DNA of 35,811 bases from Pirellulales bacterium (GTDB lineage: Bacteria > Planctomycetota > Planctomycetia > Pirellulales > S012-138), in contig JALCBR010000048.1 of assembly GCA_028066245.1 (NCBI GenBank), positions 1 through 35,811 of the forward strand, written 5' to 3'. How positions within the stretch are numbered: position 1 is the stretch's first letter; every line of letters begins with the position of its first letter. The translations under genes and the position numbers were made by a program. Shown here piece by piece: positions 1 through 35,811 of this stretch. The notes below the pieces were generated by a model. The model was not told where the DNA came from and searched no databases. It worked only from the letters and a program-made list of their open reading frames with translations.

Positions 1-53
1 CTCTTGCATCGCTCTACAGCCATTGTGGGCTTTGGCGTATATTCCCACGCACG

Positions 54-1577
54 ATGGATCTCCGCCGATCAAGCCTGACCGCTGAGCGACGTCGCCGACT
101 CCTCAGCGAGGAATCCGGCCTAGCGCCGACGCGCGGTGATTTTGTGAATGATGGCAAGAGCACGGCATCGGCGAGCGCTCCGAAGAAGCGGCGCACCCGG
201 AAGGAACGCTATACGCCGGACGCGTCATGGGATCAGCAGCCACGAATTACAGATCTCGTTCCCAGGCGAAAGCTCGTCATTGCCGCATGGCTGGTGTTAG
301 CGGCACTGTGCATCACCGGGCTGGAATGGCTCTACGCCTACATGCCATCGATGGCCGCGCGAACGACCGATGGGCGAATCGCCGCTTTCGATTTGGACGG
401 TGAAGGGAGCCTGGCAGCGTATTTTTCGTCCATCCTCCTGTTCCTGGCGGGCTGGACGGCAATCTTAATCTTTACGTTGCGACGCCACCGGTTGGACGAT
501 TACCGTGCCCGATACCGAATATGGCTCTGGGCTGCGTTGGCTTGGTTAACGATGTCCCTGGATGAATCCGGCAGCCTGCACGAAGGATTCAAGGAATTCA
601 TGTCGTACGCCACCGGCAGTCGCTTATACGGCGATGGCTCTCTCTGGTGGGTGCTGGCGTACGCGGCTGTGTTGGGCGTCATCGGCTTACGGCTCTTATG
701 GGACATGCGCTCCTGCCGCCCTTCCACAACGGCCATTTCGCTCTCGGCAGTGTCGTTTCTCGTCGCCGTGATCGTGCAGTTGGATCTGGTGATGCCTCAA
801 AGCGGAGCCAAGGCGGTGATGGTGGAGGAAGGATGTGAAATGGCCGGAGCTGTCTTCCTCCTGTTGGCTATGGTCCTGCATGCGCGGTTCGTCATCTTTG
901 ACATTGAAGGCAAATACAAGAAAGCGACAGCCGTCGCAACGAAACAGTCGGCAAATTCCAAAGCAAAGGACTCTCCTGCAAACAAGCAGGAAGATCTTAA
1001 TGAGCCGAGCGGGGCAGACGCGGAACAGCGTCGAGGCGGTTTGCTTCCGTGGCGACGGAAGAGCCGCAAGCGTGGAGCCCCTACTGACGGAAACACCGAT
1101 CAAGAAAAACGAGACGAATCGTCCCACCGTTCCTCTGCTGGCAAACGGGCCGAGAAACGCGCAGCCAAGCAGCACAAAGCTACGCAAGACCACGAAAAAA
1201 AGCAGCCATCTCCCGAGGAAGCCAGTGAGCCGCAATTGACGCGCCGCGAGCGGAAGGAAATGGCCAGACAAAAGAAACGCGAGCAAGCCGAGCAACTCCG
1301 CGTCGATCAAGCCGAAGAGCCGAAGAAGCCTAGAAGGTTTGGATTGCTCCGCCGCAAACCGCAACAGGAACCAGCCACGGCGACCGTTGCGGCAAGCTCG
1401 CCCAAAGCGGACAAGAAATCCTCGTCAGCAAAGTCGGAATCCGCACGATCAAAGTCAAATTCCAGCAGCGAAAACAACGGTTCCCCTGACGGCAAGCAAC
1501 GGCCGTTGACCAAAGCCGAGCGCAAGGCACTACGACGCGAGCGCCGTCGCAAAGAGCGCGCGGAAGCGGAAGGCTAA
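54..1577 (+). CDS. Multi-pass membrane protein with long basic C-terminal tail
   Basis: Unknown function. The 507-residue product has a basic N-terminus (about 70 residues), then about six hydrophobic segments near residues 73-94, 121-141, 155-170, 197-216, 226-246 and 262-281. Two acidic motifs lie at membrane edges, SLDESGSLHEGF (168-179) and VEEGCEMAGA (257-266); I recall similar DE..HE and EEG.EM patterns in uncharacterised bacterial membrane proteins, but cannot confirm a family. From about residue 285 to the end the chain is a hydrophilic stretch rich in Lys, Arg, Glu, Ser and Ala, probably disordered and cytoplasmic. No clear Shine-Dalgarno precedes the ATG at 54; a GTG at 144 is an alternative that still keeps all membrane segments. 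The stop overlaps the stop of the convergent epimerase gene by four bases. Confidence 0.75.
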   Translation: MDLRRSSLTAERRRRLLSEESGLAPTRGDFVNDGKSTASASAPKKRRTRKERYTPDASWDQQPRITDLVPRRKLVIAAWLVLAALCITGLEWLYAYMPSMAARTTDGRIAAFDLDGEGSLAAYFSSILLFLAGWTAILIFTLRRHRLDDYRARYRIWLWAALAWLTMSLDESGSLHEGFKEFMSYATGSRLYGDGSLWWVLAYAAVLGVIGLRLLWDMRSCRPSTTAISLSAVSFLVAVIVQLDLVMPQSGAKAVMVEEGCEMAGAVFLLLAMVLHARFVIFDIEGKYKKATAVATKQSANSKAKDSPANKQEDLNEPSGADAEQRRGGLLPWRRKSRKRGAPTDGNTDQEKRDESSHRSSAGKRAEKRAAKQHKATQDHEKKQPSPEEASEPQLTRRERKEMARQKKREQAEQLRVDQAEEPKKPRRFGLLRRKPQQEPATATVAASSPKADKKSSSAKSESARSKSNSSSENNGSPDGKQRPLTKAERKALRRERRRKERAEAEG

Positions 1578-2635
1578 GACGCAACGTGTTCCGCCCGTGG
1601 TTGAGGTCCGGAACGCGTTGTGTAGTGGGAACCGGCGGGCTTTGCCTGTGTCCACCAGCTCTTGCACAAATCACGCGCTGCTTCACGCCAGGTGGGAAAC
1701 TGAAACTCAAAACCAGATTCCACCAACCGTCTTGGGATAACTCGGCGGCTTTTAAGAATCAGTTCGGTTTCTGATCGCAAAAGAAACGTGCCGATTTCCA
1801 ACATCCAGCGTGTTGCGGGGAGGCCTAATTTCGTCCCCCAGGCACGGCGAAGATCGCGCATGAACTCGGCATTCGGCAGTGGACAGGGAGAGGCCAGATT
1901 GACCGGCCCAGACAACTGTTCGTGGCCGATAATCCAACGTATCGCCCGATAGAAATCTTGAGCATGAATCCAGGAAACGAACTGGTGACCGTTTCCCTGC
2001 TTTCCCCCCAAACCAAAGCGAACGAGCGCCAACAGGTAGTCAAACACACCGCCTCGGTCTGGGCTCATTGTCATGGCAGAGCGCATAAGCACCTGCCGCG
2101 TCGCCGGTAACTGAAACGAAGCGGCCGCCGCTTCCCAAGTTTTGGCAACGTCAATGCTGAATCGCCAGTTGGCTGGCGCGTTTGTTTCTGCTCCACCCAA
2201 GACGCCGGTGGTTTCATCGTTGGGTTGATCGAACCGATGGGCATAGACGGTGGCCGTACTTGCCTGTAGCCAAACAGCCGGCGGTGCGTTCGCGCGTGAG
2301 ATCGCCTGACCAACAGCTTGCGTAGAATGCAGGCGGGAATCCAAAATCGCGCGGCGATTCGCATCGTGATAGCGGCAATTGACACTTCGACCAGCCAAGT
2401 TGATCACAACGTCGGCGCCGTCAAGCTCATCCACCCAAGGGCCCATAGACCTTCCGTCCCAGCCGACAACTCGAACGGAGCGGTAGCGGGATTGACTCGC
2501 CGTCTCACGCAGTGTTTTGACCGCAGTGGAATCTGGGCGCCGACTAAGGATGACGACCTCGTCACCATCAGCCGCAAAGGCTCTCGACAAGATTGAACCG
2601 ACTTGCCCGGAGCCACCGGGAATGATGATCTTCAT
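1574..2635 (-). CDS. TIGR01777-type NAD(P)-dependent epimerase (SDR39U1/YfcH family)
   Basis: Extended short-chain dehydrogenase/reductase. The N-terminus shows the Rossmann glycine motif PGGSGQVGSILSRAF, typical of this family (GGTGxxG variant), followed by a strand and SRRP that would contact the cofactor. The middle holds a VINLAGRSVNCRY segment, where the family carries its conserved N-L-A-G motif, and the C-terminus (PNAEFMRDLRRAW onwards) matches the DUF1731 region. The physiological substrate of this family is not established. I chose ATG at 2635 because MKIIIPGG is the expected family start; an ATG at 2659 and a TTG at 2680 are open in frame. The product is 353 residues, somewhat longer than the usual 300 because of a polar C-terminal extension. 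It converges on the upstream membrane protein gene. Confidence 0.9.
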   Translation of the reverse strand: MKIIIPGGSGQVGSILSRAFAADGDEVVILSRRPDSTAVKTLRETASQSRYRSVRVVGWDGRSMGPWVDELDGADVVINLAGRSVNCRYHDANRRAILDSRLHSTQAVGQAISRANAPPAVWLQASTATVYAHRFDQPNDETTGVLGGAETNAPANWRFSIDVAKTWEAAAASFQLPATRQVLMRSAMTMSPDRGGVFDYLLALVRFGLGGKQGNGHQFVSWIHAQDFYRAIRWIIGHEQLSGPVNLASPCPLPNAEFMRDLRRAWGTKLGLPATRWMLEIGTFLLRSETELILKSRRVIPRRLVESGFEFQFPTWREAARDLCKSWWTQAKPAGSHYTTRSGPQPRAEHVAS

Positions 2636-2950
2636 GTTGTGGTCCACGAGACGAATCATCTGTTTCTTACGTTCCCCCAAACATCAACCGTCGCGCACTC
2701 TGATGGGTTAACAGAAGTTGTGCCTGCCCAGAGGCCGCCCACTTCTCACGCCCAAGGGATGAAGCGTCACCGAAGCTGCCGAGCTCTTGTTGAAGCGGGA
2801 TGAAGATGATCGAAGCGCGAGAAAGTGCCGGTTAACTCGACCTGGCTAATTGTGGGCCCGATTGATGAGCTACAGGCTATTGGCCCACCAAGATGAGGAT
2901 GGACGCGAACCTATCGATCGACGCTTGATGTCAGGAAAGTTCGCGCAGTG
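2636..2950. other. Intergenic stretch without a recognised gene
   Basis: About 315 bases between two minus-strand genes. I see no convincing coding frame, RNA gene or T-tract terminator. A 7-bp inverted repeat (GTGGGCC at 2852-2858, GGCCCAC at 2882-2888) with a 23-base loop is the only structure noticed. It lies just beyond the end of the hypothetical gene read leftwards from 3274 and could be a weak transcript end. Confidence 0.4.
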
Positions 2951-3274
2951 CTAAGAAAGCTTGGCTTCCGCTGTATTTTCGGCGTTCGTCGCGCTTGCGT
3001 CTAACTGAGGAAAGCGATGGCGGAACAAGATCCGTTCAAGCCAGTTAGCTCGCCGTAGGTTGGGATTGTCCACGCTGAGCACGTGGCGCTTGCCGCGGCG
3101 AGTCTGCACGATAATCTCGCCACCAGGCAGCGTGCCGGCGACAATCCAAAACTTGTCGACGACGTACGAGTAGTTGTCACCCTTGCTTGACGGCCGCACA
3201 TTCTTGGCGCGCGTGGTTGGGTGAGGGCTGATTTTGCTTTGTCGGAAGATGAGTCGGTCGCCGGGCGTAAACAT
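2951..3274 (-). CDS. Small hypothetical protein, planctomycete type
   Basis: The 107-residue product has no recognised domain. It opens with MFTPGDRLIFRQSK, followed by a Pro/Lys/Arg-rich stretch, then alternating strands (YSYVVDKFWIVAG, GGEIIVQTRRGKRHVLS) that suggest a small beta-barrel, and a basic segment NLRRANWLERILF. I have the impression that similar short proteins recur in planctomycete genomes, but this is memory, not a search. The start is well supported: GGGAGG sits seven bases before the ATG at 3274. No signal peptide or membrane helix is visible, so it is probably cytoplasmic. It lies downstream of the molybdopterin gene on the same strand, with a 142-base gap that contains a 26-bp palindrome, so it is probably transcribed separately. 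Confidence 0.7.
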   Translation of the reverse strand: MFTPGDRLIFRQSKISPHPTTRAKNVRPSSKGDNYSYVVDKFWIVAGTLPGGEIIVQTRRGKRHVLSVDNPNLRRANWLERILFRHRFPQLDASATNAENTAEAKLS

Positions 3275-3364
3275 GCCTCTGCCTCCCGAAATCCTTTGTT
3301 GAGTTCATCGTTTGCATCCGTGCTAAACCCCGGGGGACGCCATCGACCTGAGTCCCCAAACAGT

Positions 3365-3390
3365 CATACTAAATGCTAGCATATAGTATG
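3365..3390. promoter_or_regulatory. 26-bp near-perfect palindrome, possible operator
   Basis: Positions 3365-3390 form an inverted repeat centred on CTAG with a single mismatched pair; the arms read CATACTAAATGC and GCATATAGTATG around TA. It is A/T-rich within GC-rich surroundings. It lies between the end of the molybdopterin gene (3417) and the start of the small hypothetical (3274), and could bind a dimeric regulator of the latter. There is no T-tract, so a terminator is less likely. A second short inverted repeat (GGGGAC 3333-3338, GTCCCC 3352-3357) follows towards the start codon. Confidence 0.4.
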
Positions 3391-3416
3391 GATTGGCATT
3401 GCCCTATCTGTCTACA

Positions 3417-4463
3417 TCATTCGTTCTGTGTTTTTGCAGCGCTGGCAAGCGAATTTTGGATGAAGTCTTCCTGAATTGGTGTCAGTGCTGTGAGCTGTTG
3501 GCGACCAAATCGAACCGTTGTGTCAATGCGAGCTCCGGTCGAGGCATCCACCGTCACATCATCATTCAAGTCAACAAACGAAGCGCCAAACAATGAAGAT
3601 TTCAGGAAGTTGGCACCGCGCAGGTCGCAGCGCGCAAAGTTGGCTCCTTCCAGATCGGCATCTGCGAGTTGTGCTCCGCGCAGATCGGCTCCCTGTAGCC
3701 GGGCGTTGCTAAGGTTGGCTTCCCGAAAATCAGCGTCGCGAAGGTCACACTCGCGAAAGTCAGCATCGCGTAGCTGTGCGCCAACCGCATTCAACCCACG
3801 TAACTCTCTGCGGGATGCCTCGATGCTCCGCAGATCTCGACCGGAAAAGTCTCGGCTCTCGATAAGCGTCCGTGTTTCCTGCCGCGAAAGATTCGGGGCA
3901 ATGTAACGCTGCTCCCGCCAAGGATCAGCCGTGTTGTGGTATCCCACGTCAGCTTCCCAATAGCCCAAGCGATCTTCGGCAAGCAACTCTATCTTTTCGA
4001 GCCATTTCAAGCTCTTGTAGAAATAGCGGCCGGGAGTCACGATCCGCATCGGACCACCGTGGTCGGTCGCAAGTGGCTTCCCCTCGTAGTGAAGAGCCAC
4101 GAATGCGCCTAGCTCCAATGTGTCTGCCAGCGGCAGAGATGTTGAGTGGTCCCGCTCGCTACGAGCGACGAACGAGACAAAGCCTGCCGCCGTGTTAGGC
4201 CGCACAAACTCCAGTAGGTCCTTGACCAGTATCCCGGAGAACTTTGCTCCCAGTTTGGACCAGCGTGTGACGCAATGAATATCCACAACGAACTCACGTT
4301 GCGGCATAGCCAGCAAATCATCAAGGCTGAACTGTTGAGCATGGGCGACCTCGCCCGAGATCGTCAGTGACCACGGGCGATCATCTTTGCGCGGCGTTTT
4401 CTCGCCTGTGATCGGCCACTTATTCGCGGCCACAAGCTGCTGATTTGCCGGCAGTTTGGACAT
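3417..4463 (-). CDS. Sulfite-oxidase-like molybdopterin protein fused to pentapeptide repeats
   Basis: The 348-residue product combines two domains. Residues about 15-190 match the oxidoreductase molybdopterin-binding domain (PF00174 family): DIHCVTRWSKLG holds the likely molybdenum-ligand Cys64, followed by HGGPMRIVTPGRYFYKSLKW (135-154) and GYWEADVGYHNTADPW (167-182). Residues about 203-298 are pentapeptide repeats of the A(D/N)LxG type, for example LRDADFRECDLRDADFREAN (231-250), predicted to fold as a right-handed square beta-helix. No Tat or Sec signal is visible, so the protein is probably cytoplasmic. The substrate is unknown; no haem or dimerisation domain of a true sulfite oxidase follows the Mo domain. 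I chose ATG at 4463 over the ATG at 4502 because the extra residues look unrelated. No haem or YedZ-like partner gene is adjacent. The domain calls are firm; the function of the fusion is not known. Confidence 0.9.
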   Translation of the reverse strand: MSKLPANQQLVAANKWPITGEKTPRKDDRPWSLTISGEVAHAQQFSLDDLLAMPQREFVVDIHCVTRWSKLGAKFSGILVKDLLEFVRPNTAAGFVSFVARSERDHSTSLPLADTLELGAFVALHYEGKPLATDHGGPMRIVTPGRYFYKSLKWLEKIELLAEDRLGYWEADVGYHNTADPWREQRYIAPNLSRQETRTLIESRDFSGRDLRSIEASRRELRGLNAVGAQLRDADFRECDLRDADFREANLSNARLQGADLRGAQLADADLEGANFARCDLRGANFLKSSLFGASFVDLNDDVTVDASTGARIDTTVRFGRQQLTALTPIQEDFIQNSLASAAKTQNE

Positions 4464-4661
4464 CGCTTGATGCTCCAAGACGCAAGGTTCACACTCAATC
4501 AATTATTGACGCCACTCCGCAATGGATCGCCTACGCAACTCGTCGCCCAATTGCCGCCAATATGGGCATCACTCTCAACACGTACAAGGGACAATCCTCT
4601 CCGCATGACCTGCATGCCGGCCGATCGTGGGATGTATCGCATGCCCTCTTTGTGCCGAAGT

Positions 4662-4690
4662 TTGACGATCGACGGTCAGAGTTCTAAGAT
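4662..4690 (+). promoter_or_regulatory. Candidate sigma-70-type promoter for the beta-propeller gene
   Basis: TTGACG (4662-4667) is separated by exactly 17 bases from TAAGAT (4685-4690), matching five of six and four of six consensus bases. The predicted transcript would start near 4697, about 40 bases before the ATG at 4738, which has its own ribosome site. Planctomycete promoter consensus is less well defined than that of E. coli, so this is tentative. Confidence 0.4.
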
Positions 4691-4737
4691 CGCCGCTGAT
4701 TCAAAAACGCTAAACAATCCTGCAACAAGGGAGCCGA

Positions 4738-6024
4738 ATGATCGTGGCGAATCGAGCAATTCTCTGGGCGTCAGCCGCCACCGTTTGCGCATTGTTCGCC
4801 GCTGATGACGCTTTGGCAATGGCCGACGACTGGCCGCAGATTCTTGGCCCTTCGCGAAACGGAATCGCCTTGGGTGAATCCATCATCCGGCAGTTTCCCG
4901 ACACTGGGCCGGAGGTTTTATGGTCGCGCTCGGTGGGTAAGGGTGTTGCTGGTGTGGCCGTCGCAGGCGATCGCGTCGTTTTGTTCCATCGTCACAAACA
5001 GGGCGACCGCGCGGAATGCATGGAGAAAGCCACCGGGAACATCCTCTGGCGATCGGACGTCTTTGGAACGCGCTATCAAAGCGCAATCTTGGATGACAAC
5101 GGGCCGCGTTGCGTCCCCGTGATTTCTGATGGCCGAGTCTTTCTGTATTCCGCCAACGGTGACTTGCATTGCCTGAATTTGGAGGATGGCAAGGCACTTT
5201 GGACAAGGCAGTTAGCGGTTGACTACGCCACCAACGCAGAGCTTGGCTACTTTGGAGCAGGTTCATCCCCCATCGTGAGCCAGGGGAAGCTCTGGGTGAA
5301 CCTCGGTGGCGCCCGCGCGGAAGCGGGTATTGTTGCCTTGGATCCTAAAACTGGCGAGACGCTTTGGAAGGGGACACGAGAACAAGCGAGCTATTCATCA
5401 CCTGTCGCAACCAAGATCGATGGCAAGGCCCGGCTGTTGTTCGTAACTCGAATGAATCTCTTGAGTCTTGATCCGGCTACGATGGCGATTGATTGGCGCG
5501 TCCCGTTCGGCCAGCGCGGACCTACGGTCAATGGAGCGAATCCAATCATCAGTGACGACCATGTGTTTGTGACGGCCGCCTATGGAGTTGGCGGCAAGTG
5601 TTTGAAGTTAAGCTTGCAGGAACCAGCGGTGGTGTGGGAAAATGATGATGTCATGTCGAGCCAGTTCACCACGCCTATCGTTATTGGCGGTACTGCGTAT
5701 GGGGTCGATGGGCGACATGACTTGGGTGTTGCCCGATTGCGGTGTTTTAATCCACTCTCCGGCAAGATCTTTTGGACGCAAGAGAACTTTGGCAAGGCGA
5801 CGTTGATCCTGGCGGACGGGAAGTTGCTCGCGCTCACCACGGACGGCAAGCTCGTAATCGCTGAACCGGATCAGGCAGCATACCGCGAACTGGCTGCGGC
5901 CAAGGTCATGGACTCTCGGTGCTTGGCCTTACCAGCACTGAGCGGAGGGCTGTTTTTCGTTCGCGACCAGAATCAGCTCAAGTGCCTGGATCTCCGCCCT
6001 GGGAAGCCTGATCTCATTCCTTAG
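4738..6024 (+). CDS. Exported PQQ-type beta-propeller protein (BamB/alcohol dehydrogenase-like repeats)
   Basis: The 428-residue product begins with a Sec signal (MIVANRAILWASAATVCALF, cleavage probably after ALA near residue 27) and then WPQILGPSRNGIA, the usual opening of planctomycete propellers of this class. Repeats with the tryptophan-docking pattern follow: GNILWRSDV, GKALWTRQL, GETLWKGT, AIDWRVPF and GKIFWTQE. This indicates an eight-bladed PQQ-like propeller. The family includes BamB and quinoprotein dehydrogenases, but no catalytic calcium or disulfide motif of the enzymes is recognisable, so a structural or binding role in the periplasm is more likely. The start is supported by AAGGGAG four bases before the ATG and a candidate promoter upstream. 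It is divergent from the molybdopterin gene, and related in type to the protein at 19004-20308. Confidence 0.85.
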   Translation: MIVANRAILWASAATVCALFAADDALAMADDWPQILGPSRNGIALGESIIRQFPDTGPEVLWSRSVGKGVAGVAVAGDRVVLFHRHKQGDRAECMEKATGNILWRSDVFGTRYQSAILDDNGPRCVPVISDGRVFLYSANGDLHCLNLEDGKALWTRQLAVDYATNAELGYFGAGSSPIVSQGKLWVNLGGARAEAGIVALDPKTGETLWKGTREQASYSSPVATKIDGKARLLFVTRMNLLSLDPATMAIDWRVPFGQRGPTVNGANPIISDDHVFVTAAYGVGGKCLKLSLQEPAVVWENDDVMSSQFTTPIVIGGTAYGVDGRHDLGVARLRCFNPLSGKIFWTQENFGKATLILADGKLLALTTDGKLVIAEPDQAAYRELAAAKVMDSRCLALPALSGGLFFVRDQNQLKCLDLRPGKPDLIP

Positions 6025-6089
6025 CTGCTTGCTGAGAACGCCGCGGCGGCAGCTTCAATTGCCGGATTGATTTCCAGAAGCTTTAAGGC

Positions 6090-6362
6090 TCATGGACTCA
6101 TCGTGGCCTGAAGTGAAAGTACCAGCACCCCGAGAAACGTTACTGTGCCGAGCATCGACAAACCGACGAAGAACCAGTACTTGATCGGCTCCGAGTTGCG
6201 TCGAAACCCGCCACCCAGACAGTTGGGGGCCGCAACGCCTGTCCGCAGGGCGGAGTGCGTCGCCGCGAGCGATAGATATGTGGCAAACAGGGAAAACACG
6301 ACGCCAACGAGAAAGATCAAAGCAGTCTGCACAATCTGACTCCGGGTTCCGAATAAGAACAT
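6090..6362 (-). CDS. Small two-helix membrane protein
   Basis: The 90-residue product has two clear hydrophobic helices, residues about 10-34 (IVQTALIFLVGVVFSLFATY) and 61-86 (YWFFVGLSMLGTVTFLGVLV), with a glycine/arginine-rich loop between them (GGGFRRNSEP). No family is recognised. No strong ribosome site precedes the ATG at 6362. It faces the beta-propeller gene end to end (gap 65 bases) and is divergent from the carboxypeptidase gene. The regular hydrophobic pattern favours a real gene, but it could be a chance frame. Confidence 0.55.
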   Translation of the reverse strand: MFLFGTRSQIVQTALIFLVGVVFSLFATYLSLAATHSALRTGVAAPNCLGGGFRRNSEPIKYWFFVGLSMLGTVTFLGVLVLSLQATMSP

Positions 6363-6522
6363 GGCCGCAGGTCAATTGTTTTGGGCCTTGACTGCTAGAG
6401 CGACCTTTCGTCCGGCCTGTTACATCTAAATTCCCACATTGATCCAATCTTCCTGAACTCGCAGCTGCCAGATTTTTCAATCGAAGGATCAACTGAGAAC
6501 GTCCAAGGAGCGATTTTGAGCG

Positions 6523-8043
6523 ATGCCCGTTTTCGATCAGACATATCAGACGTTGAAAGAGCACCTTCAACAGACGGCGATCTTCTCTTCGATTGAAGAA
6601 CTTCTGGGGTGGGACGAGCGGACCTTGCTACCAGCACAAGCGGGTTCATACCGCGCTGACCAAATGACAGTCTTGGCAGGGCTCATCCATCAACGCCGCA
6701 CTGCACCTGCCGTCGGTGAGTGGCTTGACACACTTGAGTCATCTCTCAGCACGAGCCATCCAGCAGATTCCCCAGAGGCGGCAGAGGTTCGCGAAGCGCG
6801 GCGCGACTATGACCGGGAATCAAAAATCCCCCAGAAGCTCGTCGAGGAGTTGGCCAAAACATCTGTGTTGGCACAGCAGGCTTGGGCGGAGGCCCGCGCC
6901 CAGGACAACTTTGCGGAGTTCGCTCCCTGGCTGGAAAAGACTCTCGACTTGAAACGTGACCAAGCTGACGCGCTGGGTTACACAGACGACCCGTACGACG
7001 TGTTGCTGGATGAATTCGAACCAGGCGAGACTGCTGCCAATTTGCGGCAGGTCTTGTCAAGACTGCGTGACGAGCTGGCTCCGCTCGTGGCCGAAATTGT
7101 TGCAACGGGAAAGCAAGCGCCTGTCGAGCTTCTTCAACGGGATTACAGCATTGACAAGCAAAAGTCGTTCGCGAGATTTGCCGCCAAGAGCACCGGGTTT
7201 GATTTTGACTGTGGACGGATCGACCTGACGGTGCATCCGTTTTGCGCCACGCTCGGTCCCAAAGATTGCCGGATCACAACGCGCTATGAGGAGAACGCGT
7301 TCTCATCGGGGTTCTTCAGCGTCTTGCACGAGGCTGGCCACGGAATCTATGAGCAAGGTCTGCCCGATCAAGAGTTTGGTATGCCACTGGGAACGGCAAC
7401 GTCCTTGGGCATCCATGAATCACAATCTCGGCTGTGGGAGAATTTCGTCGGGCGGAGCTTCGCCTTCTGGGAATATTTCTTTCCCAAGTTGCAGTTGGAG
7501 TTTGCCAGCACAACTCGCGATATCGCCCTGGATGATTTTTTCTTTGCCATCAATGACGTAAGGCCAAGCTTGATTCGGGTTGAAGCTGATGAAGCCACTT
7601 ACAATCTGCACATCCTGATTCGATTTGAATTGGAACAGGCACTTCTCAATCAAGATTTGTCTGTTGCCGACTTGCCGGGCGCTTGGAATGAGAAGTACTC
7701 AGAGTTCCTGGGTGTTCGCCCGCCCGATGACGCTCAAGGTTGCCTGCAGGATATCCACTGGAGTGGTGGCGCTATCGGCTATTTCCCGACATACTCGCTT
7801 GGCAATCTCTATGCGGCGCAGTTGTTTGAGTCAGCGAATTCAGACCTTGGCGCGCTGCAAGATCAATTCCGTCGCGGAGAGTTTGGCACGCTCAGAGAAT
7901 GGTTGCGCGACAAAGTCCATCAGCATGGGCGCCGGTATCCCGCCAAGCAGCTAGTGCAAGATGTTTGCGGCGAGCCACTTTCTCACGAACCGCTGATCCG
8001 TCATCTGCGGAGTAAGCTCCAGCCACTTTACGGCTTGGCCTGA
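6523..8043 (+). CDS. M32 family metallocarboxypeptidase (thermostable carboxypeptidase 1 type)
   Basis: Zinc carboxypeptidase that removes C-terminal residues from peptides with broad specificity, acting in the cytoplasm. The 506-residue length is normal for M32. The zinc site HEAGH lies at residues 269-273 and the third ligand Glu299 in the family motif HESQSR (298-303). Other family signatures are YDVLLDEFEPG (near 163-173), DCRITTRY (near 248-255), the C-terminal GAIGYFPTYSLGNLYAAQ, and an entirely alpha-helical pattern. No signal peptide is present. The ATG at 6523 is the natural start, although its ribosome site is weak (GAG six bases upstream). It probably recycles peptides; it converges with the CPBP protease gene after 44 bases. 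Confidence 0.95.
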   Translation: MPVFDQTYQTLKEHLQQTAIFSSIEELLGWDERTLLPAQAGSYRADQMTVLAGLIHQRRTAPAVGEWLDTLESSLSTSHPADSPEAAEVREARRDYDRESKIPQKLVEELAKTSVLAQQAWAEARAQDNFAEFAPWLEKTLDLKRDQADALGYTDDPYDVLLDEFEPGETAANLRQVLSRLRDELAPLVAEIVATGKQAPVELLQRDYSIDKQKSFARFAAKSTGFDFDCGRIDLTVHPFCATLGPKDCRITTRYEENAFSSGFFSVLHEAGHGIYEQGLPDQEFGMPLGTATSLGIHESQSRLWENFVGRSFAFWEYFFPKLQLEFASTTRDIALDDFFFAINDVRPSLIRVEADEATYNLHILIRFELEQALLNQDLSVADLPGAWNEKYSEFLGVRPPDDAQGCLQDIHWSGGAIGYFPTYSLGNLYAAQLFESANSDLGALQDQFRRGEFGTLREWLRDKVHQHGRRYPAKQLVQDVCGEPLSHEPLIRHLRSKLQPLYGLA

Positions 8044-8087
8044 TGGGCTGGCTCTGATCGTCCAGTTATCGTACTTGGGATCTGCTG

Positions 8088-8873
8088 TCAGTCGTTCCGA
8101 GAGGAATGGTCATCGCCGGACGCATCCGCATCACCGTTTTGTTCCTCTTCCTGGCGACGGGTGTTGTCTTGTTCCCTATCGTTCGGATCTGACGGATCAA
8201 GTTTGCCAAATTGGTGTTCGTAATCGTCCAGGAAAGACTCCATTTCACGATTCGTCCGCCGCAAGACTACCTGGGATCTCGGACTGAGCTGGATCAGGTA
8301 CACCAAGGCAACAAAATCGTACGCTGCGTGAACCGTGACGGACACAATCAGATTGTCATGAAATTGCATCAGCCATCCCAGGTAAACGCCAATCAGGGTG
8401 GCAAGTAGCGCATAGGCCGGCGTGATCATGTGGGCGAGACCAAACAAGATGCTGGCGACAACGATTGCCCCCCAAGCATTCCCTTCTTGAGCTAGCGAAT
8501 TCTGAATGAAGCCACGGAACAGGGCCTCTTCACCCAGTCCCGCTAGAAGGGAAATCAGTGCCAGTTGAAAGATGGAGCAGCCGGAAAACAATGGAACGAT
8601 GATTGCGCTGACAATCTGCTGAATGCGGACAAACGGTCGCCAGCGGCTGCGAGCCATCAGCAACATTGGCGGAATCAACGGCAAAGTCCACAGCAGCCCG
8701 TAGCCCACGTCAGCAAGCCGCCAGCGGATGGTATCGGCAGGCGGATATCCAAATACCCAGCCGAGAAACCAGGCCAGCACGGCCAAGCCTCCTTCAAAGG
8801 CAGCCGCGACAGCGACCATATTCTGTCTGGCGCGCTCGAGCAGTTGTTTCCGGTTTTGACTCTCTTGGTCCAT
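8088..8873 (-). CDS. CPBP family intramembrane metalloprotease (Abi/CAAX-like)
   Basis: The 261-residue membrane protein carries the three CPBP motifs: GEEALFRGFIQNSL (EE at 115-116, R120), FGLAHMI (His148) and VHAAYDF (His182). These are the glutamates and histidines expected to bind the metal inside the membrane. Hydrophobic helices run from about residue 17 to 195, followed by a charged cytoplasmic tail rich in Asp, Arg, Glu and Gln. CPBP proteins include type II CAAX proteases and bacteriocin-immunity proteases; the substrate here is unknown. I chose the ATG at 8873; a TTG at 8957 would add 28 polar residues. Convergent with the M32 gene and divergent from the sigma factor. Confidence 0.88.
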   Translation of the reverse strand: MDQESQNRKQLLERARQNMVAVAAAFEGGLAVLAWFLGWVFGYPPADTIRWRLADVGYGLLWTLPLIPPMLLMARSRWRPFVRIQQIVSAIIVPLFSGCSIFQLALISLLAGLGEEALFRGFIQNSLAQEGNAWGAIVVASILFGLAHMITPAYALLATLIGVYLGWLMQFHDNLIVSVTVHAAYDFVALVYLIQLSPRSQVVLRRTNREMESFLDDYEHQFGKLDPSDPNDREQDNTRRQEEEQNGDADASGDDHSSRND

Positions 8874-9171
8874 CAATGCTGACTGTGCCTTTCTCAAACT
8901 CTCAACGGCATCTTGAGCCCACCAATTCGCGCGTTGAATTCTGCTACATGTTGCCAAAATGCGACAGCAGTGGTCCGCACGTGTTGCTCGTGCTCCACAG
9001 GGTTTCCCAATAGCAACAGGAAGAAAACTCAGCGCAAGTCGTTTCTTGACAGTGCTTTAAGTTTGCGTGGCGATTCAATTGCCCACCAAGCGGCGCAACA
9101 GGTGCGTTTGGCAGTCACACGCCACAACGCCCCGCACTTCCCCCGCTTGGTCGAGTATCGAGGAGCCATCA

Positions 9172-10773
9172 ATGAAACGCAACGTCAAGACAAGAACCGC
9201 GACCAAGTCCGCCCCTACGCAAAAGACCAACGGCCACAGCCACACTTCGAATACTCAGACCGTCAATGGTAGTCAAACCAAGGACGCTGAGACCGAGGTG
9301 CTCGCCCTGGCTGAGGGCGACGTGAACACGAGCGAAAAGACTGAAGACGAGTATGACTCGGATGCCGATTTCACAACTGGCCAATTGATTGATGATCCGG
9401 TACGCGTCTATCTGATGCAGATGGGTGAAATCCCGCTCCTCACACGCCAACAGGAAGTCACAGCTGCACGGAATATTGAACAAGCTCGGATCAGGTTCCG
9501 CACACTTCTGTTGACCAGCGATTTTGTTCTCCAGGGCGCTGTGAATCTGCTGCACAAGGTTCACCGAAACGAGCTGCGTTTAGACCGAACGATTGAAGTT
9601 TCCGTCACGGATGCTGCGGAGAAAAAGCAGATCAACAACCTGCTTCCTCCCAACCTCAAGACTCTGGACGCAATTTTGCGTCTCAATCGGCAAGATTTTG
9701 AGTTCGCCATTGATCGACGCAACTCACTGGCACTCCGCCGCAAAGCCTGGCAACGCGCCGCACGTAGACGTCGTCGCGGGCTGAGGCTGGTTGAAGAGCT
9801 TGGGTTGCGTACCCAGCGGTTGCTGCCGTTGTTGGAAGAGTTGCAGTCGATCGAGCGCCGGATGCGCGAAATTCGCCGTCAGATCACGGACGATTCCACA
9901 ACGATGAGCGGGAACGTTCACCAGTTGCGAGCCGAATTGGCGAGGTTGATGAGCATCGCTCAGGATAGCCCTGCGACCTTGCGTCGGCGCGTGGATTCCA
10001 TTCTCTCAGCGCGGCGACAATATGACGCGGCCAAGCGGTATCTCTCCGCCGGCAACTTGCGTCTGGTGGTCTCCATCGCCAAACGCTATCGCAACCGCGG
10101 TCTTAGCTTTCTGGATCTCATTCAAGAAGGCAACACCGGCTTGATGCGAGCCGTGGACAAATTTGAATACGCACGTGGCTATAAATTCTCCACATACGCC
10201 ACGTGGTGGATTCGCCAAGCCATTACGCGAGCCATTGCCGATCAAAGCCGTACGATCCGTTTGCCGGTTCACATGATCGAAACCATGAGCCGGGTGCGTG
10301 CCGTTCACCGAGAACTCGTTCAGCAGAATGGCCGCGAGCCAAGCATGGAAGAGACGGCGATTGCCGCTGGCCTTTCCTTGGAAGATGCTCGTTGCGTCAT
10401 CAAGATGACCCGTCAGCCACTCTCGTTGGATCAACCGGTTGGAGATCATGATGACAGCTTCTTCGGTGAGTTTGTCGAGGACCATCGCGAGGATGATCCG
10501 CTGCAGGATATGTCACATCACATGCTGCGTGATCGGATCGGTGATGCATTGGAAACGCTGAACTACCGTGAACGTGAAATCATCAAACTGCGGTTTGGCT
10601 TGACCGATGGCTACACCTACACGCTGGAAGAGGTCGGCAAGATCTTCTCCGTCACGCGAGAACGCGTTCGCCAGATCGAAGCCAAGGCCGTGCGGAAACT
10701 GCAACACCCGGTTCGAGCCGCCAAGCTGCAAGGGTTCGTTGACCAAACCGCCGTGGTCACCGAACAATCGTGA
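9172..10773 (+). CDS. rpoD: Primary-type RNA polymerase sigma factor (RpoD/SigA family)
   Basis: Sigma-70 protein that directs RNA polymerase to promoters. Domain order in the 533-residue product: a short acidic/polar N-terminus without a recognisable region 1.1, region 1.2 from residue 74 ([19 protein letters not shown]), a helical Arg-rich non-conserved region (about 105-280), region 2 from 295 ([19 protein letters not shown], then [15 protein letters not shown] for -10 melting), region 3 (about 365-440), and region 4 with the -35-binding helix [20 protein letters not shown] (about 483-502). The start is set by AGGAG six bases before the ATG at 9172; an upstream in-frame extension lacks family similarity. 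A strong terminator follows the stop. Several sigma-70 paralogues can occur in planctomycetes, so whether this is the essential one cannot be decided here. Confidence 0.93.
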
Positions 10774-10797
10774 GATTCTCTCGTCGTCGTAGACAAC

Positions 10798-10829
10798 AAA
10801 CGCCTGCGAAGGCTCTTCGCAGGCGTTTT
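10798..10829 (+). terminator. Rho-independent terminator after the sigma factor gene
   Basis: A perfect stem (AACGCCTGCGAAG at 10799-10811 with CTTCGCAGGCGTT at 10815-10827, extended by one A-T pair) closes a three-base GCT loop and runs into TTTT. It lies 25 bases after the stop codon. Confidence 0.9.
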
Positions 10830-11195
10830 GTCTGCGCATCTGGATTCTCAAGAGTGATCAGCTTGCACAGCATTCCGTGGAACGTGTGAAGCAATGCTGG
10901 CGCTGTTCTTTCTCAACGCTGCATCGCGTGCCTTCCAAGCCGACTGGTAAGATGCGGTCGCGGCGTTTTCAAGCCGAGTCAAGCATGCACGTGAGAACGA
11001 ATCTGGCGCGCGGCTGGCAATCGTGTCACATGTTGCCACGTGACCCGTCTTTTTGTGGCTTGATTCCATGAACGTCTCGTGAAATGACATTGCTGGGCCG
11101 ATTGTCCATTCAGTAGGCTGAATGGAATAAATGATCTGCAACGGATTGCTAGCAGCGATTGCACCTCGCGATTGCGCTTCTTTGGGAGTTCCGAC
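10830..11195. other. Intergenic region without a recognised gene
   Basis: About 365 bases between the sigma-factor terminator and the tetrahaem lipoprotein gene. A minus-strand open frame runs through it but has Ala/Ser-rich composition, no ribosome site and no family resemblance, so I do not call it. The notable element is the hairpin at 11105-11126, listed separately. The promoter of the lipoprotein gene is presumably here. Confidence 0.5.
11105..11126. promoter_or_regulatory. Perfect 9-bp inverted repeat upstream of the tetrahaem lipoprotein gene
   Basis: TCCATTCAG (11105-11113) and CTGAATGGA (11118-11126) pair perfectly around TAGG. It sits 69 bases before the start at 11196, a position suited to an operator or a leader hairpin. 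There is no following T-tract, which argues against termination. Confidence 0.4.
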
Positions 11196-13004
11196 ATGCG
11201 GCGCAAACTCGGACACATTGTTTTCGCATCTCTTGGCCTGGCTTTGCTGATCGCAATTGGATGCACGGCCGGAAGTGACGACGTTTCGCAAGCTCCTGCG
11301 AAGGACGGGGACTCCCAGAGCGAAACCGGCCGGTCAGACCAACCTCCATCCACGATGGGCAACGACCAAGGTGGTGCCACAAACCAAAGCGAGCCTATCG
11401 TCAAGGAAGACCCCAGCAAGCTGGCTGGTTTCTTCGATCCGCTGCCGGAAAGCTCAGCCGGAGGCAATGATTCCGACCAGTCCACCAGCGTCGCAAATAG
11501 CGACGGAACTTCCACCCAATTGGATGATCTGGAGGGAGATGGAGGCACCGATGCTGGCGCAGGCAATGTGACCAATCAAGCAGCGACTGGGTCCGCCGAT
11601 GCCGAAACCCACCAAGAAGAAGCGGCCAACGCGATCAAAACAAACGGACCGATTTTTGAAAACTGGCCAAAGCCGAAGTTGGCGATCGTCTTTTCCGGCC
11701 GGCAAAACGGCTACTTTGAACCGTGCGGCTGCGCCGGTTTGGAGAACATGAAAGGCGGCACGGCTCGCCGGGCAACGATGCTCGCCCAGCGCCGGGAAGC
11801 GGGCTGGCCGATTCTGGCTGTGGACTTGGGGAATGTCGTGCGACGTTTTGGCAAGCAGGCGGAGATCAAATCGACCATTACGTTGGATGCTCTGGTCGGA
11901 ATGGGTTATGACGCGCTCGGCTTCGGCCCGAATGACCTGGCCATGCCGCTGGATCATATTCTCTCGGTCGTGGCTGACGATACTCGACCGTTTGTCTCTG
12001 CCAACGTGAAGATTCCGTACCTTGAAGTCCCCAAGTATCGCGTCGTTGAGCGGGGCGGACTGAAGATCGGAATCACCGCTGTGCTAGGCGATGCGGAAGC
12101 CAAGAGCATCAACCAGGAAGAAATCATGATTGCACCAGCGGCCGAAGCGCTTGCCGAACCATACCAGGCATTGCTGGAGGAACAGTGTGACATTCTGCTC
12201 CTTCTGGCTTATGCGGACACAGGTGAAACGGAAGAACTGGCCAAGCGATATCCAAAGTTCACTTTCGCTTCAACGGCCGGCGGACCTGTCGAGCCTCCGT
12301 ATCTGCCCCGAGAAAACAAGGATGTCATTCCCACGATCGTGGAAGTCGGTGAGAAGGGTATGTTCGTCAATGTCGTTGGATTGTTTGACGAGGCCGCCGT
12401 TCCGGTGCGATACCAGCGCGTGCCCATTGACGCGAGGTTTGCGGACGAACCGCGAATGCATCAACTTCTCGTTGAGATGCAAAACCAATACCAACAACTC
12501 GGTTGGGCAGGGTTGGATCTTCGCCCGGTCGCTCACGAGTCTGGCCAGAGCTTTGTTGGCTCAAAAACCTGTGGGGAATGCCACACACGGGCGTTTCGCA
12601 TCTTCAAAGACACCGGCCACGCACACGCCACGGACACACTCGTTCATCTCGAACCGCCCCGGCAATTCGACCCGGAGTGCGTCAGTTGCCACGTGACTGG
12701 CTGGGAGCCGCAAAAGTACTTTCCCTTCGGCGGAGGGTTTACCAGTTTGGACGATACGGCGCATCTGGGCGGTAATGGGTGTGAGAACTGCCACGGCCCT
12801 GGGTCGGATCATGTCCAGGCAGAGGATAACCCAGACGCTGACCCCGAGATGCGCCTGTCGCTACGGAAACTGATGCGGGTCACGCTCGAAGAAGCCAAGC
12901 AGAACACGTGCTTGAAGTGTCATGACTTGGATAACAGTCCGGACTACATCAAGCAGGGCTTTGACGCTTATTGGCCTGCCGTAGAACACTACGGGCGGCA
13001 TTGA
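11196..13004 (+). CDS. Lipoprotein with metallophosphatase-like domain and tetrahaem cytochrome c554-like domain
   Basis: The 602-residue product starts with a lipoprotein signal (lipobox IAIGC, Cys23), then an Asp/Gly/Ser-rich linker to about residue 155. Residues about 160-440 resemble the 5'-nucleotidase/calcineurin-like phosphoesterase fold: LAIVFSGRQNGYFEPCGCAG (Cys177, Cys179), ILAVDLGNVV, YDALGFGPNDLAM, FVSANVK. The usual metal-binding D-x-H and G-N-H-[DE] motifs are altered, so activity is doubtful. The C-terminal third has four CXXCH haem sites at residues 459, 495, 529 and 572, spaced as in the cytochrome c554 family (PF13435). It probably faces the periplasm and carries electrons, but the donor and acceptor are unknown. 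The start is supported by GGGAG seven bases before the ATG; an in-frame TTG lies at 11172. A terminator follows. Confidence 0.88.
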   Translation: MRRKLGHIVFASLGLALLIAIGCTAGSDDVSQAPAKDGDSQSETGRSDQPPSTMGNDQGGATNQSEPIVKEDPSKLAGFFDPLPESSAGGNDSDQSTSVANSDGTSTQLDDLEGDGGTDAGAGNVTNQAATGSADAETHQEEAANAIKTNGPIFENWPKPKLAIVFSGRQNGYFEPCGCAGLENMKGGTARRATMLAQRREAGWPILAVDLGNVVRRFGKQAEIKSTITLDALVGMGYDALGFGPNDLAMPLDHILSVVADDTRPFVSANVKIPYLEVPKYRVVERGGLKIGITAVLGDAEAKSINQEEIMIAPAAEALAEPYQALLEEQCDILLLLAYADTGETEELAKRYPKFTFASTAGGPVEPPYLPRENKDVIPTIVEVGEKGMFVNVVGLFDEAAVPVRYQRVPIDARFADEPRMHQLLVEMQNQYQQLGWAGLDLRPVAHESGQSFVGSKTCGECHTRAFRIFKDTGHAHATDTLVHLEPPRQFDPECVSCHVTGWEPQKYFPFGGGFTSLDDTAHLGGNGCENCHGPGSDHVQAEDNPDADPEMRLSLRKLMRVTLEEAKQNTCLKCHDLDNSPDYIKQGFDAYWPAVEHYGRH

Positions 13005-13106
13005 CGGGCGATCGCGAGCTGAGGTGCATGCGAGATCTTCCGCACGGAGTATTACTTTCACACACCGGCAGGACTGCTCCGACAAGTTCACTTGCGTCGA
13101 AAACAC

Positions 13107-13145
13107 AAACGGGCGACCGATTGTAAAAATTGGTCGCCCGTTTTC
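13107..13145 (+). terminator. Rho-independent terminator for the tetrahaem lipoprotein gene
   Basis: CGGGCGACCGATT (13110-13122) pairs with AATTGGTCGCCCG (13128-13140), including one G-T pair, around the loop GTAAA, followed by TTTTC. It lies about 100 bases after the stop on the plus strand. Flanking AAA/TTT pairs make it partly usable from the other strand too. Confidence 0.88.
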
Positions 13146-13174
13146 TCACGCCTGACATGGTTCTACGTCTCGGT

Positions 13175-13212
13175 AAAAAAAAACGGGACTAACCACGAAG
13201 GTTAGTCCCGTT
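13175..13212 (-). terminator. Rho-independent terminator for the Bax inhibitor-1 family gene
   Basis: AACGGGACTAACC (13182-13194) pairs perfectly with GGTTAGTCCCGTT (13200-13212) around ACGAA. A run of nine A on the plus strand (13175-13183) becomes the T-tract on the minus strand, so it ends transcripts arriving from the gene that stops at 13258. Confidence 0.9.
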
Positions 13213-13257
13213 GAGAATGATTTCTCGATCAAGAAGCTGCGTCCTAGCCCGGCCACA

Positions 13258-14007
13258 TCAGTCACTCTGCAGGTACGACAACAAGCGGAGGACATACCAG
13301 AACAACAAGGCCAAAGACGCGAACAGCGTCAATGCTGCGGCCACGTAATGCGTTGTGGGATAGTCCCTCATCACAGCGGACGTGTAGTACAGGATGTAGC
13401 CGGCGGCCAAAGCAATCATGGCGACCGTAAAGAAGATCCCCAGCGAAAAACCGAAAATCCAACCGGCGAGCATCAACCCCAGTGCCGCCATGCTACCGAT
13501 GCCCAAGATTCCTCGCAGCCAGGAGAAATCCTTGGCCGTGTAGAAGACGATCGCCGTCAAACCAAAGAAGATGAAGAGTGTGATGATGGCGGCAGGGCCG
13601 ATGATGGGGCCGGTCGCCTCTTCGAACGTGTGGAGATAATAAAGCATTGGTGCAAAAAACAGTGACTCAGCAACAACATACAGCGTCAGCGCCGCATATT
13701 GCTGGCCAATTGATACCGTGCGGTGCGCCCAACTTTCAGCCAGCCACGCGACCCCAACAAAGCCAATGAAGAATAGGAATTGGCCGTAGGGAACGGTGAC
13801 GATCATCCTGACCAGTGATTCCGCCGCACCAGACGCAATCAAGCCGGCGCAGCAGCCTGTGAACCCCAATACTGCCAAGCCGAGATTCAAGTATGTTTTG
13901 CGGATGAAATCCGCTCGGGCATTAACTTCCGCATGTGCCGCGGGGACCACAGCCGTTCCGTATGCTTGATACGGATTTTCGTGTGGCTGATATTGTTGAT
14001 GTTGCAT
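13258..14007 (-). CDS. Bax inhibitor-1/YccA family membrane protein
   Basis: The 249-residue product has a short polar N-terminus rich in Gln, His and Tyr (MQHQQYQPHENPYQ) and seven hydrophobic segments starting near residue 35, consistent with the UPF0005/BI-1 fold. Family features are FIRKTYLNLGLAVLGFTGCC at the first helix, VAWLAESWAHRTVS between helices 2 and 3, and LYYTSAVMRDYPTTHYVAAA near the end. In the family the acidic residues between the last helices form a pH-sensitive calcium-leak site; here the final loop is LSYLQSD. Bacterial members are linked to membrane stress and FtsH modulation, but the role here is unproven. AGGAG seven bases before the ATG at 14007 fixes the start. It is followed by a strong terminator. 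Confidence 0.93.
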   Translation of the reverse strand: MQHQQYQPHENPYQAYGTAVVPAAHAEVNARADFIRKTYLNLGLAVLGFTGCCAGLIASGAAESLVRMIVTVPYGQFLFFIGFVGVAWLAESWAHRTVSIGQQYAALTLYVVAESLFFAPMLYYLHTFEEATGPIIGPAAIITLFIFFGLTAIVFYTAKDFSWLRGILGIGSMAALGLMLAGWIFGFSLGIFFTVAMIALAAGYILYYTSAVMRDYPTTHYVAAALTLFASLALLFWYVLRLLSYLQSD

Positions 14008-14384
14008 TTCGTATCTCCTGGGAATCCAATTCAAGCGGAAGCTGTTGTTCCGGCAGAGATGAGTCAAGAACTTTCAGTCCCAACCCTCAATCTCATGGGC
14101 AAGCAGGAATCCGCAGCGCCCAATCGCATGGCGATTCTGCCACGAAAGCGTTCTTGGGAATTATGCCTTTTTTCTCTACGAGAGAACAGCGATATCCAGA
14201 TGAATTCCTGGCGGCAGTGGACCAAGAATCCTGGTCAGATATCGTCAATATGGTCAGATTCCGGCTAAACTGCACGGTCTTCGGATTTCGCTGGCTGCCT
14301 AGACAGAGCCTGGACACATACGACCGGAGCCATGAATTGACACCTTAATGGTGACATTTTTCGCGTGGATGTTTGACTCGTCTT
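14008..14384. other. Divergent intergenic region between the BI-1 gene and nrdR
   Basis: 377 bases that must hold the promoters of both flanking genes. I found no convincing -35/-10 pair. A short plus-strand frame at 14163-14348 (61 codons, starting MPFFSTREQRYPDEFLAAVD) has a protein-like composition and ends 36 bases before nrdR, but its ribosome site is poor and no family is recognised; it is too weak to call as a gene. Confidence 0.4.
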
Positions 14385-14840
14385 ATGAAGTGTGCCTTTT
14401 GTCATGCTGACAATGATCGCGTGATCGATTCCCGCGCGGCCCAAGATGGATACGCCATCCGCCGTCGGCGTGAATGCTTGGGCTGTGGTCGCCGGTACAC
14501 CACGTATGAACGCATGGAAGCGCCGGCGATCAAGGTGGTCAAGAAGGATCACGCACGCGTTCCTTTTTCACGTGAGAAGATCCGCCACGGAGTTGAGGTG
14601 GCCTGCTGGAAGCGGCCTGTCAGCGATGAGCAGATCGACGCGATTGTTAGCCGAGTGGAGCGAGAAGTTCACGCTCAGTTTGAGACGGAAGTTCCCAGCC
14701 AGTTTCTGGGCACAATGGTGATGCAGGAGTTGAAAGACCTGGACCCTGTGGCCTTCGTCCGTTTTGCCAGCGTCTACCGTGACTTTTCTGACGCGCGCGA
14801 CTTCGTCGAGGAAATTCGTCCTATGCTGCGTGGGAAGTAG
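14385..14840 (+). CDS. nrdR: Transcriptional repressor NrdR
   Basis: NrdR senses ATP/dATP and represses ribonucleotide reductase genes by binding NrdR boxes. The 151-residue product, the standard length, has the N-terminal zinc ribbon with Cys3, Cys6, Cys31 and Cys34 (MKCAFCHADNDRVIDSR; RRRRECLGCGRRYTTYER) and then an ATP-cone domain from about residue 47 (IKVVKKDHARVPFSREKI) to 137 (FVRFASVYRDFSDARDF). The ATG at 14385 is preferred over an in-frame TTG at 14373 because MKC(x)2C is the family start. No nrd gene is in the window, so its targets lie elsewhere. Confidence 0.97.
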   Translation: MKCAFCHADNDRVIDSRAAQDGYAIRRRRECLGCGRRYTTYERMEAPAIKVVKKDHARVPFSREKIRHGVEVACWKRPVSDEQIDAIVSRVEREVHAQFETEVPSQFLGTMVMQELKDLDPVAFVRFASVYRDFSDARDFVEEIRPMLRGK

Positions 14841-14984
14841 CTAGGATTAAAGCGACGGGACCTAAGGAGGCATCGGTCGGTTGGCGACGCCAGTCAAGCC
14901 GACCGCTCGCTGAGCACCCGTCCGATTGCCGTTCCGCTCGACCAAACAGACGCTTTCAAGTCCCGCCGCGGTCGGAGCCCGCAC

Positions 14985-15233
14985 GCCTGCTCTCAGGCGT
15001 ACGGGCGAAATTGACATTGGTCAAATTTTGGGGTGTTTCGGACCGAAAGGCGCGCTGCCGAGCGCCATAGAGGGTTGATGGTAGCCATGCTACTGAACTT
15101 ACCGTCAGGATTGCCGGTGATGTTTGCGGTCCCGTTGCTGGTTAATTGCTGGGCATGAAGCATTTGCGCAACGCCCCTGGAGGCGAGAAAAACTTGACCG
15201 ATGACAATTTCGCCCGTACGCCTGAGAGAAGGC
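14985..15233. mobile_element. MITE-like element with 45-base imperfect inverted ends
   Basis: Bases 14985-15029 and 15189-15233 are inverted repeats matching at 41 of 45 positions (mismatches at 14989/15229, 15014/15204, 15018/15200, 15025/15193). The outer part contains a smaller hairpin (GCCTG CTCT CAGGC, 14985-14998), and a second small palindrome TTGAC ATTG GTCAA lies at 15011-15024. The 159-base interior has no convincing coding frame. The length, the long inverted ends and the lack of a gene fit a non-autonomous transposable element or its remnant; no clear target duplication is visible. A long structured RNA is the alternative. Confidence 0.55.
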
Positions 15234-15713
15234 CGTGAGAAACGCCGCGGCAATTCAGTCACGCGTATGCGAAGCGATGAGACCTGCCGACCAACACAAC
15301 ACCCATCAAGGGGATGTTCTCGGGCGCATGCTTAATTCCAATTCTCTAGCAACTGGTTGCCGTCCAACACCTGCACTCCGAGGTTCGCCAACTTTGGCGG
15401 TGGAACGTCAACCAGAGAAGCGATCTCGCGTGACAGCTTTGCTTGCCCTCAACGGAAATTCTCTCTTTGTAGATTCTTCGGCGCGCGTTATGCATTGGAC
15501 TTCTCACCAGAAATTAGGCGGCAAGGATGTCGCCCTGGTTCATGTTCCGCAGTCCCAAGAATGCCGTGGAACACACGCGTTGAGCCGTTTCTGGCCTGTC
15601 GACCGCCGCTTGGATGTCGACGGGCGTTGAAAGATCGGGCACGCTGCGCGGCAGTTTTTGCAACCGCATCGTTGCAAGCGTTGCGCGCTGAATTTGATTC
15701 CAAGGAGGGAATG
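15234..15713. other. Intergenic region before the thioredoxin/trypsin gene
   Basis: About 480 bases. The reading frame of the downstream gene stays open far upstream (from 15357), but that stretch has a Cys/Arg-rich composition unlike a signal or domain, while a strong ribosome site lies at 15702-15708, so it is judged non-coding. A 7-bp hairpin (TTGCAAC 15658-15664, GTTGCAA 15671-15677) lies about 25 bases before the ribosome site. No RNA gene was recognised. Confidence 0.4.
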
Positions 15714-17378
15714 ATGGCAACAATGCAGGCATTGCTCCTCGCTATGGCCGCGCTTGGCCAAGGGGATGAGACGGTCCTGTTGGATTTCACGGCCTCGTGG
15801 TGTGGCCCTTGCCAACAAGTCGCCCCTGTCGTGCATCAGCTTGCTGCTGCCGGATACCCGATTCGCCAGGTCGATATCGACCGTAATCGCGGGCTGGCAC
15901 AAAAGTACGGGATCACGTCCATTCCCTGCTTCGTGATGCTGGTGAACGGAAAAGAAGTCGCCAGAGAGTTGGGCGTTGTCAACACTCAACGCCTGCAACA
16001 GATGATGGCGATGGCGGGCACGGCATCCCGGGATTCTTCCCGCAGCAGCACCAACCTTGCCACAGGCAACAGACCGGCAGCAGGAACAACCGTCGCCAAC
16101 CAATCGCAGAATGGCCAAGATCCCTTCGCACGCGCCCGGCAGGCCACGCAAGGTCTGGCAGCGAACGCCAGTTCGCCTGCGGGTACTTCGGCTTCCATGG
16201 ATCAACGGCTGTTGGCCGCGACGGTTCGTATCAAAGTGGAAGACCCAGATGGATACTCCTTTGGAACCGGGACCATCGTCCACCAAACGGCTGGCAAAGC
16301 ATTGATCTTGACCTGCGCGCATCTGTTCCGGGATTCCCACGGCAACGGAAAGCTCACGCTGGATATGTTTGGCGGACAACGACGTCACGGAGTCCCCGCT
16401 CAGTTGCTGGATTATGATCTGGAACGTGATGTCGCATTGCTGGTGATGGACATCAACGAGTCCTTGCAGGTCGCACCCGTCGGTTTGGCTAGCTACACGG
16501 CGCAGGTTGGCCAACCCATCTTTTCCGTTGGCTGCTCAAACGGTGATGATCCAACCGTTTGGTCAGGGCAGGTGACATCAATCAACAAGTACCTGGGCCC
16601 GCCCAACATCCAAGCGTCCGGGCAACCGCAGCAGGGCCGTTCTGGGGGTGGCTTATTTGCCGCCGATGGTCGTTTGATTGGGGTCTGCAACGCGGCAGAC
16701 CCTAGCGATAACGAAGGGCTCTATGCAGCCCTGGGTTCCATTCATGCATTGCTGACCAAACATGATCTGACCTATGTCGCCAGCGCGAAGGGCCTGCAAC
16801 CGCAGGCCAATGTCACTCTCGCCGAAGCTGGAATGACAAAGGATAACACAGTGGACTCCTTCTCGACTGCTGATCCACAAGCCGTTCCCGAGATGCAGGC
16901 CAACGCTCCCGGTAATCCGTTTACCACCGGCAGCGATGCGATGTTCAGCTTCCCGGGTGTGACCACAGGCATCGCCCGTAACCGCGAAGAATCGAGTGAA
17001 ACGGATTTTGAGGACAGCACAGAAATCATCTGTCTGATTCGCTCCAAACGCAGTCCCACAGGTGCTCCCAAGGTGGTTGTGATCTCTCATGCTACTCCGG
17101 AACTGTTGGAGTGGCTGGCCCAGCAGGGCGGTAGCAGCGGCGAACCACTGCTAACCACGCAAAAAGTTCATCAGGCAAAGCGTCCCCGTCTGTGGGAGCC
17201 TGTTTTCCGGGTGGCGCCTTCTCCCAACGCGTTTTCGCAAACCACGGGCGGTGCGGCTAAATCACAACCAACGGAACCGAAACATCCGCCAAAGATTGCG
17301 TCCGCAGTGACCCCGGGCCAGCGCGATATTCCTTGGCGGCCTGCCAACAAGCTTCCCCAGGTTAAACGCCATCGTTGA
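15714..17378 (+). CDS. Thioredoxin-fold protein fused to a trypsin-like serine protease
   Basis: The 554-residue product starts with a short hydrophobic segment (MQALLLAMAALGQG) and a thioredoxin domain with the active site WCGPC (Cys30, Cys33) and the cis-proline region ITSIPCFVMLVNGKEVA. A Ser/Ala/Asn-rich linker (about 105-165) leads to an S1-type protease of about 200 residues with a complete triad: His203 in ILTCAHL, Asp239 in DLERDVALL and Ser310 in GRSGGGLF. A variable tail of about 175 residues follows, ending in Lys/Pro-rich sequence. No PDZ domain is seen, unlike HtrA. AAGGAGG at 15702-15708 suits the ATG at 15714; ATG 15711 is also possible. If exported, it could couple disulfide handling to proteolysis, but the N-terminus is a weak signal peptide. 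A terminator lies at 17470. Confidence 0.9.
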   Translation: MATMQALLLAMAALGQGDETVLLDFTASWCGPCQQVAPVVHQLAAAGYPIRQVDIDRNRGLAQKYGITSIPCFVMLVNGKEVARELGVVNTQRLQQMMAMAGTASRDSSRSSTNLATGNRPAAGTTVANQSQNGQDPFARARQATQGLAANASSPAGTSASMDQRLLAATVRIKVEDPDGYSFGTGTIVHQTAGKALILTCAHLFRDSHGNGKLTLDMFGGQRRHGVPAQLLDYDLERDVALLVMDINESLQVAPVGLASYTAQVGQPIFSVGCSNGDDPTVWSGQVTSINKYLGPPNIQASGQPQQGRSGGGLFAADGRLIGVCNAADPSDNEGLYAALGSIHALLTKHDLTYVASAKGLQPQANVTLAEAGMTKDNTVDSFSTADPQAVPEMQANAPGNPFTTGSDAMFSFPGVTTGIARNREESSETDFEDSTEIICLIRSKRSPTGAPKVVVISHATPELLEWLAQQGGSSGEPLLTTQKVHQAKRPRLWEPVFRVAPSPNAFSQTTGGAAKSQPTEPKHPPKIASAVTPGQRDIPWRPANKLPQVKRHR

Positions 17379-17469
17379 TCGGAGTCATTGTTAGTTTAGG
17401 GTGACGCCGATTAGTGCCGGCCGTTAGCGATCCATTCGATCCACCCTGGGTTTGTCTCCAGTCGTTCTA

Positions 17470-17508
17470 AGAAACGCTCGCCCAAATGGGGTGGGCGTTT
17501 CTCATTTT
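17470..17508 (+). terminator. Rho-independent terminator after the thioredoxin/trypsin gene
   Basis: AGAAACGCTCGCCC (17470-17483) pairs over 14 positions, two of them G-T, with GGGTGGGCGTTTCT (17489-17502) around AAATG and is followed by CATTTT. It is about 90 bases after the stop codon. Confidence 0.82.
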
Positions 17509-17629
17509 CACGAATGCAAGCTTTGGTTTTCGGTATTTCCGGACCGCTGGCCTTGGTCGTCAAACGGGCAAAATCGTGTTAACTTCCAACCAAACTGACG
17601 GTTGCCATTGTGACTGAACTGGGAGTGCC

Positions 17630-18001
17630 ATGGACGTTCATAACATTGCCGACGTACCAGCCTTCACGACGAAAGATGGTTCAGAGATTCGTGAGCTGCT
17701 TGCCCATCGCAATTCGTGCATCACTCAACAAAGCCTGGCGGAAGCACGCTTGGCGCCTGGATTACAGACGACGCCTCACTATCACCGACTGACCGAGGAA
17801 ATCTACTACATCCTGGAAGGGACAGGTGTGATGCGAATGGCCGAGACTGACGAGCACAACGTTGGACCGGGCGACGCCATTGCCATTCCTCCGGGGGCGG
17901 TGCATACCATCGCGAACACCGGGAACGGTGTCCTCAAGTTCCTTTGCACGTGTGCTCCTGCTTATGAACACGATGACACGGTGTTGGTCGAACCGGAATA
18001 G
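17630..18001 (+). CDS. Cupin domain protein
   Basis: A single-domain cupin of 123 residues. Motif 1 is GLQTTPHYHRLTEEIYYILEG, giving metal ligands His50, His52 and Glu56 or Glu57; motif 2 is PGDAIAIPPGAVHTIANTG with His92. All four metal ligands of the cupin site are thus present. Small cupins of this type include dioxygenases, isomerases and sugar-binding proteins, so the substrate cannot be predicted. GGGAG before the ATG at 17630 supports the start. The next gene on the same strand starts 80 bases downstream, so the two may be co-transcribed. Confidence 0.9.
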   Translation: MDVHNIADVPAFTTKDGSEIRELLAHRNSCITQQSLAEARLAPGLQTTPHYHRLTEEIYYILEGTGVMRMAETDEHNVGPGDAIAIPPGAVHTIANTGNGVLKFLCTCAPAYEHDDTVLVEPE

Positions 18002-18081
18002 CAGAGGCGCTACGATTGAAAGTGCCGAGATGAGCCTGGGCGTTATGAGCCAGGGGATCGTGTGAAACAAAGGAGCCCATA

Positions 18082-18945
18082 ATGCATCACGCTGAGCGAG
18101 GCGACCCGGTGACCGCAACCACCCACGATGCAACCATGCGTGAGACGGCGGCTCGGTTATCAGGAAAACGGGAAAGCGGTGAGCCCAGCATCAACGAACG
18201 CTTGGCGATGCGGCAGCAGCCATCAAGCCGGCCGATCGGTTTTCATCATTGGAGCGACCTGACGTTTTTGCATTGGCGGTTGCCAGCGACAGAAATCGCC
18301 CGACTGATCCCGGCGGAGTTAACATTGGATACGTGGGACGGCGATGCCTGGGTGGGGTTGGTGCCGTTCTTCATGAGTGGAGTTCGCCCTTGGTGGTCCC
18401 CGGCGATGCCAGGAGTCAGCAACTTCGCCGAGACGAACGTTCGCACGTATGTGCATCACGACGGCTTGGGGCCAGGCGTGTGGTTCTTCAGTCTGGACGC
18501 TGCCAGTTCTCTGGCCGTGCGACTCGCCCGCTGGCGTTGGAACTTGAATTACTTTCGCGCAACGATGAGCGTGACCGGGTCAAGGGACTCGATCGCTTAC
18601 TCAAGTCACAGGTTGTGGCCGCAACCCTCAGGCGGAATGACGGATGTTGAAATCCAAGTGTGCGAGCGCGGAAATGAAGGCAACGAGTCACGAACCGCAC
18701 AGCCGGGAACGCTCGAGTTTTTCTTGGTCGAACGCTATGTGATGTACATGCAGCGGCGGAACGGTGGGCTGCGTCGTGGGCACGTCTGGCACCAGCCATA
18801 TCCGCTGCATGAAGTGAAGCTGACCTCCTGCCGCGAAACGCTGTTGGCGCATTCGGGGATTACGGTCGATGGTTCACCTTGTCATGTCGCATACTCGCCC
18901 GGCGTTGATGTCAAAATCTACGCTCCTTTCAACCTGAGCGATTGA
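18082..18945 (+). CDS. DUF2071 (YqjF-like) protein
   Basis: A 287-residue soluble protein of the DUF2071 family. Family features are FHHWSDLTFLHWRLPATEIA (the usual W..L.FLHW.. opening), LIPAELTLDTWDGDAWVGLV, then VPFFMSGVRPWWSPAMPGVS, NFAETNVRTYV and GVWFFSLDAAS. The C-terminal part ends with a conserved ERYVMYMQ and HVWHQPYPLHE. The first 45 residues are a polar extension not typical of the family. The biochemical role is unknown; the family has an acetoacetate-decarboxylase-like fold, from general knowledge. AAGGAG six bases before the ATG fixes the start. It follows the cupin gene and converges on the beta-propeller gene. Confidence 0.9.
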   Translation: MHHAERGDPVTATTHDATMRETAARLSGKRESGEPSINERLAMRQQPSSRPIGFHHWSDLTFLHWRLPATEIARLIPAELTLDTWDGDAWVGLVPFFMSGVRPWWSPAMPGVSNFAETNVRTYVHHDGLGPGVWFFSLDAASSLAVRLARWRWNLNYFRATMSVTGSRDSIAYSSHRLWPQPSGGMTDVEIQVCERGNEGNESRTAQPGTLEFFLVERYVMYMQRRNGGLRRGHVWHQPYPLHEVKLTSCRETLLAHSGITVDGSPCHVAYSPGVDVKIYAPFNLSD

Positions 18946-19003
18946 ACCGCGCACCAGGAAGCTGGCGATCTGAACATCAATCGGCGGTGCCCGCAACGTT
19001 CCG

Positions 19004-20308
19004 CTATTTGGCATCCGCGCTGTTGCGCAGACAATAGAGAATGTCGCCGGTGCGAATCAGCAGGCTGCCGTTGACGGCAACGACGCCGTACTCCGTGCGT
19101 CCGCCAAATTGACCTTGTCCTTGGCCGCCCTCGGCAGGCTCTTCGTCCGTGTAGAGTGTATTTTCCGCGAGCACTTTGAACTCTGGTCCAGATTGGATCA
19201 CGGTGGTGACGCCTTTTTGGCCGACAAAGTAGATGCGATTGCCCACACACAGTGGCGTTGCCCAGCAAGGCTGAGCTAGTCGTTTTTGATATTTCAACTC
19301 ACCGTTCTCTGCGTCAAAGCAAAGCACCACGCCCGTTCGGTTGAGCCAATACGCATAGCCATCATGAATGACGGGCGAGCAAAAGCTAGCCATGGCCCTC
19401 TCTGCCGTCCACACCTTCTCTATGGCGACCTTATCTCCTGCGGAAGTGATCCTCATCAACACGTTTGAGGCGCCCGCCCGCCCGCCGTCTTGGCCTTGCT
19501 GGCCGGGCGAAGCGCCGATGAGGAACCGGCCCTGACCAAAATCAATAGGTGTACAAACCGTGTTGCCGCCGACATCTTCATAACTGAAGAGCAACTCACC
19601 GTTGGCAGGATCATAACCGTCAACTGACCCCTCCGAACTGACAACCAGCACCGGCCGGCCATCGGTCGATTTGACAATCGCTGGCGAAGACCAGCCAACC
19701 CGACTCTGACGTTCGGTCTTCCAAATATTCTCGCCATTGTCTTTGTTGATCGCCAGCACGTATGCAGGCCCTTCGTGGTCGGCCAACACAAAGACGGCGT
19801 CATCTGTTTGCGCCAACGATGCGCCCAAGCAAAACTTGCTTTTGTACTTGCCGTACTCGGCAGAGAGTGCTCTTGTCCACCGTGGTTTGCCGTCATGGTT
19901 GAGCGCGACCATATCCCCGCTCTCATAAAACACGTACACACCATTAGCATCGACGACAGGAGTTGGTGCCGCGCGGCTCACATAAATCGACGACTCCATC
20001 TGATCAGAATTATCCAGCGTGTATTTCCATATCTGCGATCCGTCAGACAGCCGCAGTGCGATGACATGAAACTTCTCTTTCATCTCACCTTCGACGCTCG
20101 TCACGTAAATGTGATCGTTCCAGATCACGGGACTGGATTGGCCGTAACCAGAAAGCGGCGCCTGCCAGGCGATGTTCTCCGCATCCGACCATGATTGCGG
20201 AAGCGACTCGGCCTGAACTTGGGAGGCGCCTGCGCCCAGAAATCCCGGCCAGTGATCGTCCACAGTTGAGGACAAGCATGCGAGAAAGCAAATGGAGATC
20301 ACGTGCAT
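19004..20308 (-). CDS. Exported PQQ-type beta-propeller protein
   Basis: The 434-residue product has a short N-terminal hydrophobic segment (MHVISICFLACLSS, probably a weak signal) and then the planctomycete propeller opening DHWPGFLGAGASQVQ. Repeat motifs with docking tryptophans follow: ENIAWQAPL, GSQIWKYTL, GKPRWTRAL, GENIWKTER, plus a Gly/Gln-rich loop near residues 394-406. A BamB-like role or a sugar- or quinone-binding role is possible; no dehydrogenase motif is recognised. AGGAG six bases before the ATG at 20308 supports the start. Relative to the propeller at 4738-6024, it shares the fold and opening motif but not close sequence, so recent duplication is unlikely. It is divergent from the TPR gene. 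Confidence 0.87.
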   Translation of the reverse strand: MHVISICFLACLSSTVDDHWPGFLGAGASQVQAESLPQSWSDAENIAWQAPLSGYGQSSPVIWNDHIYVTSVEGEMKEKFHVIALRLSDGSQIWKYTLDNSDQMESSIYVSRAAPTPVVDANGVYVFYESGDMVALNHDGKPRWTRALSAEYGKYKSKFCLGASLAQTDDAVFVLADHEGPAYVLAINKDNGENIWKTERQSRVGWSSPAIVKSTDGRPVLVVSSEGSVDGYDPANGELLFSYEDVGGNTVCTPIDFGQGRFLIGASPGQQGQDGGRAGASNVLMRITSAGDKVAIEKVWTAERAMASFCSPVIHDGYAYWLNRTGVVLCFDAENGELKYQKRLAQPCWATPLCVGNRIYFVGQKGVTTVIQSGPEFKVLAENTLYTDEEPAEGGQGQGQFGGRTEYGVVAVNGSLLIRTGDILYCLRNSADAK

Positions 20309-20339
20309 GGCAAGCTCCTGATATCGTATCGAATCGTGA

Positions 20340-20383
20340 AAGGATGGCGGGTTTTGGCAGGCGGTGGGTCAATAGCCATCCTT
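20340..20383. promoter_or_regulatory. Inverted repeat in the divergent control region
   Basis: AAGGATGGC (20340-20348) and GCCATCCTT (20375-20383) are perfect inverted repeats 26 bases apart. The site begins 32 bases upstream of the propeller start and about 255 bases before the TPR start, so an operator or leader structure for the propeller gene is most likely. The loop has a GGGTCAATAGC segment also present at the edge of the element at 32680-32787. Confidence 0.35.
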
Positions 20384-20458
20384 GAACGGCCAACACCTGC
20401 ATGACGGCGAGTATATCGGTTTCTCGTAGAATTGCCGATGGCGAACGATGGTTCCTTG

Positions 20459-20488
20459 TGTGAAGCACGATAGGCCCTCCGCTACAAT
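20459..20488 (+). promoter_or_regulatory. Weak candidate promoter for the TPR gene
   Basis: TACAAT at 20483-20488 matches five of six -10 bases; the best -35 at 18-base spacing is TGTGAA (20459-20464), only a fair match. The resulting leader would be about 140 bases long. Confidence 0.28.
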
Positions 20489-20636
20489 GTGCAAAGGTCG
20501 CGCTATGGGCGAAGAACACGACCGCAAGTTTGCCAGCCAACGTCAACGTTTGGGAAGTCCAACGACCGATCGGAACGGTATTGGCGTGTGGATCGTTCAC
20601 GTGCATCGAAGAGTTTTTTTCTACAAGGATGCCATC

Positions 20637-21671
20637 ATGGCCAACAACAGATTGCGATGTCATTTGCCAGCACTTGTCGTGGTTCTGATGCTGCTGCCGC
20701 AGCTAGTTGTGAGCGAAGACGCCGCTTCGGCTGATCAGCAGAAAGCCAGCGACGCCGAACACGCGGCCATGCAAGACCAGCAGCCAGTCGAAGCGATGTC
20801 TCTGTTTGGAAAGCCGTTGAGGCGCCGCACATTTTCACCAGAAGAGGCCCGCAAGCTGAAAGAAAACTTGGCCGCCGCGAAGAAGCAGTTCGCCGAAGCT
20901 CCGAACAACCCCGAACACATCATCTGGCACGGTCGACGGCTTGCCTATCTCTGGCGATACAAGGATGCAGTGGAGGTGTTTACGGATGGAATCAAACGGC
21001 ACACCCGTGATCCTCGCATGTACCGACATCGTGGACACCGTTACATCACGCTACGGCAATTTGATAAGGCCGTAGCTGATCTCAAAGTGGCGGCTGAGTT
21101 GATTGCCGGAACCGAGGACAAGGTTGAACCGGATGGACAGCCCAACACAGCGGGCAAGCCCACCAGCAGCTTGCACACCAACATCTGGTACCACTTGGGT
21201 CTGGCGCACTATCTCAATAGAGACTACGAGCAGGCGCTGACCGCCTATGAGAAGTGCCTGGCTGCCGCGCGAAACAACGATATGCGCGTCGCCACGCTCG
21301 ATTGGATGTGGATGACGCTGCGGAAACTGGGCCGCGTTGATGACGCCGCGCAGGCAATCGCCGAAGTCAACGAAGAAATGGAGATTCTGGAGAACCACGC
21401 CTATCACCGGCGTCTACTGATGTATCAAGGTCGACTCAAGCCGGAAGACTTGCTGACCATCGATGACGCTGCAGGAAATGCCAGCGCCCAAACCACGAAA
21501 GCGGCGCTTGACCTGGCGACCTATGGCTACGGAGTTGGTAACTGGTACGCGGTCAATGGGCAGCAAGACAAGGCTGCGCAGATCTTTCGCCGTGTTACGG
21601 CGGGCGAACACTGGGCTGCATTCGGGTTTATCGCTTCCGAGGCCGAATTGAGCAACGCGGACAAAGATTGA
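20637..21671 (+). CDS. Exported TPR-repeat protein
   Basis: The 344-residue product has a clear Sec signal (MANNRLRCHLPALVVVLMLL, cleavage near VVS-ED). After an acidic/Gln-rich spacer it forms helical tetratricopeptide repeats: LAYLWRYKDAVEVFTDGIKR, HRYITLRQFDKAVADLKVAA, LGLAHYLNRDYEQALTAYEK and TLRKLGRVDDAAQAIAEVNE, then a final YAVNGQQDKAAQIFRRVTAG. TPR arrays mediate protein contacts, so this is probably a periplasmic scaffold; no catalytic domain is present. AAGGA nine bases before the ATG and the signal peptide support the start at 20637 over the in-frame start at 20448. The next gene on the same strand begins 177 bases downstream. Confidence 0.88.
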   Translation: MANNRLRCHLPALVVVLMLLPQLVVSEDAASADQQKASDAEHAAMQDQQPVEAMSLFGKPLRRRTFSPEEARKLKENLAAAKKQFAEAPNNPEHIIWHGRRLAYLWRYKDAVEVFTDGIKRHTRDPRMYRHRGHRYITLRQFDKAVADLKVAAELIAGTEDKVEPDGQPNTAGKPTSSLHTNIWYHLGLAHYLNRDYEQALTAYEKCLAAARNNDMRVATLDWMWMTLRKLGRVDDAAQAIAEVNEEMEILENHAYHRRLLMYQGRLKPEDLLTIDDAAGNASAQTTKAALDLATYGYGVGNWYAVNGQQDKAAQIFRRVTAGEHWAAFGFIASEAELSNADKD

Positions 21672-21848
21672 TGAAGTACGGCCGAAGCGCGAAGCGCCGG
21701 GAAGAATCGCTCATGAATACCAGAATTCCCCAAGAATAATGTAAAGATCCACCTAGATGCGGCGAATGCCCGTTTGACGTGTTCTGTTTGATGTTCGCTT
21801 CCCTTGGGGTTCAATCCTTCCCACGCCGCCAACTGGCTGAACCTTCTC

Positions 21849-23138
21849 ATGTCCATCGAATTCCGTTGCCAGGCCTGTCAGCGACTGCTGCATACGCCCG
21901 ACTACGCTGCAGGTGGCCATGCCCGCTGTCCCGAATGCGGCGCTGCCGTTCCGGTCCCTTTGGCCAGTACAAGCCCGGTGGCCAGGGGTGATGATGCAGG
22001 CGCAGCCAGACAAGATGATTCGCGATGGTCGCCCGTTCCTCCCAGCCTCTCGGTCTTGGACCCCAATGCACAGGCGTTGCGGGAGACACCCTCCAAGCAT
22101 GCAGCGGACACAGACTACCCGGTGCGAAAGTCCGACCGGACAAGTGATGGTGAAAACACCTCGCCAGAAGCTCCGCGGTTTGAAACCACACACGCGGCCG
22201 AACGCCCAAAACCTGGCATGATCGAACGGGCTGCGGATGCGGTCACCGAAGCGATTGCCGCCGCCACAGCGGAGGTCGAGCAGGAGGGGGCCAAGTTGCA
22301 TGACCAACAACCGTCGGCTGATGCGCCAGTCGTTTCGGCACAGTTTCCAGCGGTCAATCCTCGTTCCGCGTCTCCGGTTTCGCAGTCACTCTCCACGATA
22401 CAGGTCAGCCCCACGGCACAGACGGGTGTTGCGCCGACTGATGTTGCAGAGCATTGCTGTGTCGAGATCGGCGATATCTTAGGGGCGGCATGGAAATCAA
22501 TGACCGGTAACCTGTTCTCCAGCATCGCCGTTGGGGTTGTCAGTAAGCTCATCTTTGCCGGTGGCGTAGTGGCTGTGGTCTTTTCCATGATCGGCTTGGT
22601 TGAGTTAATCGACACCGGCGGGGATGAGGATGCGTTGATTGGCGCCGTGGGCATTGTTACCGTGTTTGGCGCACTCTTCCTCCTCGTCTCGTGGCTGCTT
22701 TCTGGAGTTTGTCTGTATGCGTCGAATGTTTCGCGCGGACAGCCGTCATCATTCTTGGACTTGTTCCGCGGCGAGCGTTACATGTATCGGATGTGGATTG
22801 CGACGTTGCTATGTCTGCCCGCAATAGCAATTGGCCTGGCCTTCTTTCTTGTCCCGGGCATTGTCATCTTTTTACGGCTTTGCCTGTATCCGTTCTTTAT
22901 TGTCGACCGCGACATGGGAAGCATGGCCGCTTTGCGAGAATCGCATCGCGTTACCGGTCAGCAGTTGGGCAAGATGGCATTGACGTTGTTGATCGCCTGG
23001 GCAATCTGGCTTGTCATCAGCGGGACTGGCGTAGGTGTCTTTGTGGCAACGCCCCTGGTGATCTGGATCTTGGCTGCGCTGTACTTCCGGCTGTGCAATG
23101 AACGCCCAGCCAGCGATGGGCACCCAGTACCGGTCTGA
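21849..23138 (+). CDS. Zinc-ribbon membrane protein with long polar linker
   Basis: The 429-residue protein begins with a small zinc ribbon (Cys7, Cys10, Cys27, Cys30; FRCQACQRLLHTPD, RCPECGA), then a Ser/Pro/Ala/Asp-rich linker to about residue 205. The C-terminal half has five to six membrane segments (about 218-250, 262-288, 310-345, 370-400) with a Gly-rich first helix pair and the motif FFLVPGIVIFLRLCLYPFFI, as in the glycerophosphoryl-diester-like/DUF975-type membrane proteins. The zinc-ribbon plus long linker plus multi-pass arrangement is common in planctomycetes. Function is unknown; no catalytic residue is seen. The ATG at 21849 places the zinc ribbon at the extreme N-terminus; an in-frame start at 21804 would add 15 residues. 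Confidence 0.82.
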   Translation: MSIEFRCQACQRLLHTPDYAAGGHARCPECGAAVPVPLASTSPVARGDDAGAARQDDSRWSPVPPSLSVLDPNAQALRETPSKHAADTDYPVRKSDRTSDGENTSPEAPRFETTHAAERPKPGMIERAADAVTEAIAAATAEVEQEGAKLHDQQPSADAPVVSAQFPAVNPRSASPVSQSLSTIQVSPTAQTGVAPTDVAEHCCVEIGDILGAAWKSMTGNLFSSIAVGVVSKLIFAGGVVAVVFSMIGLVELIDTGGDEDALIGAVGIVTVFGALFLLVSWLLSGVCLYASNVSRGQPSSFLDLFRGERYMYRMWIATLLCLPAIAIGLAFFLVPGIVIFLRLCLYPFFIVDRDMGSMAALRESHRVTGQQLGKMALTLLIAWAIWLVISGTGVGVFVATPLVIWILAALYFRLCNERPASDGHPVPV

Positions 23139-23273
23139 GTAGGTCGAAGCATACTCTTAGCCATAGCAGGAGTGGAACATTTCACCCACTCTTGTATCTT
23201 TGTTTCTATGCTGACTGTTAGCAGACAATGCCCAATCGTCTCGCCCGCTTCTCATTTGAGAATTGAGCACATC

Positions 23274-23870
23274 ATGAAGCGCTACAAGACTGTTGACGAA
23301 TATCTTGACAACCAATCGCAGTGGCAGGAAGAACTTCGTGAATTAAGGGCAGTCGTGCTTTCCACGGAGTTGCAGGAGTGCGTCAAGTGGGGCGCCCCGT
23401 GCTACGAGTTTGACGGCAAGAACATTGTTGGCATGGCTGGGTTCAAGTCGTACTTTGGACTGTGGTTCCACAACGGAGCGTTGCTCAAAGACACTGGGGG
23501 AGTCTTGATTAATGCGCAGGACGGTAAAACCAAGGCTTTACGGCAATGGCGGTTCAAATCCAAGCAGGACATTAAGAAGCGTGCGATCAAAGCCTACATC
23601 AAGGAAGCCATCGAATTGCAGCAGCAGGGCAAGTCCGTCAAGCCCGCTCGCAATGCACCGATTGAAGTGCCTGCTGAGCTGAAGAAAGCCCTTGCCAAGA
23701 ACCGCGGCGCGCAGAAGGCCTTCACCGCGTTGCGTCCCGGCCTGCAGCGAGAATACGCTAACTACATCGCGGAGGCCAAACGAGACGAAACAAAGCTTAA
23801 GCGTGTGGGGAAGATCTTGCCGATGATTCTCGACGGCATCGGTTTGAACGATAAGTACCGTAACTGCTAG
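23274..23870 (+). CDS. DUF1801/YdeI-like protein
   Basis: A 198-residue soluble protein. The N-terminal half resembles DUF1801 (MKRYKTVDEYLDNQSQWQEE, then CVKWGAPCYEFDGKNIVGMA and FGLWFHNGALLKDT). The C-terminal half has the YdeI/OmdA-type helices (VPAELKKALAKNRGAQKAFT, RPGLQREYANYIAEAKRDET, LKRVGKILPMIL). YdeI-family proteins have been tied to metal and cationic-peptide resistance in some bacteria, but this member's role is inferred only from family membership. ATG 23274 is chosen because the domain begins there; the upstream open frame is not domain-like. Confidence 0.88.
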   Translation: MKRYKTVDEYLDNQSQWQEELRELRAVVLSTELQECVKWGAPCYEFDGKNIVGMAGFKSYFGLWFHNGALLKDTGGVLINAQDGKTKALRQWRFKSKQDIKKRAIKAYIKEAIELQQQGKSVKPARNAPIEVPAELKKALAKNRGAQKAFTALRPGLQREYANYIAEAKRDETKLKRVGKILPMILDGIGLNDKYRNC

Positions 23871-23928
23871 CGGTCCAGTCGGATCCACGCCTGATACACG
23901 AGGCGTTTGTGTTGATGATCAATGCCGT

Positions 23929-24249
23929 TTAAGCAGGGCGATCTAACGAGTTGCCGAGAAAGGAGAATGCAAACCGAGTCTTCGTGGGTGAATCCAGGTC
24001 AACCCATTTTGCGATCAGCGCGTTCGCATTACCGAACTCTTGCAAGATGTTGTAACTATGACGAGCAGCTTGCACTGTGAATGGTTCACGCTCTGGGCCA
24101 AGCAGTTTATCGTCATAGCGAAAGCTGAATTCAGCAACGAGCGGAGTATGTTCGTTCGCGTTGTGATGATGCCATAGAATCAGCGCACATTTCGCATTGG
24201 TGTCGTTGTCGACTTCAAAGATTGGTCCCTCAAGCACGGTTTGTTTCAC
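23929..24249 (-). CDS. C-terminal fragment of a frameshifted CYTH-like protein
   Basis: The frame could start at the GTG at 24249, overlapping the stop of the upstream fragment by four bases (GTGA). However, reading the same frame further upstream gives a natural continuation, GISYHANERIERVNGLSVKQ, which joins smoothly to the N-terminal fragment if one base is added in the CCC run at 24298-24300. The fragment has strands such as KCALILWHH and PLVAEFSFRYDD that would complete the barrel of the CYTH-like fold. It is most likely the second half of one gene of about 297 codons, disrupted by a mutation or a base-calling error; translation on its own is possible but less likely. Confidence 0.6.
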   Translation of the reverse strand: MKQTVLEGPIFEVDNDTNAKCALILWHHHNANEHTPLVAEFSFRYDDKLLGPEREPFTVQAARHSYNILQEFGNANALIAKWVDLDSPTKTRFAFSFLGNSLDRPA

Positions 24250-24821
24250 GGATAGTCCGTTGACTCGCTCAATCCTTTCGTTGGCGTGATAGCTGATCCC
24301 AGTTGCTTCTTGATCGGGTTGAAGGACGCTCTGACATCTTCCAGAGTTTTGCTCACGTAGATCGAGTCAACGCTGGATTTACCCGATAAGCTGTACAGAG
24401 AGACAAAATCACTCTGGCGCGTAATCTTGATATCTTCCTCAAACTTCACCTTTCTGCCGGTTCTCGCTTGCGACGCCAAAAACCGATCAGCGTGGCGGAA
24501 CTTGAGTGTCAGTTCGCAAGGCCCCCCGTGCATGGGCTGACGTTGCCGGAAAACAAACCCGGCACGTTGCAAACGGCGATCTTCCGTGTCAAGGAATTCG
24601 ACGATTGCTTGTTTCTTCTTCCGCCTGATTCCGAATCGTTCTCCAGACAGTTGGGTGCTTTGATGGCCCATGGCGTGCTTGTTGATCGCATCCGCGAACA
24701 CACAGCGGAATCTCTCGGCGGCGATCAAGACTTGCTCCTTCGTTCCGGCAAATCGCTTCGCCTGGAGCATGATCTTGTATTCGCGCGAGGTGACAGGCCG
24801 AGTTAGGCGTTTCTTCGTCAT
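24246..24821 (-). CDS. CYTH-like domain protein, N-terminal part (frameshifted)
   Basis: The 191-residue frame begins MTKKRLTRPVTSREYKIMLQ; the EYK near residue 14 fits the E-x-E-x-K triphosphate-binding strand of CYTH proteins in modified form. Further strands are AIVEFLDTEDRRLQRAGFVF, FRQRQPMHGGPCELTLKFRH and KVKFEEDIKI, again CYTH-like (alternating acidic and basic residues in a tunnel). Such proteins hydrolyse or bind triphosphates, but the catalytic set cannot be confirmed. After residue about 175 (NPIKKQLG) the frame runs into an unrelated 15-residue tail and stops; the true continuation is in the -1 frame, as described for the fragment at 23929-24249. The ATG at 24821 lacks a clear ribosome site. 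Confidence 0.65.
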   Translation of the reverse strand: MTKKRLTRPVTSREYKIMLQAKRFAGTKEQVLIAAERFRCVFADAINKHAMGHQSTQLSGERFGIRRKKKQAIVEFLDTEDRRLQRAGFVFRQRQPMHGGPCELTLKFRHADRFLASQARTGRKVKFEEDIKITRQSDFVSLYSLSGKSSVDSIYVSKTLEDVRASFNPIKKQLGSAITPTKGLSESTDYP

Positions 24822-25134
24822 GATGAGGATGGTCTGGGGTTAGACAGTCAATGTTGTGCCCAGCAGAGGTGCATCCGCTCGTGCCGACGACTGCCAGGTG
24901 CACGATGACAACAGCAGGAGATATGTTCTGACGAAGCCCTGGCTGCCCCGCCTTGTCACCATAGAAACCGAAAGAGTGACCAATCTCAAGACGTTTTGGT
25001 AAACGTCACACCAAGACCAATGTCGGATTCTCAAGTCCTTGCATTTACGCGAGATCATCCAGCGGGCAGAATCAGGCATCAAACTTCTGACGCCATATAA
25101 CTGACGCCGCGTATACTCTATCTGCAAAGTACAA
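24822..25134. other. Divergent intergenic region with a short palindrome
   Basis: 313 bases between the CYTH-like gene and the yceH homologue. A perfect 7-bp inverted repeat GACGTTT-TGGT-AAACGTC occupies 24990-25007 and could be an operator. TATACT at 25112-25117 is a plausible -10 for the yceH homologue and would give a leader of only about 10 bases; no ribosome site precedes its ATG. No coding frame is convincing. Confidence 0.4.
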
Positions 25135-25944
25135 ATGGAACAGGAATCGACAGAACAACTTGCCTGGAAGCCATTGAGTTCGATCGAACGTCGTGTGTTG
25201 GGCGTGCTGGTGGAGAAGGCCAAGACCACCCCGGACGCATATCCGCTCACGCTCAACGCGCTACGAAATGGCTGCAATCAGAAGAGCAATCGCAGCCCGC
25301 AAATGGACGTGAGTGAGGATCAACTGGAAGACGCGCTGGAGAATCTTCGCCGCGTGGGAGCAACCATCGAAGTGCAAGGAGGCGGCCGCGCGGCCAAGTA
25401 CCGCCACGCCATGTACGAATGGATGGGTGTCAGCAAAGTCGAGGCTGCCGTGATGACGGAACTGCTGCTCCGCGGAGCACAAACCGTGGGCGAATTGCGC
25501 GGCCGCGCCGCCCGCATGGAGCCGATTCCCGACCTGGCTGCACTGAAGCCTGTTGTTGATGCGCTCAAGAAACGCGGCCTGATCATGGGACTGACGCCGG
25601 AGGGACGTGGGCATGTGGTCGCTCATGCGCTCTTTACGCCTGCGGAGATGGAACACCTGCAAGCAGAGTATGGTGAGACCACCCTGCCGTCACCTACCGC
25701 AGCGCCTACAATCGCGTCGCATCCCGTGGTTGATCCACCCGCCGGAACCGCTGCTTCGTCCGTAGTTGCGCCGCCAGCCGGCACATCAAGCGTGGCAGCA
25801 CCGGATGTGGCCAGATTGGAAAACGAACTGAGTCAACTCAAGGCCGAATTCGCGGCCGCGCAACGCCAGTGGGAAGAAACAGTTGCCGATTTGCGGCAAC
25901 GCATCGATGATCTGGAGCGTTTCCGACAGGATGTTGAAGGGTGA
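25135..25944 (+). CDS. YceH family protein (DUF480) with C-terminal coiled coil
   Basis: The 269-residue product contains a YceH domain (about residues 10-180) made of two winged helices: LSSIERRVLGVLVEKAKTTP, DAYPLTLNALRNGCNQKSNR (the strongly conserved family core), VSKVEAAVMTELLLRGAQTV and LKKRGLIMGLTPEGRGH. Unlike E. coli YceH (about 215 residues) it continues with a Pro/Ala/Thr/Ser-rich linker (181-220) and a coiled-coil of about 45 residues (LENELSQLKAEFAAAQRQWE). The family function is unresolved; the fold suggests nucleic-acid binding. The ATG at 25135 has no ribosome site, while a -10-like TATACT lies about 20 bases upstream, so translation may be almost leaderless. It converges with the dehydrogenase gene. 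Confidence 0.93.
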   Translation: MEQESTEQLAWKPLSSIERRVLGVLVEKAKTTPDAYPLTLNALRNGCNQKSNRSPQMDVSEDQLEDALENLRRVGATIEVQGGGRAAKYRHAMYEWMGVSKVEAAVMTELLLRGAQTVGELRGRAARMEPIPDLAALKPVVDALKKRGLIMGLTPEGRGHVVAHALFTPAEMEHLQAEYGETTLPSPTAAPTIASHPVVDPPAGTAASSVVAPPAGTSSVAAPDVARLENELSQLKAEFAAAQRQWEETVADLRQRIDDLERFRQDVEG

Positions 25945-26009
25945 CGGTGTTGGTCCGGCGGAACCCCGCCACGGGCCCATCGAGGTGTGTGAGCTTGCCC
26001 TGCACTGAT

Positions 26010-27206
26010 TCAACGTTCGTTGAGCGTTACCTGCAGGACACTCTTGCTCTCGCGGATCTTGCTCAAGGCCTGGTCGCTGGGAGCTTGATCCAGCAACAGC
26101 GTGCAGCAAGCGGCAGAGGCGCCATCAAAGATTGTATTTTCCATCTCTTCCACGTTGACATCCGCTGCGCGCAGGTGATCCAACACGCCAGCGAGAACCC
26201 CGACGCGGTTAAGATGACGAACGACGAGTGCATGAGTGGCGGGGCTCCGTTGACAGAGATTGACAGCGCCAGGCGGACGGCCACTTTCTCGAAAGACACG
26301 AATGATGCGCACGACTTCCGCAGCGATGGCTTCGGACGCTTGGTCCGTGGATGCCCCAATGTGAGGCGTGCCGGTCACCATGGAGACAAGGTCGGTATCC
26401 ACAAAGTTGGGCCCATCCGCGCCTGTCGGTTCGTTCTCGTAGGCATCCAAACCTACGCGGAGTTGTTTTTCACTGATGGCGGCTTTTAGTGCAGCGGTAT
26501 CCACGAGCTCTCCGCGTGCAGTGTTGACGAAGATTGCGCCATCTCGCATAGCGGAAAAGAACTCCGCGCCAATGAAATGCTTCAGCTCAGGATTGTAAGC
26601 CGTGTGAAGGGACACAGCGTCGCTGTTGCGGGCAACGTCGAGTGGGCTTTCCGCATATTGGAACCCCATTGCTTGTGCTCGTTCTGGCGTCAAGCTACGG
26701 CTCCACGCCAGCACATTCATCTGCAATCCTTGCGCCCGCTGGGCAACACGTTCGCCGATGGCGCCCAAGCCCATAATCCCCAGTGTGCGGCCTTTCAGCC
26801 CTCGCGATGCACCGTAAGCTTTCTTCTTCCAATCTCCTTGCTGGAGGTCCTTCCAGGCGAAGGCAATCCGGCGGTCCGCGGCAATCAGGAGCCCAATCGC
26901 CAACTCTGCCACAGCGTCAGCGTTCTTGCCGGGACAGTTGGCAACATAAACACCACACGCACTGGCGGTCGCAACATCAATGGTATTGACGCCAGCGCCT
27001 GCACGCACAATCAGCGAAAGACCTTCAGCGGCTTCAATGGTCGCTGTTGTCACCTTGGTTGAGCGGACAACAATCACGTTTGCATCGCGCGCGTGTTGGG
27101 GGAGATCATCCGCAGAAAACTCCGGATGATTGGCGACCTCTATTCCCAGCTCTTGCAGGGATGTGACCGTTTCCGGGGAGAGACGGTCAGCGATGAGAAC
27201 TTTCAT
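26010..27206 (-). CDS. serA: D-3-phosphoglycerate dehydrogenase-type 2-hydroxyacid dehydrogenase
   Basis: Oxidises 3-phosphoglycerate to 3-phosphohydroxypyruvate, the first step of serine synthesis, using NAD. The 398-residue product has the catalytic domain (MKVLIADRLSPETVTSLQEL), the Rossmann motif GLGAIGERVAQRA (Gly146, Gly148, Gly151), catalytic Arg231 in NTARGELVDTAA, Glu259 in DAYENEP and His282 in GTPHIGAS, and ends with an ACT-like domain (VGVLAGVLDHLRAADVNVEE). It lacks the extra ASB domain of the long form. Other 2-hydroxyacids are possible substrates, but the ACT domain favours SerA. The start at 27206 matches the family N-terminus; an in-frame start at 27257 adds residues without similarity. 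It converges with the yceH homologue; a GGCGG-CCGCC hairpin (25957-25970) lies between them. Confidence 0.88.
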   Translation of the reverse strand: MKVLIADRLSPETVTSLQELGIEVANHPEFSADDLPQHARDANVIVVRSTKVTTATIEAAEGLSLIVRAGAGVNTIDVATASACGVYVANCPGKNADAVAELAIGLLIAADRRIAFAWKDLQQGDWKKKAYGASRGLKGRTLGIMGLGAIGERVAQRAQGLQMNVLAWSRSLTPERAQAMGFQYAESPLDVARNSDAVSLHTAYNPELKHFIGAEFFSAMRDGAIFVNTARGELVDTAALKAAISEKQLRVGLDAYENEPTGADGPNFVDTDLVSMVTGTPHIGASTDQASEAIAAEVVRIIRVFRESGRPPGAVNLCQRSPATHALVVRHLNRVGVLAGVLDHLRAADVNVEEMENTIFDGASAACCTLLLDQAPSDQALSKIRESKSVLQVTLNER

Positions 27207-27333
27207 GGAACGCCGCTTTGTACAGACGAGTCGCAAGACAATGATTGAGACAAGCACACACGCAGATCAAGAAGTCACACGTGCAAGTTTGAGCGTATCA
27301 GCGCCTTGCGCGCTCGTAAAGCGGTCGCGTCGT

Positions 27334-27660
27334 TCAGGTATTCAAGCTGGGCAAGCCGCCATCTGTAGTCGGCGGAGGAACGAGTTCCGTGTCCAGCGGA
27401 ATCACAGGCTCCGGGGCAGCGCCAGACTCAGGCACGGTCTCAAATTCATCGGAGTATCGATAGAGTCCCCGCGGATTTGCAGGTGGACCGGAGTATTGTC
27501 CAGATAAGCATCCGCAGTCATCACAACTGCCGCTGCGTCCCCAACCGCTGAAGAAACTGGTCCATCCCTCACGATCAACCGAGGCGCAAGGCCCCAGGTA
27601 AGGGCATTGGCAGCCCGCAGCCAGCACGGCGGCAAGCGCAACAACAAACAACCGCCGCAT
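27334..27660 (-). CDS. Small cysteine-rich lipoprotein, unknown function
   Basis: The 108-residue product has a lipoprotein signal (MRRLFVVALAAVLAAGCQCP, lipid-attachment Cys17). Five further cysteines follow at 19, 25, 46, 49 and 51 (SCDDCGC), then a Pro/Glu-rich acidic tail. The cysteines may bind a metal or form disulfides; no family is recognised. AGGGGG nine bases before the ATG at 27660 supports translation. It lies between the dehydrogenase and the histidine kinase genes on the same strand, with 127- and 230-base gaps, so it is probably a separate unit. Confidence 0.72.
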   Translation of the reverse strand: MRRLFVVALAAVLAAGCQCPYLGPCASVDREGWTSFFSGWGRSGSCDDCGCLSGQYSGPPANPRGLYRYSDEFETVPESGAAPEPVIPLDTELVPPPTTDGGLPSLNT

Positions 27661-27890
27661 GAGAATTCCCCCTCCCGCAAACGTGAAAGCAAACCCAGCC
27701 TAGCCTCCGAAGAGCGGATGCCAGCAGCCTACGAGTTCATATCGGAATGCTGGCGTCGTCAAGATCAGTAGAATCCGCAGAGTTTGCGCAATCGGAATGG
27801 GATCGGGTGGTGTCAGTCGAGTGAGACGATCACGGATGACACGGTTTGCACTCAGGACGAATGGCCGCGCAGAAGTGATAGCGAACTGCT

Positions 27891-30665
27891 TTAGGGCAGC
27901 ACACGATCGAGACACATGAGCAAGTCTTTTGATTTAAAAGGCTTGCTCAACATGCAATCGACAACTTGCCCGTTCAATGCTGCGGTAATCTCTTGCTCGC
28001 CACAACCGCTCATCAGAATGACAGGCGTGTCACTGAACGCGCGAATCTTGGCCAACACATCTTCTCCGCCCATGCGGGGCATCTTTAAATCCAGTAGAAC
28101 TGCTGATGTCTGATCTTGGTTCTCCTTGGCATATTGAATGCCTTCGGCTCCACTGGAAACCGTGTGAACGCTGTAACCGGCGTTTTCGAGGATCTTGCGG
28201 GCCAGTGCGCGGAGTTCTTGTTCATCGTCAATCACAAGGATCGTCCCTTGACCTTGCGCAAGGAGAGATTCTTGAGCGGGCCGTGGAGCATCCAACATTG
28301 GCGCGCAGGGGATCAGGATATCCACCGTGGAGCCTTGACCCGGTGTGCTGATGGCATTGATTGTGCCTTTGTGTCCGCGGACGATGCCCAGGACCGCCGC
28401 CAAGCCCAACCCTTTTCCGGTGGGCTTTGTGCTGAAGAATGGATCAAACATTTTGGACAGCGTCTCTTCGTCCATGCCGCAGCCTTGGTCGTCAACGCGG
28501 ACAAATGCGTATTGACCTTTGGAGAGCTTCTCAGGAACAAACTGAGAAGAAAGCTCTCGACCATCGACCATGCGGACTCCTGTGGCAAGAGATATCTTGC
28601 CTTCACCTGGAGGCAGAGAATCAGCGGCGTTCTTGACCAGGTTCATGATGATCTGCCGGATTTGTGTAGAATCGCCCTCAATCGTCGCGGGCTGTAGATC
28701 AGACGTGACGGTTGCTCCTTCGGGAATTGCTGTTCTAAGCAGACTTGCCATCTCATCCACCAGTAGGTCCAGCCGCATGGGTTCGATGATGAAACTGCCC
28801 TGACCGGCGTAGGCCAGCAGCTGCCGTGTCAGATCACCGGCCCTTTCACTCGCATGTTCAATCTCCTTGAGCATGTCCAAGACCGGCGAGCCGTGGGTAA
28901 TTTGGGTTTGAGCTAAGCCTGCGTACGACATGATGACGGTGAGCAAGTTGTTGAAATCGTGAGCGATTCCACCGGCCAATTCCTCCAAGCTTTCAAGCTT
29001 CTGGTCGTGCATGATTTGCGCGTCCATGATGCGCCGTTGCTCTTCGGCATGCTTCCGGTCCGTGATGTCATTTGTCGTTCCAATGATTTGACGCACACGC
29101 CCGTCGTCATCCCGCTGGAAAACCGTATCCCGTGACGAAAACCAGCGCCAGTTGCCAGCGGCATCCCGCATCCGGTACTCAACGTAGAGCACATCTGCAT
29201 CCTGCGCCGTTTCCCACCGTGACAACAATTTTGGAAGGCGTTTCAAATCATCAGGGTGCAGCAACCGATCAAGCATATGTGGGCCCATCTCATGAGCTTG
29301 CTCTGAGGTATAGCCAAGGATCTCCCACACCTCGCGATTTGAATACACGTTCTTCTGCTCGATGACATCAAAGAGGTAAAGCGCTTGTGGCATCGTCGAC
29401 GCGATCTTGGTCAGCCGTTCTTCGCTCTTGCGAATGATCTCCGCGGCGCGCTTTCGTTCAGAAATATCACGGACGACGGCCAGGAAGTATTCCCGGTCCA
29501 GCGCGACGTAGGTCGCAGAGACATCAACCGGAAAAATTGACCCATCTTTGCGCTGATGCTGGCTTTCGAAGGTGACGGAGCCCTCTTGGCGCAACCTCGT
29601 GAAGTGTTCTTGCCAGTTATTACGCCTGATGATCGGGTCGATATCAGCAACAGTCAGGGCAAGGAACTCCTCTCGCGTGTACCCGTGCGCTTCGCAAGCT
29701 TTTTGGTTGATATCCAAGAACTGGCCGGTCTTAGCGTCGATCACTTCAAACGCGTCTGCCGATTGGTCAATCAAAGAGCGGAAGATCGACAGAGCCCGGT
29801 GCGTTTTTTGGCGCTCGAGTTCGGCCGTGGCACGTGAAGCCATGACCGTGAGTAGCGCGTTGGCTTGCTCAGGGTCGGGAATGGCTTGATCACTCAAGAG
29901 AACGATCAGTCCGAGCGAGTCGCCCGATTTTTGCAACGGCACTCCCATATAACTTTGAATGCCCATATCGATGAGCAACTCATCATTCGGAAACCGTTTC
30001 TGAACGTTCAATTCATGGTAGCAGTGTTGCTGCTGGCTGAGCATGTCCTCGCACGGAGTCCCCTTCAATTCATAGCTGAAATTTTCCTGTGGAACTCCAT
30101 TGTGTGAAATGGCGATCGTATTAATACGGCCTGGATCGAGCGGATCGATTGCGCCCGCGACCGCGATTTGAACCTGGCAAGCACTGACGAGGTAGTCAAC
30201 AAGCGCGCGAAAGAAATCGTCACCGGTCAGCGGAGCGATGACCTCCAGGATGTGCCGCAAACCCCGTTCGGCACGCTCACGTTCGGTCACATCGCGCCCG
30301 GTTGCCTGGTACTCCAGACGATTGCCGCCCTCTTCTCGCGCCACGGTGAATGTCCACTGCAGCCACCTCAATTCATCACTTGCGACGCGCACACGATAGC
30401 TCTGTGTTAACGGCGGGACGCTGTCGACGAGCTTCCGCAGCAAACCGTCAACCGGAACGGACGGCTCCCCGGAGATCAACTTGGGGAGCGATTGGCCCAG
30501 TAATTCGTGGTTCGAACGGCGGAAGAACCGGCAGAACGTTTCATTGACAAACGTCAGCGTTCCGTCTGCCGAGAACCGGCAGATCAGATCGGTGCTTTTC
30601 TGAACAATGTCACGATAGGGAGGCTCGGATTCTTCAACACCGCCGCCAATTTCCTGGTCACTCAT
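27891..30665 (-). CDS. Soluble hybrid sensor histidine kinase with PAS, GAF and receiver domains
   Basis: The 924-residue protein has no membrane segment. Order: PAS (about 16-130), GAF-like (about 140-290, with SYMGVPLQKSGDSLGLIVLL), two further PAS domains (about 298-420 and 425-555, each ending RDISERKRAAE or NDITDRKHAEE), histidine kinase phosphoacceptor GGIAHDFNNLLTVIMSY with His569, HATPase with NLVKNAADS, DDQGCGM and GKGLGLA boxes, and a C-terminal receiver with acceptor Asp859 in LLDLKMPRMGG. It likely autophosphorylates and passes phosphate to its own receiver and then onward to an unknown partner. Start: ATG 30665 with AGGGGG upstream, in place of the GTG at 30671. It begins 48 bases after the M49 peptidase gene, so co-transcription is likely. 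No output regulator gene is adjacent. Confidence 0.93.
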   Translation of the reverse strand: MSDQEIGGGVEESEPPYRDIVQKSTDLICRFSADGTLTFVNETFCRFFRRSNHELLGQSLPKLISGEPSVPVDGLLRKLVDSVPPLTQSYRVRVASDELRWLQWTFTVAREEGGNRLEYQATGRDVTERERAERGLRHILEVIAPLTGDDFFRALVDYLVSACQVQIAVAGAIDPLDPGRINTIAISHNGVPQENFSYELKGTPCEDMLSQQQHCYHELNVQKRFPNDELLIDMGIQSYMGVPLQKSGDSLGLIVLLSDQAIPDPEQANALLTVMASRATAELERQKTHRALSIFRSLIDQSADAFEVIDAKTGQFLDINQKACEAHGYTREEFLALTVADIDPIIRRNNWQEHFTRLRQEGSVTFESQHQRKDGSIFPVDVSATYVALDREYFLAVVRDISERKRAAEIIRKSEERLTKIASTMPQALYLFDVIEQKNVYSNREVWEILGYTSEQAHEMGPHMLDRLLHPDDLKRLPKLLSRWETAQDADVLYVEYRMRDAAGNWRWFSSRDTVFQRDDDGRVRQIIGTTNDITDRKHAEEQRRIMDAQIMHDQKLESLEELAGGIAHDFNNLLTVIMSYAGLAQTQITHGSPVLDMLKEIEHASERAGDLTRQLLAYAGQGSFIIEPMRLDLLVDEMASLLRTAIPEGATVTSDLQPATIEGDSTQIRQIIMNLVKNAADSLPPGEGKISLATGVRMVDGRELSSQFVPEKLSKGQYAFVRVDDQGCGMDEETLSKMFDPFFSTKPTGKGLGLAAVLGIVRGHKGTINAISTPGQGSTVDILIPCAPMLDAPRPAQESLLAQGQGTILVIDDEQELRALARKILENAGYSVHTVSSGAEGIQYAKENQDQTSAVLLDLKMPRMGGEDVLAKIRAFSDTPVILMSGCGEQEITAALNGQVVDCMLSKPFKSKDLLMCLDRVLP

Positions 30666-30713
30666 GTTCACACCCCCTCAAGCTCGCCGAGTTTAGCAAG
30701 CGATGTCACCTTG

Positions 30714-32411
30714 CTAGTGACTTTTGAGCCCAAGAACATCCAAACCTTGCTCAAAAACGATATCCACGGGAATCCCCTGCGCATTGATGCGATCCAAGTC
30801 CCCTTGCAGGCCGGGTGAGACATTGGCCATCTTATCCAGGAATGCGCCAGCGGCGTCGTAATCCCCGTCGCCCTGTAGCGTGATGATCCGTTTGGCCAGT
30901 TTTTGAATAGCGGCTTGCATTTTCGTTTCATCCACCTGATACCGGCCGGCGCTATCGCGAGCGAACGCCCCCTCTTCTTGGAAGAAATTGAAGGCCGACA
31001 TATTGGCTTTACCGTGAGCGCTGGAAGCGCCAAACCGCACAGAGCGGAACAGTCCAGCCATGAATGTCACGTAGTTATCCATAACCTCGCCTTCGGTGAG
31101 TTCGCCCTGCTCATACAACTTGCCAACCATGTACAGTCCGAGGATGTCGGCCTTGCCTTCTTCCAGGGCAGAGAAATGATTGCGCAGTGCTTCACGCACT
31201 GAGCCTTGCCCGGTCAGCGTTGCCTTGATTCCCAGACCATGGGCAACTTCATGAAACATCGTGTTGCCAAAAAACGCCTGGAACTTAACGTGTTCGCGCT
31301 GGCCTTTGTCGATCAGCAGATCCGCAATCGGGATCAAGATGCGATCAAACTTTGCCTGCATGGCGTTTTTGAGTTGCAGGCGGCGTGTCCCCTTCTGAAG
31401 CTGGACTTGTTCGTCATTGGGAAGGTTAATGGCGATGGTCTTTGCCCCGGCATTGCAATCACCAGCGTAGTAGATCACATCATAGGCGTTGAGATCTGAA
31501 TCGGTGCCGGGTGTCTCCTGCTTGTACTTCTCCGGTACTGGCAGGTCTCTTTGAAGCCCTGGCAAAAGTTGGGCATAACGTGAAAGACGTGCGCTCCATT
31601 CTTTGTCCTTGATCAAGACGAAGCCTTCATTGGCAGCTTTGTAGCCAAAGAGCGCGTCCTCGTAGTTTTCGACCGGCCCAATCACGATATCCAGCGTATT
31701 GTCCTTCATGTCCAGCCAAGCCATGTCACTCGCACGGTAATCGTCAGTCCGCAGTGCTTCCGCGCGAAGCGTGAGGTATCGCTTGAGCCCTCCATCTTCC
31801 GCCAGCGCCGCGGCTTGATCTAGCAGTGCGGCTGCCTGTTCGTGTTGCGGGAACATCTCGTGATACCAGGTGGCTCCTAGGTTTCCGTTGCGGTCACGGC
31901 GAATCATCGTGTACAAGCTTTTGAATTTTTCGGCCTGTTGAGGATTGTCACTCAGAAACTTTTCAAACTCCTCCTTGGTCATGTCACTGGGGTAAAAGTT
32001 GGCGCCTAACGGCTTAGCTCCGATCCCCCCGATGAATGGCTCATTGTTGTTCAATCTGCCCCACGGACCGTAGTTAATCGAAAGCAATCGGCGGCCAGCG
32101 GGCTGTTCAATTTGGCCGAACAGCGGATCGCGATCACCATAAGCTTGTACCCAGAAGACCTCGTTCATTAGGTCCGCCGCCTGGATCAGTAGCGGCAGCA
32201 TTTGGCGCTCTTTGTCCGTGAGTCCGCTCAGGTCAGAAGTGAGCCGCACGACGCTGTATTCGTTGACTTGTCGCTGGAATTGCTGCTGTGGGTCTGTTTG
32301 GGCTTGGGCTTGGCTGAATGACATCATGGCGAACATACTCCCAAGCACGATAACGGTAGCGGACTGGTGCCGACACGCGATTTGCAGCAAGCTGAATCTT
32401 GATAAGAACAT
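30714..32411 (-). CDS. Exported M49 family zinc dipeptidyl-peptidase (DPP III-like)
   Basis: Zinc exopeptidase that removes dipeptides from N-termini. The 565-residue product starts with a signal peptide (hydrophobic ATVIVLGSMFAMMSF, then AQAQ) and carries HEVAH at residues 387-391 (FHEVAHGLG), with the further metal-binding motif EEGKAD about 27 residues later. Classic M49 enzymes have HEXXXH; a five-residue HEXXH form is known from the Caldithrix abyssi enzyme, so this fits a bacterial subgroup. Other family features are EPFIGGIGAKPLGANFYP, KANMSAFNFF and the C-terminal KMQAAIQKLAKRIITLQGDG. GGAG six bases before the ATG at 32411 sets the start. It lies just upstream of the hybrid kinase gene and probably shares its transcript; export suggests periplasmic peptide turnover. 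Confidence 0.9.
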   Translation of the reverse strand: MFLSRFSLLQIACRHQSATVIVLGSMFAMMSFSQAQAQTDPQQQFQRQVNEYSVVRLTSDLSGLTDKERQMLPLLIQAADLMNEVFWVQAYGDRDPLFGQIEQPAGRRLLSINYGPWGRLNNNEPFIGGIGAKPLGANFYPSDMTKEEFEKFLSDNPQQAEKFKSLYTMIRRDRNGNLGATWYHEMFPQHEQAAALLDQAAALAEDGGLKRYLTLRAEALRTDDYRASDMAWLDMKDNTLDIVIGPVENYEDALFGYKAANEGFVLIKDKEWSARLSRYAQLLPGLQRDLPVPEKYKQETPGTDSDLNAYDVIYYAGDCNAGAKTIAINLPNDEQVQLQKGTRRLQLKNAMQAKFDRILIPIADLLIDKGQREHVKFQAFFGNTMFHEVAHGLGIKATLTGQGSVREALRNHFSALEEGKADILGLYMVGKLYEQGELTEGEVMDNYVTFMAGLFRSVRFGASSAHGKANMSAFNFFQEEGAFARDSAGRYQVDETKMQAAIQKLAKRIITLQGDGDYDAAGAFLDKMANVSPGLQGDLDRINAQGIPVDIVFEQGLDVLGLKSH

Positions 32412-33030
32412 CGGGATCTCCAGAGTGTTTGTATATCTCGCCAATTCCCGCGATCAGAACTGCACGCAGACTGAACGGTGAGCAGCATGTTGAAAACGCC
32501 ATCTCAGCGTTCTCAGCCCGAGCCGGACGTGGAAACAAGGCCCACGACTGCGGCACTTCGTAGGACGACTTGAACCCCTGCCTTGATTACGAAGCCGGTT
32601 GTTAACCACTGGCTGCTCAACCTGACGCTCCCCTTCTTCTCATGGAATGCAGGCGGCTTTGAGCGAGTCTAGGTGCTTACTATTGACCCCTGCGCGGCGA
32701 ATGGCCTTCGTGGAAGGGCGATTATCCCGCGAAATGCGAGCAATGCCAGCACGGTGTCAGAGCCAATGGCCGCGCAGGGGTCAATAGCATTGATTCAACG
32801 GCATGCCACTGTCACCAAAACTACACTCAGCTAGCATTAGACTTTACGCCCTCAGAAAACTCCTAGTCAACTTCGGAACCGGATTAATCGCTAAAGTCAC
32901 TGTGACCGGAACTCCGAGCTTTTTCTACAGAGGCCCTCGCTCCAGGTGCGCGGAGGGTCGATTTGCCCGAGTGGTTCAGGCGGCAACGGGCGAAGTGCTG
33001 TTCGAGCATTTCAGTTGGGAGGGGGGGCCG
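32412..33030. other. Divergent intergenic region containing an inverted-repeat element
   Basis: 619 bases between the M49 peptidase gene and the TolC gene. Apart from the element at 32680-32787, I see no RNA gene or promoter that stands out. The TolC frame remains open back to 32803, but the strong ribosome site and lipoprotein signal at 33031 argue against that extension. Confidence 0.45.
32680..32787. mobile_element. TA-flanked MITE-like inverted-repeat element
   Basis: CTATTGACCCCTGCGCGGC (32680-32698) and GCCGCGCAGGGGTCAATAG (32769-32787) are perfect 19-base inverted repeats enclosing 70 bases. TA dinucleotides sit just inside the outermost base on both sides (32681-32682, 32785-32786), which would match a TA target duplication as made by IS630/Tc1-mariner-type transposases with 16-base ends TTGACCCCTGCGCGGC. 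The interior has small hairpins but no gene. The copy count in the genome is unknown; a long transcription-control hairpin is the alternative. Confidence 0.5.
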
Positions 33031-35733
33031 ATGAGGCCAGATAGAACTTTGCGTATGCCTTGGGTGGCTGCGTTTGTGGCGTTGAGTTTTGCCATTGGTT
33101 GCAGCCGTGCGCACTACTTTGATGAAGCCGACCGTGAAGTCGCGCGGATCATTGCGCAAAAATCGGAAGACCCCAATTGGGCGGCATACGGCTTCGGCAT
33201 CGAACTCGATCCGCGCAGCCGGTACTTCGACCCTTATAGCGAAATCACTCCCCCGATGCCGGAGGATGATCCAGACTCGCATGCGCTGATGCATTGCTTG
33301 GACTGCAAAAAAGGAGCTCCCTGCTGGCATCGCAATGGCGAACGCTCCGAGCTGGAAAACCCCAGCTGGCGAGAGCAATTGGGCACCTATGTCGATTTGA
33401 CTGATGATGGAAAGATCCTGCTTGACCTGGATTCCGCGATGCGGATCGCCAGGATTCATTCCACGGACTACCAAAGCCAATTAGAGACGCTGTATCTTTC
33501 CGCAGTCGACGTCAGCACAGAGCGATTCCGTTTTGACGTGCAGTTCTTTGGCGGCAACGACACCTTCTACACTCACAATGGCCGCCTGCGGTCGGGCGCT
33601 GGCGAGACCAATACGCTGACCACGGATACAGATTTCCAACTGCGAAGACGCCTAGCAACCGCAGGCGAACTACTGGTGGGCTTTGCTAACTCGTTCGTCT
33701 GGCAATTTGCTGGGCCTGACACGAACTCCACGATGTCGCTGATCAACTTCAGCCTCGTACAGCCGCTCTTGCGCACGGGAGGACGGGAAGTTGCTCTGGA
33801 AACGCTGACGATTGTCGAGCGCGGACTGCTGGCCAACTTGCGCGCCTTCGAACGCTTCCGCCAAGGTTTCTATACCGAGTTGGCGGTCGGCGTCGGGGGA
33901 GCCGGCGGACCACAGCGTCGAGGTGGGTTCTTTGGAGGAACCGGCCTGACAGGTTTCACCGGTCAAGGTGCCGGGGGGATCGGCGGCGTTGGCGGAGGAA
34001 CGTTTGGCGGGGGTGGCGGTTTTGGAGGCGGAGGAGGAACCGCGGGAGCGGGCGGATTCACCGGAGGTGGAGCTGGCACCGTGGGCGGATTCATCGGTCT
34101 GCTGCAATCTCTGCAAAACCTCCGCAACCAGAGGGATAGTCTGGACCTGCAATTGCAATCATTGGGTCAATTGGAATCTCTGTTGGAAGGCGGTCGCATT
34201 GATTTGCCGCAGGTGGAGGAGTTCCGCCAACGCATCGAGACCAACCGGGCTTTGTTGCTGCAAAACCAAAATGGCTTTCAGTCCACGTTGGACGGGTTCA
34301 AGACCAGCGTCCTGGCCTTGCCGCCGGATGTGGAATTCGAGCTTGATGATGCTTTGATTCAGCAATTCCAGTTCATTGATCGTCAGGCGGTCGAAGTCCA
34401 GAACGACCTCGCCATCTTAAGGTCTGAACTCGGAGACTTGCCGGAAGACGCTACGCTTGACATGCTCCGTCCGATGGTCGAACGAGCCACCGCGCTCTTT
34501 GACCGGGTCGACGCGTACCTGGTGAGCGTACCACAAGACTTCACAACACTGCGGCAATCCATCCCCTTGCGGATGGATCTGATGACCGCGGATGAACAGG
34601 CGGAACTGGAAGGCGCTATTGAGAGTAACGTCTTTGGCAATTGGGAGACAGACGTTGTCCAAGTGTATCCGGAACTTCAGCCAGGGTTGGAGATGGTGGA
34701 CTTGGCCTTGGCGTCCAATGACCCCGAAGGCACGTTCAATCAACTCGTCATTTGGCTGGGGAACCTCAATGGCTTGCTCAACCGCGCCACGCTCGTCCAA
34801 GCCCGGGCGAGAGTTGAATCCGTCGTACTGAAGCCGCTTGAGATCGAACCAGAAGTCGCTTTGGAGATCGCGCGCGCCAATCGACCTGACTGGGCCAACA
34901 ACCGCGCGTCACTGGTCGATACTTGGCGGCTAATCACGTTCAACGCCAACGCGTTACAATCTGACGTCGATATCGTCTTCAGTGGAGATATCCGCACGCA
35001 AGGGAATAATCCCGTGGCGTTTCGCGGACCAACGGGCACATTGCGGGCTGGCGTTCAGTTTGACGCGCCCTTCACGCGGCTCTTGGAACGCAACAATTTC
35101 CGTCAAGCGTTGATCGATTATCAACAAGCGCGACGACGCATCATTCAATTTGAGGACGGAGTGCACTCCAGTATGCGGGCTGCCGTACGGCAACTCAAAG
35201 AGTTGGAGGTGAACATGGAGATCCAACGACGCGCGGCCATCATTGCCATCCGCCGTGTTGACCTGACACGTGAAGACCTCAATCGCCCGCCGGGACCATC
35301 GGAGCCAGGCGTCGCCCCGGCGACGGACCCCACAGCGGCACAACGCCTTCAAGATGCCATTACGGACCTGGGCGGATCACAGAATGATTTTATGAGTGTT
35401 TGGCTCAACCATTATGCCGTTCGCATGCAACTCGTTCGTGATCTCGGCATCATGGAGCTTGATGAGAATGGCATGTGGATAGATCGCCCGCTGGAATTCG
35501 CTACGTTGGAGGAAATGCGGCAAATGGAATTGGAAATCCACTGTCTGCCACCGGATGTTCCACAAGAATGGTTTGATTTGGTGCCGGAGGAACTCCCCGC
35601 GGATATCCAGACAGAAACGCCTGACAAAACGGTGAGCACAGAAAATCTGACTACAGGCCATCGAACTTCGTCAGAGCTGCCACCGTTGGCGACTCCACCT
35701 GTGGTTCAAGCATTGGGAGCGACTGACAACTAA
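33031..35733 (+). CDS. TolC-family outer-membrane efflux lipoprotein with glycine-rich and helical insert
   Basis: The 900-residue product has a lipoprotein signal (lipobox FAIGC, Cys24), a Cys-containing N-terminal segment (HCLDCKKGAPC near residues 88-98), and the first outer-membrane-efflux (OEP) helical region from about 125 (LDLDSAMRIARIHSTDYQSQ). A 70-residue Gly-rich stretch (287-356) and a long coiled-coil region interrupt it; the second OEP half (PEVALEIARANRPDWANNRA, FSGDI) starts near 605. Typical TolC proteins are about 450-500 residues, so this form is nearly double. It probably forms a trimeric channel with a bound lipid anchor. GGAGGGGGGG before the ATG at 33031 sets the start. 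Genes for a membrane fusion protein or ABC exporter often follow such genes, but the window ends 78 bases downstream. Confidence 0.88.
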   Translation: MRPDRTLRMPWVAAFVALSFAIGCSRAHYFDEADREVARIIAQKSEDPNWAAYGFGIELDPRSRYFDPYSEITPPMPEDDPDSHALMHCLDCKKGAPCWHRNGERSELENPSWREQLGTYVDLTDDGKILLDLDSAMRIARIHSTDYQSQLETLYLSAVDVSTERFRFDVQFFGGNDTFYTHNGRLRSGAGETNTLTTDTDFQLRRRLATAGELLVGFANSFVWQFAGPDTNSTMSLINFSLVQPLLRTGGREVALETLTIVERGLLANLRAFERFRQGFYTELAVGVGGAGGPQRRGGFFGGTGLTGFTGQGAGGIGGVGGGTFGGGGGFGGGGGTAGAGGFTGGGAGTVGGFIGLLQSLQNLRNQRDSLDLQLQSLGQLESLLEGGRIDLPQVEEFRQRIETNRALLLQNQNGFQSTLDGFKTSVLALPPDVEFELDDALIQQFQFIDRQAVEVQNDLAILRSELGDLPEDATLDMLRPMVERATALFDRVDAYLVSVPQDFTTLRQSIPLRMDLMTADEQAELEGAIESNVFGNWETDVVQVYPELQPGLEMVDLALASNDPEGTFNQLVIWLGNLNGLLNRATLVQARARVESVVLKPLEIEPEVALEIARANRPDWANNRASLVDTWRLITFNANALQSDVDIVFSGDIRTQGNNPVAFRGPTGTLRAGVQFDAPFTRLLERNNFRQALIDYQQARRRIIQFEDGVHSSMRAAVRQLKELEVNMEIQRRAAIIAIRRVDLTREDLNRPPGPSEPGVAPATDPTAAQRLQDAITDLGGSQNDFMSVWLNHYAVRMQLVRDLGIMELDENGMWIDRPLEFATLEEMRQMELEIHCLPPDVPQEWFDLVPEELPADIQTETPDKTVSTENLTTGHRTSSELPPLATPPVVQALGATDN

Positions 35734-35811
35734 AGCACTTGCTCGATCGCCGTTCGGCTCGCCCTGCCGGACGCTGTCAGGTCATCCCGAGATGGGGGCA
35801 CATGCCCTGTT

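Follow-up and report, generated by a model that had tools for sequence, protein, structure and literature searches.

Does a frame that runs from a sulfite-oxidase-type molybdenum (Mo) domain into pentapeptide repeats encode one conserved kind of enzyme, and what would such an enzyme do? The question is raised by a gene in the window, which is the whole 35,811-nt stretch analysed, contig JALCBR010000048.1 of a Pirellulales bacterium. Translation of the minus strand gave a stop-free ORF (Table 1), and a GGAG-like ribosome-binding sequence could be read by eye immediately 5' of its ATG. Pfam analysis placed PF00174 at residues 23–169 (E 7.9e-35, 120 bits, curated cut-off 24) and PF00805 in two stretches, with repeats at about 205–299 (E 1e-19, 70 bits, curated cut-off 20.2). 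The motifs HGGPMRIV and GYHNTADPW were located at residues 135–142 and 174–182. The earlier note had described Cys64, these two motifs and about 95 residues of repeats in a single frame, and all were found where it had placed them. It had also proposed a domain and structure analysis of the InterPro/AlphaFold type as a check; besides the Pfam matches, AlphaFold with a 48-sequence alignment produced a confident two-domain model (mean pLDDT 95.7, pTM 0.90). The fold-and-fusion part of the reading is nearly certain, with the predicted fold family resting on sequence and model together.

Table 1. Coordinates of the fused gene and its features in the window
Feature	Position	Strand	Remarks
Whole gene (P0001)	3417..4463	-	348-aa SUOX-fold domain + pentapeptide-repeat protein; ATG at 4463
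Sulfite-oxidase-type Mo-pyranopterin domain (PF00174)	3894..4463	-	Residues 1-190; Pfam and fold matches
Cys64 codon, putative Mo ligand in HCVTRWS	4272..4274	-	52/52 fused proteins; aligned with MsrP cysteine
His106 codon, clade-diagnostic	4146..4148	-	His in 36/36 fused vs Tyr in 12/12 single-domain relatives
Tyr175 codon, aligned with SorA Tyr236	3939..3941	-	Profile alignment; Tyr in 52/52
Right-handed quadrilateral beta-helix	3567..3851	-	Residues 205-299; 19 pentapeptides, about 5 coils
Conserved outward face	3648..3770	-	Arg/Lys232, Asn250, Ser/Thr252, Asp270, Glu272
C-terminal helices, rod-end cap	3423..3503	-	Residues 321-347; conserved L327xxxQ331

In the window, the fused gene lies between a small unassigned ORF (2951–3274, minus strand) and a divergent PQQ-propeller gene (4738–6024, plus strand). 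Other plus-strand frames of the window were a 507-aa frame at 54–1577 with a hydrophobic N-terminal half, a Lys/Arg/Glu-rich low-complexity tail and no Pfam match; a 610-aa frame at 11172–13004 with a cytochrome c554-type domain near the C-terminus only; a frame at 15357–17378 combining thioredoxin and trypsin-like peptidase domains; and a 976-aa frame at 32803–35733 with no Pfam match at E 1e-5.

A GTDB genome scan returned 80 relatives, 35 of which (L004–L038) carried pentapeptides, and this set was combined with the loci from a separate genome search into an alignment of 52 distinct fused proteins. Cys64, Arg140, Lys150, Ser151, Lys153, Tyr175 and His176 were invariant in all 52. At three sites the fused proteins (n = 36) and the single-domain relatives (n = 12) were fully separated, His106/Ser109/Tyr149 in the former standing against Tyr/Asn/Trp in the latter. 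Structural comparison of the Mo domain gave SoxC (2xts) as the best VIA match (Z 22.0, rmsd 3.2, 177 aligned), and further matches included SorA and sulfite oxidases. The Cys64 domain would be loaded with cofactor. MoaA, MoaE and MoeA were encoded in the window's genome, and MoaA was found in 33 of 35 fused-gene genomes of the order and in 23 of 25 sampled non-carriers; the presence of MoaA is therefore a matter of consistency only and does not discriminate carriers from non-carriers. One carrier genome, G489 (96% complete), gave no MoaA match. Two further PF00174 proteins of the window's genome (G000:C81:22750–23214 and G000:C135:11335–11736, the second of them short) had no pentapeptide arrays.

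No signal peptide or twin-arginine leader was seen at the N-terminus of the 348-aa protein, and none was evident on inspection of its relatives, the nearest single-domain ones included; L034 was the only relative with an RRx[FIL] match, and it had no strongly hydrophobic stretch. The earlier note had likewise seen no signal peptide and had called the site of action cytoplasmic, unlike most relatives. That contrast stands against MsrP and the sulfite dehydrogenases but not against the nearest relatives, which are also leaderless. The SUOX family comprises three groups, the third consisting of uncharacterised single-subunit cytoplasmic enzymes from environmental bacteria and archaea (PMC7759655). 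Of the traits of group 2, the C-terminal dimerisation domain was not found by Pfam, pentapeptides occupying its place, and the CxGNRR loop was absent, the sequence there being CVTRWS; in NCBIfam, the Mo domain scored below the cut-offs of the sulfite dehydrogenase and oxidase models. By sequence, the fused clade would fit as a new architectural variant within the third group, to which the single-domain relatives can be provisionally assigned from the group's description. A literature search covering few subscription papers found neither a description of the architecture nor a characterised enzyme having it, as the earlier note had supposed; searches that paired sulfite oxidase with YuiH or with planctomycete C1 genes returned nothing on the fused protein.

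DSSP analysis of the model showed one bridge per five residues from 205 to 295 across the roughly 95 residues of pentapeptides, followed by helices at 321–325 and 329–347, where Leu327 was kept in 52/52 and Gln331 in 51/52 fused proteins. Among the pentapeptide proteins matched by the rod was AT2G44920 (structure 3n90: Z 18.5, rmsd 2.7, 134 aligned). In NCBIfam the rod fell below every pentapeptide equivalog cut-off, the Qnr/MfpA family models giving 20–35 bits against cut-offs of 240–500. One face of the helix (230/232, 250/252, 270/272, 290/292) had a mean entropy of 1.14 bits vs 2.25–2.65 on the remaining faces (p 0.0025 by permutation, from column shuffles uncorrected for kinship), with Arg/Lys232 and Asn250 in 52/52 and Asp270 and Glu272 in 50/52 of the fused set. 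So strongly conserved a face probably marks a fixed contact, whose other side would be the protein's own catalytic domain, another subunit or a redox partner. The suggestion that the beta-helix may dock the oxidoreductase was thus strengthened by the single conserved face. The other role known for such helices, DNA mimicry, is disfavoured: DNA-mimic rods are strongly negative, whereas the rods of the fused proteins were near-neutral, with net charges of -9 to +6 around a mean of -2.7, and short, at about five coils.

Our tentative reading, to which we give a little less than an even chance, is that the protein is a group 3 enzyme of the cytosol that carries out Mo-dependent oxo transfer on sulfite or an S-oxide, the rod replacing the dimerisation domain. 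The catalytic domain would hold the Mo-pyranopterin cofactor through Cys64 and would take an oxygen atom from, or pass one to, a small sulfur compound, for example sulfite or an S-oxide. A rigid five-coil beta-helix with its C-terminal helix cap would stand in place of the dimerisation domain of sulfite oxidase, and the conserved face would make a docking or dimerisation contact. We infer the chemistry, the substrate, the role of the rod and a link to formaldehyde metabolism alike.

A rather unlikely alternative is a cytosolic reductase of methionine sulfoxide or another S-oxide, with MsrP-like repair activity and a rod that recognises damaged proteins or the electron donor. MsrP was the top Foldseek match (1xdq in the structural comparison: Z 19.5, rmsd 2.6, 177 aligned) and the NCBIfam model with the highest score for the Mo domain. 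Profile alignment to solved structures set Cys64 on the MsrP cysteine, and the Cys loop, HCVTRWS, shared the CVxxWS pattern of MsrP (RCVEAWS) and was further from that of sulfite oxidase (CAGNRR). The CxGNRR loop is that of animal and plant sulfite oxidase and includes a second active-site arginine; because this arginine is replaced in CVTRWS, sulfite is not assured as the substrate. Against the repair enzyme, the MsrP model reached only 66.7 bits, far below its cut-off of 207, no leader peptide was present, no MsrQ-type membrane cytochrome was identified among the neighbours scanned, and Tyr175 aligned with the tyrosine of a sulfite dehydrogenase, SorA. On the score and the missing leader, identity as MsrP proper was rejected; MsrP is an exported enzyme whose partner is the membrane cytochrome MsrQ (PMC7759655).

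The gene neighbourhoods were compared among the fused loci. In relatives, a fae gene (PF08714, E about 1e-73) and an mtdB-type gene (PF09176) lay immediately upstream on the same strand; in GC-rich loci genes were called by codon-position composition, as shadow ORFs otherwise hide fae. These are the tetrahydromethanopterin formaldehyde genes, the mtdB product being methylene-tetrahydromethanopterin dehydrogenase. By tblastn, fae and mtdB were present at 18 of 61 fused loci, or about 17 of 60, because L182 and L018 come from one genome. In the sample of the order, mtdB lay within about 2 kb in 15 of 35 carriers vs 0 of 21 single-domain homologues with a listed mtdB position (Fisher p 0.0003, uncorrected for relatedness), the 15 linked carriers representing six family-level groups. 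An ATP-grasp gene was divergently upstream at about ten of the fae-mtdB-linked loci. No such linkage was seen at the fused-gene loci examined outside planctomycetes. In the window's genome the two are unlinked, the fused gene being on contig C74 and fae-mtdB on C71 (G000:C71, locus L178; fae and mtdB-type genes at about 21222–22091 and 23011–23505). The link is therefore genuine for a subset of the planctomycetes and is not obligatory. Under the oxo-transfer reading preferred here, the enzyme would probably serve formaldehyde-handling cells, for example by clearing sulfite that arises alongside formaldehyde, because its gene is downstream of fae-mtdB in many planctomycetes.

Other recurrent neighbours were fewer. 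A gene for a Cys/Met-metabolism PLP enzyme adjoined the fused gene at eight other loci, just downstream of it (L006, L007, L010, L015, L016, L023, L168 and L171); in the two scanned, the enzyme was 592–596 aa long, was extended at its N-terminus by about 135 residues and was below every NCBIfam cut-off shown. A gene for the bacillithiol deacetylase BshB1 followed the fused gene at three loci, with an overlap of a few bases in two; the PIG-L deacetylase genes are L012:5144–5860, L022:5246–5974 and L159:5230–5940, the name BshB1 being given by NCBIfam for L159. Across all fused loci, only fae-mtdB (in planctomycetes) with its ATP-grasp gene, the PLP enzyme and BshB1 recurred near enough to be worth naming. 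An operon-encoded fixed redox partner is not supported, as no common partner was identified in the neighbourhoods of the fused loci; fae-mtdB recurs, but it is not an electron-transfer subunit.

That the protein is itself an enzyme of the formaldehyde pathway is unlikely. The substrate of such an enzyme, to be oxidised or cleaved, would be a sulfur-C1 compound, candidates including the sulfite-formaldehyde adduct and breakdown products of methanesulfonate, and its rod would dock Fae or MtdB. The position directly 3' of fae-mtdB speaks for it, as does the presence of mtdB in 33 of 35 carriers vs 176 of 262 non-carriers. However, most carriers elsewhere are without this neighbourhood, the window's genome keeps the loci apart, two carriers have no mtdB, and outside planctomycetes no such genes lie near the fused genes. 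A broader version, in which a Mo enzyme type retained in at least nine phyla arose by one old fusion, docks Fae/MtdB by its rod and, where formaldehyde is oxidised, processes sulfur oxyanions set free or trapped along with it, is quite improbable.

There is a slim chance that the same fold serves a non-redox pterin-binding or signalling protein like PruR. PruR structures matched the domain (Z 15.9, rmsd 2.6, 126 aligned), and tetrahydromethanopterin genes are nearby in relatives; but all 52 fused proteins keep Cys64, the Lys/Ser cofactor loop and Tyr175 unchanged, as would suit a catalytic Mo site. The cofactor genes, found in nearly all carriers, were also found in nearly all non-carriers sampled.

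The fused proteins came from at least nine phyla, mostly from planctomycetes: Planctomycetota, Acidobacteriota, Verrucomicrobiota, Pseudomonadota, Chloroflexota, Actinomycetota, Zixiibacteriota, Myxococcota and Fraseribacteriota. MAG contamination is possible in single rows, and the Myxococcota and Fraseribacteriota rows, one MAG contig each and nested among planctomycetes, could be due to transfer or misbinning. Mean identity to the query was 0.53 over the Mo domain, 0.51 over the pentapeptides and 0.19 over the C-terminus, the most variable part; the repeat region 211–296 was nearly gap-free, with a six-residue insert in L019 only. Over the Mo domain, identity was 35–48% for the single-domain relatives, which belong to Paenibacillus, Pseudomonas, Actinomycetota, Rokubacteria and planctomycetes.

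The phylogenetic tree based on the Mo domain only was divided by a single branch (support 100/99), with all 52 fused proteins to one side of it and 29 single-domain relatives, sampled by best score and non-exhaustively, to the other; the root was not fixed, and the branch was recovered in 200 of 200 bootstrap trees. In addition, 297 genomes of the order were searched with the Mo domain alone, which kept the rod from influencing the ranking. The matches fell into two classes. One comprised 35 matches of at least 50% identity in frames of at least 343 aa, except G454, which was ended by a contig edge; the other had 36–42% identity and frames nearly all of 195–304 aa, the outliers being 335 and 416 aa, of which the 416-aa L105 was without repeats. 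One genome, G446, held both a fused and a single-domain homologue. Given the single branch and the two classes of frame length, the sequences are most simply explained by one old fusion that has been kept since.

An origin by chance or artefact, whether through a false join during assembly or through read-through that was accidental and recent, has practically no probability left. No evidence for it was found, in a window that is a draft-genome contig, and it is refuted by 51 other distinct proteins, encoded in independent genomes, in which the junction occupies the same position. The E-values and this conservation exclude a chance combination of the domains. The earlier note had named an assembly chimaera, or homologues made of two separate genes, as what would overturn its reading; the homologues proved to be single-frame, and the junction is kept in the at least nine phyla. 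Judged from these alignments, the fused protein is a member of one conserved clade and no isolated oddity.

Group 3 is without known function, and the fused clade is a sharply bounded subfamily of it, having its own architecture, diagnostic residues and a conserved docking-type surface. Together with the pathway neighbourhood in planctomycetes, these features offer handles for a first group 3 substrate. The clade would also be an example of a redox enzyme with a pentapeptide rod as part of its structure.

Comparison with known systems showed that the fused protein shares with group 3 (PMC7759655) a cytoplasmic single chain with a small Mo domain, while the single-domain relatives provisionally placed in that group lack the pentapeptide domain and have Tyr/Asn/Trp at the three diagnostic sites. 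With MsrP (YedY) it shares the SUOX fold, the Cys-loop pattern and the lack of a dimerisation domain; it differs in having no leader, in scoring below the family cut-off and in its C-terminal pentapeptide domain. SorA, SorT, SoxC and the animal and plant sulfite oxidases have in common with it the SUOX fold, the Mo-Cys and the equivalent of SorA Tyr236, on which profile alignment placed Tyr175; unlike them, it is without dimerisation and haem domains, and its CxGNRR loop is replaced. PruR has the same fold core; it has no rod, whereas the fused protein retains the full putative Mo site. HetL, Alr5209, MfpA, Qnr, Rfr23 and AT2G44920 share with the fused protein the right-handed quadrilateral beta-helix followed by a C-terminal helix; its own rod differs in being only about five coils long, near-neutral and joined to an enzyme domain.
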